In this document: in pieces, positions 1-64,000 of the stretch | Layout: every line of letters begins with the position of its first letter | Numbering within the stretch: the first letter of the stretch is position 1 | Assembly: GCF_017464355.1 (NCBI RefSeq) | Contig: NZ_JAFUAG010000045.1 | Location: 176,319 to 240,318, forward strand | DNA length: 64,000 bases | DNA from: Ruminococcus sp. | Lineage (GTDB): Bacteria > Bacillota > Clostridia > Oscillospirales > Ruminococcaceae | Direction of reading: 5' to 3' | Notes under the pieces: model-generated | The model's input: the letters and a program-made list of their open reading frames with translations, nothing else | Databases searched by the model: none | What the model was told of the DNA's origin: nothing | Position numbers and translations under genes: made by a program

Positions 1-653
1 AAAGAATCCGCCACAGGCCTGAAATGCGAGCTTGCGTTGTCATTTATGTATACAGTTTCAATGGGGACTTCGTAAAACTTTATGCCCTCTCTGGCAGCCT
101 CCAGCAGCATATTCATCTCGTACTCATATCTGTCCCCGGGAAGCCCCAGCATGAGATCAATAAGCATACTTGAAAATCCCCGCAGACCCGTCTGGGTATC
201 ACTGACCCCCACGCCTGCGGCAAATCTGAAGACCGCCCTGGTGACATTGTTCCCGAACCTGCTGCGAAGGGGGATATCTCCCGTGAATTTCCTGCAGCCC
301 ATTATAAGTCTGTCAGGCTCCTTACTCAGTGCCACCGCTATCTGCTCTATATCCGATACCTTGTGCTGCCCGTCCGAGTCCGCCGTGATAACACCGTACC
401 TGCCCTGCAAATTCTCCTTAAGATAAGAAAAGGCCGTTTTCAGCGCCGCACCTTTTCCTCGGTTGACTTCATGCTCCAGCAGCACAGCCTTGTCTTTTAC
501 CCTGTCAAATATATCTCGCTTGTCCTCACCGCTGCCGTCGTTGACCACTATCAGCCTGTAGTCTGTCTTTTCGGTGAGTTCATCTACGATATCAGCCAGC
601 TTTTCGTCAGGCTCATACGCAGGTATCACGATATATATCCTGTCGATCTCCAT
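1..653 (-). CDS. Glycosyltransferase family 2, 3' end cut by window edge
   Basis: A GT-A fold glycosyltransferase that probably moves a sugar from a nucleotide- or polyprenyl-linked donor onto a membrane or cell-surface acceptor. Reading the minus strand from ATG at 653 gives about 217 residues before the window ends. The N-terminal nucleotide-binding segment has VVNDGSGE near residues 37-44 and a TADSDGQH metal/donor motif near 90-97; GVSDTQTGLRGF follows, as in dolichol-phosphate mannosyltransferase-like GT2 enzymes. The missing C-terminus could hold a GtrA-like membrane domain. It lies 17 bp after the spermidine-synthase-like gene on the same strand, so the two are probably cotranscribed. 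Acceptor unknown. Confidence 0.85.
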   Translation of the reverse strand, partial: MEIDRIYIVIPAYEPDEKLADIVDELTEKTDYRLIVVNDGSGEDKRDIFDRVKDKAVLLEHEVNRGKGAALKTAFSYLKENLQGRYGVITADSDGQHKVSDIEQIAVALSKEPDRLIMGCRKFTGDIPLRSRFGNNVTRAVFRFAAGVGVSDTQTGLRGFSSMLIDLMLGLPGDRYEYEMNMLLEAAREGIKFYEVPIETVYINDNASSHFRPVADS

Positions 654-670
654 AAATCAAAACTCCAATA

Positions 671-2350
671 TCAGTTGATTATACCGTCAATACCGTCCTC
701 TTTGAATGCTTTTTTGTAATACTGTAGCTCTGATGAGATAAGGTCATCTATGACCTGCATACCCAGCAGCTCCACAGGGGCCTTGTCATCGGTGAGTATC
801 AGCTCGCCGCCCTCATATCTTTCCATGTTGTAGTAGATATCTGTCATCAGCTCCTGCAGAGCGGGGTCTTCCAGCTGCTGTGCCCTGCTGTAGAGCCTGT
901 CTGGCATTCCCGTCAGGTCTGAGGCGAACAGCTCACGGTTGGTAGTTCCGCTGACCTTTACCGTATACACATTGCTGAATACAGAAGCTATGGTGTCGCT
1001 CAGGCATTCATTTATGCTGCCTGCCTTGTCCGAATGCATATTCATGTTGACCACCATTACTCCGCCTGGTTTCAGCGACTGCTTCACCAGCGTGAAAAAC
1101 TCCACCGAAGACATCTGGAAAGGTATGGTTATATCCTGATAAGCGTCCACCATGATAACATCGTATTTGAGGTCGCCGATGTTCGTGTCAGTTACACCTG
1201 CGGCACTGCCTGACTTCCTCCTCTGGGAATTCAGCGCCTGCAGATAAGCCCTGCCGTCATAGGTGGTAACGGGGATATCTTCGTCCAACTCAAAATATTC
1301 ATGGGCAAGGTCGGTTATCTTGTCGTCTATCTCCACACCTCTGGTGCTTATCCCGGGGAAATACTCCCTGCACTGCTTTGCATAGGTACCTGTGCCCATA
1401 CCGAGTATGAGCATATTCTTCTTGCTTATGTCATCGCCCTCGCTCATGACAGGTGCAGCCATGGCGGTGTCATAATAAAGGCCTGTCAGCCCGCCGTCCT
1501 TCATGTATATGGACTGTATGCCGAAAAGCACATTGGTGGAAAGCGCCACCTGCTCGTCGTCTTCCTTTACCTGAAGATAGTTGTATACCGACTCACCCTC
1601 AAAGACCAGTGTCTTCTCCCAGAAAGCAAATCCCAGTATGGTGCTTACCACACAGCATACCACAAACAGCACTGTGCATACAGCCACCCTCACATAGCCC
1701 CTCTTGCAGGAGATGAAGTAAACTGCCCCCAGCACCAGCAGTATCCCCGAGAATATCAGGAATGTCACCGAGGTGCCCACCGAGGGTATGGTTATAAAGG
1801 TAGGCGCAAAGGTACCTATTATGCTGCCCACCGTGTTGAAAGCACCCAGGGTACCTACCGTTTTGCCGTTGTCATCAAGGCTGTCAGTGGTGTACTTTAC
1901 CAGCGAAGGCGTTACCGTGCCCAGCAGGAAAAGGGGATACACGAAAATTATCATGCAGGCCAGAAATGCCGCCCATATAAGGAAATTCGTGCTTACCGTA
2001 ACTACCAGCAGTGCCGATACCGCCAGTATCACCAGCTTGCCCACAAAGGGTATGGCCGCTATCCATATGGCCGAAAACAGCACCCGCTTGTAAAGCTTGT
2101 CAGGGTCAGGGTCCTTGTCCGCCGATCTTCCGCCGAAGTAATTGCCCAGCGCCATGGCTATCATAATGGTGCCTATGATGATAGTCCACACTATCTGTGA
2201 AGAACTGAAATAAGGCGCCAGCAGCCTGCTCGCTCCCAGCTCCACCGCCATGACAGACATACCCGCAAAAAATTCAGTAAGGTAAAGATACAGCTTGTTG
2301 CTGAGTACACCCTTTGAACTGTTCTTTTCGCCCTTTTTATTCTTTTTCAT
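671..2350 (-). CDS. Membrane-fused spermidine synthase-like methyltransferase-fold protein
   Basis: A 559-residue protein. The N-terminal half has about seven hydrophobic membrane segments. The cytoplasmic C-terminal Rossmann domain resembles spermidine synthase, with LGMGTGTY (nucleotide-binding glycine loop, near residue 315) and VDAYQD (near residue 400, the family's acidic motif). Fused MFS/SpeE-like proteins are widespread, but whether they make polyamines is unproven; bound decarboxylated SAM or another SAM-derived ligand is inferred from the fold only. ATG at 2350 is preceded by GGAGAG at a workable distance. It precedes the glycosyltransferase gene by 17 bp. Confidence 0.8.
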   Translation of the reverse strand: MKKNKKGEKNSSKGVLSNKLYLYLTEFFAGMSVMAVELGASRLLAPYFSSSQIVWTIIIGTIMIAMALGNYFGGRSADKDPDPDKLYKRVLFSAIWIAAIPFVGKLVILAVSALLVVTVSTNFLIWAAFLACMIIFVYPLFLLGTVTPSLVKYTTDSLDDNGKTVGTLGAFNTVGSIIGTFAPTFITIPSVGTSVTFLIFSGILLVLGAVYFISCKRGYVRVAVCTVLFVVCCVVSTILGFAFWEKTLVFEGESVYNYLQVKEDDEQVALSTNVLFGIQSIYMKDGGLTGLYYDTAMAAPVMSEGDDISKKNMLILGMGTGTYAKQCREYFPGISTRGVEIDDKITDLAHEYFELDEDIPVTTYDGRAYLQALNSQRRKSGSAAGVTDTNIGDLKYDVIMVDAYQDITIPFQMSSVEFFTLVKQSLKPGGVMVVNMNMHSDKAGSINECLSDTIASVFSNVYTVKVSGTTNRELFASDLTGMPDRLYSRAQQLEDPALQELMTDIYYNMERYEGGELILTDDKAPVELLGMQVIDDLISSELQYYKKAFKEDGIDGIIN

Positions 2351-2465
2351 CTGTTAACTCTCCGTCCGAATTGGTTTTTGCATACACAATTATAATACCA
2401 CAATTTGTCTGCTTAGTCAATGAAAATAACGGTCCCAAAGCGTTTTTCAGTTTTTTATCACAAAC

Positions 2466-2499
2466 AAAAAAACAGGCCTGCACCCGCAGACCTGTTCTC
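2466..2499 (-). terminator. Rho-independent terminator after the DUF6472 gene
   Basis: On the minus strand an ACAGG/CCTGT-based stem with inner TGC/GCA pairs is followed by a run of T residues. It ends the MarR-DUF6472 unit before the spermidine-synthase-like gene. Confidence 0.75.
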
Positions 2500-2517
2500 A
2501 TATATCTTCTTGCAAGA

Positions 2518-2715
2518 TCAATTCTGTTTTCTGACTATGGCATAGTCATCGTCCGACCTGTAATAGGGGCAGGCATAATGAGGTTCGTTGTACAGCCTGT
2601 ACATCTCGTCCTCGTCCAGGTTGACCTCACAGGTGTAGCACTCGTATTCCTCATCGTATGCGTAATTGTTGCAGCTCTCGCAGGAGCTGTATGTTTTCTT
2701 TTTTCCTTTGTTCAT
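2518..2715 (-). CDS. Small four-cysteine protein, DUF6472-like
   Basis: A 65-residue acidic protein with two CxxC-type pairs (CESC near residues 12-15 and CYTC near 26-29) and a conserved HYACPYYRSDDDY tail. The pattern matches a small clostridial family I recognise as DUF6472; the cysteines probably bind a metal such as zinc, which is inference. Its ATG overlaps the stop of the upstream MarR gene (ATGA), so translation is coupled. Function unknown; the tight link to a MarR regulator suggests joint expression rather than a known pathway. Confidence 0.7.
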   Translation of the reverse strand: MNKGKKKTYSSCESCNNYAYDEEYECYTCEVNLDEDEMYRLYNEPHYACPYYRSDDDYAIVRKQN

Positions 2716-3158
2716 TTATCCGTCACCTGACTTAAAACCGCCGTCACCTGTATGAGAGCCTCATACAGCTTTTCCATATCTTCATCTGATACCCCCGCGA
2801 ACCTTTTAAGCAGCTCGTCCCGTATCTCAGCCTTCATCTTTTTCAGGAAGCCCTCAGCCTCCTCCGTCAGCGTTATGTTCACCACACGCCTGTTGTCAGG
2901 CCGATGTTCCCGCCTGATGAACCCCATGTCCACCAGCTGTGAGACCGCCCTTGTGGCCTGCTCGTTGGAGGTGTTTATCCTCGTGGCAAGCTGCGACATA
3001 TTCAGCTGACCGCTTACCGAAAGCAGCAGAAGAACTATCTGCTGTGTCCTTGTAACATGGTACTTCTTCTGGTCAAAGGTATCAAAGACCAGCTTTCTGC
3101 TCAGCGGGTAAATCTTGTAAAATTCCATTATACATTTTGCTCTGGTATCATCATTCAT
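2712..3158 (-). CDS. MarR-family transcriptional regulator
   Basis: A winged-helix repressor of about 148 residues. It shows the MarR pattern: N-terminal dimerisation helices, a helix-turn-helix (SQLATRINTSNEQATRAVSQL) and a wing with RREHRPDNRRV. The start at ATG 3158 is preferred over the upstream TTG at 3173, because that TTG lies inside the GGGGGAG ribosome binding site. It overlaps the DUF6472 gene by 3 bp. A good sigma-A promoter lies upstream at 3203-3230. Ligand and targets cannot be read from the sequence. Confidence 0.9.
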   Translation of the reverse strand: MNDDTRAKCIMEFYKIYPLSRKLVFDTFDQKKYHVTRTQQIVLLLLSVSGQLNMSQLATRINTSNEQATRAVSQLVDMGFIRREHRPDNRRVVNITLTEEAEGFLKKMKAEIRDELLKRFAGVSDEDMEKLYEALIQVTAVLSQVTDK

Positions 3159-3202
3159 AATGTTCTCCCCCAAACACCGAATAAACCACCTGCTTTTCTA
3201 TA

Positions 3203-3230
3203 ATTATACCACTTAAGGGATATTTGTCAA
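3203..3230 (-). promoter_or_regulatory. Sigma-A promoter for the MarR operon
   Basis: Minus-strand TTGACA (3225-3230), a 16 bp spacer and TATAAT (3203-3208), about 45 bp before the MarR start. Confidence 0.75.
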
Positions 3231-3286
3231 TGTGCTTTATTTATCAATATTTGATTTTATCAAGCATTGTTTTTGTTCACAATTAT

Positions 3287-3763
3287 TTAATTTTCTACAT
3301 AAGTCAACAGCCTGTCATAGTCGGTCTTTCCCTCAGTGACTTTGTATATCACAAAGCCCCCCGATACTGCGGTGTCACCGTTGATGATGTACTCCGTGCT
3401 GCCTCCATTTTTCATGTTGACAGTTACCTTAAGGCTGTACCCGCTGCGCATACCTATCTCAGACCTCTGCAATCTTACATCACCAAGACACTCCACTATC
3501 CCGCTGATATCCTTATCATCGGTAAGGGTCACATCCTTTCCCGTGTGGCCGCTGAATATCACTATGCTTTCCACATCTTCCGCTTTCACATCGATCATCC
3601 TGAAAGGCATAAGTGACCATATCCCTGCCCCCACAGTGGCCAGCCCGATACAAGCACCAATGACAGCCTTTGCCCTTCGGCTGCCTTTGCCGACCTTCCA
3701 TACCGCCGCCCCGACTGCTGCAAACAGTATGACAAGCGCTCCCGCAAATACCAATACGCTCAT
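3287..3763 (-). CDS. Two-helix membrane protein with extracytoplasmic domain, unknown
   Basis: A 158-residue protein with two N-terminal hydrophobic helices (about residues 3-22 and 32-52) followed by a roughly 100-residue soluble domain with the look of a small beta-rich fold (for example YSLKVTVNMKNGG). I do not recognise a family. ATG at 3763 has an AGGTG ribosome binding site 5 bp upstream. A strong terminator lies between it and the upstream lipoprotein gene, so it probably depends on readthrough or its own promoter. Confidence 0.6.
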   Translation of the reverse strand: MSVLVFAGALVILFAAVGAAVWKVGKGSRRAKAVIGACIGLATVGAGIWSLMPFRMIDVKAEDVESIVIFSGHTGKDVTLTDDKDISGIVECLGDVRLQRSEIGMRSGYSLKVTVNMKNGGSTEYIINGDTAVSGGFVIYKVTEGKTDYDRLLTYVEN

Positions 3764-3777
3764 ATTTACACCTCCCG

Positions 3778-3808
3778 AAAAAAGGTGCGCCCTGTCTCAG
3801 ACGCACCC
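3778..3808 (-). terminator. Terminator closing the ECF sigma operon
   Basis: Minus strand GGTGCG stem, 12-nt loop, CGCACC, then six T residues, directly after the vWA lipoprotein stop. Confidence 0.85.
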
Positions 3809-3815
3809 CTTGTCA

Positions 3816-5471
3816 TCACTGCTGATCTTCGTAATAGATCTCATAGTCGCTTATCAGCTTCAGCAGATCCTCCGCATTGAGTTCCAGCCCCTTGGCATAA
3901 TTTCTTATCTCCTCCACAGTGAACTTCTGCTCAGAGTTGCCCAGGGTCTTTGCGAACATGGCAGCTGCACAGGCAAGCTTCATGTTGTCGCTCATGCTGT
4001 CCTTGTCCACATAGCTTGCCAGCATGACAGCCTTGTCCACCAGCTTGCTATCGTTCTCGTCCTTCTCCTTGTACCGAACAGATACTGTCAGCAATTCCTT
4101 GTCAAGGTCGTTCTCGTCAGCCTTTTCAGGTTCTGGGTAAGCCACATCGTCCTGATATTTCAGTGTTCTCTGCTGGCTGTCATCGCTGCCGCTGTCGTCC
4201 GTGGTGATTATCTCGTAAAGCGCCGTTACCTGCTGGCCTGCACCAACGTCGCCTGCGTCCTTGGTGTCGTCCTCAAAATCCCGGTCTTCCAGCAGCCTGT
4301 TCTCATAGCCCACCAGCTTGTAATATGCCACGTTCGCAGGATTGAACTCTACCTGCACCTTGGTGTCCTTTGCCACCGTGAACAGCGTACCGCTCATCTC
4401 GGTAACAAGAACTCTTTCAGCCTCCTCTGCGCTGTCGATGTAAGCGTAGTTGCCGTTGCCGTTGTCCGCCAGAGCCTCCAGCTTGTTGTCCTTGTAGTTG
4501 CCCATGCCGAAGCCCAGCACTGAAAGATATATACCCATATCTCTCTTCTCTTCGATAAGCGCTGTCAGCTCCTCCTGAGATGACAGACCCACGTTCAGGT
4601 CGCCGTCAGTAGCCAGTATGACCCTGTTGTTGCCGCCCTCTATGAAGTACTTCTGCGCCAGCTCGTAAGCCGTGTTTATGCCCGCAGCACCCGCCGTGGA
4701 ACCGCCTGCTGTCAGCCCCGCCAGAGTTTCGGCTATCTTAGTGTAGTTGGAACCGCTTTCGCCCTCCAGCTCAACGGTATCCCTGCCCGCATAGGTAACT
4801 ATGGATATGCGGTCGTTCTCACCCAGGTTTTCCGCCAGCATGGCAAAAGCCTGTGCCACCAGGGGAAGCTTGTTCTCGTCCGCCATTGAACCGCTGACAT
4901 CTATGAGGAACACTATGTTCGAGTCGATGTCCTGTACGTCCACGTCCTTGGCCTGCAGGCCTACCAGCATAAGCTTTGCCTCATCGTTCCAGGGGCAGTC
5001 GGAAAGCTCGGTGGTTATGCCTATCTTGTTTCCGTCATCGGGCATGGGGTAGTCATACTTGAAGTAATTTATGAACTCTTCTGTCCTCACCGCGTCAGGC
5101 TCTATGTTCTGTTTGTTCTCTATCATTCTCCTGATATTTGTGAATGAAGCTGTGTCCACATCGGTCGAAAATGTTGAAAGCGGGTGTTCTGCCACACTGA
5201 GAAATTCGTTCTCTTCATAATGGGCATATTCTTCGGTGTTTATCTCGGGCAGTGCTTCGTCCGTGTAACTCATCTTGAACTCAGCATTGTCCTTCATCTC
5301 TGTATTATCATCGGTGCGGGTATCGCCAAAGAAGTAATGTTCCTCTCCTGCATCAGCTTTGTTGTCAGAGTAGCTTCCTTCATCTTTGGCATCTCCGCAG
5401 GAGGTCATCATCGTTATCGCCATTACAAGCGCAGCTGTCATTGCAAATATCTTTCCGGTATTCTCTTTCAT
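3816..5471 (-). CDS. YfbK-like lipoprotein with von Willebrand factor A domain
   Basis: About 551 residues. The signal peptide ends in a lipobox (MMTSC), so it is an anchored extracytoplasmic lipoprotein. After an acidic linker comes the YfbK-type N-terminal segment (HPLSTFSTDVDTASF), then a vWA domain with an intact metal-ion site DVSGSM near residue 190, then a C-terminal DUF3520-like region. The vWA domain probably binds protein partners through a divalent metal. Start at ATG 5471 is chosen over ATG 5480 because the AGAAAGG ribosome binding site abuts the upstream ATG. It is the last gene of the ECF sigma/anti-sigma operon. Confidence 0.85.
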   Translation of the reverse strand: MKENTGKIFAMTAALVMAITMMTSCGDAKDEGSYSDNKADAGEEHYFFGDTRTDDNTEMKDNAEFKMSYTDEALPEINTEEYAHYEENEFLSVAEHPLSTFSTDVDTASFTNIRRMIENKQNIEPDAVRTEEFINYFKYDYPMPDDGNKIGITTELSDCPWNDEAKLMLVGLQAKDVDVQDIDSNIVFLIDVSGSMADENKLPLVAQAFAMLAENLGENDRISIVTYAGRDTVELEGESGSNYTKIAETLAGLTAGGSTAGAAGINTAYELAQKYFIEGGNNRVILATDGDLNVGLSSQEELTALIEEKRDMGIYLSVLGFGMGNYKDNKLEALADNGNGNYAYIDSAEEAERVLVTEMSGTLFTVAKDTKVQVEFNPANVAYYKLVGYENRLLEDRDFEDDTKDAGDVGAGQQVTALYEIITTDDSGSDDSQQRTLKYQDDVAYPEPEKADENDLDKELLTVSVRYKEKDENDSKLVDKAVMLASYVDKDSMSDNMKLACAAAMFAKTLGNSEQKFTVEEIRNYAKGLELNAEDLLKLISDYEIYYEDQQ

Positions 5472-5545
5472 AGTTATCATCCTTTCTGAAAAAAGGTATC
5501 TCCCGATCTTTTGACGTATATGTGCCTGTGTATCGGGAAAAGTTA

Positions 5546-6568
5546 TTATCTGTTCAGCCCCTCGGTTATTATCCTTTCACCATATGAGGGGTCTATTATC
5601 ATCTCGGCGGCATTGTCCACTGCCATGCTGTAGCTGCCTTCCCGTCCGCAGATCTGTATGGTCCTGACTTTAAGATCTCCCGTATCGGTTGTGAAGATAT
5701 TCAGCGCTTCGTCCAGGCCGATAGTCATGGTTATCTCCACATCAAGGCCGTCTTCCAGACATTTCTCCACATATTCCTCGGTTATGGGCTGGTCGAGGGT
5801 GTGCTGGGCGGTCTCACGGTCGTTCAGGGCTTCAAGGGCTATCTCACATATCCTGTCTGTGTCCATATCATGTACTATCTCACCCATGTATGAAGCCACT
5901 ATCATCTCGTCGTATTTTGCGGGTAACTCAGTGCTGCCTGTTATGACCTGTGCAGCCTCGCCGCCCTCGCCCATGGCGGCGGCAGTCATTCTGTCAGCAT
6001 AGCTCTTGTCCATTTCATAACAAGGCGAGCTGCTGCCGTCCTCATACTCTACCCAGAAATAGTAGCCGTTCTCATCTCCCTCGGCTGTCACACCATAGCC
6101 TTCCATGATACTGTCTCCGAGCCTGAAAGGCTTTGCCTCCTCAAACTTTATGTAAGTCAGGAAGCCCTCTGTTTCACGCCTGTTCAGTTCGTCCATGCTT
6201 ATGGCCAGGTCTACTGTGTTCTCCTCATCGGTCTGCGCCATAGCCTCCAGAAGAACAGGCGCCGCCTCCATTCTGTTGTCCCAGCTCTGGCTTATATGAC
6301 CGTCATTGAAAAGCTCAAACCCAAAGAAGCCGTCCCCGAATATCTCAGCGAGATATTCTTCCCCAAGAATACTCTGTTCCTCTGCGGTAACTTCTTCCTC
6401 AGAGATAGTTTCGTCATCGGTGGGGTACTCTGAGGTGCAGCTTTCTTCGGTAACTTCATTGCCGTTCTCTGCCGCTGCGGCTGGTGCGGTCTCTTTTTCC
6501 TCTACCTGTCCGCACCCCGCGAGTATAGTCATAACTGCCATTGCTGCTGCAATATATCTTTTGTTCAT
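5546..6568 (-). CDS. Putative lipoprotein of the ECF sigma operon, unknown
   Basis: About 340 residues starting at ATG 6568, with AAGGAAG about 6 bp upstream; the longer in-frame start at 6592 lacks such a site. A short signal peptide ends in LAGC, a lipobox. A low-complexity acidic linker (E, T, A rich) follows, then a folded region with no family I recognise. It sits between the anti-sigma factor and the vWA lipoprotein, so it is likely an envelope protein whose level follows the ECF sigma factor. A small inverted repeat (TCCCGAT/ATCGGGA, 5501-5538) lies in the gap to the next gene. Confidence 0.7.
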   Translation of the reverse strand: MNKRYIAAAMAVMTILAGCGQVEEKETAPAAAAENGNEVTEESCTSEYPTDDETISEEEVTAEEQSILGEEYLAEIFGDGFFGFELFNDGHISQSWDNRMEAAPVLLEAMAQTDEENTVDLAISMDELNRRETEGFLTYIKFEEAKPFRLGDSIMEGYGVTAEGDENGYYFWVEYEDGSSSPCYEMDKSYADRMTAAAMGEGGEAAQVITGSTELPAKYDEMIVASYMGEIVHDMDTDRICEIALEALNDRETAQHTLDQPITEEYVEKCLEDGLDVEITMTIGLDEALNIFTTDTGDLKVRTIQICGREGSYSMAVDNAAEMIIDPSYGERIITEGLNR

Positions 6569-6598
6569 TTTAATTCTTCCTTTCTTTGTCAAAAAGTT

Positions 6599-7555
6599 TT
6601 ATGCCATTTTCCATTCTGTTATAAGCTGGTCCATATCAAGGTATGGTGTGTACTTCATTCTGTCAAAGTAGAAGTCGTTCACGTTCAGGCTGTCCTTTTC
6701 CAGTGCCACGGAATCATTGTCCAGTGCGCTCCAGCCGTTCTGGTAAACTGCACCGCCGTCCAGGGTCAGCTCTATCTGGGGAGCATTCTCGAATACTATT
6801 GCGTACTGTCCGCCGGAGATCTTTTTCAGGGGCAGCAGATACTCTCTGCCTGCCTGAAGTATGTAAGGTGTGCTGCTTGTCAGCTCTATATCAGAAGCTG
6901 TCACCTCACCGTTCCTGTCATACATTGCATTCACCGTAAGGATATATTCTGCGCTGCCCGTGTCGGGTATCTCTGCGGAGCTTACCGTTACATCAGCGAA
7001 GAACTCGGTCTCTTCCAGTACGTTCTTTTCCACGAAGTATTCGTCGCCCTGAGCCACATAGCCTGCCATGTAGGCTACCGTATCAGTGGGGCTGAAAGAA
7101 AGCTCCTCATACTTCACCGTGCTGCCGTTATTATAGTATCCAAGATTTCCGTCAACTTCTTCGGTGGCTGCTTCTGCTAATTCGCCAGGTGCCGCCGTGT
7201 CGTCGCTGTGTGCTTCGGCTATTGCGTCGTTTTCTGCCGCACCATCGTCTGCCGATTTTTCTTCCTGTCTTTCAGGTCTGCTCAGGGGGATATTATCTCT
7301 TGCTGTCTTTGCCTTCTTTGATTCGTTGATGATATTCACGCCCGCAAAGATAACTACGAATGCAGCCGCTGCCGCAGCTATCTTCATGTATCCGCCCGAA
7401 CGCTTTATCTGCCTGCGGTTCTCTTCCGCCTGTGTATCTGTGTTGTTCTCTGACTCTCTCTTGTCTATCTCATCGGATATCCTGTTCCACAGCTTATCCA
7501 TGTCGGGTGCAGTATCCTGGATATGCTGTGTATATTCTCTTTTCAGATCAGCCAT
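6599..7555 (-). CDS. Membrane anti-sigma factor partner of the ECF sigma gene
   Basis: A 318-residue single-pass membrane protein. The cytoplasmic N-terminus (about 55 residues) is charged and helical, one membrane helix is at about residues 57-77, and the rest is extracytoplasmic with an acidic linker and a beta-rich C-terminal domain. It overlaps the sigma factor gene by 8 bp, the usual layout of sigma/anti-sigma pairs. No zinc-binding HxxxCxxC motif is visible, so it is not a ZAS-type factor. The role as sensor and inhibitor is inferred from position and topology. Confidence 0.75.
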   Translation of the reverse strand: MADLKREYTQHIQDTAPDMDKLWNRISDEIDKRESENNTDTQAEENRRQIKRSGGYMKIAAAAAAFVVIFAGVNIINESKKAKTARDNIPLSRPERQEEKSADDGAAENDAIAEAHSDDTAAPGELAEAATEEVDGNLGYYNNGSTVKYEELSFSPTDTVAYMAGYVAQGDEYFVEKNVLEETEFFADVTVSSAEIPDTGSAEYILTVNAMYDRNGEVTASDIELTSSTPYILQAGREYLLPLKKISGGQYAIVFENAPQIELTLDGGAVYQNGWSALDNDSVALEKDSLNVNDFYFDRMKYTPYLDMDQLITEWKMA

Positions 7556-8111
7556 TAATACTGCCCTCCTTTACTGTTTTCTTCAGCTTTTGCAAAGCCT
7601 GTCTGTATTTCCATGCAACAGTTCCAAGAGGAATCCCCATAGCCTCGCTGATCTCCTTGAAGGTCATATCGAAGCCGACGCGGAGGTTCACTATCTCTTT
7701 CTCCGCTTCGTTTAGTGTGTCAAGGGCTTGCCTGAAAGCCATGCCGCCGACCACCTGTACATCGGTGGGTTCCTCGGTGTCTGCCTGTTCTTCTGTGTAT
7801 ACTCCGTCATCGTCGATCGTGTATTCCTCGTGTTTTCTTTTTCTCAGGAAATCGATCGCCATGTTTCGGGCCATCACCGTTATGTAGCGCTTGTGTCCCG
7901 TCCCGGAACGGTACTGCGCCGCTGTCTCCCACAGTTTCAGGAACATATCACTTGTCAGGTCCTCAGCGTCCTGAGGGCTTTTGACCACCGCAAGCATCTG
8001 TTGGTATACCAGCTTGCCGTAGCAGGTGTAAATGTCCCTGAGACCGTTTTTGTCCTTCCCGAGTATCTTTTGGATACACAGGTCAAACTCCTTGTCGGTC
8101 AATACTATCAT
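7548..8111 (-). CDS. ECF-type RNA polymerase sigma factor
   Basis: About 187 residues with sigma region 2 (DAEDLTSDMFLKLWE, about residues 46-60, and a YITVMARNMAIDFLRK segment) and region 4 with a helix-turn-helix (TFKEISEAMGIPLGTVAWKY). It directs RNA polymerase to a small stress or envelope regulon. The start is uncertain: ATG 8111 or GTG 8114 sit very close to an AAGGG site, and TTG at about 8102 is better spaced. Gene order is sigma, anti-sigma, lipoprotein, vWA lipoprotein. The upstream promoter at 8234-8262 looks sigma-A dependent, so it need not be purely autoregulated. Confidence 0.9.
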   Translation of the reverse strand: MIVLTDKEFDLCIQKILGKDKNGLRDIYTCYGKLVYQQMLAVVKSPQDAEDLTSDMFLKLWETAAQYRSGTGHKRYITVMARNMAIDFLRKRKHEEYTIDDDGVYTEEQADTEEPTDVQVVGGMAFRQALDTLNEAEKEIVNLRVGFDMTFKEISEAMGIPLGTVAWKYRQALQKLKKTVKEGSING

Positions 8112-8233
8112 CACCCTTCGACATAATATATACGTTTGGTATCGCTCACTTTTTTGATGTGATACTGCACAAATTTCAAAAGGTTATTTTGTACACTATC
8201 ACCAGAATCGAATATCGTCATAATTCGACAATA

Positions 8234-8262
8234 ATTATAACATAATCTGTCCCATATTGCAA
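8234..8262 (-). promoter_or_regulatory. Sigma-A promoter for the ECF sigma operon
   Basis: Minus strand TTGCAA (8257-8262), 17 bp spacer, TATAAT (8234-8239). It leaves a roughly 115-nt leader before the sigma gene. Confidence 0.7.
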
Positions 8263-8376
8263 TAGCCATATGCTCCCCGTCATTTCCGGGAAGTCCTTTT
8301 CTATGATTTTTCTGCATAAATCCCCCGCCTGAATAATGTGCATATCGCCTAAAAGTTCATTCGTTCTGCAATAAGA

Positions 8377-8405
8377 TTGAAATTTTGGGAGCAATGTGGT
8401 ATAAT
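8377..8405 (+). promoter_or_regulatory. Sigma-A promoter for the Mrp-type ATPase gene
   Basis: TTGAAA, 17 bp, TATAAT. A second TATAAT at about 8442-8447 lacks a clear -35. The 8112-8476 gap holds these divergent promoters and no gene I can support. Confidence 0.65.
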
Positions 8406-8476
8406 ATACTAAGTCCGTAAAATAGGTGCTTGTAAAGTACACTATAATGATATCAGGATAGAAAGGAAAGTTTCAA

Positions 8477-9295
8477 ATGAGTGAAGAATGTACACATGAC
8501 TGCAGCTCCTGCGGGGCTGATTGTTCATCAAGGGATAACGGCATACAGAAAGCGCCGCCCCACTATATGTCAAATGTAAAGAAGGTCATTGCTGTTGTCA
8601 GCGGCAAGGGCGGTGTTGGCAAGTCCCTGGTGACTTCGCTGCTGGCCGTAAGCTTTGCCAGAAAAGGCTTCAAGACCGCTGTGCTGGACGCTGATATCAC
8701 AGGCCCCTCTATCCCGAAGATCTTCGGCATCAAGGATCGCCCTGTGAATACCGAAGATGCCCTGTTCCCCTGTGAGAGCGAGTTCGGCACCAAGGTCATG
8801 TCCATAAACCTGCTCATGGAAAATGCCGTTGACCCCGTACTGTGGCGCGGCCCCGTCATCGCAGGCGCAGTAACCCAGTTCTGGTCTGATGTGGCCTGGG
8901 GCGATGTTGACTATATGTTCGTCGATATGCCTCCCGGAACAGGTGATGTTCCCCTGACAGTTTTCCAGTCCCTGCCTGTGGACGGTATCGTCATCGTAAG
9001 TTCTCCTCAGTCGCTGGTATCTCTGGTAGTGGAGAAATCCGTGAGAATGGCCAAGCTGATGAACGTGCCTATCCTCGGCCTTATCGAGAACATGAGCTAC
9101 CTCAGGTGTCCCGATTGCGGCAAGGAGATAAAGATATTCGGTGACAGCCACGTTGATGAGATAGCCAAGGAATATGACCTTGAAGTCCTGGCCAAGCTCC
9201 CAATTGACCCCATCGTTGCCACCCTCTGTGACAGCGGCAAACTGGAGATAATCGAGAATGACGTCATCGAAGCAGTAAACAAGATCAAGCTTTAA
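8477..9295 (+). CDS. Mrp/NBP35-family iron-sulfur carrier ATPase
   Basis: A 272-residue P-loop ATPase of the Mrp/ApbC/NBP35 group, which holds and delivers Fe-S clusters to target proteins in the cytosol. An N-terminal cysteine cluster (residues 5-16) precedes the deviant Walker A GKGGVGKS near residues 45-52; the Mrp signature DMPPGTGD lies near residue 155, and a CPDC pair near residue 215 forms the bridging cluster site. AAAGGAAAG precedes the ATG. It is monocistronic, between its own promoter and a terminator shared with the MATE gene. Confidence 0.9.
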   Translation: MSEECTHDCSSCGADCSSRDNGIQKAPPHYMSNVKKVIAVVSGKGGVGKSLVTSLLAVSFARKGFKTAVLDADITGPSIPKIFGIKDRPVNTEDALFPCESEFGTKVMSINLLMENAVDPVLWRGPVIAGAVTQFWSDVAWGDVDYMFVDMPPGTGDVPLTVFQSLPVDGIVIVSSPQSLVSLVVEKSVRMAKLMNVPILGLIENMSYLRCPDCGKEIKIFGDSHVDEIAKEYDLEVLAKLPIDPIVATLCDSGKLEIIENDVIEAVNKIKL

Positions 9296-9300
9296 CAACA

Positions 9301-9336
9301 AAGCCTACGCTGTATGTGCAGCGTAGGCTTTTGCAT
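9301..9336. terminator. Bidirectional terminator between Mrp and MATE genes
   Basis: GCCTACGCTG...CAGCGTAGGC stem flanked by short T runs on the plus side and A runs on the left, serving two convergent genes. Confidence 0.85.
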
Positions 9337-10734
9337 TTATTTGTCATTTACAATGTTGTTTATCCAGATATCCGACCTTACCATGAAATATCCTATGACC
9401 ACCTTGATGATCTCAGTAAAGGTTATCAGCACATACATGGGGTAAATATCCATTTTCGTGAATTTAGCAATGATGAGCGCCAGCGGGATCATCAGCACCC
9501 AGGTGAACAGAAAGTCAAACAGGAAAGTCAATCCTGTTCGTCCGCCGCTTCTCAGGGTGAAGTAGCAGGCATTGGTGTATGACCACAGCGGCATGGCCAG
9601 CGCCTGAATGATTATCATATAAGCCGAAAGCGCCCTGATGTTCTCCTCGGTGTTGTAAAGTTTCGGGAAAAGGGTTGCCAGCGGGATTATCACCGCTGTC
9701 AGCAGCACCGTGGCCGCAACACTGAAAAACCTCATCTTGTCGTCTATGTTTCTGGCTTCTTTTAATCGGTTCGCTCCCAGCTCAGCCCCTACTATTATGG
9801 AAATGCAGGCGCCCAGCTGTATGTACACCGCCCCGAACAGATTGGTTATGGTGCCAGATATGTTCCTGGCCGCGACCACGTCCAGCCCTCGCTCCGAATA
9901 GCACTGGGCTATCACAGACATTCCCGCCGCCCAAAGAAATTCGTTCACCAGCAGCGGCAGACCCTTGCGTATCATGTCAGCAGTGAGCTTTTTCGGTATC
10001 TTCATGGACTTGTACAGCCCCACGATATACCTGTTTCTGTCAGGGTGGGTGTGTGCCCAGATGATGACCACAGCAGCTTCAATAAACTTGGCTATGACAG
10101 TTGCAATAGCCGCACCCTTTACCCCCATGGCAGGCATACCCAGCTTGCCGAATATCAGCCCGTAGTCCAGCAGAAGATTTGCACCCACCGCCGTCATCGA
10201 GCCAAGCATGGGTATGGTGGTCTCGCCGCATTCACGCACAACGCTGTAATAGGGCTGCCCCAGGCTGAATGGTATGAGGCCGACTATCATTATGGCCATG
10301 TATTCCTTGCCGCTTTTAAGGGTAAGGGCTATCTTCTCGGGTGAGTCGTCCTTGCTTATGAAAAGTGAGATAAGCTGATCGTCCAGCAGCCCGAAGATAA
10401 GTGCGCCTATAGCCAGTATTACCGCACATATGATGACCCTGAACCGAACCGTCTGCTTTTGACCCTCAGCATCATGCTTTCCGAAAAACTGCGCCCCGAA
10501 TATCCCGGGACCGGATACCGCCCCGAATAGGGTAATATTGAAAACAAAAACGAACTGGTTTACTATGGAAACACCACTCATCTGCTCAGTGCCTATCTGC
10601 CCGACCATGATGTTGTCTATCATGCTTACAAAATTTGTCACCAGATTTTGCAGTATCATCGGCACTACCATTTTCAGCACCCGCTTGTAGAAGGCGCTGT
10701 CGCCTATGTATTTTTCTCTGAATTTGCCAATCAT
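9337..10734 (-). CDS. MATE-family multidrug/metabolite exporter
   Basis: A 465-residue integral membrane protein with twelve predicted helices, typical MATE length, and two repeated halves starting with the family motif (KMVVPMILQNLV near residues 21-32). It would export cationic or other small compounds with an ion gradient as the energy source. Substrate cannot be inferred. It stands alone, with its promoter side facing the T-box region. Confidence 0.9.
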   Translation of the reverse strand: MIGKFREKYIGDSAFYKRVLKMVVPMILQNLVTNFVSMIDNIMVGQIGTEQMSGVSIVNQFVFVFNITLFGAVSGPGIFGAQFFGKHDAEGQKQTVRFRVIICAVILAIGALIFGLLDDQLISLFISKDDSPEKIALTLKSGKEYMAIMIVGLIPFSLGQPYYSVVRECGETTIPMLGSMTAVGANLLLDYGLIFGKLGMPAMGVKGAAIATVIAKFIEAAVVIIWAHTHPDRNRYIVGLYKSMKIPKKLTADMIRKGLPLLVNEFLWAAGMSVIAQCYSERGLDVVAARNISGTITNLFGAVYIQLGACISIIVGAELGANRLKEARNIDDKMRFFSVAATVLLTAVIIPLATLFPKLYNTEENIRALSAYMIIIQALAMPLWSYTNACYFTLRSGGRTGLTFLFDFLFTWVLMIPLALIIAKFTKMDIYPMYVLITFTEIIKVVIGYFMVRSDIWINNIVNDK

Positions 10735-10864
10735 TTTATTTCTCCTGATATTTACCTTACTATATTATAGCTGAATAAACTATATTTTAGCATAATATTA
10801 CACCTATGTCAAATCATTAATTGCGCCGAAATTTGAATATTTCGGGAATTTGCAAGCCCGCCCC

Positions 10865-10893
10865 TTGACAAAAACTGATAAATGTTGTACAAT
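10865..10893 (+). promoter_or_regulatory. Sigma-A promoter of the T-box transcript
   Basis: Perfect TTGACA (10865-10870), 17 bp spacer, TACAAT (10888-10893). Confidence 0.85.
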
Positions 10894-10898
10894 AAACT

Positions 10899-11140
10899 AA
10901 ACGCTAAGACGGAATGAAGTAGCTGCTGATAATGTTTTCAGAGAGTTTGCGGTAGGTGTGAGCAAACAGCGGGCAGCGGTGAAGTTACCTTCCCGAGCGG
11001 CCTCCCCGAAATCATAGTAGGGTGGGACGTTTTCCTGCGTTAAGGGCAACGAGGTCGGCTTGTGCCGATAAACTGAGGTGGTACAGCGTTAGCTATTGAC
11101 GCCCTCAGAGGACTTTGTGTCTTCTGAGGGCTTTTATATT
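10899..11140 (+). ncRNA. T-box leader (tRNA-sensing riboswitch)
   Basis: The stem I base pairs AACGC with GCGTT. A GGAATGAAGTA-type 5' specifier-loop side and the distal CAGAGAG...GGTAGGTG motif are present. The 3' specifier side reads GGTGAAGTTACC between GCAGC and TTCC helix strands. The T-box (11071-11088) contains GAGG-TGGTACA-GCG, which pairs with CGC and CCTC to form the antiterminator with a 7-nt bulge; the UGGU would pair with an A-CCA tRNA end. The competing terminator is at 11101-11140 (GCCCTCAGAG...TTCTGAGGGC plus T tract). GUU (Val) is the codon register followed by a purine; UUA (Leu) or UAC (Tyr) are possible in other registers. The next gene is not a synthetase. Confidence 0.9.
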
Positions 11141-11186
11141 TTCCCGTTCAGCAACAGATAAGCTAAATCATAGGAGATAGAAGATC

Positions 11187-11609
11187 ATGCGTGATGATAT
11201 TAATGGCACTGATGAACTGTCCGTCCTCGAACCTCTTATGTCGGGAGAGTATACTTCATATGAAGACACTGCAACATACAGGGAACATCTTGATACTGAA
11301 GATAAGATATCCGAAATAATGGCTCATGCTCATATAAAAAGAGGAAGGTCAGAATTAAGAGAAAGCCTGATGCAAACTGACACTATCATCTCTTTTGCGG
11401 TGCTTGGTGTAATATTCGTCCTCAGTATGGAGTTTCTTCCCTCTATTCCGGCAATACCTGCCATAATGTCCTTTTTGGTCATAAAAGTTCTTTTGGTAAT
11501 GAAGAGAGACGGTTATGACCTGAAAGGTGCGCTAAGGGAAAACATAGCTTTGGCCCTGCTTACGGGACTGTTCTTATTTCTGGCTATCTTAAATATTTCA
11601 GACAGATGA
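11187..11609 (+). CDS. Small membrane protein downstream of the T-box, unknown
   Basis: A 140-residue protein with a charged, acidic N-terminus of about 70 residues and two or three C-terminal hydrophobic helices (about 68-86, 88-105 and 118-136). AGGAG precedes the ATG at 9 bp. I recognise no family. It is the first gene after the T-box terminator, so its transcription should respond to an uncharged tRNA, which would suit an amino-acid-related role, but nothing in the sequence says which. The acetyltransferase and radical SAM genes follow within 50 bp and may be in the same unit. Confidence 0.65.
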   Translation: MRDDINGTDELSVLEPLMSGEYTSYEDTATYREHLDTEDKISEIMAHAHIKRGRSELRESLMQTDTIISFAVLGVIFVLSMEFLPSIPAIPAIMSFLVIKVLLVMKRDGYDLKGALRENIALALLTGLFLFLAILNISDR

Positions 11610-11654
11610 CCTCAGCCGGATTTTTTGGCTGTCAAGTAAAAGAGGTGTAGTTAC

Positions 11655-12131
11655 ATGAACAATATCAGTTTGGTAAAATGCACTTGCGAAGATGCAGAGC
11701 TTCTGCATAAGCTGCAGCGTGAAGCCTTCATGCCCCTCTATGATCGATACCGTGACGATGAAACCAGCCCTGCCCTTGAAAGCATTGAAGCTGTCACACG
11801 GAAGATAGCTGACTCTGAATTCTATTTTATCTGTGACGGTGACGTTCCCATAGGCGGTGTGCGGGTAAGGCTTTTTCGGAATGCTGATGAGAACATATAT
11901 AACATAAGCCCCATATTTATCCTGCCCGACCGCTGTGATAAAGGCCTGGGCACCGCAGTAATGGAAAAGCTTTTTGCCATGTATGCTGATGCTGACAAAT
12001 GGTCCCTGGCCACTATAAAACAGGACGAAAGAAATTGCCATTTCTATGAAAAGCTGGGCTTTGTTCCCACAGGCTCAAGCACTGTCATCAATGAACGCAT
12101 GACCATTGTAGGTTACGAGAAAAAGGTGTAG
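11655..12131 (+). CDS. GNAT-family N-acetyltransferase
   Basis: A 158-residue protein with the GNAT fold. The acetyl-CoA pyrophosphate loop is CDKGLGTA near residues 97-104, and the C-terminal HFYEKLGF motif near residues 130-137 is typical of the family. It transfers an acetyl group from acetyl-CoA to an unknown amine. It lies 3 bp before the radical SAM gene and 45 bp after the small membrane protein, probably in the T-box-controlled unit. Confidence 0.85.
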   Translation: MNNISLVKCTCEDAELLHKLQREAFMPLYDRYRDDETSPALESIEAVTRKIADSEFYFICDGDVPIGGVRVRLFRNADENIYNISPIFILPDRCDKGLGTAVMEKLFAMYADADKWSLATIKQDERNCHFYEKLGFVPTGSSTVINERMTIVGYEKKV

Positions 12132-12134
12132 TCT

Positions 12135-13019
12135 ATGGAATATGTCAGCGCAAAGTCCATACTGCAAAGGTGTAAGGATACTTCCTGGTTCGGCAACGAA
12201 TATAACATGAACCTCTATCGGGGCTGCTGCCATGGCTGCATTTATTGTGACAGCCGCAGCGAATGCTACCATGTTGATGATTTCGATACCGTTCGTGCCA
12301 AGGCAGACTGTATCGGGACACTCCGTGATGAACTGCGCCGCAAGACTAAAACGGGCATTATCGGAACGGGCGCCATGTCCGACCCCTATAACCCCTTTGA
12401 AAGAGAAGAACGGCTTACCGAAAAGTCCCTCATGCTCATAGATACCTATGGCTTCGGGATAACTACAGTTACCAAATCTCCCCTTATCACCAGGGATATA
12501 CCACTGTATAAGCAGATAGCCTCCCATTCACCCGTGCTTTGCAAGATGACCATTACCACCGCAGATGATGAGCTCTGCAAAAAGGTGGAGCCGAATGTGG
12601 CTGTATCCTCAAAGCGTTTCGAGGCTCTGGCTGAGATGTCGGCAGCAGGCCTGTTCACAGGGATAACGCTCATGCCCGTGCTGCCCTTTATCGAGGACAG
12701 TGAGGCAAACATCATCTCCATAGTGCGCAAAGCCCATGAATGCGGAGTAAGGTGCATATATCCCGCATTTGGCATGACCCTCAGGGCAGGCAACAGGGAG
12801 TATTTCTATGAAAAGCTTGATGAAAGCTTTCCTGGGGTGAAAGAGATGTATATCCGTAAATTCAAAAACAGCTATGAATGTCCCTCACCCAATGCGGGCA
12901 GGCTTTGGAAGATATTTACTGAAGAATGCCATAAATATGGCATTCTGTATGATATGAAAGAAATAATAAAGGCATATAAGTCGGGCTACGGCGACAGACA
13001 GCTCAGCTTTTTTGACTGA
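12135..13019 (+). CDS. SPL/Rv2578c-like radical SAM protein
   Basis: A 294-residue radical SAM enzyme. The [4Fe-4S] motif CX3CX2C is at residues 31-38 (CCHGCIYC). The family resembles spore photoproduct lyase-like (SplB-related) proteins and Rv2578c, and keeps the TGAMSDPYNPFE segment near residue 78. It would cleave SAM reductively to start a radical reaction; its substrate is unknown. The start is 3 bp after the acetyltransferase stop, so the two are likely cotranscribed. Confidence 0.85.
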   Translation: MEYVSAKSILQRCKDTSWFGNEYNMNLYRGCCHGCIYCDSRSECYHVDDFDTVRAKADCIGTLRDELRRKTKTGIIGTGAMSDPYNPFEREERLTEKSLMLIDTYGFGITTVTKSPLITRDIPLYKQIASHSPVLCKMTITTADDELCKKVEPNVAVSSKRFEALAEMSAAGLFTGITLMPVLPFIEDSEANIISIVRKAHECGVRCIYPAFGMTLRAGNREYFYEKLDESFPGVKEMYIRKFKNSYECPSPNAGRLWKIFTEECHKYGILYDMKEIIKAYKSGYGDRQLSFFD

Positions 13020-13097
13020 TGCCGTGCATTGAAAGGTAGTGATAAAAATGATATCTACCGCAGATGTCATTGCTTATGTGAAAGTGAGGTCGGTAAG

Positions 13098-13574
13098 ATG
13101 TTCAGAGAAATGCTGAGAAAAAAGCAGGCGCTTTCCGAGGCGGAATGTATAGCTGTCCTCAAAAACGAGAAAAGGGGAGTGCTCTCTGTCCTCGGTGATG
13201 ATGACTACCCCTACGGTATGCCCATAAACCATTTTTATAGTGATGAGGACGGACATATCTATTTTCACGGTGCAAAGTTCGGCCACAGGGTAGATGCAGT
13301 AAAGCGCCATGATAAGGTCAGCTTCTGTGTTTACGATGAGGGCTACCGCAATGAAGGCGAGTGGGCGCTCAACATAAAAAGCGTTATCATCTTCGGCAGA
13401 CTTGTTCCTGTTGAAAATGAGGATAAGATGCTGGATCTCTGCCGTAAGCTTAGCCATAAATTCACCGATGACGAAAGCTACATCGAGGACGAGATAAAGC
13501 GTGCAGGCTTCCGCACACTGATGTACGAACTTGTCCCCGAATACATCTCGGGCAAACTGGTAAAAGAGGCTTAG
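13098..13574 (+). CDS. Pyridoxamine 5'-phosphate oxidase-like flavin protein
   Basis: A 158-residue split-barrel protein of the PNPOx-like/nitroimidazole-resistance type, expected to bind FMN or a related flavin (GVLSVLGDDDYPYG and HGAKFGHRVDAVKR are family-like). ATG 13098 is chosen because GAGGT precedes it by 8 bp; the open frame runs back to 13029 but those 23 residues look random. It probably reduces a small molecule or serves as a flavin reductase. It follows the radical SAM gene on the same strand. Confidence 0.8.
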   Translation: MFREMLRKKQALSEAECIAVLKNEKRGVLSVLGDDDYPYGMPINHFYSDEDGHIYFHGAKFGHRVDAVKRHDKVSFCVYDEGYRNEGEWALNIKSVIIFGRLVPVENEDKMLDLCRKLSHKFTDDESYIEDEIKRAGFRTLMYELVPEYISGKLVKEA

Positions 13575-13623
13575 AATATGTTTTGACATCACCGTATCTG
13601 CCGTCAAGCTAAGGAGAATGTTT

Positions 13624-13770
13624 ATGAATCTATTTGCGTCGGGATATCGGGAAACAGACTTGCGGTTCGGAAAAAAGCTTTTTGTAAGGATAGCTTTGTG
13701 TATTCCGGTTTTGATGTTCGCTGTTTATTCGGTGAGTATGCACCTTGTATTGCCGAATAATGCAGGATAA
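13624..13770 (+). CDS. Short single-pass membrane protein, unknown
   Basis: A 48-residue open frame with a good AAGGAG site 7 bp before ATG. The first 22 residues are charged (RETDLRFGKKLF), followed by one hydrophobic helix (about residues 22-43). It lies in the gap between the PNPOx-like gene and tyrS and is the only coding candidate there. I recognise no family. The ribosome binding site and membrane helix argue for a real gene; short length keeps confidence modest. Confidence 0.45.
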   Translation: MNLFASGYRETDLRFGKKLFVRIALCIPVLMFAVYSVSMHLVLPNNAG

Positions 13771-13803
13771 TAATATTTTAATATAAAACGGAGGAAAACT
13801 AAA

Positions 13804-15024
13804 ATGACTTGTTATGAAGAACTTGTAAGACGTGGGCTGATAGCTCAGGTCACAGATGAAAAAGAGATCAGCAATATGATCAACAACGGTAAAGCCGTAT
13901 TCTACATCGGCTTTGACCCCACCGCAGACAGCCTGCACGTCGGTCACTTCATGGCACTGTGCCTTATGAAGAGATTGCAGATGGCAGGCAACAAGCCTAT
14001 CGCACTGGTAGGCGGCGGCACAGGCATGATAGGCGACCCCTCGGGCAAGAGCGATATGCGTAAAATGCTGACCCCCGAGACCATTCAGCACAACTGCGAA
14101 TGCTTCAAGAAGCAGATGAGCAGATTTATCGACTTCTCCGACGGTAAGGCACTTATGGTAAACAACGGTGACTGGCTGCTTGACCTGAACTACATCGATG
14201 TTCTCCGTGAGGTAGGTGCTTGCTTCTCTGTAAACAAGATGCTGACCTTTGAGTGCTATAAGCAGAGAATGGAGAGAGGTCTGACCTTCCTGGAGTTCAA
14301 CTACATGATAATGCAGTCCTACGACTTTTACAGACTCTTCCAGGATTACGGCTGTAATATGCAGTTCGGCGGCGATGACCAGTGGGCCAATATGCTGGGC
14401 GGCACCGAGCTTATCCGTAAGAAGCTGGGCAAGGACGCTCACGCTATGACCATCACCCTGCTGCTGAACTCCGAGGGCAAGAAGATGGGCAAGACCGAAA
14501 AGGGCGCTGTATGGCTGGACGCTGAGAAGACTTCTCCCTACGATTTCTACCAGTACTGGAGAAATGTCGGCGACGCTGATGTTATCAAGTGCCTTAAGCT
14601 GCTGACCTTCGTGCCTATCGAGGAGATAGAGGAAATGGAGCAGCATATGGAAGGCGCTGAGTACAACAAGGCCAAGGAACTGCTGGCATTCGAACTGACC
14701 AAGATGATACACGGCGAGGAAGAAGCTAAAAAGGCTGACGCTGCTGCAAAGGCTATCTTCGGAGGCGGGGCAGACAGCGCTGATATGCCCACCACTACCC
14801 TTACCGCTGATGACGTTGACGAGAACAAGCAGATAGGCATACTTAACCTGCTGGTAAAAGCAGGCCTCTGCCCCTCCAACAGCGAGGCAAGAAGACTTGT
14901 TCAGCAGAACGGTATCGCAATAAACGGTGAAAAGTTCACCGACCCCAAGGGCATGGTAGACCTCTCCGAGCAGGTCATCATCAAGAAGGGCAAAAAGGTG
15001 TTCCACAAAGTCGTTCTCGGTTGA
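13804..15024 (+). CDS. tyrS: Tyrosyl-tRNA synthetase
   Basis: A 406-residue class I synthetase that charges tRNA-Tyr. The HIGH motif is HVGH near residues 44-47, the KMSKS loop is KMGKT near residue 225, and a C-terminal S4 RNA-binding domain (GIAINGEKF) closes the protein at normal length. An AACGGAGGAAAAC ribosome binding site precedes the ATG. No T-box lies directly upstream, unlike many Firmicute tyrS genes; the T-box at 10.9 kb is five genes away. A terminator follows. Confidence 0.97.
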
Positions 15025-15061
15025 TAAATTTTATACAATAATTTAACTTATCCTATTATAA

Positions 15062-15101
15062 AACTCTGCCTGAGGACACCTGTCCCCGGGCAGAGTTCTT
15101 T
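15062..15101 (+). terminator. Terminator after tyrS
   Basis: AACTCTGCC stem paired with GGGCAGAGTT, then CTTTG. Confidence 0.85.
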
Positions 15102-15133
15102 GTAAAATAAATTGTAAATTATCTCAAAGGGTC

Positions 15134-15162
15134 TTGCAAATAAGATTTACTTATGCTATAAT
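15134..15162 (+). promoter_or_regulatory. Sigma-A promoter before the rlmA unit
   Basis: TTGCAA, 17 bp, TATAAT. The 15163-15433 stretch after it has no convincing gene; frames 15222-15440 and a 34-codon frame from about 15290 (with a good GGAGG site) are short and unlike known proteins. Confidence 0.65.
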
Positions 15163-15433
15163 AACACAAGTATAAACGAAAACGCAGGTGAAGATGATCG
15201 GAATACACGCTTGATATATTCTTGCCCATGTCCCAGCCGGCAGCCGCAGGTCTTTCGGTGAAGAAAGTGTTCTGGGGAGGGGAAGGATATGAGTGTGGAC
15301 GAAGACAGTTTTTCGTGCAAGACGTACTTGCTTTTATTGAAGCTTCCTGCGGTAAAGTCTGTGAACTGCTTTTTGAGAAAACATTCATCAGCGTAGCGGT
15401 CCTGTTGTCCCTTGATCTGAAAGTGCAGAGGAT

Positions 15434-15622
15434 TTGGTAAAATGCGGTAAGCTCAAAATGTTCACCGATAAACTCTGCGGCTGCATATTTGAGCTGTATC
15501 TGTGGGATGTCGATGAAAATACTGATATGGAGTATATCTTCACACCTGATATGAAACTTGATGACCTATTGAAAAATGCTGTCAGCATGGGGCGGAATAT
15601 CAGGGTGATAAAAGATAGGTGA
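15434..15622 (+). CDS. Short open frame before rlmA, possibly a gene remnant
   Basis: Up to 62 residues (TTG 15434, or ATG 15458 giving 54). The composition looks protein-like (MEYIFTPDMKLDDLLKNAV) but no good ribosome binding site precedes either start. It ends 4 bp before rlmA. It could be the 3' remnant of a decayed gene whose 5' part lies in another frame upstream, or a real small protein coupled to rlmA. I recognise no family. Confidence 0.35.
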   Translation: MVKCGKLKMFTDKLCGCIFELYLWDVDENTDMEYIFTPDMKLDDLLKNAVSMGRNIRVIKDR

Positions 15623-15626
15623 TAAT

Positions 15627-16451
15627 ATGTATATATGTCCCGTTTGTAAAGATAAACTGAACCGAATAGATAATTCATGGCGCTGTCCGAAAGGGCACAG
15701 CTTTGATATCGCCCGCAAGGGTTATGTCAATCTGCTGACTACCGCTAAGCATAACCCTAAGACAGCAGGGGATAACGCAGATATGGTCAAAGCACGCACC
15801 GAGTTTCTTGACAAGGGCTATTACAGCCCCCTTGCCGAAAAGATAAGGGGTGTGGCCGAGGAGAACCTTGCTGATACCAAAAGCCCCGTCATCATCGACA
15901 GCGGCTGCGGTGAAGGCTTTTATACCGCTGAACTTGCACAGATAGAAAATGCGGGTATCTACGGCATTGATATATCAAAACACGCGGTAGCCCACTGCAT
16001 GACAAGGGTGCATCTGGCGGGCATAAAAAACTGTAATTTCGCAGTGGCTTCTTCCTTTGAACTGCCCTTTGCGGATAACTGCGCCGATGCTGTCGTAAGC
16101 GTGTTCGCACCTGTCTGCAACGATGAGTATGCAAGGGTGCTGAAAAAGCAGGGCAAACTCATAGTGGTTTCGCCATCGCCAAGACATCTGTTTGAGCTTA
16201 AGGCGGCGGTCTACGACAATCCCTACGAGAACAAGCCCAATGTCTACGGTCTGGATAAGTTCGGTGAGTCCCCCGAGGAGATAGTCTTCGAGTACAAGGC
16301 AAAGCTTACCTCTCAGGCGGATATACACAGCCTTTTCATGATGACCCCCTACTGCTACAAGACTTCGGAAGAGGGCATGGCAAGGCTAAGGGCGCTGGAC
16401 AGCATAGAAGTCACCTGCGGTTTCGTTATACAGGTATACAGCAAAAAGTAG
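15627..16451 (+). CDS. rlmA: 23S rRNA (guanine-N1)-methyltransferase, RlmA family
   Basis: A 274-residue SAM-dependent methyltransferase that modifies a guanine in 23S rRNA hairpin 35. An N-terminal zinc finger is visible (CPVC at residues 4-7, then CPKGH at about 20-24), as in RlmA, where it recognises the rRNA. The SAM-binding motif IDSGCGEGFYT lies near residues 90-100, and FAPVCNDE is typical of the family. It shares a promoter with the short frame upstream and is followed 32 bp later by the GH113-like gene. Confidence 0.9.
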   Translation: MYICPVCKDKLNRIDNSWRCPKGHSFDIARKGYVNLLTTAKHNPKTAGDNADMVKARTEFLDKGYYSPLAEKIRGVAEENLADTKSPVIIDSGCGEGFYTAELAQIENAGIYGIDISKHAVAHCMTRVHLAGIKNCNFAVASSFELPFADNCADAVVSVFAPVCNDEYARVLKKQGKLIVVSPSPRHLFELKAAVYDNPYENKPNVYGLDKFGESPEEIVFEYKAKLTSQADIHSLFMMTPYCYKTSEEGMARLRALDSIEVTCGFVIQVYSKK

Positions 16452-16483
16452 TACAACTATTTGTACAGAAATGAGGGATATTT

Positions 16484-17455
16484 ATGGATAGGGAATTATT
16501 TTGCAAGGGTTACACCTGGGGCTTTTTCAGCCGTGAGGGTGAACTGCTGACCGACAGGGCGGAGGAGAGTATGAAAAGGCTGGCTTCCAACGGCCTTGAT
16601 TGGATATGCATAACCGTTAACGGCTGGCAGGAAACATTTTTCAGCACCACTATATTCTCGCTTTACGGCCTGACCCAGACCGACGAGGAAGTTATACACG
16701 CAGTAAAAATGGCCAAGTCCCTGGGGCTGAAGGTCTGCCTGAAACCCATGGTCAACTGCCTTGACCGTTCCTGGCGTGCAAGGATAGATTTCCCCACCGA
16801 GGAAGGCTGTGATTACTGGGAAAGGTGGTTCCGTTCTTACAACAACTTCATGCGCCACTATGCTGTGCTGGCAGAAAAGCTGGGCTGTGAAATGCTCTGC
16901 ACAGGCTGTGAAATGGCGGGCATGGATAAGCAGGCTGACCGCTGCCGCGATATGGTGGCTAAGGTGCGAAAGGTCTACAGCGGCATAATAATGCACAATA
17001 TAAACCACGGCGATGAACTTCGTTTCAAGTGGCTGGACGCTGTAGACGTCATCGGTATAAGCGCCTACTATCCCGTTACCGACAGCGAGAACAGGGGCAT
17101 TGATACCATGCATAAGCGCTGGGCTGAGGTGGTGGAGCGCCTTGAAAAATGCCATGAGAAGTACGACAGACCTATCATGTTCGCTGAGGTAGGTGTCCGC
17201 AACGAACAGGGCTGCACCGCCTACCCCTGGGATTTCCACGACCGTCCCGAAAAGCCCATAGATGAGCAGGAGCAGTCTGATTTTTATGAGTCTGCCATGG
17301 CTGCCACCTGGGATATCCCATGGTTCTGCGGATATTTCTGGTGGGACTGGAAGGCTGTCCTGCCAACCATTGAAAAGGCTAAGGAGAACCGTGATTTCAC
17401 CATATACGGCAAGCTTGCCGAGCAGACCCTGAAAAAGTGGTATACCGAAAAATAA
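16484..17455 (+). CDS. Glycoside hydrolase family 113-like beta-mannanase
   Basis: A 323-residue TIM-barrel hydrolase with no signal peptide, so cytoplasmic. The general acid/base glutamate is in CTGCEM (near residue 145) and the nucleophile glutamate in FAEVGVR (near residue 231), matching clan GH-A family 113, whose members cut beta-1,4-mannan and manno-oligosaccharides. This is by-eye assignment; GH26 or GH5 would have different surroundings. The stop is directly followed by a short repeat element and a terminator. A GH2 beta-mannosidase is encoded at 42.1-44.5 kb, so both steps of mannan breakdown are present. Confidence 0.75.
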   Translation: MDRELFCKGYTWGFFSREGELLTDRAEESMKRLASNGLDWICITVNGWQETFFSTTIFSLYGLTQTDEEVIHAVKMAKSLGLKVCLKPMVNCLDRSWRARIDFPTEEGCDYWERWFRSYNNFMRHYAVLAEKLGCEMLCTGCEMAGMDKQADRCRDMVAKVRKVYSGIIMHNINHGDELRFKWLDAVDVIGISAYYPVTDSENRGIDTMHKRWAEVVERLEKCHEKYDRPIMFAEVGVRNEQGCTAYPWDFHDRPEKPIDEQEQSDFYESAMAATWDIPWFCGYFWWDWKAVLPTIEKAKENRDFTIYGKLAEQTLKKWYTEK

Positions 17456-17513
17456 CTCCCGATCTTGAAGTGCATTGCTGATGACACAGAATAGCTGTTT
17501 TTCGTATTGGGAG
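17456..17513. repeat. Short copy of the CCCAATTT terminal-inverted-repeat element
   Basis: 58 bp starting CTCCCGATCTTGAAGTG and ending TATTGGGAG. It matches the reverse complement of the element at 44636-44734 (shared GAAGTG, ATTGCTGATGA, ACAGAAT and TTTTTCGTATTG) but lacks the central GC-rich hairpin. It begins directly after the GH113 stop codon; ATAA flanks both ends. Confidence 0.75.
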
Positions 17514-17521
17514 ATAATTAA

Positions 17522-17560
17522 CGGGAACGTACATCAGCCGATGTGCGTTCCCGCTTTTTT
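17522..17560 (+). terminator. Terminator after the GH113-like gene
   Basis: CGGGAACGTACAT...ATGTGCGTTCCCG stem followed by TTTTTT, ending at the convergent pcrA stop. Confidence 0.85.
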
Positions 17561-19908
17561 CATATCTTCTTTGGTTTTGCAAAATTTGCAAATATCTTTT
17601 TGGTGCCTACGTTGTCAAAGGCTATCTCCAGCATGGTATCGCCTGCCATGGGCGTAACACCGACCACAGTGCCCTCACCGAATTTCTTGTGTGCGACCCT
17701 GTCGCCTACGCTGTAGCTTTCAGCAGGTGAAGAAGCTTCTGCTTTTTTTGCCGCATTGTACATGGCTATCTGCTGACCCAGCGAAAGGTTCTTGTTAGTA
17801 TTCTTCTTCTCTGAAGTATCGAACTTAGGTATCTGCTCCTCAATGTTCTCCTTGGGCAGTTCACGCAGAAAAGTCGATTCACGGTTGTACTGGGTGTTAC
17901 CGTAGAGCATTCTTTCCCCTGCGTATACCAGGTGCAGCTGCTCTTTGGCTCTGGTCATGGCCACATAGGCCAGCCTGCGTTCTTCTTCAAGCTCGATGTC
18001 GCTCTCCATGCTCCTGTTCGAGGGGAACACATTGTCCTCCATGCCCGCCACGAATACCACGGGGAACTCCAGTCCCTTTGCTGCGTGCATGGTCATCAGT
18101 GCCACATAATCACCGTTCTCTTCAAGGGTGTCGATGTCGGTGTACAGCGCCACCTCTTCAAGAAAGCCCTCCAGAGTGGGTATCTCAGCTTCCTCCTCAT
18201 ACTTGGCCATGGTGGACTTTAGCTCGGCTATATTTTCAAGCCTGGTTTCGCCCTCCAGCCCCTGGGACTTCATCAGCGCTCCATAGCCCGTCTTTTCGAC
18301 CACAGCGTCCAGCAGTTCGGGAAGTGTGGCTATATCTGCCATTTCCGTCAGGTCATCTATCATGAAAGCAAACTCCGTCAGCGCCTTTGACTTCTTTGCC
18401 AGTGGCACATATTCCGTCGAATGCTCCATCACATAAATGGGGTCTTCCCCCAGGTCGGAAACTATCTGGTCTATGACCCTTACAGTGGCATCGCCTATGC
18501 CTCTTTTGGGCTCGTTGACTATCCTGCGCAGCCTGAACATATCTGCGTGGTTGTTTATCACTTCCAGATAAGCCAGTATATCCTTTATCTCCTTGCGGTC
18601 ATAGAATTTAAGCCCGCCGAATATCTTATATGGTATAGAGGCCTTTATCATGGCCTGCTCCAGCGAGTTTGACTGGGCATTCATTCTGTAAAGCACAGCG
18701 TGGTCGCCGTAGCGCCTGCCTTTGTCGTTGTTTTCGGTAATGGTGCGTGCTATGTAGGCCGCCTCGTCCCGTTCGTTCATGGATTTATGAACTATGACTT
18801 TTTCGCCGTCACCGCTGTCCGTCCACAGGTTCTTGCCCTTTCTGCCAACGTTGTTGGAGATGAGCTTGTTTGCACAGGTGAGTATGTTCTGGGTGGAACG
18901 GTAATTCTGTTCCAGCTTGATGACATCTTCAGGTCTGCACCCGAACTGCTCCTCAAAATTCAGTATGTTCTCAATGGTTGCCCCGCGGAAGCGGTATATG
19001 CTCTGGTCATCATCACCCACCACGCAGATGTTGCCATACTTCTGCGAAAGCAGTGACACCAGCCTGAACTGCACCGTGTTGGTATCCTGGTACTCATCTA
19101 CCATTATATATTTATAAAGATTCTGGTAGTGGTCGAGGACATCGGGGTTCTCCTCAAACAGCCTTACCGTGTGGCTGATTATGTCATCGAAGTCCATGGC
19201 ATTGTTGCTGCGCAGTTCGTTCTGGTAATGTGCATATATCTTAGCTACAGTGCTTTTGCGGTAATCGCCCATAGCGTCCTTGGCGAACTCATCGGGGGTG
19301 ATCATGGAGTCCTTTGCGTGGGATATCTCGCTGAGTATGGTCTTTACAGGGAACATCTTCTCATCGAGATCCATGTTCCGCATGACAGATTTTATCACCC
19401 TCTTGGAGTCGTCGGTGTCGTAAATGGCAAAGCTCTGGGTAAACCCGATGTTTGCGCATTCCCGCCTGAGTATCCTTACACAGGCCGAATGGAAGGTTGC
19501 GGCTGTTATGCCCTTGCCCTCCTCCCCGAGGATATTTGCTATACGCTCCTTAAGCTCACCTGCGGCCTTGTTGGTAAAGGTTATGGCCAGTATGTTCCAG
19601 GGATCTACCCTCCTGAAACCTACTATCTCCGCCAGCCGCCTGCCGTCATCGGTCCTGCCCTCGGCATAATCACCAATGAACTGTTTTTCCTCCTCAGTGA
19701 ACTCCTGCTGATATTCGGTCTCGTAAGCGTCACCGAAGTGTATCATGTTGGCTATGCGGTTTATCAGCACTGTGGTCTTTCCGCTGCCTGCCCCCGCCAG
19801 TATCAGCAGCGGGCCGTTTATATGGAAGACCGCCTTGCGCTGCATGGGGTTCATTCTGCTGAAAAATCTTTCAAGTGCCTGTTTTTTCAATGTGCTTATG
19901 TCATTCAT
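17560..19908 (-). CDS. pcrA: ATP-dependent DNA helicase PcrA/UvrD
   Basis: A 782-residue superfamily 1A 3'-5' helicase for repair and replication-fork clearance. Walker A AGAGSGKT is near residues 36-43, motif II is DEYQDT, and helicase motifs QNYRST and LMTMHAAKGLEF are intact. The C-terminus ends in a Tudor-like domain (VGDRVAHKKFGEGTV) that in PcrA contacts RNA polymerase. There is an unusual acidic insert after residue 60. GGAGG precedes the ATG, and an extended -10 (TGTTATAAT) lies about 30 bp upstream. Confidence 0.95.
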   Translation of the reverse strand: MNDISTLKKQALERFFSRMNPMQRKAVFHINGPLLILAGAGSGKTTVLINRIANMIHFGDAYETEYQQEFTEEEKQFIGDYAEGRTDDGRRLAEIVGFRRVDPWNILAITFTNKAAGELKERIANILGEEGKGITAATFHSACVRILRRECANIGFTQSFAIYDTDDSKRVIKSVMRNMDLDEKMFPVKTILSEISHAKDSMITPDEFAKDAMGDYRKSTVAKIYAHYQNELRSNNAMDFDDIISHTVRLFEENPDVLDHYQNLYKYIMVDEYQDTNTVQFRLVSLLSQKYGNICVVGDDDQSIYRFRGATIENILNFEEQFGCRPEDVIKLEQNYRSTQNILTCANKLISNNVGRKGKNLWTDSGDGEKVIVHKSMNERDEAAYIARTITENNDKGRRYGDHAVLYRMNAQSNSLEQAMIKASIPYKIFGGLKFYDRKEIKDILAYLEVINNHADMFRLRRIVNEPKRGIGDATVRVIDQIVSDLGEDPIYVMEHSTEYVPLAKKSKALTEFAFMIDDLTEMADIATLPELLDAVVEKTGYGALMKSQGLEGETRLENIAELKSTMAKYEEEAEIPTLEGFLEEVALYTDIDTLEENGDYVALMTMHAAKGLEFPVVFVAGMEDNVFPSNRSMESDIELEEERRLAYVAMTRAKEQLHLVYAGERMLYGNTQYNRESTFLRELPKENIEEQIPKFDTSEKKNTNKNLSLGQQIAMYNAAKKAEASSPAESYSVGDRVAHKKFGEGTVVGVTPMAGDTMLEIAFDNVGTKKIFANFAKPKKI

Positions 19909-20044
19909 CAGTATACCTCCGTTATCTAAGACATATATTATAACACATCTTTGCCCGTTTGAAAAGAGGTGAAAAGAAAATTTTGCAGATTTTCAATTTG
20001 CTGTCCGTTTCGCTGTACAGCTGAATTCTTTGGTGATTATGCCC

Positions 20045-20073
20045 TTGACATTCGGTCAAAAATAGAGTAAAAT
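20045..20073 (+). promoter_or_regulatory. Sigma-A promoter for the rnj operon
   Basis: TTGACA (20045-20050), 17 bp, TAAAAT (20068-20073), giving a leader of about 235 nt before the preferred rnj start. Besides the short leader frame (20258-20320) and possible RNA structure I see nothing else between 19909 and 20316. Confidence 0.7.
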
Positions 20074-20257
20074 ATAATAAGATATTTTTGTTCGGATAAT
20101 ATTCCGCGGCTCGTTCTGCGGATCCTGTCGGCTGCTTCGTTCCAGCTTTCATCTTTTCAGAGATCACCATTCATCTCGGGCAGCTGCATATAGCACATAT
20201 TCTAACGGAAAAATCAAATAATGCTCGGGTATCGTCTGCCCGAAGGAAAGGAGCTTT

Positions 20258-20320
20258 TTGCGCCGCTATGCGCCAATGGCTTGGTTTATGGTGCGTGTGC
20301 GCGCATTTTTCACATCATGA
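20258..20320 (+). CDS. Possible leader peptide coupled to RNase J
   Basis: A 20-codon frame from TTG 20258 (or ATG 20276) with the only strong ribosome binding site in the region, AAAGGAG, 4 bp before the TTG. It is rich in Arg, Val, Phe and Met. Its TGA stop overlaps the ATG at 20317 (ATGA), which itself has no ribosome binding site. This would couple RNase J translation to the peptide. Inference from layout only. Confidence 0.35.
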   Translation: MRRYAPMAWFMVRVRAFFTS

Positions 20321-22173
20321 GTAATAATTCAAACAATGCAAATCAAGGAAAAAAGAGACCTTCAAAACGTTATGAGCCCAGACAGGGCAAACTGAGGGGC
20401 GTTCCCCTGAAACGCAAGGCTGAGGGAGAAAAGTCTTCTTCCGCCCCCCGCACAAGGCTGCGCCCCAACGGCAGGACAGCTTCACAGCGTTCTTCAAAGG
20501 ACGCTCAGCGCCGTACCCCCGTCAAGATAATACCTCTTGGCGGACTTAACGAGATAGGCAAGAACTTCACAGTCATCGAGTGTGCGAACGATATGTTCAT
20601 CATCGACTGCGGACTTGCTTTCCCCGACAGTGAGATGCTGGGTGTAGATATAGTCATACCCGATTTCACTTATGTGGAGAAAAATCTGGAAAAGCTGCGG
20701 GGCGTTGTTATAACCCACGGTCACGAAGACCATATAGGCGGCCTGCCATACTTCCTCAAGAAGTTCCCAAGCGTGCCCGTTTACGGCACCAGACTTACCA
20801 TAGGACTTATCGAAGGCAAACTGCGTGAGCATGAGCTTCTGGGCAGTGTCAAGCTGAATACCGTTACACCCCGTCAGACTATCCGCATGGGCTGCATGGC
20901 GGTGGAATTCATTAGAGTAAACCACTCCATACCCGATTCAGTGGGTATGGCTGTGCATACACCTGCAGGCGTGCTTATCCATACAGGTGACTTCAAGGTG
21001 GACTATACCCCTATCGAGGGCGGCATAATCGACCTTCCAAGATTTGCCGAGCTTGGCAACAAGGGTGTCCTGGCACTGATGTCAGATTCCACCAACTCCG
21101 AGCGCCCTGGCTATACCGCCAGTGAGCGCAAGGTTGGCGACAACCTTGAAATGCTCTTTGCCAAGGCCGAGGGCAAGCGTATAATCATTGCGACCTTCGC
21201 TTCAAATATCCACCGCGTACAGCAGATAATCAACAACGCTGTCAAAACAGGCAGAAAAGTAGCCGTTTCGGGAAGAAGCATGGTGAACGTCATCAGCGTT
21301 GGCATCGAGCTTGGCTACCTCAAGGTGCCCGATGGTGTGCTGATAGACATTGATATGATAGGCAGATACCTGCCCGAGCAGATAGTCCTCGTTACCACAG
21401 GCAGCCAGGGTGAGCCTATGTCGGCTCTTTCCAGAATGTCCATGAACGAGCACCGCAAGGTCAGCATAACCCCGCAGGATTTCATCATCATCTCTGCTAA
21501 CCCTATACCGGGCAATGAAAAGCTGGTCACAAGGGTAGTAAATGATCTGATGAAGCTGGGCGCCGAAGTGGTCTATGAAAAGATGTACGAGGTACACGTT
21601 TCGGGCCATGCCTGCCAGGAGGAGCAGAAGCTCATGCTGGCTATAACGAAGCCCAAGTTCTTCATACCTGTGCATGGTGAGTTCAAGCACCTTATGAAGC
21701 ATAAGCAGACCGCCATGAGCGTGGGTATCCCCGAGGAGAATATCATCATCGCAGGGATAGGCGATGTCATCGAGACCGACGGTGTGGATATGCGCATAAC
21801 AGGCGAGGTACCCGCAGGCAAGGTCCTGGTAGACGGCCTCGGTGTAGGCGACGTAGGCGCTATCGTGCTGAGAGACAGAAAGCACCTGGCGGAGGACGGC
21901 TTGATAATCGCCGTTGCCACCATAGACAGATCCATAGGCGAGATACTTTCGGGACCCGACCTTGTTTCAAGAGGTTTCGTATACGTCCGTGAGAGCGAAG
22001 AGCTTATGAATGAAGCCAAGGAGCTTCTTACAGAAACTCTCCAGAACTGTCTTGACAATAATATGCATGAATGGAACGCTATCAAGGGGAAGATGAAGGA
22101 TAATCTGTCTGATTTCATTTTCAGAAAGACAAAGAGAAGCCCCATGATCCTTCCTATCATCATGGAGATATAA
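20317..22173 (+). CDS. rnj: Ribonuclease J
   Basis: A metallo-beta-lactamase/beta-CASP RNase with 5'-3' exonuclease and endonuclease activity in mRNA decay and rRNA maturation. The zinc motif HGHEDHIGG lies near residue 138, the beta-CASP domain follows, and the C-terminal domain is complete. From ATG 20317 the protein has 618 residues, about 60 more than usual because of a basic, low-complexity N-terminus (KRPSKRYEPRQGKLRG) that may bind RNA. The frame stays open to ATG 20221, but those 32 residues overlap a likely leader. First gene of rnj-gdpP-rplI-dnaB-tilS. Confidence 0.92.
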   Translation: MSNNSNNANQGKKRPSKRYEPRQGKLRGVPLKRKAEGEKSSSAPRTRLRPNGRTASQRSSKDAQRRTPVKIIPLGGLNEIGKNFTVIECANDMFIIDCGLAFPDSEMLGVDIVIPDFTYVEKNLEKLRGVVITHGHEDHIGGLPYFLKKFPSVPVYGTRLTIGLIEGKLREHELLGSVKLNTVTPRQTIRMGCMAVEFIRVNHSIPDSVGMAVHTPAGVLIHTGDFKVDYTPIEGGIIDLPRFAELGNKGVLALMSDSTNSERPGYTASERKVGDNLEMLFAKAEGKRIIIATFASNIHRVQQIINNAVKTGRKVAVSGRSMVNVISVGIELGYLKVPDGVLIDIDMIGRYLPEQIVLVTTGSQGEPMSALSRMSMNEHRKVSITPQDFIIISANPIPGNEKLVTRVVNDLMKLGAEVVYEKMYEVHVSGHACQEEQKLMLAITKPKFFIPVHGEFKHLMKHKQTAMSVGIPEENIIIAGIGDVIETDGVDMRITGEVPAGKVLVDGLGVGDVGAIVLRDRKHLAEDGLIIAVATIDRSIGEILSGPDLVSRGFVYVRESEELMNEAKELLTETLQNCLDNNMHEWNAIKGKMKDNLSDFIFRKTKRSPMILPIIMEI

Positions 22174-22220
22174 TAGTTGCAGGAACAGATAAAGGATCTT
22201 AGCAAAGGAGTTGACAGGCA

Positions 22221-24245
22221 GTGAAAAAGAACAAAAGCTTTCTCATGCTGCTGTCTGCGACAATGGCTGTCATTGCGCTGACATCACTGATAGGGGCTTT
22301 TATGCTGCACGCAACAGAGGATAAAAAGAATTCGGGCAGTGTGCTGATCCTTGTTTCCGTTGTAAGTATCATGCTGCTGCTGCTTGAAGCTTTTGTTTTC
22401 AGGAACCAGATGCATAAGTACCTGACGAAAACAGCTACCCAGCTGGTCAGAACGGAAAGGGACTCTCTCCAGCATTTTCCCTCGCCATGCGTAATACTGG
22501 ACAGTGATGATACCATAGTCTGGTTCAACAGGCTTTTCGAGGAAAAGGTCTACGAGGAAGACCCCTATGGTGAGCATCTGCAGGATATAATGAACATCGA
22601 CCTTGAACGTGCCTATGAGGAGGACGGCTGCCAGATCTGTGTTAACAGGCGCTACTATGTGGCAAGGGCTGTACATACCGACCTGCGCAACGGGCTTTCC
22701 ATGGTCTATTTCAAGGATATTACCGATTATACCGAACTCAGGTATGATGCCTACCAGTCCCATAACGGCGTTATAATCATCGTCATAGATAACTATGATG
22801 CCATGATGTCAGATATCCGTGAAAGCGAAAAGGCGCATATCGCCGTTGAGATAGAGAAGCTCATGGAGCGTTTCCTTGACGGCACCACCGCTATCGCCAA
22901 AAAGGTATCTGATGACAGATTTTATGTGTTTATGGAGGAACGCTATCTTTCCAGAAAGATAGAGAACAGGTTCCGTATACTTGAAGAAGCCAGACAGATA
23001 CGCATAAGCGGCAAGTCAAATGTCACCCTGTCCATAGGTGTGGGCAGAGAGGGCAAAGGTCTTGAAGAATGCGAGAAACTGGCCAAGCAGGCCCTTGAAC
23101 TCTGTCAGGGCAGGGGCGGCGACCAGGCTGCCTACCGCGAGAACGGCGAGTTCAGGTTCTTCGGCGGTGTGTCCACAGGTGCGGATAACAACAACCGTGT
23201 AAAGATAAGGATATTCGCTGAAACATTGCTTGAGATAATCAAGCCGGGCAGTATCGAGAGCATGGGCAACTACCGTGCAGACGATGGGGACTCCCAGGGC
23301 TTTAGGCGGGTGCTGATAATGGGCCACCGCTTCGGCGACCTGGACAGCATCGGTTCTGCCACAGGCTTGTGCTGCGCCCTGAGGAAGATAGTTTCCGAGT
23401 GCTATGTTGTGGTGGACAGAGAGAAAAATCTGGCTCAGTCCCTGATAAACTACATCGAAGAAAACGAGATATCCAACTACTATATAACTCCCCAGCAGGG
23501 GCTTGACAGGCTTGATTCCGACACTCTGGTCATCGTGGTGGATACCCATAACCCCGAGCTGGTCGAGTCTAAGGAAATGATAGCCCGTGCCAAGAATATA
23601 GTTGTCATCGACCACCACAGACGTATGGTCAAGGGCATAGAGCCTCTTATTGCCCAGTGCCTTGAACCCGGTGCGTCATCGGCGGCTGAGCTTGTCACCG
23701 AGATAATCGAACTCTGGGGCGACAGGACAAGCATCGATGCCCACGCAGCAGAAGCTCTGCTTTCAGGTATAATGCTTGATACCAAGTACTTTGTCATGAA
23801 GACAGGTGTCACCACCTTTGAAACAGCTGCCTACCTCAAGAAAATGGGCGCTGATACCATTGCTGTAAAGCAGATGTTCGCAAACTCTATTGAAACCTAT
23901 CATGAGAAATCAAGGGTCATCAATTCTGCCGAGGTTTACCGCAAATGTGCTATCGCCAGGGCAGACGGCAGCTTCGGCAACGTCAGGGTGGCAGCTTCTC
24001 AGGCGGCAGACGAAATGCTGGGCATAACAGGGGTGTGTGCATCTTTCGTTATGTACAAGCAGGGGGATATTGTTAATATCTCCGCCAGAAGCATGGGCAA
24101 GTTCAATGTGCAGGTGATAATGGAATCCCTGGGCGGCGGCGGCCACCTTACCATGGCAGCAGCCCAGCTCCAGACAGACCTCGAGTCAGCCAACAAACAG
24201 CTGCGGGAGGCCATAGATGAATTTATAACAAATAATTCCAAATAA
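22221..24245 (+). CDS. gdpP: Cyclic-di-AMP phosphodiesterase GdpP
   Basis: A 674-residue membrane enzyme that hydrolyses c-di-AMP to pApA, controlling osmolyte and wall homeostasis. Two N-terminal helices (about 7-27 and 35-56) are followed by a PAS-like domain, a degenerate GGDEF domain, and a DHH/DHHA1 pair with [12 protein letters not shown] near residue 369, VIDHHRR near residue 470 and [10 protein letters not shown] near the C-terminus. The GTG start at 22221 has AAAGGAG 10 bp upstream. It sits between rnj and rplI, the standard Firmicute position. Confidence 0.95.
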
Positions 24246-24261
24246 GAAAGGCGTGTTTTAT

Positions 24262-24708
24262 ATGAAAGTTATTTTACTTAAGGATGTCAAGGGTTCAGGC
24301 AAGGCAGGGGATACCCTGAATGTTGCCGACGGCTACGCAAGAAACTTCCTGATAGCAAGAGGGCTGGCTGTTGAAGCTAATGCCAAGAACCTCAACGACC
24401 TGGCAGGCAAGAAGGCTTCCGCACAGCACAAGATAGATGTGGAGACAGCCGATAACAAGGCTGTTGCCGAGAAGATAGCTGATAAGGAGGTCGTTATCAA
24501 GGCTAAGGCAGGCCAGGGCGGCAAGCTTTTCGGCGCTGTTACCACAGGTGTCATCGCTGACGCTCTCAAGGAGCAGTACGGTGTTGATGTTGACAAGAAG
24601 AAGATAAGCATGAGCGCCGATATCAAGGCTTTTGGTGACTTCACAGGGACTGTCAAGATGTCCCACGGTGTATCCTGCGGTATCAAGGTAAAAGTAATAG
24701 AGGAATGA
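24262..24708 (+). CDS. rplI: 50S ribosomal protein L9
   Basis: A 148-residue protein of the large subunit. The N-terminal domain has the signature [15 protein letters not shown], then a long helix and a C-terminal domain, at the normal length. Start is ATG 24262; the GTG 9 bp upstream is inside the ribosome-binding region. It binds 23S rRNA near the L1 stalk and limits frameshifting. Followed after 1 bp by dnaB. Confidence 0.97.
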
Positions 24709-24709
24709 T

Positions 24710-26095
24710 ATGCCTGAAGTAAATGATATCAATGATTTCAATGATGTGAGTGGTGCAGCTGTCCTGGGACGAGCCCTGCCCTACAGTCAGGAAGCTGAAG
24801 AGGCTGTCATCGGCTGTGTGCTGCTTGACCCTGTAAACTGCCGCGAAAAGGCTATGGAACTGCTCAGGACAGAGCATTTCTATAATCCACGTCATCAGAA
24901 GATATTCTCCATACTCATGCGTATGTTTACCACAGGTAAGGCTGAGGATATCGTAACCGTCGTAGACGAAGCTGTCAGCAGCGGCATTTTCGAGAACAGC
25001 AGCATGGGCATGAAGTACCTCTATGGTCTTATGGATAATGTTCCTTCCACCAAGAATATAGAGAGCTACTGCAATATAATCCTGCAGAAGGCGCAGATGC
25101 GTTCTCTGCTGAATGTTGCCAATGAGATAATCGACAGTGTGAACAAGGGCGGCAATGACCCGGGCGCTCTGCTTGACAGTGCCGAGCAGAAGATATTCAA
25201 TATCCGTCAGGGCAAAGATGTGGAAGGTCTTACCCGTATCAGTGATGTCATAGTTGAAACTTTCCATCACCTGACCGAGATATCAGGCCCAGATGCCGCC
25301 GAGTTCCAGGGCGCACGTTCAGGCTTCTCCCAGCTGGACAGCATAACCACAGGCCTGCAGAAGACCGACCTCATCGTTCTGGCTGCCCGTCCTGCTATGG
25401 GTAAGTCGGCTTTTGCACTGAACATGGCGGTAAACTGCTGTAAAGCCACCAAGCGTGACGTTGTCATATTCTCCCTTGAGATGGGTAAAGAACAGCTGGT
25501 CTCCAGAATGCTGGCTTCTGAGGGCAAGGTAAACAACACCCTGCTGAGAAACGGCGAGATGAAGGACGATGACTGGACAAAGCTGGCCGAGGCTGCTGAT
25601 GTCCTTTCACAGCTGCCTATCTACCTTGATGACGGCGCAGGCGGTGTTACAGTGCCTAAGATGAAGGCTAAACTCAGAAGAATGAAAAATCTGGGTCTGG
25701 TGGTCATCGACTATATCCAGCTCATGGAGTCACCCAACAAGCATTCCAGCCGTGTTACCGAAGTTTCCGAGATAACACGTCAGATAAAGCTCATGGCCAA
25801 GGAGCTGAGTGTTCCTATAATCGCACTTTCCCAGCTTTCCAGAAGCTCCGAGAAGCGTGAGGACAAGCGCCCTATGCTTTCCGACCTGCGTGAGTCGGGT
25901 TCTATCGAGCAGGACGCCGATATAATCATGTTCCTGTACCGTGATGCCTATTATTCCGACTCAAAGGAAGACCAGACGGTAGCGGAATGTATTGTCGCCA
26001 AAAACCGTCATGGGCAGACGGCTACGGTAAAACTCAGCTGGATAGGCGAGTACACATTGTTCAGAGGATTGGAATTCAGAAAAGATGAAAAGTGA
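24710..26095 (+). CDS. dnaB: Replicative DNA helicase DnaB
   Basis: A 461-residue hexameric 5'-3' helicase of the replication fork. The N-terminal domain (EAEEAVIGCVLLDP) binds primase; the RecA-like C-terminal domain has Walker A ARPAMGKSA near residue 228 and the DnaB signature in LSQLSRSSEKR. No intein is present. Its 3' end overlaps tilS by 11 bp, so translation is coupled. Confidence 0.97.
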   Translation: MPEVNDINDFNDVSGAAVLGRALPYSQEAEEAVIGCVLLDPVNCREKAMELLRTEHFYNPRHQKIFSILMRMFTTGKAEDIVTVVDEAVSSGIFENSSMGMKYLYGLMDNVPSTKNIESYCNIILQKAQMRSLLNVANEIIDSVNKGGNDPGALLDSAEQKIFNIRQGKDVEGLTRISDVIVETFHHLTEISGPDAAEFQGARSGFSQLDSITTGLQKTDLIVLAARPAMGKSAFALNMAVNCCKATKRDVVIFSLEMGKEQLVSRMLASEGKVNNTLLRNGEMKDDDWTKLAEAADVLSQLPIYLDDGAGGVTVPKMKAKLRRMKNLGLVVIDYIQLMESPNKHSSRVTEVSEITRQIKLMAKELSVPIIALSQLSRSSEKREDKRPMLSDLRESGSIEQDADIIMFLYRDAYYSDSKEDQTVAECIVAKNRHGQTATVKLSWIGEYTLFRGLEFRKDEK

Positions 26096-27419
26096 TCTTC
26101 CAAAGCGGATAGAACAGACAATAGAAAAATTTAAAATGGCAGATAAGAGCGAGCGCTTACTGGTCGGGCTTTCGGGCGGAGCAGACAGCGCTGCGCTCCT
26201 TTTGTGTTTGAAGGAACTGGGCTATAACGTGGCAGCCTGCCATGTCAACCACTGTATCCGCGGTGCCGAGGCTGACCGTGACCAGCATTTTTGTGAGGAA
26301 CTGTGTAAAGGCCTTGGGGTCGAAATATATGTCAGGATAGTTGATGTGCCTGCCTATTGCAGCACTCACCCCGTTTCCGAGGAAGAGGGAGCAAGGCTGT
26401 TAAGGTATAATGCTTTACAGGATATAAAAGCGGATAAGATATGTACTGCCCACAACCTTGATGATTGCCTCGAGACCATGCTGTTCAATATGGCAAGGGG
26501 CAGCGGCCTTAAGGGCATAGCTTCTATACCGCCTGTGCGTGGAAATATAATCCGTCCGCTGATAGAGTGCTCCCGTCATGATATCGAAGAATATCTGGCG
26601 GAAAAAGGGCAAGGCTTCGTCACAGACTCCACAAATCTGCTGGACGAGTATTCCCGCAACAAGCTGCGTCATAAGGTCGTGCCTGTGCTTAAGGAGATAA
26701 ATCCCGCACTTATGGAAACTTTTTCTAAGACCCTCGGCTTTCTCCGTGAGGACAGCGCTTACCTTGAAAAGCAAGCTGATTCTGCCTTAGAAGAATGTTC
26801 CGCAGAAGATGGCTTTTCCCGCAGCGCCATTAGCAGACTTGATTATCCCATAAGAAGACGGGTGATAATGCACATACTGTCAAAATATGGCATTGAAATA
26901 AGCCAGGATAAGATAGAACTTGTTGAACAGCTTATAAAGAATGGCGGAAAAGCAAGTGTAAAGTCTGACAGCTTTGCATATACTAAGTCTGATATACTTT
27001 ATATATATTCCGCTGCCGGACCTAAAAATGCCGATGAAGATGAGAAAACTGTCACTCCCGAAGGCCTTGTTGAATGGCAGGGAAGAAAGCTATTATTTAA
27101 AATTATCGATATTGATGGAAAATTTGAAAATGTTAATAAAAAGTTTGCAAATTCCTGCCTGGATTATGATAAAATAAAAGGTGTGATTGTGTTGCGCAAG
27201 CGCAGGGCAGGTGATAAGATACGTCTTGTCAACCGTGATTTCAGCTCTGATGTCAGGGTGCTGATGAAACAGGCTTTCCCCGCCCATACACGTGACAGCG
27301 CAGTTATCCTCGCTGATGATGAGGGCGTGGTGCTTGCCGAAAAAAGCGGCGCCGCCGACCGTGTCAGGATAGACGAGAACACCAGGCGGGTGCTTGTCTT
27401 TGAGGATAGTCATGAATAA
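26085..27419 (+). CDS. tilS: tRNA(Ile)-lysidine synthase
   Basis: A 444-residue enzyme that converts C34 of the tRNA-Ile CAU anticodon to lysidine using ATP and lysine, so AUA is read as Ile. The PP-loop motif LSGGADSAALL is near residues 30-40, followed by the central linker and the C-terminal lysidine domain. It overlaps dnaB by 11 bp. In many Firmicutes hpt lies between tilS and ftsH; here there is only a 115 bp gap and no hpt. Confidence 0.95.
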   Translation: MKSDLPKRIEQTIEKFKMADKSERLLVGLSGGADSAALLLCLKELGYNVAACHVNHCIRGAEADRDQHFCEELCKGLGVEIYVRIVDVPAYCSTHPVSEEEGARLLRYNALQDIKADKICTAHNLDDCLETMLFNMARGSGLKGIASIPPVRGNIIRPLIECSRHDIEEYLAEKGQGFVTDSTNLLDEYSRNKLRHKVVPVLKEINPALMETFSKTLGFLREDSAYLEKQADSALEECSAEDGFSRSAISRLDYPIRRRVIMHILSKYGIEISQDKIELVEQLIKNGGKASVKSDSFAYTKSDILYIYSAAGPKNADEDEKTVTPEGLVEWQGRKLLFKIIDIDGKFENVNKKFANSCLDYDKIKGVIVLRKRRAGDKIRLVNRDFSSDVRVLMKQAFPAHTRDSAVILADDEGVVLAEKSGAADRVRIDENTRRVLVFEDSHE

Positions 27420-27534
27420 CCAGTGATTATGACCCCATTGTCACGCTATTTTCACATATGGGGGTTATACTTATTCGGTAAATATAATGGCGGTGCTGTA
27501 CCGCCGCAAATTTAGAACAAAAGGTTGTGATTGA

Positions 27535-29502
<1,968 letters not shown>

Positions 29503-29518
29503 TAAATTTAAAATGTTT

Positions 29519-29553
29519 ATGCCGACATCTTCGGGTGTCGGCATTTTTTTGAA
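29519..29553 (+). terminator. Terminator after ftsH
   Basis: ATGCCGACA...TGTCGGCAT stem with a TCTTCGGG loop and seven T residues. Confidence 0.92.
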
Positions 29554-29591
29554 TACGAGTGAATGACAGTTGTTAATTTTAACGCTTTCTA

Positions 29592-29620
29592 TTGATTTTC
29601 TTAAAGATTTGTAGTATAAT
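29592..29620 (+). promoter_or_regulatory. Sigma-A promoter for ymdB
   Basis: TTGATT, 17 bp, TATAAT, 36 bp before the ymdB start. Confidence 0.75.
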
Positions 29621-29655
29621 ACTATTATTCACTTAAATATAGAAGAGGTATTTTT

Positions 29656-30426
29656 ATGAACCTGTTATTTATTGGCGATGTTGTAGGACGTTCGGGCTGT
29701 GACTACTTGGAAGCTCAGCTGTATGATCTGAAAAGAGAGTATGATATAGATGTGACAGTTGTCAACGGCGAGAATTCTGCCCAAGGCAACGGCATAACTC
29801 CCGAGTCCTTTGACAGGCTCATGAGAATGGGTGTAGATGTTGTCACCACAGGCAACCATTGCTTCCGCCGAAAAGAGACCGCCGACCTTTACGACAGCAG
29901 CGAGTTCCTTATTCGCCCCGCCAATTTCCCTGAGGGCGTACCTGGCAGGGGAGTTACCTATATCGACTTATGTCCTGTCAAGATAGCGGTGGTCAACCTT
30001 ATGGGTACTATGTTCCTTGAAGCCCTCGATAACCCCTTTATCAAAATAGATGAGATACTCAAGACCATTGATACACCCAATATAATTGTGGATTTTCATG
30101 CCGAAGCCACCAGCGAAAAAAAGGCCATGGGCTTCTACCTCCAGGACCGTGTCACCGCCGTACTGGGTACCCACACCCATGTGCAGACCGCCGATGAATG
30201 TATCTTAGGCGGACACACCGCCTATATAACCGATGCAGGTATGACAGGCCCCGAACTTTCTGTTCTCGGTGTTGACAGCGAGATAATCATCAATAAATTC
30301 AAATATCATATCCCTGTTAAGTTTGAGGAAAGCAAAAATCCGTCCTTCCTGAACGGTGTTGTTGTGTCTTTTGATGAAAAATCGGGAAAATCTACAAATA
30401 TTACCAGAATTATTAGTCGCAAATAA
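29656..30426 (+). CDS. ymdB: YmdB-family metallophosphoesterase
   Basis: A 256-residue calcineurin-like phosphoesterase; in Bacillus YmdB acts on 2',3'-cyclic nucleotides and affects biofilm/motility choice. Metal ligands are visible in IGDVVGRSG (residues 5-13), NGENSAQGNG, TGNHCF, HAEATSEK and GTHTHVQTAD. Length is typical. Its partner rny is not in the window, but spoVS follows with its own promoter, matching the ymdB-spoVS order of Bacillus. Confidence 0.92.
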   Translation: MNLLFIGDVVGRSGCDYLEAQLYDLKREYDIDVTVVNGENSAQGNGITPESFDRLMRMGVDVVTTGNHCFRRKETADLYDSSEFLIRPANFPEGVPGRGVTYIDLCPVKIAVVNLMGTMFLEALDNPFIKIDEILKTIDTPNIIVDFHAEATSEKKAMGFYLQDRVTAVLGTHTHVQTADECILGGHTAYITDAGMTGPELSVLGVDSEIIINKFKYHIPVKFEESKNPSFLNGVVVSFDEKSGKSTNITRIISRK

Positions 30427-30446
30427 ACAAAATCTGGAAAATGCTA

Positions 30447-30475
30447 TTGCAAAATATTTCAAAATGTAGTATAAT
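30447..30475 (+). promoter_or_regulatory. Sigma-A promoter for spoVS
   Basis: TTGCAA, 17 bp, TATAAT. Confidence 0.75.
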
Positions 30476-30531
30476 ATTACAGTAAAATATTGAGTTAATA
30501 AACTTAGTAACGATAAAAGGAGTGTTTGGTT

Positions 30532-30792
30532 GTGGAGGTATTAAAGGTCTCATCAAGATCTGTACCTAACTCGGTAGCTGGTGCCATATCCGGTGTTATC
30601 AGGGATAAAGGCGCTGTTGAAGTTCAGGCTGTCGGCGCAGGTGCTGCAAATCAGGCTATTAAGGCCATTGCGATCGCAAGAGGATATCTTGCACCTGTTG
30701 GCATAGATATGATATGTATCCCCGCTTTCGCTAACGTTGAGATAGACGGCGAGGAAAGGACAGCTATCAAGCTGATCTGCGAACAGAGATGA
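30532..30792 (+). CDS. spoVS: Stage V sporulation protein S
   Basis: An 86-residue Alba-like protein needed for normal asymmetric division and spore coat formation in Bacillus. The sequence is nearly diagnostic: VEVLKVSSRSVPNSVAG at the start and GAANQAIKAIAIARG in the middle. GTG 30532 is chosen because AAGGAG lies 9 bp upstream and it gives the canonical length; TTG 30526 is too close to that site. SpoVS also occurs in some non-spore-formers, so alone it does not prove sporulation. Confidence 0.95.
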   Translation: MEVLKVSSRSVPNSVAGAISGVIRDKGAVEVQAVGAGAANQAIKAIAIARGYLAPVGIDMICIPAFANVEIDGEERTAIKLICEQR

Positions 30793-30800
30793 TTTATCAG

Positions 30801-30830
30801 ACACGGGGCGGTTGCTCCGTGTTTTAATTT
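30801..30830 (+). terminator. Terminator after spoVS
   Basis: ACACGG...CCGTGT stem then TTTAATTTT. Confidence 0.75.
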
Positions 30831-30834
30831 TATG

Positions 30835-30871
30835 AAAGAAGACCCCGAAGTGCCATAGCAGCGCTTCGGGT
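30835..30871 (-). terminator. Weak terminator after the 140-residue hypothetical gene
   Basis: Minus strand CCCGAAG...CTTCGGG stem followed by TCTTCTTTC. Confidence 0.5.
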
Positions 30872-30877
30872 GATCTA

Positions 30878-31300
30878 TTATTTCAGTTCTGTTCCAAGTT
30901 CTGCTAAAAATTCCTCAGCCGAAAGTTCGGGAAAACGAGCAGCATTCTCCGTGATGATATCCTTGTACTGCCACTGATGAGTGCATGACAGTATACTAAG
31001 AAGTGTCTCCGTGCATTCCCTGTCATAGGTGTGTATAACAGCCGTCAGGGGAGAAAGGTTCAGTTTATCGGAAACATCGTGTGTAAGCACTAATGTGTGC
31101 AGGGCATTCAGCATGGCCTCCGTCACTTCAAGCCTATCGTATATTTTTGAAGTGTGTTTTACCATTTCAGGGTCGCTTTCCGCAGTAAGCCTTTCTATCA
31201 GCGTATTGCCGACCTCGATAAGCGTACTCTCGCTCCATTTTACATTATCAAAAAGATCTGAAAGATAGTCAAACATCTGCGCATATGTTATCTTTTCCAC
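30878..31300 (-). CDS. Helical hypothetical protein
   Basis: A 140-residue, probably all-helical, acidic protein without signal peptide or membrane segment. I recognise no family. It contains a run of amphipathic helices (LIEVGNTLIERL, LEVTEAMLNALHTLVL). An AAGGAGATG-type site precedes the ATG. It stands alone between spoVS and ackA. Confidence 0.6.
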   Translation of the reverse strand: MEKITYAQMFDYLSDLFDNVKWSESTLIEVGNTLIERLTAESDPEMVKHTSKIYDRLEVTEAMLNALHTLVLTHDVSDKLNLSPLTAVIHTYDRECTETLLSILSCTHQWQYKDIITENAARFPELSAEEFLAELGTELK

Positions 31301-31374
31301 ATCAACATCTCCTTGCTTTCCCTTCTGTTTCAGGAAAATTATAGCATAATGGCTTGCCTAAGTCAATAGAAATG

Positions 31375-31413
31375 CCACAGCATTCCCGATTTATCATCGT
31401 AAAACGCTGTGGT
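31375..31413 (-). terminator. Possible hairpin after ackA
   Basis: CCACAGC...GCTGTGG stem with a long loop and no strong T run on the minus side. Confidence 0.35.
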
Positions 31414-31434
31414 ATAAGTTTTCAATATAAGTTA

Positions 31435-32631
31435 TTACTTGGAGATCAGTGCCAGAGTATCTCTAGCTATCAGCAGTTCCTCGTTGGTAGGTACAACATA
31501 TACCTTTACCTTGCTGTCATCAGTGGAGATCTCCTGCAGCTTGCCGCGGCAGTTGTTCTTGTCAGCATCTATCTTGATACCCATGAACTCCAGACCCTCG
31601 CAAGCCTCTGCTCTTACCTCAGGTGCGTTCTCACCGATACCGCCTGTGAACAGAACAGCGTCAACGCCGCCCATAGCAGCTGCGTAAGAACCTATGTACT
31701 TCTTGATCTGATATGTCAGCATCTCGCTTACAGCCTGTGCCTGCTCGTTGCCCTCGTTGGCAGCCTTCTGGATATCTCTGTTATCAGAGCTTATGCCAGA
31801 AACACCCAGGAAGCCCGACTGCTTGTTCATGTAAGCGGTCATCTCATCAGGTGTGAAGCCCTTCTTCTTAGCAACAAATTCAACAGCAGAGGGGTCAACA
31901 GCGCCGCAGCGTGTACCCATTACCAGACCGTCCAGAGGAGTAAAGCCCATGGAAGTATCAACGCTCTTGCCGCCGTCAACTGCGGTGATGGAAGAACCGT
32001 TGCCCAGGTGACATGAAACTATCTTCAGTTCCTCAGGCTTCTTGCCCAGCACTCTTGCCAGCTCGCCTGAAACAAATCTGTGGGAAGTACCGTGGAAACC
32101 GTATTTTCTTACGTGCAGCTCAGTGTAGCAGTCATAAGGCAGACCGAACAGGAAAGCCTTTCTGGGCATGGTAGCGTGGAAAGCTGTATCAAATACAACA
32201 GCCTGGGGTGTGCCCTCGGGCAGTACAGCCTTGCAGGCTCTCAGTGCCAGTGCATGGGGGTGGTTATGAACAGGTGCCAGCTCAGCCAGTGCATCTATCT
32301 TGTCGATAACTTCATCGGTAACTGCACAGGTCTCACGGAATACCTCAGCACCCTGCACTATTCTGTGGCCTACAGCAGAGATCTCGTCCATAGAGTCTAT
32401 GACCTTGGTCTCACCGCTGGTCAGAACTTCTACCAGCTTCTCAAAAGCCTCAGTGTGAGTAGGGAAATTGCAATCAGCCTCATAGCTTCTGCCGTCGCCT
32501 GTTTTGGCACTTACATGACCGTCGATACCTATACGGTCGCAGTTGCCCTTTGCGATAACACTTTCATCTTCCATGTTCAGCAGCTGATACTTCAGCGATG
32601 ATGAACCTGCATTAACAACTAGTATTTTCAT
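31435..32631 (-). CDS. ackA: Acetate kinase
   Basis: A 398-residue enzyme that interconverts acetyl phosphate plus ADP and acetate plus ATP, the ATP-yielding end of acetate fermentation. The signature VVNAGSSSLKYQL is at residues 4-16, the second signature includes YGFHGTSHRF, and the phosphate loop CHLGNGSSI is present. ATG 32631 has AGGAG 11 bp upstream; the longer frame to 32700 covers the promoter region. No pta is in the window. It is divergent from tmcAL, whose product uses acetate. Confidence 0.97.
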   Translation of the reverse strand: MKILVVNAGSSSLKYQLLNMEDESVIAKGNCDRIGIDGHVSAKTGDGRSYEADCNFPTHTEAFEKLVEVLTSGETKVIDSMDEISAVGHRIVQGAEVFRETCAVTDEVIDKIDALAELAPVHNHPHALALRACKAVLPEGTPQAVVFDTAFHATMPRKAFLFGLPYDCYTELHVRKYGFHGTSHRFVSGELARVLGKKPEELKIVSCHLGNGSSITAVDGGKSVDTSMGFTPLDGLVMGTRCGAVDPSAVEFVAKKKGFTPDEMTAYMNKQSGFLGVSGISSDNRDIQKAANEGNEQAQAVSEMLTYQIKKYIGSYAAAMGGVDAVLFTGGIGENAPEVRAEACEGLEFMGIKIDADKNNCRGKLQEISTDDSKVKVYVVPTNEELLIARDTLALISK

Positions 32632-32708
32632 CGGAAAAATACTCCTCTCAATATTATAATGGATATTATATCGGGCTTGACAATCCCGCCGCGATATCAT
32701 ATAATATT

Positions 32709-32737
32709 AGTATACCAATATTTGTGTTAAATTTCAA
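32709..32737 (-). promoter_or_regulatory. Sigma-A promoter for ackA
   Basis: Minus strand TTGAAA (32732-32737), 17 bp, TATACT (32709-32714). Confidence 0.75.
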
Positions 32738-32831
32738 GTCTGTTTCACCTAAATATACATATTGCACAATATTTATTTTGTTAATTTGTTAATCATATAC
32801 TGTTCAGCTCTTTTAAAAAGGAGGACAAGCT

Positions 32832-33995
32832 ATGAAAATTGCAGGAGTCGTAGCCGAGTATAACCCCTTTCACAACGGACACAAATATCAGCTTGAAGAA
32901 ACAAGGCGGAATGGTGCTACCCATATCGTAGTGGTCATGAGCGGCTCCGCAGTTCAGCGGGGAGATGTGGCTGTGGCCGATAAGTATTCCCGTGCGCAGA
33001 CAGCCCTTGAAAACGGTGCTGATCTCGTTATCGAGCTGCCCGCACCCTATTCTTGCTCCAGCGCCGAACGCTTTGCCAGGGCCGCAGTACAGCTGCTGGC
33101 AGGCCTAGGGGAGAACGGTGTTTCCATGCTTTCTTTCGGCTGTGAAACAGCTGACCTGCCTTTGCTGAAAAAAGCCGCCGATATCTCCGCTGAGCTGGAC
33201 GATTCAAAATACGTCCGTGATATGCTGGAAAACGGTGTGCCTTACCCCGCAGCGGTGGCGGCAGCAGCGGGTATACCTGCCATACAGGCGGTCTTCGATA
33301 AGCCAAACAATATGCTGGCTATCGAGTACATCAAGGCACTTAAAAAGTATGCCCCCTGGACAGAGCACCTTGCCATAGCCCGCAGCGGAGCAGACCATGA
33401 CAGCAGTGATGCTTCCGATAATATTGCCAGCGCCTCCCGGATCCGTGAGCTTATCAGGGCGGGGGAGGACTACTCTGCCTTTGTACCGAAAATCATCGAG
33501 GGCGAGCCCTTTCTTATCGAAAATGCCGATAAAGCCCTGCTTATGCGCATAATGACCGCAGGCACCGAGCTTCAGCGCCTGCCCGATATGTCCACTCACC
33601 TGGCACGCAGGTTCATAAATACCCGTGAGACCAAGTGTGAGCTTATAAACTCAGCCTCCGATTTTGCTGAGCTTTTCAAGCATAAGGCCATAACCCTTGC
33701 CCGTGTCCGCAGAATAATGATCTATCTGGCCATAGGGGTCACTTCCCATGACCTCTTCGATGTGCCCTACGGCAGGGTACTGGCTCTCAACGAACGGGGC
33801 AGGGAGATATTCGCAGCCTGTAAAAATGCACCCATGGATTACGGCACCTCCCTGGCAAATCTGGAAAAGCTTTCTTCCCGTGCGGCCCGTATCTCCGAGC
33901 TGGAGCGAAATGCCGTCACCCTGCAGCAGTTGTGCGTAAAGGGCAGCCCGAACTTCATCAGCGAGTACACGAGAAAGATAGTGCTTTCCCGTTAA
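32832..33995 (+). CDS. tmcAL: tRNA(Met) cytidine acetate ligase (YlbM)
   Basis: A 387-residue nucleotidyltransferase-fold enzyme that activates acetate with ATP and acetylates C34 of elongator tRNA-Met. The HxGH nucleotidyltransferase motif is in EYNPFHNGHKYQ (residues 9-20) and the following VVVMSGSAVQRGD is typical of the family. AAAGGAGG precedes the ATG. Divergent from ackA, so the two share an intergenic region; both handle acetate, which suggests but does not prove linked regulation. Confidence 0.92.
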   Translation: MKIAGVVAEYNPFHNGHKYQLEETRRNGATHIVVVMSGSAVQRGDVAVADKYSRAQTALENGADLVIELPAPYSCSSAERFARAAVQLLAGLGENGVSMLSFGCETADLPLLKKAADISAELDDSKYVRDMLENGVPYPAAVAAAAGIPAIQAVFDKPNNMLAIEYIKALKKYAPWTEHLAIARSGADHDSSDASDNIASASRIRELIRAGEDYSAFVPKIIEGEPFLIENADKALLMRIMTAGTELQRLPDMSTHLARRFINTRETKCELINSASDFAELFKHKAITLARVRRIMIYLAIGVTSHDLFDVPYGRVLALNERGREIFAACKNAPMDYGTSLANLEKLSSRAARISELERNAVTLQQLCVKGSPNFISEYTRKIVLSR

Positions 33996-34018
33996 TAGAA
34001 TGTTTATAAAATTAGCTA

Positions 34019-34047
34019 TTGGCAAACTGTCAATAATATGTTATAAT
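34019..34047 (+). promoter_or_regulatory. Sigma-A promoter for the ACT/UPF0210 operon
   Basis: TTGGCA, 17 bp, TATAAT. Confidence 0.75.
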
Positions 34048-34088
34048 ATATAGGTTAAAATATTTTTGAGCGAAAGGCGGTATTATAT

Positions 34089-34358
34089 ATGAGAGCAGTT
34101 GTAACTGTTATCGGCAAAGATACTGTAGGTATCCTTGCAAAGGTAAGCACCAAGTGTGCCGAATTCAATGCAAACGTTGAGGAGGTAACACAGTCTGTTC
34201 TGCAGGAACTTTTTGCTATGATAATGGTAGTTGATATATCCAAGCTGAATGCAGATTTTGCTACCCTCAGCGACAGCCTCAAAGCGCTGGGCGATGAGCT
34301 GGGTGTCAAGGTACACGTTATGCATGAGGATATTTTCAACTGTATGCACCATATTTAA
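34089..34358 (+). CDS. ACT domain protein, UPF0237
   Basis: An 89-residue single ACT domain (MRAVVTVIGKDTVGILAKVS) of the UPF0237 family, a probable amino-acid-sensing partner. It is nearly always next to the UPF0210 gene, as here 18 bp upstream of it. The function of the pair is not established. Confidence 0.9.
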   Translation: MRAVVTVIGKDTVGILAKVSTKCAEFNANVEEVTQSVLQELFAMIMVVDISKLNADFATLSDSLKALGDELGVKVHVMHEDIFNCMHHI

Positions 34359-34376
34359 TGAGAGGATCTCCGAAAC

Positions 34377-35732
34377 ATGATTAATGTATATGATATTCTT
34401 GAAACTATACGCATGATACAGGACGATTGTCTTGATATCCGTACTATAACCATGGGCATATCCCTGCTTGACTGTATCGACAGTGATATCGACAAGGCCT
34501 GCGAGAAGGTCTATGAGAAGATAACCACCAAGGCCAAGGACCTTGTTAAGGTCGGTGAGCAGATCGAGAAAGAGCTGGGTATCCCGATAATCAATAAGCG
34601 TATCTCCGTAACACCTATAGCTATCATCTCAGCTGCCTGCAAGGGTTCGCCTGTAAAGTTTGCCCACGCTATGGACAAGGCTGCCAAGACAGTGGGTGTA
34701 AACCTTATCGGCGGATATTCCGCACTTGTGCCCAAGGGCTTTTCCGCCGGCGATATCGAGCTTATAAAGTCCATACCCGAGGCTCTTGCCACTACCGAGA
34801 GGGTATGTTCTTCCGTAAATATAGGTTCTACCAAAACAGGTATCAACCTTGATGCTGTCAAGATGATGGGCGGCATTATCCGTGAGTGTGCCGAGAAGAC
34901 CGTTGACCAGGCTTGCTTCGGTGCTGCAAAGCTGGTAGTTTTCTGCAATGCCGTTGAGGATAACCCCTTTATGGCAGGTGCTTTCCACGGTGTGGGCGAG
35001 CCTGATTGCATGATAAACGTTGGTGTTTCAGGCCCCGGTGTTGTCAGGGCTGCTCTTAAAAAGTACCCCGATGCTGACATCACTGGCATTGCCGATGTCA
35101 TCAAGGAGATATCCTATAAGATAACCCGTGTCGGCCAGCTGGTAGGCACAATTGCTTCTGAAAGACTTGGTGTACCCTTCGGCATAGTTGACCTTTCTCT
35201 TGCACCTACACCTGCTGTCGGTGACTCAGTTGCTCATATCCTTGAAGAGATAGGCCTTGAAAAGTGCGGTACCCACGGTACCACAGCCTGCCTTGCCATG
35301 CTCAACGATGCTGTCAAGAAGGGTGGCGTAATGGCTTGCTCACGCATTGGCGGACTTTCAGGTGCTTTCATTCCTGTTTCTGAGGACGCAGGTATGATAG
35401 CTGCTGCCAAGAGTGGCGCGCTGTGTATCGAAAAGCTTGAAGCTATGACCGCAGTATGCTCTGTTGGTCTGGATATGATAGTCGTTCCCGGCGATACTCC
35501 CGCAGATACCCTTTCTGCTATAATCGCCGATGAAGCAGCGATCGGTATGGTAAACTGCAAGACCACTGCTGTAAGAGTTATCCCCGCTATCGGCAAAGAT
35601 GTGGGCGAAGAGCTTGATTGGGGCGGCCTGTTCGGCTGCGGCCCTGTTATGCCCCTTAAGAAAGAGTCGGCAAGCAAGTTCATCAACCGCGGCGGACAGA
35701 TACCCGCACCTCTGCACAGCCTTAAAAACTGA
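34377..35732 (+). CDS. UPF0210 (DUF711) family protein
   Basis: A 451-residue cytosolic protein of the UPF0210/PFL-like (DUF711) family, conserved across Firmicutes and archaea. Family features include the N-terminal [20 protein letters not shown] segment and the glycine-rich [20 protein letters not shown] motif. Structures of the family show a barrel related to glycyl radical enzymes, but there is no glycyl radical motif and no proven reaction. It is cotranscribed with the ACT protein, which may regulate it. Confidence 0.9.
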
Positions 35733-35737
35733 TACCA

Positions 35738-35767
35738 CGGGGCAGCCTTGTGCTGCCCTTATTTTGT
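35738..35767 (+). terminator. Terminator after the UPF0210 gene
   Basis: GGGCAG...CTGCCC stem followed by TTATTTTGTT. Confidence 0.75.
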
Positions 35768-35871
35768 TGCAAATGGTTCAGATAAAGCAGTTCTGCGCTA
35801 AATACATAAATTGCTTAGAGTCTCATGAAACAGCAAAAATACCCGTATAGAAAGACCACAAAGGTGATACT

Positions 35872-36720
35872 ATGGATAAAATACTTCTTGATATGCACAC
35901 CCACAGCAGCCATTCCCCCGATGCGGAGGACAGCGCTGCTGCTATGTGCGAAAGAGCCGCAGAGCTCGGCCTGACAGCCTATGCGCTGACAGATCACTGC
36001 GATGTCAATTTCTGGGAGAAAGCCCCCACCCCCGAAACTATCGATGCGATGATGTACGGCTCAGGCAGCTATGCTCTTGCAAGCATAGCCGAGCAGACAC
36101 AGCTTCGTGATAAATACAGCGGGCGCCTTGACCTCATTATCGGCATCGAGCTTGGCCAGCCCCTGCAGAATATGGAAAAAGCCGAGCTTATAACCGATGA
36201 CCCCCGCCTTGACTTCATCATCGGTTCACACCACATGAATGCAGGGGTAGATGATTTCTACTACCTTGACTACAGCAAAATGTCTCCCGCAGAACTTGAC
36301 CGCCTCCTTGAGAATTGCTTTACCCAGACCCTTGAGATGTGCCGCTGGGGCAGGTTCGATGTGCTGGGTCATCTTACTTATCCCCTCAGGTATATCTGCG
36401 GAGAATACGGCATTCCCGTGGATACAGACAGATATCACGATATCATCTGTGAAATTTTTAGTACACTTATCTCAAAGGGCAAGGGTATCGAGATAAACAC
36501 TTCAGGCCTCCGCCAGAAGTACGGCATGACCTTCCCCACCTTTGAACTTGTAAAGCTGTACCGTCAGCTTGGGGGCGAGATACTCACCATCGGTTCAGAT
36601 GCCCACCGTGTTCCCGACCTTGGCAAGGGCATAGCTGAGGGTATCGAGCTGGCAAAAGCCGCAGGCTTCGACAAGGTCGCATATTTCAAGAAGCATGAGC
36701 CCCATTTCCTAAAGCTGTGA
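35872..36720 (+). CDS. PHP-domain histidinol-phosphatase-like protein
   Basis: A 282-residue PHP phosphoesterase of the HisK/HisJ type, which hydrolyses histidinol phosphate in histidine biosynthesis. Metal ligands are visible in DMHTHSSHS (residues 7-15), LTDHCD (about 41-46), GIELGQ, IGSHH and the C-terminal GSDAH. AAAGGTGAT precedes the ATG. No other his genes are near, so a different sugar- or nucleotide-phosphate substrate is possible. Its 3' end overlaps the sigG 3' part by 12 bp in convergent orientation. Confidence 0.85.
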   Translation: MDKILLDMHTHSSHSPDAEDSAAAMCERAAELGLTAYALTDHCDVNFWEKAPTPETIDAMMYGSGSYALASIAEQTQLRDKYSGRLDLIIGIELGQPLQNMEKAELITDDPRLDFIIGSHHMNAGVDDFYYLDYSKMSPAELDRLLENCFTQTLEMCRWGRFDVLGHLTYPLRYICGEYGIPVDTDRYHDIICEIFSTLISKGKGIEINTSGLRQKYGMTFPTFELVKLYRQLGGEILTIGSDAHRVPDLGKGIAEGIELAKAAGFDKVAYFKKHEPHFLKL

Positions 36721-37197
36721 CTTTATCTTGTCCAGCGCACTTTTCTCCAGACGGGAAACCTGTGCCTGGGAAATGCCTATCTCCTTTGCCACCTCCATCT
36801 GGGTGCGTCCCTTGTAAAAACGTAGGAAAAGTATGTTCTTTTCCCTGCTTTTCAGACTTTTCAGCGCTTCTTTAAGGGTCAGTTCCTCCAGCCAGCTTTT
36901 GTCATCATTGCTGTCGCAGATCTGATCCACGATGTAAAGCGCATCACCGCCCTCGGTGTAAACAGGCTCATAAATTGAAACAGGGTCGCTCACCGACTCC
37001 AGCGCCGTTACGATATCTGCCCGCTTTTCTCCCGTCAGCTCTGCGATCTCGTCAATGCTGGGTTCACGCTGGTTTTCGGCGATGAAAGCTTCCTTTGCCT
37101 GCATGGCTTTGTATGCCAGATCCCGCATGGAACGGCTGACTCTCATCGGGCGGAAATCTCTCATATAGCGTTTTATTTCTCCCAATATCATTGGCAC
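36709..37197 (-). pseudogene. sigG: sigG 3' part (SigG residues ~95-256), separated from its 5' part
   Basis: C-terminal 160 residues of the forespore sigma factor SigG: regions 2.3/2.4 (MILGEIKRYMRDFRPMRVSRSMR), region 3 and region 4 with the helix-turn-helix (TQMEVAKEIGISQAQVSRLEK). No ribosome binding site precedes GTG 37197 or ATG 37191, and the sequence upstream becomes unrelated at the GGCAC core (37193-37197). The 5' part lies 9.1 kb away at 46239-46586 on the same strand. There are no internal stops or frameshifts, so this is an interrupted rather than decayed gene. Joining at the core restores ...TYAVP|MILGE... in frame. Confidence 0.93.
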
Positions 37198-37216
37198 AGC
37201 ATTGGGCGGTCGAAAA
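37181..37216. other. Left attachment site (hybrid of sigG and element half-sites)
   Basis: The sigG half-site (37181-37192) joins core GGCAC (37193-37197) and then the element arm containing ACAGC, TTGGGC and GTCGAAAA (37196-37216). Likely crossover is at the GG of 37193-37194. Confidence 0.85.
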
Positions 37217-37249
37217 CGGACAGCAGATACCTTATCTGCTGTCCGTTTT
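37213..37249. terminator. Perfect 17 bp hairpin at the left end of the element
   Basis: AAAACGGACAGCAGATA, a 3-nt loop, then the exact complement ending in TTTT. It has A and T tracts on both sides so it can terminate in either direction. It would stop element transcripts from entering the sigG 3' part. Confidence 0.8.
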
Positions 37250-37306
37250 GTTATATATGTCTATTACATTGCTTTGGCAGATGATAAATTTGTTCAAACA
37301 GATAGC

Positions 37307-37335
37307 TTGACAAACTGTGTATATAGTGCTATAAT
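37307..37335 (+). promoter_or_regulatory. Consensus sigma-A promoter for the NAD-salvage operon
   Basis: TTGACA (37307-37312), 17 bp, TATAAT (37330-37335), a perfect match, about 56 bp before the first gene. Confidence 0.88.
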
Positions 37336-37390
37336 GATAACAACAAAGAGATAATAACTAAAGGTTACAAACAGAAAAGGACGGATAGTT

Positions 37391-37948
37391 ATGAATATAC
37401 TGATAGCCATTGACCTCCAGAAGGATTTTACCACAGGTGTCCTCGGCAATGCCGAATGTGATGCTGCTGCCGCAAAAGCCGCAGAACGCATAAAGGCATA
37501 CCGTACTGAAAACCCCGATACTCCCGTGGTGTTTACCCTTGACACCCATACCGAGAATTATATTGAGACCCAGGAAGGCAGAAATCTTCCTATAGTACAC
37601 TGTGTCCGCGGAACTGAGGGCTGGCAGCTCGATGAGCGCATAGCAGCCGTTAAGGCAGAGGGTGATATCACGGTGGAAAAGCCGTCTTTCGGTTCGGCGG
37701 ATCTTCCTGTAGTTATCTCAAAGCTTGTATGGCGTGATAAGATCGAGGAGATAGAAGAGATCGAGTTCATCGGTGTATGCACAGATATCTGTGTTATCAG
37801 CAACGCTATGATAGTCAAATCAGTTTTTCCCGAGGTACCCATTAAGATAAACGCCAAATGCTGCGCAGGTGTTACACCCGAGTCTCACGAAAATGCACTC
37901 AGCGCCATGGCGGCCTGCCAGATGAAGATCGAAAGGAATGAGGTATAA
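37391..37948 (+). CDS. Cysteine hydrolase, nicotinamidase/isochorismatase-like
   Basis: A 185-residue isochorismatase-fold hydrolase. The catalytic triad candidates are Asp in IDLQKDF (residue 8), a central Lys (in EKPSFGSA, near residue 97) and Cys in GVCTDICV (near residue 136), as in nicotinamidase. It would convert nicotinamide to nicotinate and ammonia, but isochorismatase-like proteins with other amide substrates look similar. The genomic link to the Prs-like and NAMPT-like genes supports a pyridine role. Its stop overlaps the next ATG (TAATG). Confidence 0.8.
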   Translation: MNILIAIDLQKDFTTGVLGNAECDAAAAKAAERIKAYRTENPDTPVVFTLDTHTENYIETQEGRNLPIVHCVRGTEGWQLDERIAAVKAEGDITVEKPSFGSADLPVVISKLVWRDKIEEIEEIEFIGVCTDICVISNAMIVKSVFPEVPIKINAKCCAGVTPESHENALSAMAACQMKIERNEV

Positions 37949-38763
37949 TGCTTAGCTACCGTTTTGACGGGGGAGAGTTCATCTCCCCGAACATCGATAA
38001 CTACCCCGACGGCACCATGAAGATAGACCTCGCCCCCGCCGATACCTGCCAAAAGGCAGATATCCGCTGGCTTTACGAGAACGAGCTTGAACAGATGCAG
38101 CTTTTCTTCATCATGGGCAGCCTGAAAGACCGCTTCCCGAAAGCTGAGTTCACCCTGTTCCTGCCCTATCTTCCCAATGCCCGCATGGACAGAGTACACG
38201 CTGATACTGAGGTCTTCACTTTAAAGTATTTTGCCCGTTTCATAAATTCCATGGGTTTTGATAAGGTTTATGTGCTGGACGTTCACTCTTCCGTAGGCGC
38301 TGCCCTTATCGACCGCTGCGTTAATATCTCCCCTGAAAAATATATCCGTCAGGCCATGGAAGCTGCAGGCTTCTCCTTTGAGAACGACTACCTGTTCTTC
38401 CCTGATGAGGGTTCAATGAAGCGCTATTCCTCCATGTTTAATGGAAACCATGTCGGCTTCGGCATAAAGAAGCGTGACTGGTCCACAGGCAGGATAATGG
38501 GTCTTGAAGTTGAGGGCGACGACCCCACAGGAAAAAATGTATTCATCATTGACGATATATGTGCCTATGGCGGAACTGTCTTTTACTCCGCAAATAAGCT
38601 CAAAGAGCTTGGCTGTGCTGATATAAACGTATATTTCAGCCACTGCGAGAACTCCATAGCAAAGGGCAGGCTGTTTGGATGCGGAATGATAAAGAATATC
38701 TACACCACAAATTCCATATGCACCCTGCCCGAAAACGATATCCTCAGGTTAATCGAACTATGA
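37948..38763 (+). CDS. Ribose-phosphate pyrophosphokinase-like protein (Prs-like)
   Basis: A 271-residue protein of the PRPP-synthetase fold, about 40 residues shorter than housekeeping Prs and clearly divergent. PYLPNARMDR (near residue 72) corresponds to the ATP-binding PYxxxARQDR, and the PRPP/ribose phosphate loop is VFIIDDICAYGGTVF (near residues 195-209). Between cysteine hydrolase and NAMPT-like genes it probably makes the pyrophosphorylated ribose donor for the latter. It could be a true PRPP synthetase or an ADP-ribose pyrophosphate synthetase as in the phage NARP1 pathway; sequence alone does not decide. Confidence 0.8.
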   Translation: MLSYRFDGGEFISPNIDNYPDGTMKIDLAPADTCQKADIRWLYENELEQMQLFFIMGSLKDRFPKAEFTLFLPYLPNARMDRVHADTEVFTLKYFARFINSMGFDKVYVLDVHSSVGAALIDRCVNISPEKYIRQAMEAAGFSFENDYLFFPDEGSMKRYSSMFNGNHVGFGIKKRDWSTGRIMGLEVEGDDPTGKNVFIIDDICAYGGTVFYSANKLKELGCADINVYFSHCENSIAKGRLFGCGMIKNIYTTNSICTLPENDILRLIEL

Positions 38764-38784
38764 TGTAAAGAAAGGAAGATCATT

Positions 38785-40305
38785 ATGAAAGGCATAAATG
38801 CCGTACTTATGTGCGATTTCTATAAAATAGTCCACAGGGATATGATAAATCAGGCCATGACAAAGTCCATGTCCTACTATACCCCCAGAATGAGCCGAGT
38901 AAGGCGCTGGGATAAGGTGGTAATGTTCGGCCTGCAGATGTTTTGCAAGACCTGGCTCATTGACTATTTCAACGAGAATTTCTTTGATGTTCCCGAGGAA
39001 GAGGTAGTGGCCGACTATCAGCGTGTGCTGGATAATTCTTTCGGAAAGGGCATATATAATACAAGCTCTATCACCGAGCTTCACAGGCTGGGCTACCTGC
39101 CTATAGAGATCATCGCCCTGCCCGAGGGCACCCTTGTACCTATCCATGTTCCCATGTTCGGCATAACTAATACCCACCCCGATTTTGCATGGCTGCCCCA
39201 GGCGCTGGAAAGCCTTATCTCTGCCGAGATGTGGTACCCCCAGATAACAGCTACCGTGGGCAAGACCTACCGCGATATCGTCAACAAGTATTATGATATC
39301 ACCTGCGATGATGATATCCCCCGAGCAAAGGCGCTGGGCTCTTTTGATTTCCGCGGCGACCAGGGGCTTGATGCCGCACTGAAAGCGGCTGCGGGCTGGT
39401 GTATGTCTTTCCTGAACACTGCCACCGTTCCCGCCATACCCTACCTTGAAAAAATGTTCGGCGCAGACTGCACAAAAGAACCTGTTGCCTACGGCGCTGT
39501 CAGCACAGAGCATTTCGTTATGTGCTCCAACTTTGCTGTTGACGGTGATGAAGAAAGCTTCCTTCGCAGAATGCTCACAGAGCTTTATCCCAACACCAGC
39601 TTTTCTGCTGTTCTTGATTCCTACGATTACTGGAACGTCATCGATAATATCCTGCCTAAGCTCCACGATGAGATAATGGCACACAACGGCTGTATGCTCA
39701 TGCGAGGTGACTCGGGTGACTGCGTTGAGGTCGTGACCAAGACCGTTTTCAAGCTTTGGGAGCAGTTCGGCGGAACTGTCAACAGCAAGGGCTATAAGGT
39801 CCTTGACCCCCACGTCAAGGCCATCTACGGCGACAGCATAACCGTTCAGCGCTGCGAGCAGATCTACGAGATACTCATGAACAACGGCTTTGCCTGCTCG
39901 AATGTTACGCTGGGTGTAGGTTCGTTCTCCATGCACTGCATTGAGGAGACCGAGGAGCTGACCCTCACCGCTGATGACGGTCAGAAGTTCGTCGGCAGAC
40001 CCACTGTGCTCAAGCCCTTCACCCGTGATACCTTCTCCAGCTGCATAAAGGCCTGCTATGCCGAGATAGACGGCAAGGAATACCCCATTTTCAAAGACCC
40101 AAAGGACGGCGGCTTCAAGAAGAGCCAGAAAGGCCTCTGCTATGTTTACCGCAATGAGGACGGTGAGCTTGCCTACAAGGACGGCTATGTGGGCAGCAAT
40201 ATTCCCGAGGGCAACCTCCTTGAAACTGTTTTCAGGGACGGTAAGCTTGTGAAAGAATACACCCTCAGTGACATAAGAAACAGGCTGCACGACAGCGCAT
40301 TCTGA
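38785..40305 (+). CDS. nadV: Nicotinamide phosphoribosyltransferase-like enzyme (NAMPT/NadV)
   Basis: A 506-residue enzyme of the NAMPT type, which joins nicotinamide with PRPP to give NMN. By eye, VSTEHF matches the active-site His region, LDSYDYWN the phosphate/ribose site, and RGDSGD the PRPP-binding RPDSGN. The Asp that contacts the amide in human NAMPT (in GTDTVAG) appears as Ala here (NTATVPA), so substrate preference may differ. ATG 38785 has AAAGGAAG upstream and follows the Prs-like gene by 21 bp. A terminator closes the operon. Confidence 0.85.
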   Translation: MKGINAVLMCDFYKIVHRDMINQAMTKSMSYYTPRMSRVRRWDKVVMFGLQMFCKTWLIDYFNENFFDVPEEEVVADYQRVLDNSFGKGIYNTSSITELHRLGYLPIEIIALPEGTLVPIHVPMFGITNTHPDFAWLPQALESLISAEMWYPQITATVGKTYRDIVNKYYDITCDDDIPRAKALGSFDFRGDQGLDAALKAAAGWCMSFLNTATVPAIPYLEKMFGADCTKEPVAYGAVSTEHFVMCSNFAVDGDEESFLRRMLTELYPNTSFSAVLDSYDYWNVIDNILPKLHDEIMAHNGCMLMRGDSGDCVEVVTKTVFKLWEQFGGTVNSKGYKVLDPHVKAIYGDSITVQRCEQIYEILMNNGFACSNVTLGVGSFSMHCIEETEELTLTADDGQKFVGRPTVLKPFTRDTFSSCIKACYAEIDGKEYPIFKDPKDGGFKKSQKGLCYVYRNEDGELAYKDGYVGSNIPEGNLLETVFRDGKLVKEYTLSDIRNRLHDSAF

Positions 40306-40316
40306 TAATATCCCCC

Positions 40317-40355
40317 ACAGTGTCTGCCAATGAAAGTGCAGGCACTGTATTTTTG
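40317..40355 (+). terminator. Terminator after the NAD-salvage operon
   Basis: ACAGTGTCTGC...GCAGGCACTGT stem with one T/G mismatch, followed by ATTTTTG. Confidence 0.85.
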
Positions 40356-40384
40356 TTGACAGCCTTGTCACTATGTGGTATAAT
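40356..40384 (+). promoter_or_regulatory. Consensus sigma-A promoter for the element's unknown gene
   Basis: TTGACA (40356-40361), 17 bp, TATAAT (40379-40384). Confidence 0.85.
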
Positions 40385-40420
40385 AATTACATCATTTCCT
40401 GATAATACGGAGGTATCTCA

Positions 40421-40879
40421 ATGAAGATAAACAGCAATGAAGAACTGCTAGAGGTCATAGGCGAGGGGTTTCTCTGGAATATAGTCAGCGAATATATCGC
40501 CCATGATATCGAACATATCAAGGAAGCCCTCAGACAGCTGGGCTATATCGATCAGGCAGATGTTGACAAGCTTACCTTTGCGGAAGACCGTGACAGTGAT
40601 GAATTCAACATCATCTCATTCAGTGAGAACGGCCATACCCTTACCGCCGAATATGAAATGCCCACAGGTATACTTACCTGCAATGAAGACAAAAGTGTGT
40701 GCTTCCACATGACCGCCTGCTGTACGGGAACGATCGAGGTACCCGACTATTCTTCCTACGACTGGGGCGCCCTTGATTTTGAAAACATGAACCGACCTCA
40801 GATACTTTCCTATAGTCATCTTGCAAAGCTGAAAAGCCTCAGCTATGAATACGTTGAAGCCGACGACCTCAATGCATAA
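40421..40879 (+). CDS. Element-borne hypothetical protein
   Basis: A 152-residue acidic, soluble protein with no signal peptide and no family I recognise. An N-terminal helical part (to about residue 45) is followed by a predicted beta-rich part (HTLTAEYEMPTGILTC, VCFHMTACCTGTIEVP) and a C-terminal helix. It has a private consensus promoter, a CGGAGG ribosome binding site and its own terminator, so it is probably well expressed. The location inside the sigG element makes it a candidate for an element-specific function, but none can be assigned. Confidence 0.65.
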   Translation: MKINSNEELLEVIGEGFLWNIVSEYIAHDIEHIKEALRQLGYIDQADVDKLTFAEDRDSDEFNIISFSENGHTLTAEYEMPTGILTCNEDKSVCFHMTACCTGTIEVPDYSSYDWGALDFENMNRPQILSYSHLAKLKSLSYEYVEADDLNA

Positions 40880-40886
40880 AAATAAT

Positions 40887-40929
40887 AACTGCCCCGAAAC
40901 GGAAGTTTTTTCAATCGGGGCAGTTTTTC
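40887..40929. terminator. Bidirectional terminator between the unknown gene and the MFS gene
   Basis: AACTGCCCCGA...TCGGGGCAGTT stem with an A run on the left and a T run on the right, shared by convergent genes. Confidence 0.88.
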
Positions 40930-42101
40930 TATTTTATCTCCGCAGACTTTCTCAACGCAAATTTCAGTGTGAACAGCAGCCCGCAGAAAAGCACGGCGCA
41001 TACAGGCAGCACTGTGATAGCCTTGCCATATCCCGCCTTTTCCACCAGCCCGCCGAAAAATGCGTTAAAGCCGATATCAAAGAAAGTTGCTATACTCAGT
41101 ATGGTCCCCGTGGCAGTACCCGCCTCGGCAGGGTCGAAGAATTTTCCTATGAGCATGACCAGCATAGGGTATATTATAGAAAACGCCACACCCGAAATAC
41201 CGATGAGCAGCATACCTCTTTTACCCATGGAGATGCCTGCAGTGTAAAGCACCGCACCTGCCGCCGACCAGATCAGCAGGCTCCTGAAAATGCCTATCCT
41301 GTCGATAAGGGGCGCAAATATCAGCCTGCCAACGGTTATCCCGCCAAAGAACAATGACAGGTAAAATGCAGACTTCTGCACAGTGAACCCCAGATGTTCG
41401 CTGCCATAGGAGGTCAGCCAGTTCATCAGCCCATGCTCCGCTATGAAATAGCAGCCGCAGATAAGTATCAGTATGATACTTGCAGGGCTTTTCAGGACTT
41501 TTCTCAGCCCGCTGCCATTCTTCTCTTTCTTCTCCGGGTCGGGAAGCTTCAGCCTCATCAGCAGCACAAAGCAAATTACCGCCAGCCCCAGGAGTATACC
41601 GTTGGCAGCGTGCCAGTATTTCAGGTCATGAGCAAAGCGCCCGCCCACATTCTGTGAAAGGGTTATGCCTATGCCCTGCAGAAAGTTGAATATGCTCACA
41701 AGCATGGCAGGCGAGGCGAACAGCAGTGGAGTTATGATATTCACCGAGGTGGATATCATCGTTGAACCTCCCATGGAAAATATCATTGCCGCCAGCAGAA
41801 GGCAATAGTTCTCGGTGAATACATAAGAAGCCAGCGCCGCTGCCCATAGTATCAGCACACCGCCTATAAATCTTTTCCTGGGCAGCCTGTCCGAAAGATA
41901 GCCGCCCACCGAGAGAAACAGCAGATTTCCCACATAGCTTATCATTATTATCCGTCCCGCCTGGGGTTCCGTCAGCGAGAACGTATTGCGGAACTGCGGC
42001 AGAAAAACTCCCCTCAGCGCATCTGAGGCCGCAGTTATGGTCATTATCAGCCCGCAGAATACCATGGCAGTCAGGTGGGCTTTCTTCTTCATACTATCCA
42101 T
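40929..42101 (-). CDS. Major facilitator superfamily transporter
   Basis: A 390-residue protein with twelve predicted membrane helices. The MFS motif between helices 2 and 3 is GGYLSDRLPRKRF (near residues 67-79). It starts 1 bp after the beta-mannosidase gene ends, so both lie in one minus-strand operon; a manno-oligosaccharide or mannoside substrate is therefore likely but inferred. It ends at a bidirectional terminator. Confidence 0.88.
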   Translation of the reverse strand: MDSMKKKAHLTAMVFCGLIMTITAASDALRGVFLPQFRNTFSLTEPQAGRIIMISYVGNLLFLSVGGYLSDRLPRKRFIGGVLILWAAALASYVFTENYCLLLAAMIFSMGGSTMISTSVNIITPLLFASPAMLVSIFNFLQGIGITLSQNVGGRFAHDLKYWHAANGILLGLAVICFVLLMRLKLPDPEKKEKNGSGLRKVLKSPASIILILICGCYFIAEHGLMNWLTSYGSEHLGFTVQKSAFYLSLFFGGITVGRLIFAPLIDRIGIFRSLLIWSAAGAVLYTAGISMGKRGMLLIGISGVAFSIIYPMLVMLIGKFFDPAEAGTATGTILSIATFFDIGFNAFFGGLVEKAGYGKAITVLPVCAVLFCGLLFTLKFALRKSAEIK

Positions 42102-42102
42102 G

Positions 42103-44538
42103 TCAGTAGTTCTGTATCCTGAGCCCCGCCTTAAGCTTTTCTGCGGTCATGCCCTCGGGCAGAGCGTTCTTCTCCACCATGACACAGACTTCCTCCTCCC
42201 CGTGTATATCGAACCAGTTATCCGAGAATGCGCAGTCATTTTCTTCAAGAGAAAGGCAAACGCTTTTGGCAAAGTTTTCAGCTTTCAGTCTGATCGTGAA
42301 ACTGTCCGTATTATCGTACACTTCCGCTGTTATCCCACCGGGCAGGAACTCAAAGGCCTTTGGCCGAACGAACAGCGTAGTTCCTCCGCTTATGACCTCG
42401 CCGTTTTTTATAAGCTTGTATTCCAGATACTTTGTGCGCTTGTCCTCACGGCCTGCAAGCTCAGCCGAGTAGTCCGTCATGCACATCTTTTTGGCGGACA
42501 TAGCCTTGACCACCCATCTGCATTCACTCATGCAGATGACCCTGCCGTCATTTCCCCTGAGTGTTTCTATAATGGTCAGTTCTTCATCTTCAAGGGTGTC
42601 ATTGCTGACATAGAGTGCCGGCTTCATGGGTTCGCTGTCATCACAGCTTATCAGTATGGGCGCATAGAATTTTCTTGCGTAATAATGCAAAGCCTTCCAC
42701 CGCCCGAAGTAGTCTATGCTCGACCAGGATATAACAGGATTTGAGTCGTTCACCTGCCAGTAAGCCGAGCCCATGCAGCGCCCTCTTGCCCTCCTCATAT
42801 GCTCCACGTTCGAGCGTATGCAATCCGCCTGAACTATCTGGGAACAGTATATGAGCCTTTGAAGATCGTAAGGGTAATTTACCATCTGCGCCAGGTAGTA
42901 CATGACCTTTTCGTTGCCCTGGGTGCATTTCTGGTGAGCCTGCATAACATTGCCGCACAGGTCAAAGTCGCCCTTGTCCTCATTGGCAAAATAGCGGCAG
43001 GTCTTTATATCAGGCAGACTTTCAAAGCCGTACTCCGAGCAGAAGCGGTAATGGTACTGCCTGAAAGCTTCTATGGGCTTGAAGTTGTGCCATACGTCCC
43101 AGTAATGCATATCTCCTGCGTGGTTCGATGAGGGGTCTTCAAACTTTCCTCCCGAGGAAGGCGATGAAGGCCAGTAGAAAGTTTCCGGGTCATATTCTTT
43201 CAGCATGGTCGGGATAATGTCCTCAAACAAACGCAGATAATCAGCCTTGCACTCCTTGTCATCGGGCCAGCCCCAGCCCACCCACGCAGACTCTATCTCA
43301 TTGTTGCCGCACCACATACCCAGCGATGCATGGTTCCTGAGCCTTATTATGTTGTCACGGAATTCTTCCCTTACAGTGGCTTCAAATCCTTCCGTCAGCA
43401 GATATGCCGAGCAGGCGAACATAAAGTCCTGCCATACGATGAAGCCGTTTTCATCGCACCAGTCGTAAAAATACTCATCGGGATAATACCCGCCGCCCCA
43501 TACTCTTATAAAATTGTAGTTGGCAGCTTTGCAGTCCTCCAGAAGTTTAACTGTGCGTTCTTTTGTACAGCGCGTAACTATCTGGTCTTCGGGGATATAG
43601 TTTGCGCCCATGGCAAATATCTTCACACCGTTGTTTATAAAGCAGAACTCCTCGCCCCACTCGTCCTTGTCACGGGATATGGTCAGTGTCCGCAGGCCTA
43701 TGCGCCTTGTGTGGGTATCTACGGTTTTCCCCCCGCAGATAAGCTCCACCTTGCAATCATACAATGGCTGTTCTCCAAGACCTGTTACCCACCACAACTT
43801 TGGTCCTTCAATGACTATCTCAGCCCTGCCCTCATTCAGCAGAGCAGTCTGTACCCTGCCTTCGGGGGAGGTAACTGTCAGCCTGACCTCTGCCTTTTCT
43901 TCGCTGAAAATCTCTATATCCGCTTTGCAGCAGACGGTCACTTTCCCGCCTTCATGCTTCTGGGTGTAATATACGTTGTTTATCCTGCCGCCGTCGTAAT
44001 AACATAGGCTGACGCTTCTCCAAATGCCCATGTCAGGCAACTTGGGACCCCAGTCCCAGCCGAACATACAGTGGGCTTTTCTCAGATGAGGGTACCCTGC
44101 CATGCAATGCTCAACTCCTGTCAGTGGACGTTCAGTCTGCTTTTTCGTTATGTACTCATTAGGCGAAAGCAGCTTTACGCTGAGGATATTGTCTTCATCT
44201 TTCAGTATGCCCTCAACATCGTATTCATAAATGCGGTGCATATTGTCCGTCATCCCGAGGAGCCTGCCGTTCAGCCGCACCTCCGAAAGGGTGTCTATCC
44301 CATCGAACCTCAGCACGTTCTTTTCATGGCTGTCCTTTTCGGGAGCGTCAAAGTGCTTTTCAAAGGTGTAGTCCATGTCGCATATCCCCGTGGAGATATA
44401 CTCGTTTTCACGGTAATAGGGGTCGGGTATCATGTTGTTTTCTATGAGTGTTTTGTATACCGAGCATGGCACATCGGCAATGTAGGTCTTGCCATTATAT
44501 TCCATTACCCAGCTTTTATCAAGGGATATTTTTTTCAT
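42103..44538 (-). CDS. Beta-mannosidase, glycoside hydrolase family 2
   Basis: An 811-residue GH2 exo-enzyme that removes beta-1,4-linked mannose from the non-reducing end of manno-oligosaccharides. The order is an N-terminal jelly roll, an immunoglobulin-like domain and a TIM barrel. The acid/base Glu lies in WCGNNEIESAW, the nucleophile Glu in FCSEYGFES, and FGWDWGPKLPDMGIW is typical of beta-mannosidases. ATG 44538 with AAAGGAAG 8 bp upstream is the start; the open frame continues to 44715 only through non-coding sequence and the repeat. No signal peptide, so cytoplasmic. Works downstream of the GH113-like mannanase. Confidence 0.9.
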   Translation of the reverse strand: MKKISLDKSWVMEYNGKTYIADVPCSVYKTLIENNMIPDPYYRENEYISTGICDMDYTFEKHFDAPEKDSHEKNVLRFDGIDTLSEVRLNGRLLGMTDNMHRIYEYDVEGILKDEDNILSVKLLSPNEYITKKQTERPLTGVEHCMAGYPHLRKAHCMFGWDWGPKLPDMGIWRSVSLCYYDGGRINNVYYTQKHEGGKVTVCCKADIEIFSEEKAEVRLTVTSPEGRVQTALLNEGRAEIVIEGPKLWWVTGLGEQPLYDCKVELICGGKTVDTHTRRIGLRTLTISRDKDEWGEEFCFINNGVKIFAMGANYIPEDQIVTRCTKERTVKLLEDCKAANYNFIRVWGGGYYPDEYFYDWCDENGFIVWQDFMFACSAYLLTEGFEATVREEFRDNIIRLRNHASLGMWCGNNEIESAWVGWGWPDDKECKADYLRLFEDIIPTMLKEYDPETFYWPSSPSSGGKFEDPSSNHAGDMHYWDVWHNFKPIEAFRQYHYRFCSEYGFESLPDIKTCRYFANEDKGDFDLCGNVMQAHQKCTQGNEKVMYYLAQMVNYPYDLQRLIYCSQIVQADCIRSNVEHMRRARGRCMGSAYWQVNDSNPVISWSSIDYFGRWKALHYYARKFYAPILISCDDSEPMKPALYVSNDTLEDEELTIIETLRGNDGRVICMSECRWVVKAMSAKKMCMTDYSAELAGREDKRTKYLEYKLIKNGEVISGGTTLFVRPKAFEFLPGGITAEVYDNTDSFTIRLKAENFAKSVCLSLEENDCAFSDNWFDIHGEEEVCVMVEKNALPEGMTAEKLKAGLRIQNY

Positions 44539-44635
44539 ACAGATACTTCCTTTCGGCGGATACTTTAAGTCATTATAACACCCAAAATCGAAGCCGTCAA
44601 TAGTTGTATACGTTATCAAAAAATTAAATTTCTGA

Positions 44636-44734
44636 ATCCCAATTTGGCTGTGTATTGTTTCCCCCGCCGAAGGCGGGGGAAACAATACGAAAAAAACATT
44701 CTGTATCATCAGCAATACACTTCAAAATTGGGAG
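44636..44734. repeat. MITE-like element, full copy with target duplication
   Basis: 99 bp with terminal inverted repeats (TCCCAATTT / AAATTGGGA) and an internal TTTCCCCCGCCGAAGGCGGGGGAAA hairpin-forming block (44659-44682). It is flanked by an 8 bp direct repeat ATTTCTGA (44628-44635 and 44735-44742), which looks like a target-site duplication. It lies between the GH2 start and the recombinase unit. Copies at 50078-50177 and, shortened, at 17456-17513. Confidence 0.85.
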
Positions 44735-44786
44735 ATTTCTGATTATTGTTTTACACTGCTGCCCATAATATCCCAGAGGTGATACT

Positions 44787-44921
44787 ATGCTAAAAATAAA
44801 CAAGACCATGACACCCGACGGCACCCTTTTTACTGATTACCGTGATAAGGGCAACAAAAGGCTTACACAGCTTTTATCAGATATAACAGCCCGTATCCGT
44901 GAAAGGGAAGAACTGTCATGA
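44787..44921 (+). CDS. 44-residue protein translationally coupled to the recombinase
   Basis: A short basic frame with an AGAGGTGAT ribosome binding site and ATG 44787. Residues 1-20 include KINKTMTPDGTLFTDYRD, then a charged helix (SDITARIREREELS). Its stop overlaps the recombinase start (TCATGA), so the two are translated together. I recognise no family. Candidates are a recombination accessory or directionality factor, which is inference from coupling alone. Confidence 0.55.
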   Translation: MLKINKTMTPDGTLFTDYRDKGNKRLTQLLSDITARIREREELS

Positions 44922-46276
44922 AGCGCAAGGCTGCCCTCTATATCCGTGTTTCTACCGATGCCCAGTTTGAAGAGGGCTATTCCGTCGATGCCCAGAAAGA
45001 AAAGCTCGCCCAGTTCTGCAAGCTGAAAGATATAGAGGACTATGAATTCTACATCGACGGCGGCTGGTCGGGCAGCAACATACAGCGCCCCGAGATAAAG
45101 CGCCTTATCGACGATATCCTTGCAGACAGGATAAATATGGTAGTGGTCTATAAGCTTGACAGACTATCCCGTTCCCAGAAAGATACCGTCTATCTTCTGG
45201 AAGATGTTTTTATCCCACATAACTGCGCTTTCATCTCCCTGAATGAGAACTTTGATACCTCCACTCCCTATGGCAAGGCCATGATCGGCATACTATCCGT
45301 CTTTGCCCAGCTTGAAAGGGAAAATATCCGTGAACGTACCCGCATGGGTATGTACGAGAGAGTGCGCTCGGGTCTGTGGATGGGTGGGGGACGGGTACCC
45401 TTCGGCTATGACTACGACAAGGAGAAAAACACCCTTGTCCCAAATGAAAAAGCCGAACAGGTCAGGCAGATATATGCTTTGTACCTACAGGGCTACTCCA
45501 CCACACAGCTTGCCGCCATGTTCGATGTTTCGGGGGATCAGCATATCTCAGCTATCCTTGACAGAGAAACATACCTCGGAAGGATAAAGTTCCGCGGCGA
45601 GACCATTGAGGCCGCCCATGAGCCCATAATAGACGAAGATACCTGGCTGCGTGTTCAGCAGGAAAGGGCAAGGCGTTCCCGCGGGGGCAGCAGGTCTTCC
45701 GCCTACCTGCTGACAGGTCTGCTGGTCTGCGGTAAGTGCGGTGCAAAAATGCGCTACCAGAAGTGGGGCAGCGGCTTGAAGATCTACTGCTACTCACAGC
45801 AGAAAAGCAAGCCCTCCCTCATAAAAGACCCCGAATGTGACAACGTGAGATACGATGCCTTTGAAGTGGAAAAAGCCGTTACAGAAGACCTGTTCAGCAA
45901 GACTGCCTCCGTTACGGCAGAAAGCAGGTCATCGGCTGATGTAGTGAGCGCCATGGAGCTGCTGAAAAACAAGTACCGCCATACAGCAGATAAACTGAAA
46001 AGGCTGTATGATCTCTACGCAGCAGACGGCAATGAGCTGCTGCTGGAAACTATTGAGGAAAACAAAAAGCAGCTGTCAGAAATAAATGCAGCCATAGAAA
46101 ACGAAGAAAAGTCAAAGCAGGCCGCAGGGGAGCTCAGGCGAAAAAGAGAGGTAATGACGAACCTGTGCAGCCTGTGGGACAGCATGACCCTCAGCGAAAA
46201 GAAAAAAGCCCTCCGAACCTGTATCGAAAGGGTCATACTCACCGATGAAGATATAGATATAGTATATACCCTCTAG
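44918..46276 (+). CDS. Large serine recombinase of the sigG element
   Basis: A 452-residue large serine recombinase. The resolvase domain has the catalytic Ser in YIRVSTDAQ (residue 12) plus the conserved KLDRLSRS and ERENIRERT motifs. Then come the recombinase domain (RVPFGYDYD), a zinc-ribbon (CGKCGAKMRY, with CYSQ...C following) and a C-terminal coiled coil (about 345-420). This is the layout of SpoIVCA, which excises skin from sigK in Bacillus. Its stop codon is 1 bp from the right att arm. It is expected to catalyse excision and integration between the two sigG att sites. It overlaps the extended sigG 5' frame by 38 bp, convergently. Confidence 0.94.
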   Translation: MKRKAALYIRVSTDAQFEEGYSVDAQKEKLAQFCKLKDIEDYEFYIDGGWSGSNIQRPEIKRLIDDILADRINMVVVYKLDRLSRSQKDTVYLLEDVFIPHNCAFISLNENFDTSTPYGKAMIGILSVFAQLERENIRERTRMGMYERVRSGLWMGGGRVPFGYDYDKEKNTLVPNEKAEQVRQIYALYLQGYSTTQLAAMFDVSGDQHISAILDRETYLGRIKFRGETIEAAHEPIIDEDTWLRVQQERARRSRGGSRSSAYLLTGLLVCGKCGAKMRYQKWGSGLKIYCYSQQKSKPSLIKDPECDNVRYDAFEVEKAVTEDLFSKTASVTAESRSSADVVSAMELLKNKYRHTADKLKRLYDLYAADGNELLLETIEENKKQLSEINAAIENEEKSKQAAGELRRKREVMTNLCSLWDSMTLSEKKKALRTCIERVILTDEDIDIVYTL

Positions 46277-46586
46277 CTTTTCGACTGCCCAACGCTGTCG
46301 GCACTGCATAGGTAGAAAACCTGACGTTGAGCCCCACATCAAAATTGTCAATGGCCTTTATAAGACCAACTACTCCGACCTGAAAAAGGTCATCGGGGCT
46401 TTCCTTGCCCTGGGAGTACCTCTGCAGAACGCTCAGCACCAGCCGCAGGTTCCCGTTTATCAGTTCTTCCCTGGCTTTTTTATCCCCACCCCTTGTCTTT
46501 TTCAGAAGCTCCTGCTTCTCTTCCTCTGAGAGAACCTTCAGCGAGCAGGTGTTCACGCCGCTTATCTCGACTTTGTTGTACTGCAT
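46239..46586 (-). pseudogene. sigG: sigG 5' part (SigG residues 1-96 plus 19 foreign residues)
   Basis: ATG 46586 with AAAGGAG 8 bp upstream starts the canonical SigG N-terminus (KVEISGVNTCSLKVLS), then region 1.2 (AREELINGNLRLV) and region 2.1/2.2 (DLFQVGVVGLIKAIDNFD). SigG identity stops after FSTYAVP (residue 96) exactly at the GGCAC core; 19 unrelated residues follow to a stop at 46239. The missing remainder is at 36709-37197. Fusing both gives about 256 residues, against 260 for Bacillus SigG. Alone it lacks promoter-recognition regions 2.4 and 4 and should be inactive. Confidence 0.93.
46278..46310. other. Right attachment site (hybrid of element and sigG half-sites)
   Basis: The element arm (46278-46298: TTTTCGAC, GCCCAA, GCTGT blocks), C, then core GGCAC (46300-46304) and sigG sequence. 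Likely crossover is at GG 46300-46301. Confidence 0.85.
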
Positions 46587-46759
46587 TATATTTCTCCTTT
46601 TATCAGAAAACGGATACGGTATAGGTATATATTTCCCCTGAAAGCTTCCGTTATTCAAGATCCTCGTTCACAGATAATCTGTATAATATTATATAAAACT
46701 TCATATTCGTGAAAAATAATCACGTTTTTGGACAACCGGTAAATATTCGGTCGAAACTA
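46587..46759. promoter_or_regulatory. sigG upstream region with inverted repeat
   Basis: Contains the sigG ribosome binding site and an inverted repeat CGTGA-7-TCACG (46708-46724). No clear sigma-A promoter points into sigG; forespore SigF/SigG-type sites are too loose for me to call. Confidence 0.35.
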
Positions 46760-46788
46760 TTGATTTTTTGGATCAGTTTATGTATAAT
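46760..46788 (+). promoter_or_regulatory. Sigma-A promoter for the Spo0A-like gene
   Basis: TTGATT, 17 bp, TATAAT, with a leader of about 120 nt containing an ATCAGTG/CACTGAT inverted repeat. Confidence 0.65.
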
Positions 46789-46913
46789 TAAATTGAGTTG
46801 TGAACGGGGAGATATCCGTTTAAAAATAATATATGGGAAATATCAGTGTTCTCCTCTGTGCGGGATGATGCACTGATGAGCCTGATGCAGGTTTCCTGAA
46901 AGGGAGTTTGAAG

Positions 46914-47705
46914 ATGCTGATTAAAGATGCGATACTGTTTGTCAAAAGTGCGGATAACCATGAGCCCGATGAGTTGATCGCCAGATTCAGAGCTGATTGT
47001 GTCGTCAGGGTATGTGATTATGATTACTCAAAGATAGTGAGCAATATCGGTGAGATCCAGGCAGATGTCGTTGTCTTTTTTATGAAAGATGTGATCGAAA
47101 ATGATTTTATCAAACAGGTCAGCGGCATAGCTAATCCGCTGGTGCTGTTCAAAGTTGATGAATGCTGCAATATCCCCGAGATAGCCGAATATGATATTCC
47201 TATCAATATATTCAAAAGTACGAAAGTGGGAGCGTGTGAAGAGCATATCAGAATGGTCATGGCGTATAAGCCGTATAAGATCAAGGCCTTCAAATCTTTG
47301 GTAGATGATATGATATTTTCAAAGTTTGCTGTTTTTAGAAATCAGAACCTTGTAGGATTCAGGTATATGCTCGAATGTGTTAATTATTGTCTGTTCGATG
47401 AGGGCAGCTGCTGCAGGCTGCGCGAAGTGATATATCCCTGGGTTGCAAAGAAAAATGATGCTTCGACCAGCAGCGTGCAGAATGCTATAAGAAGATATGT
47501 CTGCAGTATCTGGGACAGGCGGAAAGAATTCCCTGAGCAGAATATTTTCAGTTCTCTGCTCAAAAGTGAAAAAATGCCGTCCCCTGATGAATTTATCTAT
47601 GAGGCAGCCAGCCGTATATTCCTTGAATACAGACTGGATTTTTACCGTTACTACCAGGCAGTTATCGATGAGGAAAGTAATAAACGGTCAGGAACGAACA
47701 TATGA
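46914..47705 (+). CDS. Spo0A-like protein with degenerate receiver
   Basis: A 263-residue protein. The C-terminal third resembles the Spo0A DNA-binding domain: LREVIYPWVAKKNDAS then SSVQNAIRRYVCSIWDR corresponds to Spo0A YPKIAEKY...SRVERAIRHAIE. The N-terminal part has a receiver-like pattern (ADVVVFFMKD) but the phosphoacceptor Asp position is Phe and the acidic pocket is missing, so it cannot be phosphorylated in the normal way. ATG 46914 has GGGAG 8 bp upstream. It is divergent from sigG and followed by ylmC, a sporulation neighbourhood. Role in sporulation control is inferred. Confidence 0.7.
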   Translation: MLIKDAILFVKSADNHEPDELIARFRADCVVRVCDYDYSKIVSNIGEIQADVVVFFMKDVIENDFIKQVSGIANPLVLFKVDECCNIPEIAEYDIPINIFKSTKVGACEEHIRMVMAYKPYKIKAFKSLVDDMIFSKFAVFRNQNLVGFRYMLECVNYCLFDEGSCCRLREVIYPWVAKKNDASTSSVQNAIRRYVCSIWDRRKEFPEQNIFSSLLKSEKMPSPDEFIYEAASRIFLEYRLDFYRYYQAVIDEESNKRSGTNI

Positions 47706-47750
47706 TATAAAGGGGGTTCCCCTTAGTATATATGTACGGGAGGGCTGAAC

Positions 47751-48050
47751 ATGATCTGCAGCTTTTCAGCTTTGCGCAGCAAAGAGGTCGTCAATGTCAG
47801 GACAGGCGAGAAGATAGGCTATGCCGATGATATCGAGCTTGATACCGAGCAGGGAAGAGTGCTTTCCCTTGTCATCTACGGCAGGTCGAGGGCTCTGGGG
47901 CTCATGGGCAGGGACGAAGATGTGGTCATAAAATGCAGCGAGATAAGGCTCATCGGCGAGGATACTATCCTGGTCGAGGCGGGCGATGCTGCAAAACCTT
48001 CAAAAGAGCCTGAATATAAGGTGGATAATTTGTTGAAAAAAGCAAGATAA
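47751..48050 (+). CDS. ylmC: YlmC/YmxH-family PRC-barrel sporulation protein
   Basis: A 99-residue PRC-barrel protein (LRSKEVVNVRTGEKIGYADDIELD) of the YlmC/YmxH family, found next to sigG in many spore-formers, including Bacillus. A GGGAGGG site precedes the ATG. The C-terminus carries a short charged tail. Molecular role unknown. Its place beside the sigG 5' part confirms that this end is the ancestral sigG locus. Confidence 0.9.
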   Translation: MICSFSALRSKEVVNVRTGEKIGYADDIELDTEQGRVLSLVIYGRSRALGLMGRDEDVVIKCSEIRLIGEDTILVEAGDAAKPSKEPEYKVDNLLKKAR

Positions 48051-48056
48051 AAATAC

Positions 48057-48085
48057 TTGCATTTATCCGAAAGATGTGCTATAAT
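48057..48085 (+). promoter_or_regulatory. Sigma-A promoter for rpsB-tsf
   Basis: TTGCAT, 17 bp, TATAAT. Confidence 0.75.
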
Positions 48086-48091
48086 ATTATG

Positions 48092-48255
48092 GTAATTCGC
48101 ACGGACGGCTTTCTGCTTTTGGTCCCTATGCGCAATGGCATCAAAAAGGTGCTATGTGCCCGAAAGGCATCATGCGGGGTTTGAGCAGGCTATACCGTTC
48201 GGAGGTTATGTCATCCGTATAACGGAAATTTTAAACCAAACAGGAGGTTACTACC
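48092..48255 (+). ncRNA. Structured 5' leader of rpsB (candidate)
   Basis: A leader of about 165 nt with a strong hairpin at 48131-48162 (GCGCAATGGCA pairing with TGCTATGTGC). The segment CTATGCGCAATGGC...GGTGC also occurs, slightly changed, in the rnj leader (20266-20300). It could be an autoregulatory ribosomal protein leader. I do not recognise a named family. Confidence 0.4.
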
Positions 48256-48990
48256 ATGGCAGTAGTATCAATGAAGCAGCTTCTTGAAGCAGGTGTACAC
48301 TTTGGTCACCAGACAAGAAGATGGAACCCTAAGATGGCGCCCTACATTTTCACAGAGCGCAACGGCATCTACATCATCGATCTCCAGAAGACAGTTAAGA
48401 AGCTGGAAGAAGCTTATATGTTCATCAGAGAGATCTCTGCAAACGGCCAGGAGGTACTGTTCGTAGGTACCAAGAAGCAGGCAGGCGACTCCATCAAGGA
48501 GGAAGCACTGAGAGCAAATGCTCACTATGTAAACGCCAGATGGCTCGGCGGTATGATGACTAACTTCAAGACCATTGAGCAGAGGATCAAGAGACTTGAG
48601 CAGCTGCACGCAATGGAAGAGGACGGCACTTTCGAGCTGCTCCCCAAGAAGGAAGTTACCAAGCTGAAGCTCGAGATCGAGAAGCTTGAGAAGTTCATGG
48701 GCGGTATCAAGAACATGAAGAAGTTGCCCGGCGCACTTTTTGTTGTTGACCCCAGAAAGGAAAAGATCGCAGTAGCTGAGGCTAAGAAGCTGGGTATCCC
48801 CGTAGTAGCTATCGTAGACACCAACTGCGACCCCGATGACGTTGATTACGTTATCCCCGGCAACGATGATGCTATCAGAGCAGTTAAGCTGATCGCAGGC
48901 TGCATGGCTAACGCTATCATCGAAGGCAGACAGGGCGAAGACGCTGCTGCTGAAGAGGCTGAGAAGGTCGAAGAGGCAGACGCTGAGTAA
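48256..48990 (+). CDS. rpsB: 30S ribosomal protein S2
   Basis: A 244-residue small-subunit protein that joins late through S1-type contacts. The signature [14 protein letters not shown] is at residues 13-27, and the second signature [20 protein letters not shown] is near residue 185. CAGGAGG precedes the ATG. The C-terminus is an acidic Ala/Glu tail. Operon with tsf. Confidence 0.98.
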
Positions 48991-49002
48991 TAATGAATTT
49001 TT

Positions 49003-49035
49003 CAAGGCAGGCAATAAGTTGATTTGTCTGCCTTG
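49003..49035 (+). terminator. Hairpin between rpsB and tsf
   Basis: CAAGGCAG...CTGCCTTG stem with only a weak T run; probably an attenuator or RNA-processing site within the operon. Confidence 0.5.
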
Positions 49036-49079
49036 TTGTGAGTATATCACGGCATAATAAATAATCGGAGGTAATTAAA

Positions 49080-49997
49080 ATGGCAAACGTATCCGTTCAG
49101 GCTATAAAGGAACTTATGAATATAACAGGCGTTGGCATGATGGACTGCAAGAGAGCTCTTGTTGCTGCTGACGGCGACCAGGATAAGGCTATCGAGGCTC
49201 TGAGAGAAAAGGGCCTTGCTACCCAGGCTAAGAAGAGTGGCAGAGCTGCTGCTGAAGGTACTGTAGCTGCTGTTGTAGAGGGCAACGTCGGTGTTCTCGT
49301 TGAGATCAACACTGAAACAGACTTCGCTGCTAACACTGATGATTTCAAGGCTTTCGTTGCAAGCGTAGCTAAGACCATCATTGAGAAAAATCCTGCTGAC
49401 GTTGACGCTCTGAAGGCTCAGACTATCAGCGGCGGCGACAAGACCGTTGACGAAGTTCTGACCGAGCTGGCAGGCATGAAGATCAGAGAGAATATCGTTA
49501 TCCGTCGTTTCGTAAGACTGGAAGGCACTCTGGCTTCCTACGTTCACAACGGCGGCAGCATCGGCGTTCTGGTAAAGATGGACACCGATATCAACAACGA
49601 CGCTGTTCTGACTGTTGGTAAGGACGTTGCAATGCAGTCTGCTGCACTGAACCCTGCATACATGGAGAGATCTCAGGTCCCTGCTGAAGTTATCGACAAG
49701 GAGAAGGAGATCATGATGGCTCAGATGACTGAGGATCCCAAGATGGCTAACAAGCCCGAGCAGGTAAGAGCTAAGATCGTTGAAGGCAAGGTAGGCAAGT
49801 ACTACAAGGAGAACTGCCTGCTGGAACAGGCTTTCGTAAAGGACGACAAGGTTTCCGTACAGGATTATGTTGCAGCTGAGGCTAAGAAGCTGGGCGGCAG
49901 CATCAAGATCGTTGACGTTATCCGTTACGAGAGAGGCGAAGGCGTTGAGAAGAAGGAAGAGAACTTCGCAGACGAGATCGCTAACATGATCAAGTAA
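49080..49997 (+). CDS. tsf: Elongation factor Ts
   Basis: A 305-residue guanine nucleotide exchange factor for EF-Tu. The UBA-like N-terminus (VQAIKELMNITGVGMMDCKRAL) and the TDFAAN core motif near residue 80 are typical. CGGAGG precedes the ATG. Follows rpsB in the usual operon and ends at a strong terminator. Confidence 0.98.
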   Translation: MANVSVQAIKELMNITGVGMMDCKRALVAADGDQDKAIEALREKGLATQAKKSGRAAAEGTVAAVVEGNVGVLVEINTETDFAANTDDFKAFVASVAKTIIEKNPADVDALKAQTISGGDKTVDEVLTELAGMKIRENIVIRRFVRLEGTLASYVHNGGSIGVLVKMDTDINNDAVLTVGKDVAMQSAALNPAYMERSQVPAEVIDKEKEIMMAQMTEDPKMANKPEQVRAKIVEGKVGKYYKENCLLEQAFVKDDKVSVQDYVAAEAKKLGGSIKIVDVIRYERGEGVEKKEENFADEIANMIK

Positions 49998-50029
49998 TTT
50001 TAACTTAGCTTTAACTTAAAAGAAAATAT

Positions 50030-50071
50030 GAGCCATAACAATATTGTAATGATACTGTTATGGCTCTTTTT
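50030..50071 (+). terminator. Terminator after tsf
   Basis: GAGCCATAACA...TGTTATGGCTC stem followed by TTTTTG. Confidence 0.9.
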
Positions 50072-50077
50072 GTATTT

Positions 50078-50177
50078 ATCCCAATTTGGTTGTTATTGTT
50101 TCCCCCGCCGAAGGCGGGGAAAACAATACGAAAAAAAGCCATTCTGTATCATCAGCAGTACACTTCAAAATAGGTAG
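50078..50177. repeat. MITE-like element, second long copy
   Basis: About 100 bp. Left end ATCCCAATTTGG and the central TTTCCCCCGCCGAAGGCGGG block match 44636-44734 closely. The right end is diverged (AAAATAGGTAG instead of AAAATTGGGAG), and I see no target duplication. It lies between the tsf terminator and the LexA-controlled promoter. Confidence 0.8.
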
Positions 50178-50206
50178 ACTATTATCGTATATTATTTGTA
50201 AAAAGT

Positions 50207-50220
50207 CGAACAAATTTTCG
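50207..50220. promoter_or_regulatory. LexA box 1
   Basis: CGAACAAATTTTCG, close to the Gram-positive consensus CGAACrnryGTTYG, upstream of the -35. Confidence 0.75.
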
Positions 50221-50228
50221 ATATTCTA

Positions 50229-50257
50229 TTGACAATCGAACAAATGTGTGATAAACT
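50229..50257 (+). promoter_or_regulatory. Sigma-A promoter of the Y-polymerase operon
   Basis: TTGACA (50229-50234), 17 bp, TAAACT (50252-50257). LexA box 2 lies within the spacer. Confidence 0.75.
50237..50250. promoter_or_regulatory. LexA box 2
   Basis: CGAACAAATGTGTG between the -35 and -10; LexA bound here would block RNA polymerase. Confidence 0.7.
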
Positions 50258-50296
50258 GTAAATAGAAACATATGTACGATAGTCGGAGGTGAGCTT

Positions 50297-51790
50297 ATGG
50301 ACAGGATATATGTGGCTATCGACCTTAAATCTTTCTATGCCTCGGTGGAATGTGTGGAACGGGGGCTTGATCCGCTGGACGCTAATCTTGTGGTGGCGGA
50401 TAAGAGCCGCACGGAGAAAACTATCTGTCTTGCGGTGACACCTGCGCTGAAGGCCTATGGCATATCCGGCAGAGCCAGGCTTTTTGAGGTGGTGGAGAGC
50501 GTGAAGTCCATAAATGATGAACGCAGAGCAAAGCTCAAAGGACGGGCATTCAGCGGCAGTTCGTTCTCGGATAAGGAACTGAAAGCCCATGGCGAGCTTG
50601 AACTTGACTATGTCATAGCCCCGCCGCAAATGGCCAGGTATATTGAGATAAGCTCTGAGATATACGGCATATACCTTAAGTATGTGGCACCCGAGGATAT
50701 CTTTGCTTATTCTATAGATGAGGTCTTTATAGATGCTACAGGCTACCTTACCACCTATGGCCTATCCCCCCATGACTTTGTGGCCATGCTTGTAAGAGAT
50801 GTGCTGAATGCCACGGGCATAACAGCTACCGCAGGCATAGGCACAAATCTCTATCTCTGTAAGATAGCTATGGATATAGTGGCAAAGCATATGCCCGCAG
50901 ATAAATATGGTGTGCGCATAGCTTTTCTTGATGAACAGCTGTACCGCGAGAAGCTGTGGAAGCATAGGCCCATCACCGATTTCTGGCGGGTGGGGGGCGG
51001 TATAGCAAAGCGTCTGGCGACCATGGGCATATTCACCATGGGTGATATCGCCCGCCATTCCCTTGACCGTTTCCATATAAGGAACATATACAAGTCCCTG
51101 GGAAAAAATGCTGAGCTTCTCATAGACCATGCCTGGGGCATCGAGCCGACTACCATTGCAGATGTAAAGGCCTATCGCCCCGACAATAACAGCCTTTCTT
51201 CGGGACAGGTGCTTACCAAGCCTACGGAATACAAGGATACCCGCCTGATAGTCTGGGAAATGGCAGATGCATTATCCCTTGACCTGGCAGACAAAGGTGT
51301 AGTCACCGACCAGCTGACCCTGACCATAGGCTATGACCGTGACAGTCTTGCAGGCGGCAATTACAGTGGCGAGATAGTAAAAGACCACTACGGCAGGGCA
51401 GTGCCAAAGCATTCCCACGGGACGGTAAATCTGCCGCGGCATACATCTTCTTCCAAACAGATAGTAGATGCGGTCATGGAGCTGTTTGACAGCATAGCTG
51501 ACCCCACGCTTTATTCCCGCAGGCTGACCATAGCTGCCTGCAATTTGGTGGCGGAAGATGACATACCCGAAAAAGAACGCTATGAACAGCTTGACCTGTT
51601 CACCATAGCCTCCACTCTGCAGGAAAGCGAAGAGCAGGAAAAGGCCAGACAAAAGGAGAAGGCTATCCAGCAGGCCATGCTTAAGATAAAGCATCGCTAC
51701 GGGAAGAATGCTTTGCTGAGAGGCACCAACTATCTTGAAGGCGGCACCGCCCGTGAACGCAACATGACTATCGGCGGACACCGTGCATAG
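50297..51790 (+). CDS. Y-family translesion DNA polymerase (UmuC/UvrX-like)
   Basis: A 497-residue Y-family polymerase for bypass of damaged bases. Catalytic residues are visible in AIDLKSFYASVEC (residues 7-19) and YSIDEVFID (SIDE motif near residues 140-148). Helix-hairpin-helix and little-finger domains follow. The length and the downstream yolD gene place it with the Bacillus UvrX/YqjW group rather than DinB. Two LexA boxes over the promoter indicate SOS induction. CGGAGGTGA precedes the ATG. Confidence 0.92.
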   Translation: MDRIYVAIDLKSFYASVECVERGLDPLDANLVVADKSRTEKTICLAVTPALKAYGISGRARLFEVVESVKSINDERRAKLKGRAFSGSSFSDKELKAHGELELDYVIAPPQMARYIEISSEIYGIYLKYVAPEDIFAYSIDEVFIDATGYLTTYGLSPHDFVAMLVRDVLNATGITATAGIGTNLYLCKIAMDIVAKHMPADKYGVRIAFLDEQLYREKLWKHRPITDFWRVGGGIAKRLATMGIFTMGDIARHSLDRFHIRNIYKSLGKNAELLIDHAWGIEPTTIADVKAYRPDNNSLSSGQVLTKPTEYKDTRLIVWEMADALSLDLADKGVVTDQLTLTIGYDRDSLAGGNYSGEIVKDHYGRAVPKHSHGTVNLPRHTSSSKQIVDAVMELFDSIADPTLYSRRLTIAACNLVAEDDIPEKERYEQLDLFTIASTLQESEEQEKARQKEKAIQQAMLKIKHRYGKNALLRGTNYLEGGTARERNMTIGGHRA

Positions 51791-51805
51791 CAAGGGGGTA
51801 CAGCA

Positions 51806-52231
51806 ATGTTTTACCGCAGTGACCCTTACGGTGATATAAAGCACCTTTCCAGACCTGATTATGAAGAACTTCCTCCCATGACCCGCCATGACCGCGCCGC
51901 ACAGTTTTCGCCCTTTGCGGCGCTGACGGGTTACGATGAAGCCGTAGAAGAAACAGCCCGCTTTACTGACAGCAGGCGGGAGCTCACCGAAGATGATATG
52001 GACAAGCTGAATGCCGCCCTTTGTGAACTGGCAGATATACTGCCCGACCGCCCTGTGGTCAGCGTGAAATACTTTGTTCCCGACAGCCGCAAGGCAGGGG
52101 GCAGCTATGTAAACGAAAACGGCGCTGTGCGCATAATTGACAGCTACGAGAATTCGCTGGTATTCACCGACGGCAGGCGCATACCCATAGGGGATATCTG
52201 CGAACTCAGCATTATAAAAGATGAGATATAA
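51806..52231 (+). CDS. YolD-like protein
   Basis: A 141-residue YolD-like protein (LPPMTRHDRAAQFSPFAALTGYDEAV is the family hallmark region), 15 bp after the polymerase gene. YolD proteins pair with UvrX/UmuC-type polymerases and probably act as a UmuD-like accessory subunit. Its C-terminal domain is beta-rich. A terminator follows, so the SOS operon has two genes. Confidence 0.9.
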   Translation: MFYRSDPYGDIKHLSRPDYEELPPMTRHDRAAQFSPFAALTGYDEAVEETARFTDSRRELTEDDMDKLNAALCELADILPDRPVVSVKYFVPDSRKAGGSYVNENGAVRIIDSYENSLVFTDGRRIPIGDICELSIIKDEI

Positions 52232-52233
52232 GT

Positions 52234-52266
52234 CAAGCCCCGAAGTCAACAGGCTTCGGGGCTTGG
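52234..52266 (+). terminator. Terminator after yolD
   Basis: CAAGCCCCGAAG...CTTCGGGGCTTG stem. Confidence 0.7.
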
Positions 52267-52352
52267 TGTTTGCTGTGTATCTTTTCGGAAGGATCATGTA
52301 TGGCAGAGGCGGCAGGCATTATCATGACTATGAGTAAACACCCCCGATCTGA

Positions 52353-53222
52353 CTATTTGCCAGGTTCAAGCCGATCATAATAGTATCCAGAATAATTCTT
52401 TTCTATATCTCCGTGATCAAGGAGCGTTAAAGCGGCATTAGCACACTCATCACCGGAATCGAGATAATATGTCAAATTGTTAAAAACAAATGCTGTGTAT
52501 ATCTCCCGTTCATGGTTTTCGTTCCAGATCATAAAAGTATAGATATCATATGTTTTATAATTGACCGCAGGGGCAGTTTCGTCTTCACGTCTTAGTTTCT
52601 CATAACAATCAGCATTAGAGTCTATTGATAATGAATAGTCTATTAGTTCGGATAATTCCTCAACAGTTAATGTTCCAAGATATTCTGCATTCTCAACATC
52701 TTCGATGGACTGCGGAGTATCGGCTATATCATTCAGCCAGAAGTTATCATCATTTTCGTTCTCTCTTTCATAATATGAGGCATAATAATCGCCGCAGCTT
52801 GTTACATACAGAACACACTTCTTTGTTGGAAAGGGAAAATAATCTCTGACAGTATCTTTTCTTATGATAATGTCATTATCTGCAAGCTGCGCCTTTACTG
52901 AGCTTACAGCTGCTTCATCTATCACGGGCTTCGGGTGTAGAGGGTCTTCGGCGGTCAATGTTGTTTCTGAAAAACTGCTATCTGGCTGTGAAGAAACTGT
53001 TGCATCTGAACCACTTTCATGAGAAACTTCATTGCTCACGCTTGTTTCCAAAATAGAAATACTGTCATTTGTATGCTCCGACTCAGTTATCTCTGATATC
53101 AGCTCATTGTCAGAGAAAGAATAATCACTGTTTCCGCTGCTATGTACATCATTGCCGCAGCCCGACAGAATAATTGTCAAAGCTGACAAGAATCGTAACA
53201 TCATAAAGCTTGTCTTTTGCAT
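52353..53222 (-). CDS. Putative lipoprotein, unknown
   Basis: About 289 residues from ATG 53222 (GGGGTG 6 bp upstream; the GTG at 53234 lies in that site). The signal peptide ends in the lipobox ILSGC. A Ser/Glu-rich linker of about 90 residues precedes a folded C-terminal domain with many Tyr and Asp residues. I recognise no family. AT-richer than its neighbours, which may hint at later acquisition. Monocistronic. Confidence 0.65.
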   Translation of the reverse strand: MQKTSFMMLRFLSALTIILSGCGNDVHSSGNSDYSFSDNELISEITESEHTNDSISILETSVSNEVSHESGSDATVSSQPDSSFSETTLTAEDPLHPKPVIDEAAVSSVKAQLADNDIIIRKDTVRDYFPFPTKKCVLYVTSCGDYYASYYERENENDDNFWLNDIADTPQSIEDVENAEYLGTLTVEELSELIDYSLSIDSNADCYEKLRREDETAPAVNYKTYDIYTFMIWNENHEREIYTAFVFNNLTYYLDSGDECANAALTLLDHGDIEKNYSGYYYDRLEPGK

Positions 53223-53418
53223 AACCGATAACACCCCTTAATTTACAAATGTTGTAAGATATAGTATAGCATACAGATATAAATGCTGTCAATAGAGAAT
53301 ATGACTCTGAATATTTTAAGTAAATTTAAGGTAAAATTTAAAGTATGCTTAAGTCCCGCAGATTATACTTTAAAACATAGACAGCAAGGGCAACGCCCGA
53401 ATATAAGGAGGAACTATT

Positions 53419-55548
53419 ATGAAAGCAATGATAAGAAGAAAAACTATAAGCGCTGCAGCGGCCGCAGTTATGCTGCTGACCTCAACGGCAGGCATGAACG
53501 CTTACGCCTTTGAAGATAACGGCGAGTACGACAACATATTCACTTTTACAGCAGATTCAGTTACAGCTGATAATGAAGACGGAGCAGGCTTTAAGATAAA
53601 GGATACCGTCCTGACCATAAACGAGTCTGGTGTGTATGTGGTTAAGGGTGAGTGCGCGGAGGGCAGCATACAGGTAAAAAAAGGCACCACCGATGTTGTA
53701 CTGATACTTGATAACATCGACCTGACCTCAACAGAAACTTCACCGCTGACTATCGGCAAGGAGTCGGAGGTAGAGATAGTCGTAAAGGGCAGCAATGTTC
53801 TTAAGGACGCAGAAGACCCTGCAAACGAGACTTCAGAGGACGCCGAGATAGCCGATGCCTTTGAGGGTGCAGCTATCAAGGTAAAGAGCGCAGCTACAGC
53901 AACCATCACAGGCAGCGGCACGCTGACCGTTGACGGCACCGAATGCAAGAACGGTATAAAGGGCGGTGCAACAGCCTCCATAGTTGTAGGTGACAGCGGC
54001 AGCAGCGAACTTACGCTGAACGTGAATGCTGCAAACAATGGCTTAGCCTCTGACGGCAGTGTTATTGTAAACAACGGCAACGTAAATATTACGGCTTCGG
54101 GCGATGCGCTGAAAGCTTCTCCCGATGAAGATGATACAGAGTCAGCTGGTACGGTTGACATAAACGGCGGTACACTTTCCATAAACGGCGGAGAAGACGG
54201 TATCCAGGCTGACGGCGGCTTTACCATGAACGGCGGCGATGTTACCATAACCGCGGCAGGGGGTCATACCAAGACAGTTGAGGACGGCGGCAAGGGTATC
54301 AAATCTGACAGCTACATAACCATAACAGGCGGAACTGTAGATATAGATGCAGCCGACGACGGCATACATCTGAACGGCACCGAGGGCAATGAGGCAATAA
54401 ATATCACAGGCGGCAGCGTAACAGTTGCGGCAGGCGATGATGGTATCAAGTCTGACTACTACCTCAACATCGGCTCTGAGGACGGCACAGCTGTTCCCGT
54501 GGTGACAGTAGCAAATTCCAACGAGGGCATTGAGGGTGCGGTCATAAATCTCTGGTCGGGCACAGGCTCGGTGACTTCCAGTGATGACGGCATGAACGCT
54601 GCCAACAGCGACCTGACGAATTTCACCTATGAATTGAACATAACAGGCGGTGAGTGGTATGTGGATGCAGGGGGCGACGGCCTTGACTCCAACGGCAATA
54701 TGACAGTTACGGGAGGCTTTACCGAGGTCTTCGGTTCCTCTAATAACGGCAACGGCGCCCTTGACTACGGCGATCACGGCAATACATTCACAGTAAGCGG
54801 CGGCACTATAGTCGGCATTGGTATGAACGGCATGGCGGTTGTACCTACCAGCGGCAATTATCTGGTATTCGGTGCAGGCGGCGGTATGGGCGGCGGCTTC
54901 GGCGGAAGAGGGGGCCGCGGTCAGCAGAGCCAGCAGCAGACAGGCGGCACAGGTATCTCAATAACAGCAGGAACTTCCATTGAGATCAAGGACAGCCAGG
55001 GCAATACAGTTTACAGCACCACAGGTGTCAAAAATGCCAACCACATAGTGTATTCATCTGATGAGCTGGATACTTCCGAGACCTACACACTCTACCTCAA
55101 TGGTTCCGAAAGCGGCACAGCCACAGTATCTCAGGGCAACGGTCAGTCAGGCGGCTTCGGCCCCGGAGGACAGCAGCCCGATGACGGTACAGGTTTCCCT
55201 GCAAGACCCGGAGATGAGAACGTCCAGCCCGGCGATGATATGCCAACTCCTCCCGAGGACGGCGAGATTCCCGCAGATATGCCCACACCTCCCGACGGCG
55301 GCCAGGGACAGGGCAATATGTTCACCATAGGCGATGTCAACTTTGACGGTGATGTAAATGTTACCGACGTTGCCCTGGTGGCAGCCAATGTCAAGAGTAT
55401 AAGAGCACTTGAAGGCGACAGCCTCATGGCAGCTGACGTTAACCGTGACGGCTCGGTAGATGTAACCGACCTTATGCTCATAGCAGCCCATGTAAAGGGT
55501 ATCAGAAGTCTTGAAGAATTAAGACCCGAAATGCCTGCACAGAATTAA
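53419..55548 (+). CDS. Secreted dockerin protein with Cthe_2159/DUF4353-like carbohydrate-binding beta-helix
   Basis: A 709-residue secreted protein. The signal peptide (about residues 1-31) ends near NAYAFED. A long repeat region (about 50-470) has recurrent short Gly/Asn/Asp motifs such as VDINGG, LSINGGEDG and VTITAAGG at regular spacing, the pattern of a right-handed beta-helix; the family includes the pectin-binding Clostridium protein Cthe_2159. A Gly/Gln/Pro-rich linker (about 490-635) follows. The C-terminal type I dockerin has two calcium repeats (DVNFDGDVNVTD and DVNRDGSVDVTD). It should attach to a cellulosomal cohesin. AAGGAGG precedes the ATG. Confidence 0.85.
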   Translation: MKAMIRRKTISAAAAAVMLLTSTAGMNAYAFEDNGEYDNIFTFTADSVTADNEDGAGFKIKDTVLTINESGVYVVKGECAEGSIQVKKGTTDVVLILDNIDLTSTETSPLTIGKESEVEIVVKGSNVLKDAEDPANETSEDAEIADAFEGAAIKVKSAATATITGSGTLTVDGTECKNGIKGGATASIVVGDSGSSELTLNVNAANNGLASDGSVIVNNGNVNITASGDALKASPDEDDTESAGTVDINGGTLSINGGEDGIQADGGFTMNGGDVTITAAGGHTKTVEDGGKGIKSDSYITITGGTVDIDAADDGIHLNGTEGNEAINITGGSVTVAAGDDGIKSDYYLNIGSEDGTAVPVVTVANSNEGIEGAVINLWSGTGSVTSSDDGMNAANSDLTNFTYELNITGGEWYVDAGGDGLDSNGNMTVTGGFTEVFGSSNNGNGALDYGDHGNTFTVSGGTIVGIGMNGMAVVPTSGNYLVFGAGGGMGGGFGGRGGRGQQSQQQTGGTGISITAGTSIEIKDSQGNTVYSTTGVKNANHIVYSSDELDTSETYTLYLNGSESGTATVSQGNGQSGGFGPGGQQPDDGTGFPARPGDENVQPGDDMPTPPEDGEIPADMPTPPDGGQGQGNMFTIGDVNFDGDVNVTDVALVAANVKSIRALEGDSLMAADVNRDGSVDVTDLMLIAAHVKGIRSLEELRPEMPAQN

Positions 55549-55572
55549 AGAACCTCCTTCATATATGATTTT

Positions 55573-55611
55573 CCTGTCCCGAAAGACCCGTTCGGGGCGG
55601 GAAATTTTTTT
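55573..55611 (+). terminator. Terminator after the dockerin gene
   Basis: TCCCGAA...TTCGGGGCGGGA stem followed by a long T run. Confidence 0.85.
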
Positions 55612-55697
55612 GTATAAAACAGGCGATATCCTGATAAGGTGAAAAATGTTCTAATCTTCCCCTATGCGACATAGTATTTACAAAAGGGGTGTGAACT

Positions 55698-55952
55698 ATG
55701 TTTAGAACCGACAAGGAAAGAGCAGTGCTTTTCGGCGAATATATGGTCAGTCATAAAGCTACTGTCAGAGCCACAGCAGCAGTTTTCGGGGTATCAAAAT
55801 CTACGGTACATAAGGACCTGACCGAACGCCTGCCCGAGATCTCGCCGATACTGTACCGCAAGGTCAGGAAAATACTCCGCATAAACAAAGAACAGCGGCA
55901 CATCAGGGGCGGCCTTGCTACAAAGCATAAATATGAAGAAATGACAAAGTAA
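55698..55952 (+). CDS. spoIIID: Sporulation transcription factor SpoIIID
   Basis: An 84-residue DNA-binding protein that regulates mother-cell genes during the SigE phase. The helix-turn-helix TVRATAAVFGVSKSTVHKDLTERLPEI (about residues 22-48) and the C-terminal basic HIRGGLATKHKY are close to Bacillus SpoIIID. GGGGTG precedes the ATG. Finding this SigE-to-SigK regulator intact supports a functioning mother-cell programme. Confidence 0.95.
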   Translation: MFRTDKERAVLFGEYMVSHKATVRATAAVFGVSKSTVHKDLTERLPEISPILYRKVRKILRINKEQRHIRGGLATKHKYEEMTK

Positions 55953-55970
55953 AAGAACATCTCTGCTGTA

Positions 55971-55999
55971 TTGACAAAAGGTCAACTATAGTGTATAAT
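55971..55999 (+). promoter_or_regulatory. Consensus sigma-A promoter for the CmpB-like membrane gene
   Basis: TTGACA, 17 bp, TATAAT. Confidence 0.85.
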
Positions 56000-56046
56000 G
56001 TAAATGAACAACGGTCAGTTTCGCGAAGGAAGGTGATATCCTGAAA

Positions 56047-56820
56047 GTGGTATATGACATAATGATACTTGCGCTGCTGTTTGCTGCAGGCAGTATCATC
56101 GGCTGGACGCTGGAGGTCTTCTATCGCCGTTTCAAGCCCTCAAACAAGGAAAGGGTCTGGATAGATCCGGGCTTTCTCAGCGGCCCCTGTCTGCCCTTGT
56201 ACGGCTTTGGGCTGACAACACTTTATCTGCTGGCTAAGCTGGAAACATTTATTCATATCGACAACGACATTTTGAGAAAAGGTGTGCTGTTTTTTGTAAT
56301 GGCAGTGGCCATGACCCTTATCGAGCTGGCAGCAGGGGAGCTGTTCATCATCAAACGGCACCTTAAGCTCTGGGATTATACGGGACTTCCATTTAACTAC
56401 AAGGGTATCATCTGCCTGAGGTTCTCAGTCTACTGGGCGCTGCTTGGGGCGGCCTATTACTTCTTTATCCACCCGCGTATACTTACGGGACTTGAATGGT
56501 TTTCCCGCAATCTGCTTTTCTCTTTTGTGATAGGCTTCTATTACGGCATACTGACCCTTGACCTTATACATTCATTCAGTATCACTGCTAAGATAAAAGC
56601 CTTTGCTGAGGAGAATGAAATGGTCATACGCTACGATGAGTTCAAAAAGCATATCCGTGAAGAAGCTGAGCGCAGGCGGGAGAAATACCGTTTTCTCAAT
56701 GCGGTACACAGTGAACGGGGCATAATAGAGGAGCTGAAAAAATACATGGAGAAACAGCTTGAACAGGCTAAGCGCGGTCTTATAAATGATCTGACTTCAC
56801 GGAATATCAGCAAGAAATGA
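56047..56820 (+). CDS. Putative ABC-type permease/CmpB-like membrane protein
   Basis: A 257-residue membrane protein with about five hydrophobic helices in the first 180 residues and a long charged, coiled C-terminal tail. The segments GWTLEVFYRR and WIDPGFLSGPCLPLYGFG match the Firmicute family annotated as putative ABC transporter permease (ABC_trans_CmpB). No ATPase gene is near, so transport is unproven. The GTG start 56047 has AAGGTGAT 9 bp upstream. Confidence 0.75.
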   Translation: MVYDIMILALLFAAGSIIGWTLEVFYRRFKPSNKERVWIDPGFLSGPCLPLYGFGLTTLYLLAKLETFIHIDNDILRKGVLFFVMAVAMTLIELAAGELFIIKRHLKLWDYTGLPFNYKGIICLRFSVYWALLGAAYYFFIHPRILTGLEWFSRNLLFSFVIGFYYGILTLDLIHSFSITAKIKAFAEENEMVIRYDEFKKHIREEAERRREKYRFLNAVHSERGIIEELKKYMEKQLEQAKRGLINDLTSRNISKK

Positions 56821-56912
56821 TCGCCTGCTGATGATAGAAAATGGCAGTTATTTCATATTGCCCGCAAATCTTCGTCCCGAAAACAATATATTAACATATC
56901 GGATAAAATTAT

Positions 56913-56956
56913 AATGCAGTATTCCACTAAAATTTGCGGAATATTGCATTATTTTT
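56913..56956 (+). terminator. Terminator before the diguanylate cyclase gene
   Basis: AATGCAGTATTCC...GGAATATTGCATT stem followed by ATTTTT. Confidence 0.8.
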
Positions 56957-56967
56957 ATGTAAAACTA

Positions 56968-56996
56968 TTGATTTTTTGAGAAAAATGCTGTATAAT
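56968..56996 (+). promoter_or_regulatory. Sigma-A promoter for the diguanylate cyclase
   Basis: TTGATT, 17 bp, TATAAT. Confidence 0.8.
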
Positions 56997-57046
56997 TGAC
57001 TTGTACATACAACTTTACCCGATAGTACAGCTAAGGAGGTCAGGTC

Positions 57047-58951
57047 ATGAAAAGACCCACAGAGTTAGCCCTGATAATGGCAGGTATCGATGAGGAATAT
57101 CAGTGCGGTGTAACAGATGGTATAATTGATTTTGCAAAGAAGAACAACACCAATATCTCCTGCTTCTCGGCCTTCTGCGGTGTCGTATCGGGAAGAGGCT
57201 TTGATGTGGGTGAGAACAATATCTACAGCCTTATAAATTTCAAGATGTTCGACGGCGTCATACTGATGATAAACACCATACCCGATGTGGAGATAAAGCA
57301 GAAGCTTATTGCTGTTACCAAAGCCTCCATGCTGCCTGTGGTGGTGTTTGAATGCGATGACCAGCCCCAGTTTCTCAATATAGCTATCGACAATAAGAAT
57401 TCTATCTCTGAGATAGTGCGCCATATCGTCGAAAAGCACGGCGCCAGAGATATAGCTTATATCTCTGGACCCAAGAGCAATCCCGAGGCGCTGCTGAGGC
57501 TGACAGCCTTTTGCGATGTGCTGAGTGCATCGGGGATAAGGCCTGATGAGAAGAATATCTTCATAGGGGACTTCCGTCCCGTTTCTGGCAGAGATGCTGT
57601 GCAGACCATGCTCTCAGACGGCAGAAAGCTTCCCGATGCCATAGTCTGTGCCAATGATGCCATGGCGCTGGCGGCTATAAAAGAACTGGAGGATAACGGG
57701 ATATCAGTCCCAAAAGATGTTATTGTGACAGGCTTTGATAACATTTACAATGCCCGTCATCTTTACCCTGCACTTACCACTGTTGACAGACCTCTTGCCG
57801 AGGCAGGTTATGCGGCCTGTGAGATGCTGATAAAAGCTATCAACGGTGAAAAGTGGGAGAAGACCAGACACCTTGAGGCGACACCTATATTTTCCGAGAG
57901 CTGCGGCTGTGTGGATCGTGAGCTTTCGGATATAAAGACCTACAGGAAAAAGACCTACGATATCATTGATAACAGCAGGTCAAATGTCCGCCTGCTGAAC
58001 AGCCTTACCTCAGAAATGGCCGAGGCTGATACCGCTGAGGAATGCATGAGGATAATCGGTGAAATGGCAGGGGAGCTTGAATGTGAGAAGATATGCATCT
58101 GTCTTTGTGATGATTGGATCAGTTCCTATTCTGTCAAGACGGAGAATTCTCTGGTACACGGCTACACGCCTAAAATGTCTGCACCACTTATCTGGAACAA
58201 GGGTGAGATATCTGAGGTCAAGTGCTTCCGCAGTTCAAATATGGATCCAAGACCCTATGAGACAGGCGGAAATATAAGCCACTATCTCCCTCTGCATTTC
58301 AGGGAACGGTGCCTGGGCTATGTCATAATTTCCAACGGCGATTTCCCGAGAAAAAGCCTTGTCTGCCATTCGCTGATGATGAGCATAAGCGAGGCCCTTG
58401 AAAATATACGCAAGCTGTTAAATCTCAATAACGTCATCGAAGAACTGGACAGAATGTATGTTATCGACCCACTGTGCAACATCTATAACAGGAACGGTTT
58501 TATCCGTGAAGCTGACACCATGTTCAACGAATGCCGTATGCTGGGCCAGAAGATACTCATATGCTTTGTGGATATGGACGGTCTGAAATACATCAATGAC
58601 AACTACGGCCACAGCGAGGGCGACATTGCCCTGCGCACTCTTGCCTCGGTGCTTAAGGACAGCTGTGATGACAGCATGGTCTGTGCCCGATTTGGCGGAG
58701 ATGAGTTTATTATAGTCGGTAAAAATGCTGAGGAGGAAGATGTTCCCAATCTGGAAAAATCTCTTGGAAAACGCATAAAGCACGCCAACGAACTGCTGGC
58801 TAAGCCCTACGGCATAGAATGCAGCATCGGCTCACTGGTGACACGGATATCTGATGATATGACCCTGTTCAAGCTTATAACCAAAGCAGATGAAATAATG
58901 TACGAGCAGAAAAAGCGCAAGCGCAACTCAAAATATCTCAGAAGATACTGA
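57047..58951 (+). CDS. LacI-type ligand-binding domain fused to a GGDEF diguanylate cyclase
   Basis: A 634-residue cytosolic protein. Residues about 5-285 form a periplasmic-binding/LacI-type sensor fold (CANDAMALAAIKELEDNGISV, VIVTGFDNI, LTTVDRPLAEAGY are typical) without the LacI DNA-binding helices and without a signal peptide. A middle GAF-like region (about 310-455) and linker helix follow, then a GGDEF domain with an intact active site RFGGDEF near residue 558. It should make c-di-GMP in response to an intracellular sugar-like ligand. TAAGGAGG precedes the ATG. No EAL domain. Confidence 0.88.
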   Translation: MKRPTELALIMAGIDEEYQCGVTDGIIDFAKKNNTNISCFSAFCGVVSGRGFDVGENNIYSLINFKMFDGVILMINTIPDVEIKQKLIAVTKASMLPVVVFECDDQPQFLNIAIDNKNSISEIVRHIVEKHGARDIAYISGPKSNPEALLRLTAFCDVLSASGIRPDEKNIFIGDFRPVSGRDAVQTMLSDGRKLPDAIVCANDAMALAAIKELEDNGISVPKDVIVTGFDNIYNARHLYPALTTVDRPLAEAGYAACEMLIKAINGEKWEKTRHLEATPIFSESCGCVDRELSDIKTYRKKTYDIIDNSRSNVRLLNSLTSEMAEADTAEECMRIIGEMAGELECEKICICLCDDWISSYSVKTENSLVHGYTPKMSAPLIWNKGEISEVKCFRSSNMDPRPYETGGNISHYLPLHFRERCLGYVIISNGDFPRKSLVCHSLMMSISEALENIRKLLNLNNVIEELDRMYVIDPLCNIYNRNGFIREADTMFNECRMLGQKILICFVDMDGLKYINDNYGHSEGDIALRTLASVLKDSCDDSMVCARFGGDEFIIVGKNAEEEDVPNLEKSLGKRIKHANELLAKPYGIECSIGSLVTRISDDMTLFKLITKADEIMYEQKKRKRNSKYLRRY

Positions 58952-58952
58952 T

Positions 58953-58986
58953 AAAAACGGACTGTCCTGTGGGGCAGTCCGTTTTG
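58953..58986. terminator. Bidirectional terminator between the cyclase and the stress operon
   Basis: AAAACGGACTG...CAGTCCGTTTT stem with A and T tracts, shared by convergent units. Confidence 0.9.
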
Positions 58987-58988
58987 TG

Positions 58989-59657
58989 TTATTTTATAAA
59001 CCCGAAATGCCGTGCCAGCTTTTTACAGACTTCCTCTCTGGTATCGCTGTTACTATCTTCACGTACCAGGGTGAAAAATCCGCTTTCTGCAAATTCGTCA
59101 TATTTCTCTTTGCTGTTTATCAGCGAAAGACCCTTTCTGTAGTTTTCCATGACAGCCTCATGGTCTTCACAGCTTTCTATCACGCTGAGGATATACTGCT
59201 TTTCAGGGTCACTCCTGTCAAAGAAGCGTTCAACGCTCATGCTATGGGGTGAAAGCATGACTGCCACATGGTCGTAGTCGGATATCTCATGAAGTATATC
59301 AAGGGGAATGTTCGTATCAACTATGACCTTGTTATCTGCACAGCGGGAAATAAGCTCTGCTATCTCAAAGCCTGCGGCTTCACGGCCTGTTCCGTCTATC
59401 CAGCGGGCGTATTCTTCAGGCGGACGTTTGACAAAATCTGTAAAGTCTTCAAGCTCACGCAAATAACAGAGGTCGGGCTGTATACTCGGGTCAGCGACTT
59501 TGTCGGTGACTTCGGTAAAATAATTCTCACCGCACACCACAAGGCCGTACTTTTCAGCCAGCATTTTAACTGCCGTTGACTTTCCCGCGTAAGCCGTGCC
59601 CGTTATAAAGTAGGCATTTCTCAGGTAATACCTGAGGATATTGTTTTCGATGTTCAT
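58989..59657 (-). CDS. P-loop kinase-like ATPase
   Basis: A 222-residue soluble NTPase with Walker A GTAYAGKST (residues 20-28) and a Walker B-like VIVDTN (near residue 112), resembling small-molecule or adenylate-type kinases. Substrate unknown. It is the last gene of the minus-strand operon running from the WYL regulator, 17 bp after the VOC gene. Confidence 0.75.
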   Translation of the reverse strand: MNIENNILRYYLRNAYFITGTAYAGKSTAVKMLAEKYGLVVCGENYFTEVTDKVADPSIQPDLCYLRELEDFTDFVKRPPEEYARWIDGTGREAAGFEIAELISRCADNKVIVDTNIPLDILHEISDYDHVAVMLSPHSMSVERFFDRSDPEKQYILSVIESCEDHEAVMENYRKGLSLINSKEKYDEFAESGFFTLVREDSNSDTREEVCKKLARHFGFIK

Positions 59658-59674
59658 ATATGCTGTCCTCTTTG

Positions 59675-60076
59675 TTATCTGTCAAAGGGTCTGTTGAAGG
59701 AGCCTATCTCGATGAGATTTCCCTCGGGGTCGGCAATGTAGCAGGTGCGCTGTCCCCATGGTTCGGTGGTGGGCTCAAGTACAGGTGCTGCACCCTTGCT
59801 GACAGTTTCTCTGAAAGCCTCATCGACTTCCTCAAAGGTGTCAACATAAAGCGCTATCTCTGAGTGTCCGTTCAGTCCCTTGACGTATTCGTATTTTCTG
59901 TTTGTCATATTCTCGAAATCTTTTCTGCCGTACAGCAGAAAAAGTGTGCCGTCCTTGACTAGATATACGTTTGAAGTGTCTTCAGCTTCCCTTATCTCAA
60001 AGCCAAGCACATCTCTGTAAAAGCGTATCATTGCGGCCATATCATTGACCAAAAGCCCGAAACCGTCCAATCTCAT
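59675..60076 (-). CDS. VOC-family (glyoxalase/bleomycin-resistance) protein
   Basis: A 133-residue single VOC domain with the paired beta-alpha-beta repeats (MIRFYRDVLGFEIRE and the C-terminal DPEGNLIEIG, which holds a metal-ligand Glu). Members bind metals and act on, or sequester, electrophiles and antibiotics. The exact role is unknown. AGGAG lies upstream; in the stress operon. Confidence 0.88.
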   Translation of the reverse strand: MRLDGFGLLVNDMAAMIRFYRDVLGFEIREAEDTSNVYLVKDGTLFLLYGRKDFENMTNRKYEYVKGLNGHSEIALYVDTFEEVDEAFRETVSKGAAPVLEPTTEPWGQRTCYIADPEGNLIEIGSFNRPFDR

Positions 60077-60089
60077 ATTATTTCTCCTT

Positions 60090-60716
60090 TCACTTAATAG
60101 GGTGACGAATAACTGTTTTCAGCTTATCGGCAGATACTTTTCGCACGTCGGAAAGATAGATCTCATGGTGAAGACGCTTGTCAGATATATCAAGAGAATA
60201 GCCCTCATTTTCCATGAGTTCATGCATAAGCTCAACTGTAGCGGGCTCGTCATCATATGAGCCTATGTGCATACACTGCACGCAAAGCCCTTCATCGTAG
60301 GTGAAAAAATCTGCCTTGGAGAAATCTTCCTTCTTTTTTCTGGCAGCTTCCTCTTTAGCCCATTCAAAGTCAGCCTTTGTCACAAAATCAGGCAGACGTA
60401 TCAGCGATATCCACCTGAAATTTTCCTTGTGGGCATAGTCTATGTTCTTTGTGCCCTCCTGCCACCAGAGACCCTCCAGCGGGGGGACCACGAAGTCAAA
60501 ATAGCCCTCTATCTGTCTGCTGCCTTTCTTGCTCATCTTGATAGTGTAAGCTATGCCGTAAAGCAGACCAATGGCCTGCTTGTATTCGCCGTCTTCCGCA
60601 TTAGGGTCGCCTTTGCCTCTTACGGCAATGTAATTCATCGGCGGGACTTTCACTATAACAGGCTTTTTCGGGGGCATATAAAATTCCTTGTACTCTTTCT
60701 TGAAATCAAAAGCCAT
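60090..60716 (-). CDS. GyrI-like small-molecule-binding protein (long type)
   Basis: A 208-residue GyrI/SHS2-type domain (VKVPPMNYIAVRGKGDPN, FDFVVPPLEGLWWQ). Such proteins bind, and some hydrolyse, hydrophobic toxins. The start overlaps the stop of the flavin-protein gene by 1 bp (TAATG). Function inferred from family only. Confidence 0.85.
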   Translation of the reverse strand: MAFDFKKEYKEFYMPPKKPVIVKVPPMNYIAVRGKGDPNAEDGEYKQAIGLLYGIAYTIKMSKKGSRQIEGYFDFVVPPLEGLWWQEGTKNIDYAHKENFRWISLIRLPDFVTKADFEWAKEEAARKKKEDFSKADFFTYDEGLCVQCMHIGSYDDEPATVELMHELMENEGYSLDISDKRLHHEIYLSDVRKVSADKLKTVIRHPIK

Positions 60717-61153
60717 TACTGTTTCTCCTTTTTGTAGGTCTTGTTGAAGATATCCCAGCTTTCGATATAGGGGATATCATTTTCGTATATCCATGCGCGT
60801 ATGGCTCCGGGGGATATTTCCAGCACACATTCCTCAGGCAAGGCTGACCAGCGCCTTACAGCATCAGGGTAGGCAGAGTCAAGAGCTTCCATGAAAAGTG
60901 GGACATCATAGGGTCTGCCAAGTATACGGCATTTGCCCTCTATGGAAAAATGTCCGAAACACAGGGAAACATTGGGGTTCTTTTCTATCTGCCTGCATTT
61001 TAGATAGTTCCTGTTTGTCTGGCAGTAGAATTTCCCGTCTGTCACAACAACGCTCATGCTGCGGGAAGTCACTAGGCTGTCATCGCAGGTTGAAAGCACC
61101 ATTACGCCGTGGGTGCCTATCTCTTTCCAGAGTCTTGCAAATTCATCTGTCAT
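60716..61153 (-). CDS. Pyridoxamine 5'-phosphate oxidase-like flavin protein
   Basis: A 145-residue split-barrel protein (HGVMVLSTCDDSLVTSRSM, NYLKCRQIEKNPNVSLCFG) likely to bind FMN or F420-type cofactors and reduce small compounds. Second protein of this fold in the window, but not close to the one at 13.1 kb. Coupled to the GyrI-like gene; starts 1 bp before the ClbS-like stop region. Confidence 0.85.
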   Translation of the reverse strand: MTDEFARLWKEIGTHGVMVLSTCDDSLVTSRSMSVVVTDGKFYCQTNRNYLKCRQIEKNPNVSLCFGHFSIEGKCRILGRPYDVPLFMEALDSAYPDAVRRWSALPEECVLEISPGAIRAWIYENDIPYIESWDIFNKTYKKEKQ

Positions 61154-61154
61154 A

Positions 61155-61691
61155 TCAGCGGACCCTCTTTATATGTGCTTTGAGTTTTTTCAGTGCCCAA
61201 TCGTAGTGTGAGGAAAGAGTACTGATAAAATAGCTGCCGAGAGCATTGTTTCCTGTCCAGCTGAAATGACTGCGGGTGAAGAGTTCCTCCTCGCTGAATC
61301 TCTCTGCCAGCGCCATTACATCAGCGTGGGATCTTTCCAGCATAGTCCTTGCAGCATCGGGTGAAGTATCCCTGTGCTTTTTCCAGATCTCCATATTCAT
61401 ATCTCCGTAGGTCTTCCAGTTGTAGGGCTCAGGCAGGAAAGGCACGCTTTCGCCGTTCAGGTTGCTGTTCACCCAGTTTAGAAGCAGCTTGTGCCATTCG
61501 TAAAGATGAACGAATACATCGCGTATATCCTTGTCGCGCTGCCAGTGGGCTTCTTTCTTGCTTATTTCACCTGAAAAATCAAAGGGCGTTATCCTGGCTT
61601 TATCGCTCATGCTGTCAGCCGTCTGCATGAGCTTTTTGAAGTTTTCTTCCGCCTGGTTCAGCAGGTCGTTCTTGTTGGTTGGTCTTGGCAT
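61155..61691 (-). CDS. ClbS/DfsB-family four-helix bundle protein
   Basis: A 178-residue DinB-related helical protein (RDKDIRDVFVHLYEWHKLLLNWV). ClbS, the named family member, protects colibactin producers by opening the toxin's cyclopropane ring; here the substrate is unknown. It is adjacent to genes for other small-molecule-binding proteins, which supports a detoxification theme. Confidence 0.85.
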   Translation of the reverse strand: MPRPTNKNDLLNQAEENFKKLMQTADSMSDKARITPFDFSGEISKKEAHWQRDKDIRDVFVHLYEWHKLLLNWVNSNLNGESVPFLPEPYNWKTYGDMNMEIWKKHRDTSPDAARTMLERSHADVMALAERFSEEELFTRSHFSWTGNNALGSYFISTLSSHYDWALKKLKAHIKRVR

Positions 61692-61700
61692 GGTATCTCC

Positions 61701-62018
61701 TCATTTCTTTCGTTTCTTGGGTTCGGGAAGTTCATCGTACATGGCTGTCACCAGTTCGCAGAGAAATTCCTTGTCCTCCACATTATCGACCAGCAGCATC
61801 TCTTTTGCTCCCTCGTAGGGAAGTTCCGCGGGGGCATCAGGCATAAGCGCTTTTGCCGAGTTCACAGGCTTTACCAGAAATCTGTCATCGTATATCCCCC
61901 CGAAGACCCTGCCCCTGCAGTAGAGGATATATTCACCCATCATGGGGCGGTAAGTTATGTTTTCAAGGAGAGAAAGCTGCTCCAGCATAAATTCCAGATA
62001 ACCTTTGGTCGATGCCAT
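61701..62018 (-). CDS. TfoX/Sxy N-terminal domain protein
   Basis: A 105-residue TfoX N-terminal-domain protein (YRPMMGEYILYCRGRVFGGIYDDRFLVK). In gamma-proteobacteria TfoX controls competence; in Firmicutes these single-domain forms have no known role. Its ATG overlaps the Rid gene stop by 1 bp (TAATG). Confidence 0.85.
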   Translation of the reverse strand: MASTKGYLEFMLEQLSLLENITYRPMMGEYILYCRGRVFGGIYDDRFLVKPVNSAKALMPDAPAELPYEGAKEMLLVDNVEDKEFLCELVTAMYDELPEPKKRKK

Positions 62019-62398
62019 TACTTCACCGCCTGACTTCCGCAGTAGGCCACAGCGTCCGCCTGAAACTGCAGACCGCTTTCGCCGCCAACGTGTGCAAACT
62101 CTGTCTGTATGGATTTGCGGACAGGGTATTTCCCGTTAAAGCGTTCCTTGATGACCTTTTCCATAACGGGTATGTTCCACACATCTCTGAACAGGCAATC
62201 CATCTGCACCACGTTTTCAAGCGTCAGCCCGAACATGGCAAGGCGTTTTTCCATTTCATCGAAAGCACCGTTTATCTGTTCTTCGATGCTTCCGCCCACA
62301 TTGCCAACGCAGTAGTTTATAAAGCAGAAGTCACCTGCCTTGATAATGCCTGAATGTGCCCATTCTTCGCAGACATCTTTTCTTATTATCCCGTCCAT
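62018..62398 (-). CDS. Rid-family (RidA/YjgF-like) protein
   Basis: A 126-residue trimeric Rid-fold protein (INYCVGNVGGSIEEQ, LENVVQMDCLFRDVWNIPVM, RKSIQTEF). RidA enzymes hydrolyse reactive enamines/imines from amino-acid metabolism. The Arg that defines active RidA deaminases is not clearly present, so it may belong to another Rid subgroup. In the stress operon. Confidence 0.8.
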   Translation of the reverse strand: MDGIIRKDVCEEWAHSGIIKAGDFCFINYCVGNVGGSIEEQINGAFDEMEKRLAMFGLTLENVVQMDCLFRDVWNIPVMEKVIKERFNGKYPVRKSIQTEFAHVGGESGLQFQADAVAYCGSQAVK

Positions 62399-62408
62399 GT
62401 TATCCTCC

Positions 62409-62858
62409 TTATTTTATGCCGATGTATATGTGTATCTCGCAGTTTTCGGGATCGGCGTTCTGGTATTCTTCAAAGTCGAAAACATAGGTGCGCTCAAGCT
62501 TCATCTCCCGGAGTTTCTTCCAGAATTCTCCAACAGCGGTCATCATATTACCGACAACAACGAACTTTGCATATTTTCCTGCGGGAAGTGTGCGTACCTC
62601 AAATTTATCTGGAACATCGCCCTCTACCGCACAGCCTGTCATGAAAGTATAATCGCCCAGTTCATCGCTTTCGTAGTCGGTGTAAATCCCCATGGTCTTT
62701 CCGCTGACCTTGTGGGGCATGGCTGCATAGCCATCTTCTGTGAAAAATTTCTGCCACAGCCCGCCTATCACAGCCCCCATATCGGGGGAGGTGTTGTTTG
62801 TAACGGCAGTAAAGCCTGCGACCTTGGTTTCTTTCAGTTCAACGATCTCGTAGTTCAT
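62409..62858 (-). CDS. GyrI-like effector-binding domain protein (AraC C-terminal type)
   Basis: A 149-residue GyrI-like domain (YEIVELKETKVAGFTAVT, LPAGKYAKFVVVG) as in the drug-binding part of AraC/Rob and BmrR. Second GyrI-like gene of the operon, and a different subtype from the 60.1 kb one. It directly follows the WYL regulator gene. Confidence 0.87.
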   Translation of the reverse strand: MNYEIVELKETKVAGFTAVTNNTSPDMGAVIGGLWQKFFTEDGYAAMPHKVSGKTMGIYTDYESDELGDYTFMTGCAVEGDVPDKFEVRTLPAGKYAKFVVVGNMMTAVGEFWKKLREMKLERTYVFDFEEYQNADPENCEIHIYIGIK

Positions 62859-62922
62859 AGTGTGTACCTCTTTTCTTAAGTTTGTACACCTATGATAACA
62901 CAGCTAATGTGACATCAGTATG

Positions 62923-63831
62923 TCATGTTTGATATTTACTGAGAATTTTTTCTGTAAGTTCCCTGAATCCTTCTCTGTATCCCCGGGGCGAGATTATTTC
63001 CGCCATTTCACCGAAAGTAAGTATATACCGATAAAAAGAGGGTACATCCGACCAGGTGAAAGTAACGATGATATCACCGTTTTCATCGTATCTGACAAAA
63101 TCTATCCCGAACTCATCAACTATCCGCCATTTTATCTCACTGCTGAATTTTACTGTAGCTTCTATCTCGCCCTTGGTGTGCCTCAGCTTGTCACAGGTGT
63201 ATTCGGGGACTTCTCCGTCACCACACAAATTGCCGCTGAGTGCCAGGTCTGTCATTCTTGTCAGCTTGAACATTCTGTAATCGTCACGCTCATGGCAGTA
63301 GCCCCACACATACCATGATGACCACTGAAATATAAGATGATAGGGCTCGATCTCCCTTTTGCCCTCACCTGATGGAGAATAGTAGGTAAATGATATCATG
63401 CGCTTTTCTTCAATGGCCTGCTTTATCAGCTCTATCTTGCCTGAGACCGCTGATTTATCCCAGTTTGAAAGGTCAACTATGATATGATTTTCAGCATTCA
63501 CGGTTTCTGAATTATCGGCAGATATCTTTTCCATGAGCTGACGGTAGCGGTTCGTCCCGCTGACAGAATCAAGGCTGCGAAGCCCTGAAAGTATGGCCTG
63601 CATATCCTGTGAGGACAGCAGTGTGCGGTCTACCTTGTAGCCCTCCATTATAGATATGCCGCCGCCCTGTCCCTGTTCGGAAACTATGGGTATTCCCGAA
63701 AGATTGATCGTTTCAATATCTCTCAGGATAGTCCTGCGTGATACCTCAAACTTCTCAGCCAGCTCCGCAGATGTCACCTTTTCCTTCTGCAGCAGTATTG
63801 AAAGAATGCCTATGAGCCTGTCTATCTTCAT
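62923..63831 (-). CDS. YafY-type WYL-domain transcriptional regulator
   Basis: About 302 residues: an N-terminal winged helix (VTSAELAEKFEVSRRTILRDIE, about residues 17-38), a WYL ligand-sensing domain (SFTYYSPSG, EPYHLIFQWSSWYVWGYC near residues 170-187) and a WCX C-terminal extension. First gene of the operon and probably its autoregulator. Start ATG 63831 has AGGTG 7 bp upstream; the GTG at 63840 overlaps that site. Confidence 0.9.
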   Translation of the reverse strand: MKIDRLIGILSILLQKEKVTSAELAEKFEVSRRTILRDIETINLSGIPIVSEQGQGGGISIMEGYKVDRTLLSSQDMQAILSGLRSLDSVSGTNRYRQLMEKISADNSETVNAENHIIVDLSNWDKSAVSGKIELIKQAIEEKRMISFTYYSPSGEGKREIEPYHLIFQWSSWYVWGYCHERDDYRMFKLTRMTDLALSGNLCGDGEVPEYTCDKLRHTKGEIEATVKFSSEIKWRIVDEFGIDFVRYDENGDIIVTFTWSDVPSFYRYILTFGEMAEIISPRGYREGFRELTEKILSKYQT

Positions 63832-63859
63832 TCTGCGCACCTGCCTTTCTTGTTATAAG

Positions 63860-63888
63860 ATTATAGCATATACTGCTGATTTAGTCAA
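63860..63888 (-). promoter_or_regulatory. Sigma-A promoter for the WYL/stress operon
   Basis: Minus strand TTGACT (63883-63888), 17 bp, TATAAT (63860-63865). Confidence 0.82.
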
Positions 63889-64000
63889 TGAGATTATATG
63901 AACAAATCCGCTTTTCTTTCCGTCAAATAGCGTATTGACGGGCTTTATCAGCATTCGTGGTAGATACATATAATGAGGAAACCTTCTTTTTTTCTACCAA

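Follow-up and report, generated by a model that had tools for sequence, protein, structure and literature searches.

The forespore sigma factor gene sigG is split by a serine recombinase element in Ruminococcus and is probably restored by site-specific recombination

The split sigG gene and its element

The window, the whole stretch of 64,000 nucleotides from a Ruminococcus sp. genome (G000; 91% complete, 49 contigs) that was analysed, carries the forespore sigma factor gene sigG in two pieces on the reverse strand, split at codon 96. The 5' half (46302-46586) encodes SigG residues 1-95 and the 3' half (36709-37194) residue 96 to the end with the stop codon. SigG is the best NCBIfam match of both (3e-39 and 2e-69), with 135 bits against 81 for SigF in the N half and 234 against 188 in the C half. 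A sequence-only reading of this DNA had proposed that a 9.1-kb element with a large serine recombinase gene at its end interrupts sigG, and that joining at GGCAC restores the frame. Both proposals are borne out: the GGCAC copies at 37193-37197 and 46300-46304 give an element length of 9,107 bp, and six joins of the flanks, shifted by 0-5 bases, all yield the identical uninterrupted SigG of 256 aa, meaning that precise removal of the element restores the reading frame of the sporulation gene in which it lies.

The same reading had allowed for a complete second sigG beside decaying parts, or for an assembly error. A search of the whole source genome returned no other SigG, the other sigma matches including SigF and further sigma-70 factors. 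An assembly error is unlikely, because the same break recurs in six further R. albus-clade genomes, the isolates R. albus 8, KH2T6 and AR67 among them, and the seven assemblies agree (in two of the six, AR67 and RUI259, the halves lie on different contigs). Upstream of the 5' half, a sigma-F/sigma-G-like promoter candidate at 46628-46656 on the reverse strand (GAATA at 46652-46656, GGGGAAATATA at 46628-46638) was matched by eye against promoters quoted in an extract of PMC3416734; G(A/T)ATA and GGG blocks are found in 8 of 9 aligned upstream regions.

Within the right core copy the CC of codon 96 occupies 37193-37194, within the left one 46300-46301, and this dinucleotide is common to both element ends. 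The element arm adjoining the 3' half (37195-37219, TTTTCGAC...TGTG) has its inverted copy in the arm adjoining the 5' half (46275-46299, GACAGC...GTCGAAAA); in an attP-like site rebuilt from the two ends, the arms form an inverted repeat about CC, agreeing at 19 of 25 positions. The likeliest crossover point is the CC within the conserved codon for Pro96. A perfect, terminator-like inverted repeat of 17 nt (37213-37249) lies beside the element end.

The recombinase gene (44918-46276, forward strand) sits at one end of the element, as in skin-type elements, and encodes 452 aa with the Resolvase, Recombinase and zinc ribbon domains (Pfam) of large serine recombinases, or serine integrases. It matches a PHROG integrase family at 2e-123 and aligns with the TP901-1 and A118 integrase chains; plasmid relatives were absent at 1e-80. 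Its start is overlapped by an ORF of 44 aa (44787-44921, forward). Similar small ORFs precede many relatives, in 47 of 88 recombinase loci (a count that includes a few duplicates and some doubtful matches), and are not specific to sigG. In the Butyricicoccaceae, a sigma-A-like TATACT block precedes the recombinase gene; it was discarded as a promoter signal, since it falls within a conserved small ORF.

The remaining genes are mostly cargo. Three on the forward strand encode an isochorismatase-family, nicotinamidase-like hydrolase (37391-37948; PF00857, 4e-22), a PRPP-synthase-like protein (37948-38763; TIGR01251 at 4e-25, below cut-off) and a nicotinamide/nicotinate phosphoribosyltransferase (38785-40305; PF04095 and PF18127, with NF006629 over cut-off). 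They are followed by a 152-aa orphan ORF (40421-40879, forward) with no Pfam family and no relative in related elements. On the reverse strand lie an MFS transporter gene (40929-42101; PF07690, 4e-32) and one for a GH2 beta-mannosidase-like hydrolase (42103-44538; Pfam). The latter is present in 3 of the 7 elements of the R. albus clade; of the four without it, two are cut short by contig ends.

The same break in other genomes

Among 80 loci with recombinase relatives, 60 carry a sigG half broken at Val95|Pro96; the 20 loci with no half are kept in the denominator, and one of them (L047) sits in a split genome. At one further recombinase locus it is sigF that is broken at that position. Since the first queries had been cut at 95|96, the break points were recounted with whole SigG: 18 matches to 5' halves end at residues 96-113 (11 at 97) and 47 matches to 3' halves begin within 67-95 (27 of them at 95). 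Three matches span the junction (L072, L110 and L113; 84-160 bits) and were taken for other sigma factors, being too weak for SigG. A SigG match of full-length strength is absent from 37 of 39 further genomes reached via the recombinase loci. In G361, a Butyricicoccaceae genome in a single contig, the halves are inverted and 757 kb apart. A number of gut bacteria thus have sigG cut at one and the same codon, and the single locus first described is real but belongs to a widespread class, some of whose splits are of chromosome scale. Most genomes compared do not have the split (it is present in 8 of 29 in the genus and in 15 of 54 in the A. desmolans family), which we count against our preferred explanation. 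Within the genus, the recombinase (E<=1e-60) occurs in the seven split genomes of the R. albus clade and is missing from the remaining 22. The literature searched listed no element interrupting sigG, and the earlier reading knew of no described counterpart; in the available text of PMC10083194, a systematic recombinase discovery study, sigma factor and sporulation terms occur only in the reference list.

One viral contig carries a related integrase, an attP-like site and MTRK; a search of viral contigs for another MTRK protein returned none. A relative on viral contig L189 carries an endolysin gene. The GenBank 'phage' MT839977, the best phage match (63%), was rejected as a free circle and taken for bacterial DNA because it is linear and contains a sigG 3' half. 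A search of the window, the viral contigs and the 29 genomes of the genus for one exact R. albus-clade pattern of the excised attP form gave 0 matches.

MTRK is found in 15 related genomes, at the element end opposite the recombinase. In 9 of the 15 it lies directly behind the sigG 5' half, so that the sigG promoter could drive it. In many relatives the MTRK protein is the best candidate for a directionality factor; neither the source genome nor the searched genomes of the R. albus clade have it. The MTRK of L059 has no match among GenBank phages at 0.01. Comparisons of MTRK returned no PHROG family at 0.001 and no NCBIfam model at 1e-10, and in Pfam, for one of two proteins tried, PF18780 at 1.7e-4, below cut-off.

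Selection on the halves and inheritance of the element

Across 21 pairs from the 7 R. albus-clade genomes, dN/dS is 0.043 for the N half and 0.045 for the C half, with dS mostly saturated. When only pairs with dS of 0.3-1.5 are taken, the values are 0.059 (6 pairs) and 0.053 (5 pairs), against 0.109 (14 pairs) and 0.111 (18 pairs) in intact relatives; relative to the first comparison, matching the dS range kept the direction and shrank the difference. The Butyricicoccaceae (11 genomes) give 0.079 for the N half and 0.038 for the C half. Silent positions are also conserved around the att site: 6 of 10 degenerate codons at att are invariant in the R. albus clade (27 of 173 elsewhere, p=0.003), a level reached by 0 of 500 intact subsets, and 5 of 10 in the Butyricicoccaceae (13 of 162 elsewhere, p=0.001). 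By these measures both halves are under strong purifying selection in the two clades; together with the att conservation, this indirectly indicates that the host lineages keep the split gene functional. A cut at the same codon, together with selection on both halves, argues that DNA recombination rejoins sigG.

The recombinase tree and the flank tree agree where resolved. R. albus 7, whose sigG is intact, falls into one group with three split genomes (99.3/99), outside which lie the other split genomes. Support is weak at the deeper nodes of the flank tree (100/79, 99/64) and, in the sigG tree, for the placement of R. albus 7 and G023. From these trees the R. albus clade seems to have inherited the element vertically, and R. 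albus 7 is best read as probably one natural, precise loss of the element.

Restoration of sigG and its consequences

We favour the reading, with a probability of roughly 0.77, that sigG persists as separate pieces which site-specific recombination between the att sites of the recombinase element puts back together, because selection on the halves, silent conservation at att, vertical inheritance, the probable loss in R. albus 7 and the viral relative with its attP-like site all point this way, strongly if indirectly. Besides the minority status of the split, the negative attP search, the listing of R. albus 7 as a non-spore-former, the lack of MTRK in the R. albus-clade genomes searched and the weak tree nodes speak against it.

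Much of this evidence, namely the att conservation and the selection, also fits random excision and re-integration during growth, a bet-hedging scheme in which a subpopulation with intact sigG alone completes sporulation. The yin element of C. botulinum offers a precedent, since an extract of PMC10747680 describes integrated and excised subpopulations side by side. However, no attP form turned up in the 29 genus assemblies, and the nine genomes with MTRK directly behind the 5' half point to developmental control there; we regard such phase variation as somewhat unlikely. Ordinary recurrent lysogeny, in which temperate phages and islands simply favour sigG as an attB and the insertions are recent, often lost and unregulated, would account for the viral contig, the scattered distribution with many intact relatives, a sigG label that changes 9 to 11 times on the recombinase tree (for which duplicate loci of one genome had been merged) and inserts ranging from 2.5 to about 90 kb. 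It may hold for some other lineages. As a general account it is improbable given the selection on halves and att DNA and the persistence by vertical descent, seen within the R. albus clade and spanning Agathobaculum and Butyricicoccus; moreover, the seven element proteins of the window scanned against Pfam include no phage structural or lysis protein of a temperate prophage. Poorer still are the chances that these lineages are past sporulating, that the insertion killed sigG and that the halves persist by inertia. The failed search for the excised form would suit such a relic, as would R. albus 7, which an extract of PMC3533761 lists as a Spo0A+ non-spore-former lacking spoIIR, spoIIM and other genes, but the halves are open, with dN/dS of about 0.04-0.08 in two clades, the silent att positions are conserved and the source genome keeps its SASP and SpoIVA genes. 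That the halves are translated separately and then assemble is hardly credible: an ATG precedes the 3' half in many Agathobaculum loci but is not conserved (ATC in L098 and L068, ATT in L060), the break falls inside the Sigma70 region 2 domain (Pfam), and the silent conservation at att would be left unexplained.

Under restoration by recombination, the 9.1-kb DNA would be an element of phage kinship whose integration was the work of the large serine recombinase it encodes, and recombination between its two att sites would restore sigG at the time when SigG is needed. From what is known of the family, the recombinase alone would keep sigG split and a directionality factor would switch the reaction to joining. 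The NAD salvage cargo would favour retention of the element. SigG acts in the forespore, the future spore, whose DNA is inherited. A working rearrangement should therefore be reversible, and after germination the circle would have to re-integrate or be lost from the lineage. The skin-like view stands insofar as a recombinase-bearing element splits sigG; the mother-cell logic of sigK and skin is not simply transferable, and excision confined to the mother cell is not expected. We propose, tentatively, a programmed germ-line rearrangement in which several clostridial lineages make their forespore sigma factor only after a reversible recombination in the spore-forming cell. In the Butyricicoccaceae, where the halves and att sites can lie hundreds of kb apart, the switch would under this proposal be a large-scale inversion, turning sigG on, and back off after germination, with no loss of DNA.

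Developmental excision by a serine recombinase also occurs at the fdxN element (XisF) of heterocyst-forming cyanobacteria, and the source recombinase matches the XisF model below cut-off; heterocysts, however, are terminal cells, whereas the lineage of the SigG cell continues in the spore. To our knowledge, sigK, spsM, spoVFB, gerE, yabG and kamA are all mother-cell genes, so that loss of an element dies with that cell. These are the split sporulation genes described in passages of PMC10747680 and PMC8270828. Skin, in sigK of Clostridioides difficile and Bacillus subtilis, resembles the sigG element in its end-located large serine recombinase, its split sporulation sigma gene and its precise in-frame restoration; it differs in target gene and cargo, and its excision, in a mother-cell gene, is confined to a terminal cell. 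In C. difficile the skin recombinase is constitutive and the directionality factor CD1234 sets the direction (extract of PMC5025042). In SP-beta, sprA and sprB occupy the two margins of the prophage and so come to flank attP once it is circular (extract of PMC8270828), an arrangement mirrored by the recombinase and MTRK in relatives of the sigG element; MTRK is likened to SprB by position, homology not being claimed, and spsM, the SP-beta target, is a late mother-cell gene and no sigma factor. The elements gin (gerE) and yin (yabG) are likewise serine-recombinase intervening elements in sporulation genes, described in extracts of PMC5595907 and PMC10747680 from a single B. cereus strain and a single C. 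botulinum isolate; their targets are mother-cell genes, and sigG elements, by contrast, span several families.

With sigG, and once sigF, the map of phage attachment sites would gain a sporulation target, and recombinases with a conserved natural target would become available. A split sigG moves the element trick into the germ line and raises the question of how the next generation reverses the rearrangement. It may also be part of the reason why some gut Clostridia that carry sporulation genes are rarely seen sporulating.

Architecture of the split sigG locus

The sequence-only reading had placed a sigG gene split by an excisable element in the window, and its coordinates were confirmed by a check of both junctions. 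SigG residues 1–95 end at 46302 on the minus strand, the CC of codon 96 occurs in two copies (46300–46301 and 37193–37194), each inside a repeated GGCAC, and the remainder of SigG runs from this CC down to 36709 on the same strand. The element between the halves spans 9,107 bp and encodes a nicotinamidase-like hydrolase, a PRPP-synthase-like protein, a nicotinamide/nicotinate phosphoribosyltransferase, an MFS transporter, a GH2 beta-mannosidase-like enzyme, a large serine recombinase of 452 aa and an orphan 152-aa ORF (40421–40879). The latter belongs to no family and has no relative in the other elements of the R. albus clade (seven split genomes including that of the window), being confined to the window element. 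The element ends are mutual inverted copies, TTTTCGAC...CC...GTCGAAAA, matching at 19 of 25 positions; such arms around a CC have the form expected of attP, the site on the excised circle. A whole-genome search revealed no other SigG in this genome; SigF is present.

NAD-salvage genes are found in 7/7 elements of the R. albus clade. Outside elements (loci L177 and L176, in G023 and R. albus 7), they form an operon directly behind the intact sigG of the relative G023, and in R. albus 7 about 1.05 Mb separates them from sigG; judging from these positions, the cargo has evidently moved into or out of the element.

A small ORF (44787–44921) overlaps the start of the recombinase gene. Comparable small ORFs, often MxIxRYINGK-like, lie upstream of the recombinase at 47 of 88 loci checked, including loci without a nearby sigG half, and possibly encode an accessory factor. 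Elsewhere in the window, a further sigma-70-like ORF (7572–7823, minus strand; 211-aa open frame) matches the SigG model in its C-terminal part only (E 2e-7).

Distribution and target of the elements

Among 29 genomes of the genus, sigG is split in eight, intact in 20 and not found in one (76% complete). Of 54 genomes requested at ≥90% completeness from the Agathobaculum desmolans family, which the tree listing names Butyricicoccaceae, 15 have a split sigG and 38 an intact one, and one lacks a SigG match; one split genome, G390, has an element that differs from the others. A broader draw of 297 genomes from the window's own family gave some SigG match at 1e-36 in at least 274, the best matches being mostly of full-length SigG strength among those listed. 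Genome contigs were also scanned with the recombinase, and the best 80 of 114 loci were analysed. A SigG half was found at 60 of them (both halves at 5, the 5' half at 13, the 3' half at 42), with the recombinase within 600 bp at 52 of the 60; at the junctions, SigG homology stops or begins around the codon-96 CC, and uncut SigG as query detected no junction-spanning SigG at any of the best 80. By record title the hosts include Ruminococcus, Agathobaculum, Butyricicoccus, Defluviitaleaceae, Lachnospiraceae and other Oscillospiraceae, and many of the genomes are MAGs. In 39 genomes, reached through 40 of the 80 loci and searched whole, a SigG match of full-length strength was absent from 37; the next full-length matches (≤256 bits) were taken for putative SigF.

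The two exceptions are G350 and G330. G350 (locus L103) is a MAG carrying intact sigG together with split halves, which would reflect either contamination or a population in which joined and split forms coexist. In G330 (L066, L186), sigG is intact and sigF is the gene interrupted: an element of this kind breaks it at the homologous codon, and MTRK, a candidate directionality factor, is encoded near the sigF 5' half. Since the recombinase of G330 differs very little from one within sigG of [Ruminococcus] faecis, we infer that the target is YAV/PM, a motif common to both forespore sigma factors.

Elements of the R. albus clade measure 6.1–9.1 kb (five genomes whose two halves share a contig); others measure 2.5 kb (L059), 14.7 kb (G332), 27.6 kb (G248), 32.5 kb (G079) and about 90 kb ([R.] faecis). 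In A. massiliense the order of the halves is reversed, and 112 kb of gap-free sequence separates them on a single scaffold. The single contig of G361 has them 757 kb apart and oppositely oriented, an arrangement in which att recombination would invert the interval. In Butyricicoccaceae the recombinase precedes the sigG 3' half, and the same ORF, which by eye looks like a putative amidohydrolase, follows the 5' half at 12 of 13 loci (the exception being G390), often with a nucleoside-phosphorylase-like ORF, also named by eye, behind it.

Selection on the halves and history of the element

Both halves are conserved as protein-coding sequence. In the R. albus clade (7 genomes, 21 pairs) the 5' and 3' halves have dN/dS values of 0.043 and 0.045, respectively, with silent sites mostly saturated; pairs at dS 0.3–1.5 give 0.059 (6 pairs) and 0.053 (5 pairs), and intact relatives in the same range give 0.109 (14 pairs) and 0.111 (18 pairs) for the corresponding parts. 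The corresponding figures for 11 genomes of Butyricicoccaceae (55 pairs) are 0.079 and 0.038, and no stop codon was found in either half. Degenerate codons are invariant much more often in the att arms, the DNA either side of the crossover, than elsewhere, both in the R. albus clade (6/10 versus 27/173, p=0.003) and in Butyricicoccaceae (5/10 versus 13/162, p=0.001), although the degenerate att codons number just ten in each test. Of 500 subsets of seven genomes drawn from intact relatives, none matches the invariance of the R. albus clade (6/10). Such silent-site invariance would be predicted by selection for recombinase recognition, and not by protein-level selection alone.

R. albus 7 has an intact sigG and no such recombinase. 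In the flanking-gene tree it groups with the split KH2T6, AR67 and RUI259 (99.3/99), outside of which lie G025, R. albus 8 with RUG10798, and the window genome; wherever the recombinase tree is resolved, it agrees with these groupings. At E≤1e-60 the recombinase occurs in 7/7 split genomes of the clade and in 0/22 other genomes of the genus, including G019, whose sigG is split by another element. The trees are most simply read as a single gain followed by vertical inheritance and a single precise loss. Because deeper nodes are weak in both (100/79 and 99/64 for the flanks, 7.8/48 for the recombinase), two or three gains are also conceivable.

A candidate switch for excision

Among the matches listed, no sigG/spoIIIG intervening element was found in the full-text literature, a scope that excludes preprints and most subscription journals. 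The yin paper names sigK, spsM, spoVFB and gerE as interrupted genes besides its own case, yabG (PMC10747680), to which an SP-beta review adds kamA (PMC8270828). SpoIVA was detected in 19/19 genomes tested and SASP genes in 17/19, the window genome being positive for both; the two genomes lacking a SASP match were G023 and G025. R. albus 7 has been listed as a non-spore-former with several genes missing (PMC3533761). The attP pattern was found in 0/29 genomes of the genus, which is compatible with integration as the resting state and proves nothing.

A viral contig of 52.7 kb, of which the first 10.3 kb were examined, encodes an integrase with 58% identity, followed by a CC-centred attP-like palindrome, the 229-aa MTRK protein and, later, an endolysin gene. 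In 15 genomes a relative of MTRK occupies the end of the element away from the recombinase; in nine it comes after the sigG 5' half and shares its strand, and in six it starts beside the 3' half; at three loci (L146, L151, L160) the open frame runs on from the 5' half. A further 19 opposite ends gave no MTRK match in 10 cases (one comprising 640 bp only). Whole-genome searches of 38 genomes detected it in four, none of them the window genome or one of the R. albus-clade and Butyricicoccaceae genomes covered. Two other records deposited as viral were noted: IMG/VR contig L188, where a sigG 5' half adjoins a recombinase, and MT839977 (L190, GenBank 'Bacteriophage sp.'), which carries the sigG 3' half and recombinase, looks like bacterial DNA and was rejected as a phage.

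In SP-beta, sprA and sprB lie at opposite margins, and in the circular form attP is flanked by the two (PMC8270828), the same layout as that of recombinase and MTRK in relatives of the window element. For C. difficile, the sigma-K paper describes a constitutive recombinase, with developmental control lying with the RDF, and excision restricted to the terminal mother cell (PMC5025042); on that description, a split sigG, in contrast to sigK, cannot be excused in this way. A candidate MTRK placed behind a sigma-F-type sigG promoter would make excision forespore-specific.

What the first reader, a model, noticed from the sequence alone, without database searches (positions are those of the whole stretch)
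36709..46586. Forespore sigma factor gene sigG is split by a 9.1 kb excisable (skin-like) element
Seen: SigG residues 1-96 end at 46300-46304, and residues 97-256 begin at 37193-37197, on the same strand, both free of stops or frameshifts. Joining at GGCAC restores FSTYAVP|MILGEI in frame. The intervening 9,107 bp ends in a large serine recombinase gene. Known: the sigK gene of Bacillus subtilis and Clostridioides difficile is interrupted by skin, which is excised by a serine recombinase. I know of no described sigG counterpart, so this looks like a new developmental or mobile element site.
Basis: partly seen in the sequence, partly recalled or inferred. Interest (0 to 1): 0.96.

Follow-up and report, generated by a model that had tools for sequence, protein, structure and literature searches.

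The report
Split forespore sigma gene, rejoinable by recombinase
In many gut and rumen Clostridia the gene for the spore-forming switch protein SigG is cut in two at the same place and kept intact as two pieces, with a DNA-rejoining enzyme in the same genome, which suggests that these bacteria rebuild the gene by rearranging their own chromosome when they make spores.

Summary
SigG codons 1-95 (46586-46302) and 96-256 (37194-36709) are intact, on one strand, and join in frame over GGCAC across 9,107 bp; no other SigG was found in the held genome. It is no assembly error: 7 of 29 genomes of the genus are split the same way, and exactly those 7 carry the recombinase. Of 77 searched genomes behind recombinase loci, 71 show sigG only in pieces (57 both, 14 one). 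Elements run from 2.5 to 90 kb; in other genomes the pieces are dispersed or on opposite strands, yet att-type arms stand at both cuts in one register in 24 of the 24 pairs read. Both halves are under strong purifying selection, spore genes are kept, and some recombinase operons have a SigF-like promoter. Best explanation: a skin-like element (or dispersed half-sites) rejoined by a serine recombinase at sporulation, probably in the forespore. Excision was not observed and no joined copy of a split species was found. If it happens in the forespore, the rearranged chromosome is the inherited one, unlike the known elements I read of, which act in the mother cell.

The parts
46302..46586 (-). sigG N-half, codons 1-95 (start ATG at 46586)
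   Evidence: constraint
36709..37194 (-). sigG C-half, codons 96-256 and stop
37193..37197 (.). core GGCAC at the C-half junction; inferred crossover dinucleotide GG 37193-37194
46300..46304 (.). core GGCAC at the N-half junction; inferred crossover dinucleotide GG 46300-46301
37198..37216 (.). attP-like arm next to the C-half (AGCATTGGGCGGTCGAAAA)
   Evidence: inverted repeat of the other arm, 22 of 30 positions around the core
46277..46299 (.). attP-like arm next to the N-half (CTTTTCGACTGCCCAACGCTGTC)
44918..46276 (+). large serine recombinase, 452 aa (Resolvase PF00239, Recombinase PF07508, Zn ribbon PF13408)
   Evidence: relatives
44787..44921 (+). small ORF, 44 aa, overlapping the recombinase start; candidate recombination directionality factor (position only)
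   Evidence: no Pfam family; a small ORF directly upstream in 50 of 82 recombinase records by a simple rule, at least three of them apparent chance ORFs
44739..44771 (+). SigF-like promoter candidate CTGATTA-N15-GCCCATAATAT before the small ORF; weak on its own, same place in 6 related elements
46627..46658 (-). SigF-like promoter candidate of sigG, TTGAATA-N14-GGGAAATATAT
   Evidence: the matrix was fitted on 27 genus sequences including this one
37391..37948 (+). cargo: isochorismatase/nicotinamidase-like
37948..38763 (+). cargo: ribose-phosphate pyrophosphokinase-like (below NCBIfam cut-off)
38785..40305 (+). cargo: NAMPT/NAPRT-like phosphoribosyltransferase
40421..40879 (+). cargo: hypothetical, 152 aa
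   Evidence: no Pfam family
40929..42101 (-). cargo: MFS transporter
42103..44538 (-). cargo: GH2 beta-mannosidase-like

Best explanation
In growing cells sigG is held in two pieces. Between them (here) lies a 9.1 kb element whose ends are attL and attR of a serine integrase. At sporulation SigF in the forespore turns on both the sigG N-half and the small-ORF/recombinase operon; recombinase plus a directionality factor (candidate: the 44-aa protein) recombine attL with attR at the CC dinucleotide of codon Pro96. The element leaves as a circle, sigG becomes whole and SigG is made. In relatives with dispersed halves the same reaction would excise a large segment, resolve the chromosome or invert a segment. 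Because the forespore chromosome is the inherited one, the element must be put back (integrase alone, attP x attB) or be lost; useful cargo would select for retention. Shown: the split, its conservation and constraint, att-type arms, recombinase co-occurrence, kept spore genes, promoter enrichment. Inferred: that excision happens, when and in which cell, the directionality factor, and reintegration.
For: Split in 7 of 29 genus genomes and pieces only in 71 of 77 genomes reached through recombinase loci; recombinase (E<=1e-60) only in the 7 split genus genomes. Arms in the same inverted register in 24 of 24 N/C pairs read (27 tried), dispersed ones included; matched arm identity 0.51 against 0.42 (sd 0.07) for mismatched pairs. 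Median dN/dS 0.057 (N) and 0.044 (C) over 21 pairs of split species, 0.087 and 0.096 over 36 pairs of intact ones (synonymous sites near saturation). SigG and recombinase distances correlate, r=0.64, p=0.0005, 26 genomes. SASP in 6 of 7 split genus genomes and 60 of 65 others, GPR in 7 of 7. SigF-like sites upstream of the recombinase: score >=13 in 8 of 71 against 4 of 692 other genes, >=16 in 5 of 71 (about three independent, two pairs being near-duplicates) against 0 of 692, MWU p=3e-8.
Against: No excised junction or circle was seen. Two protein searches gave no full-length SigG matching both halves of a known split species at >=98% (only the best 120 of about 8,000 scored per query were seen). 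The window's own SigF-like site before the recombinase is weak (score 2.3; 6.8% of background windows as good), and most Agathobaculum-type loci have none above background. In the genomes of L049, L066, L072, L076-L078, L080, L082-L084, L096, L098, L113 and L115 the recombinase is not beside a half within the fetched DNA, and in L074 it lies outside the C-half side, so it would have to act from elsewhere. R. albus is not known to me to sporulate, and Galperin 2012 (passages) lists R. albus 7 among Spo0A-positive non-spore-formers lacking spoIIR and others. SASP is also found in most unsplit genus genomes (16 of 22), so it does not tell split from intact. Exceptions: G442 intact SigG with recombinase; G458 and G483 intact plus pieces of different sequence; G441 and G444 no SigG; G431 intact sigG. 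G023 is nested in the flanking-gene tree but outside the split genomes in the sigG trees.
Confidence: 0.7

Rival explanations
1. Reversible phase variation: recombination happens at low rate in growing cells, independent of development, so that only the minority with joined sigG can complete sporulation (bet hedging).
For: Same anatomy; many split genomes lack a SigF-like site above background before the recombinase; near relatives with and without the element exist.
Against: SigF-like promoter enrichment upstream of the recombinase points to developmental timing; no joined copy seen in the protein lists.
Confidence: 0.17
2. Spent mobile element: an integrase that targets a conserved sigG/sigF motif has inserted, the hosts no longer sporulate, and the halves are relics.
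For: R. albus 7 listed as a non-spore-former; a recombinase near-identical over the residues shown sits in sigG in L070 and in a SigF-like gene in L068, so mobility is plain.
Against: Halves, arms, recombinase, SASP and GPR are kept over large distances; dN/dS about 0.05 in the genus.
Confidence: 0.08
3. SigG works as two separately made polypeptides.
For: Halves are dispersed in many genomes; several C-halves have ATG right before Pro96.
Against: The cut lies inside the conserved FSTYAVPMI stretch; I see no ribosome-binding site before the C-halves (by eye); the bases beyond each cut are conserved as recombinase arms.
Confidence: 0.03
4. Assembly artefact.
For: None beyond draft assembly.
Against: Eight further genomes hold both halves in this order within one contig.
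Confidence: 0.005

Closest known systems
skin element of sigK (Bacillus subtilis, Clostridioides difficile)
   Same: Sporulation sigma gene interrupted; serine recombinase with PF00239/PF07508/PF13408 domains as in CD1231; in C. difficile a directionality factor is needed for excision, not for integration (PMC5025042, passages).
   Different: Target is the forespore sigma factor, not the mother-cell one; no prophage genes seen among the cargo here; halves dispersed in many relatives; excision in the forespore would be inherited.
gin element in gerE of Bacillus cereus ATCC10987
   Same: Non-prophage intervening element with a serine recombinase expressed at sporulation (PMC5595907, passages).
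   Different: gerE acts in the mother cell; reported for one strain in what I read, not an old widespread split.
SPbeta in spsM, yin in yabG, vfbin
   Same: Sporulation genes interrupted by elements (PMC4191935 and PMC10747680: search listing with start of abstract only; vfbin named in a passage of PMC5595907).
   Different: SPbeta and yin are prophage or prophage-like; none is in sigG in anything I saw.

Membership tests
sporulation gene-intervening (skin-type) elements | interrupts a sporulation gene that is restored in frame by joining direct repeats | tested here: met
sporulation gene-intervening (skin-type) elements | encodes its own site-specific recombinase | tested here: met
sporulation gene-intervening (skin-type) elements | excision during sporulation | not testable with these tools
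   needs cultures or reads
sporulation gene-intervening (skin-type) elements | excision confined to the terminal mother cell | not testable with these tools
   target gene and SigF-like promoters argue for the forespore instead
sporulation gene-intervening (skin-type) elements | directionality factor in the element | tested here: inconclusive
   small ORF upstream of the recombinase in 50 of 82 records by a simple rule; function unknown
sporulation gene-intervening (skin-type) elements | prophage-like gene content (skin, SPbeta; not gin) | tested here: not met
   window cargo is NAD-related, transport and GH2 genes
large serine integrases | Resolvase + Recombinase + zinc ribbon domains | tested here: met
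   among the nearest solved chains are TP901-1 and A118 integrases
SigG | joined protein is SigG rather than SigF/SigB | tested here: met
   C-half ranks SigG models first; joined protein 66-85% identical to 20 whole genus SigG

The most novel reading that the evidence does not exclude
A programmed and reversible rearrangement of the germline chromosome: each forespore joins its sigG half-sites (by excision, chromosome resolution or inversion), and the germinating cell undoes it. Unlike the known sporulation elements, which act in the doomed mother cell, the rearranged DNA is inherited, and valuable cargo (NAD genes, tRNA genes) would be what keeps the element from being lost.
Probability: 0.35. 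Interest if true: 0.97.

Novelty: new variant of a known kind. Interest (0 to 1): 0.92.

Why it matters
It would move sporulation gene rearrangement from a few mother-cell genes to the forespore master regulator in many gut Clostridia, including human commensals. Such genomes would look sigG-deficient to annotation and to sporulation predictors. It makes a clear question testable: how does a bacterium rearrange the chromosome that it passes on? It also offers a family of serine integrases with a known natural target.

Tried and rejected
Looked for a joined sigG of a known split species in the large protein collection: none with both halves >=98% among the 240 proteins listed; several listed proteins look chimeric at the conserved junction (an Agathobaculum-like N-half with C-parts 67-79% like other species), so joined copies there are unsafe evidence. 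Looked for an excised circle among phage and viral records: phage record MT839977 (5.9 kb) carries the recombinase and a SigG C-half, and IMG/VR contig L192 a SigG N-half; I read both as bacterial fragments misfiled as viral. L193, the other IMG/VR hit, shows no SigG half in the 8.3 kb fetched. G458 and G483 looked like joined plus split in one genome, but the copies differ (79.6% over 496 nt; 72.7% over 88 nt): paralogue or contamination. attP arms near the NAD genes of G002 or sigG of G023: none at 15 of 21 matches. Recombinase upstreams were compared first with random windows, then with other genes' upstreams, the fairer control. Nine literature searches showed no report of an interrupted sigG in their listings; Galperin 2022 is not held.
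Full report
WHAT IS THERE. SigG codons 1-95 and 96-256 lie 9,107 bp apart on the minus strand, each intact, sharing GGCAC; joined they give a 256-aa SigG with stop. The element ends next to GGCAC are inverted repeats of each other (22 of 30 positions, centred between the two Gs), as in a serine integrase attP; the crossover bases would be GG on the plus strand, CC of Pro96 in the gene. The element holds nicotinamidase-like, PRPP-synthetase-like and NAMPT/NAPRT-like genes, a hypothetical gene, an MFS transporter, a GH2 mannosidase-like gene, a 44-aa ORF and a 452-aa serine recombinase. No other SigG was found in the held genome; SigF (behind SpoIIAB), SigE (behind SpoIIGA) and a SigK-like factor are whole (SpoIIAB and SpoIIGA are my reading of the ORFs).

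GENUS. Of 29 genomes, 20 have SigG in one piece, 7 are split (G000, G003, G004, G005, G013, G018, G025), one gives a partial match (G019) and one none (G026). At E<=1e-60 the recombinase is in exactly the 7 split genomes. Five concatenated flanking genes of 13 genomes (two of them missing in some) reject monophyly of the split genomes (AU p=8e-5) and place intact G002 among them (weakly, 43-69% on the inner branches) and intact G023 beside G000 (96%). The sigG trees agree for G002 (0.97 and 79%) but put G023 outside the split genomes. So at least one precise loss, in G002, is the simplest reading, G023 being open; repeated gain cannot be excluded. G002 has the flanks of the window with an uninterrupted sigG. 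Both lack the recombinase but keep the three NAD-related genes, in G002 1.05 Mb away, in G023 beside sigG. Halves of the 7 split genomes have median dN/dS of 0.057 (N) and 0.044 (C) over 21 pairs, against 0.087 and 0.096 over 36 pairs of intact ones; synonymous differences are near saturation, so the ratio is rough but the constraint is plain.

BEYOND THE GENUS. One scan of GTDB genomes with the recombinase confirmed 114 relatives and kept 80 loci; 60 of 80 carry a SigG half in the fetched DNA. Of the 74 loci outside the genus I sent the genomes of 72 to a SigG profile search (L064 and L099 not sent); 71 were searched (L111 not held). With the 6 genus loci that makes 77 genomes. Both halves and no whole copy: 57. 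One half only: 14. Whole plus pieces: 2 (G458, G483). Whole sigG: 2 (G442; G431, where the recombinase sits at a SigF-like C-half followed by a SpoVAA-like ORF, both by my reading). No SigG: 2 (G441, G444). The cut-offs differed (1e-20, 1e-26, 1e-29), so some missing N-halves may only be below them; whole matches that start at residue 12-39 were taken as SigF, SigA or other sigma factors by start and length, not tested singly. In an even draw of 393 Clostridia genomes at least 90% complete, at least 8 (own included) are split: I rechecked only the 15 with unusually weak best matches, of which 7 are split (N-half also seen in 5), 2 cut by contig ends and 6 without a SigG-type match. The split is thus a minority state, but in four families of that draw.

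ARRANGEMENTS. Same strand, normal order: 2.5 kb in L061, 15 kb in G433, 25 kb in G434, 90 kb in [Ruminococcus] faecis G424. Agathobaculum massiliense (one 3.2 Mb contig): same strand, 112 kb apart in permuted order, so joining would release a 112-kb circle carrying sigG. Hominifimenecus (G435): opposite strands 26 kb apart, so joining would be an inversion. In many others the halves lie on separate contigs. I tried 27 N/C pairs; 24 were read by the script, and in all 24 the arms align in the same inverted register (-2) with CC on both sides; G435, one of the three not read, shows the same kind of arms by eye. In about fourteen genomes the recombinase is not beside a half in the fetched DNA, which I cannot explain beyond later rearrangement. 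The L061 element carries tRNA-Thr and tRNA-Trp genes. SigG and recombinase distances correlate over 26 genomes (Mantel r=0.64, p=0.0005; r=0.61 without the R. albus group), so the pair has largely travelled together.

REGULATION. A SigF-like site (TGNATA-N14/15-GGnAATAAT) was fitted upstream of sigG in 27 genus sequences (fitted, so not independent). With that matrix the recombinase operon of 6 R. albus-group elements has its best site at one place, 46-48 bp before the small ORF: strong in 2 (0.4% of background windows as good), moderate in 2 (1.5-2.1%), weak in 2 including the window (7-8%). In 71 distant loci the scores exceed those of 692 other genes (median 1.9 against -2.0, MWU p=2.9e-8; >=16 in 5 against 0). 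L059/L063 and L068/L070 are near-duplicates, so the five are about three independent cases, and the Agathobaculum-type loci mostly show nothing. That the site is SigF-type rests on my recollection of the Bacillus consensus.

SPORULATION. SASP is found in 6 of 7 split genus genomes (not G025, 86% complete), 16 of 22 others of the genus, and 60 of 65 further genomes with split or half sigG (in 7 of these in two pieces); GPR in 7 of 7 split genus genomes, in G025 only as a fragment. Against: R. albus 7 is listed as a non-spore-former lacking several spore genes.

MECHANISM AND ALTERNATIVES. The evidence supports a recombinase-rejoined sigG; the developmental, forespore version is the best reading because both gene and, in some lineages, enzyme look SigF-controlled, but stochastic switching is a live rival. 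In C. difficile skin, recombinase plus directionality factor excise and recombinase alone integrates (PMC5025042, passages); if that holds here, the split state is the default and can be re-formed after germination. Nothing here shows excision.

NOVELTY. Nine searches of the held open library listed no report of an interrupted sigG; subscription papers and preprints are not covered. The kind (gene-intervening element with serine recombinase) is known; the target, the spread, the dispersed halves and the germline consequence are new to me.

Noticed in passing
L215:1060-5296 (G482); also G421, G474, G475, G477, G480, G491: In Agathobaculum-type genomes an alpha/beta SASP gene, itself a forespore gene, is found in two pieces (about residues 1-28 and 21-59), 4-23 kb apart where on one contig, with a different 557-aa serine recombinase just before the C-piece in L215: both pieces in 7 of 65 genomes.
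   Followed up: partly
L095:11882-21079; L087, L099, L102, L117; proteins P0006, P0007: A second interruption of sigG near its 3' end (after EIHISQ or EIHLS) in Agathobaculum/Butyricicoccus; only in L095 was the tail found, 9.2 kb on, with a small resolvase-like gene between.
   Followed up: partly
L068:7014-9099, L221: A recombinase near-identical, over the residues shown, to that of [R.] faecis (L070) sits before a SigF-like C-half, so this element type may also split sigF.
   Followed up: partly
37391-40305: Nicotinamidase-like, PRPP-synthetase-like and NAMPT-like trio in all 7 split genus genomes; resembles phage NAD-restoring (NARP) gene pairs that I recall; kept in G002 and G023, which lack the element.
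   Followed up: partly
L061:9512-9701: tRNA-Thr and tRNA-Trp genes inside a 2.5 kb sigG element.
   Followed up: no
phage record MT839977 (L194); IMG/VR L192: Apparent bacterial sigG-element fragments filed as phage or viral sequences.
   Followed up: yes
37217-37245: An inverted repeat (hairpin, by eye) beside the C-half arm; similar ones seem present at this place in L040 and L041.
   Followed up: no
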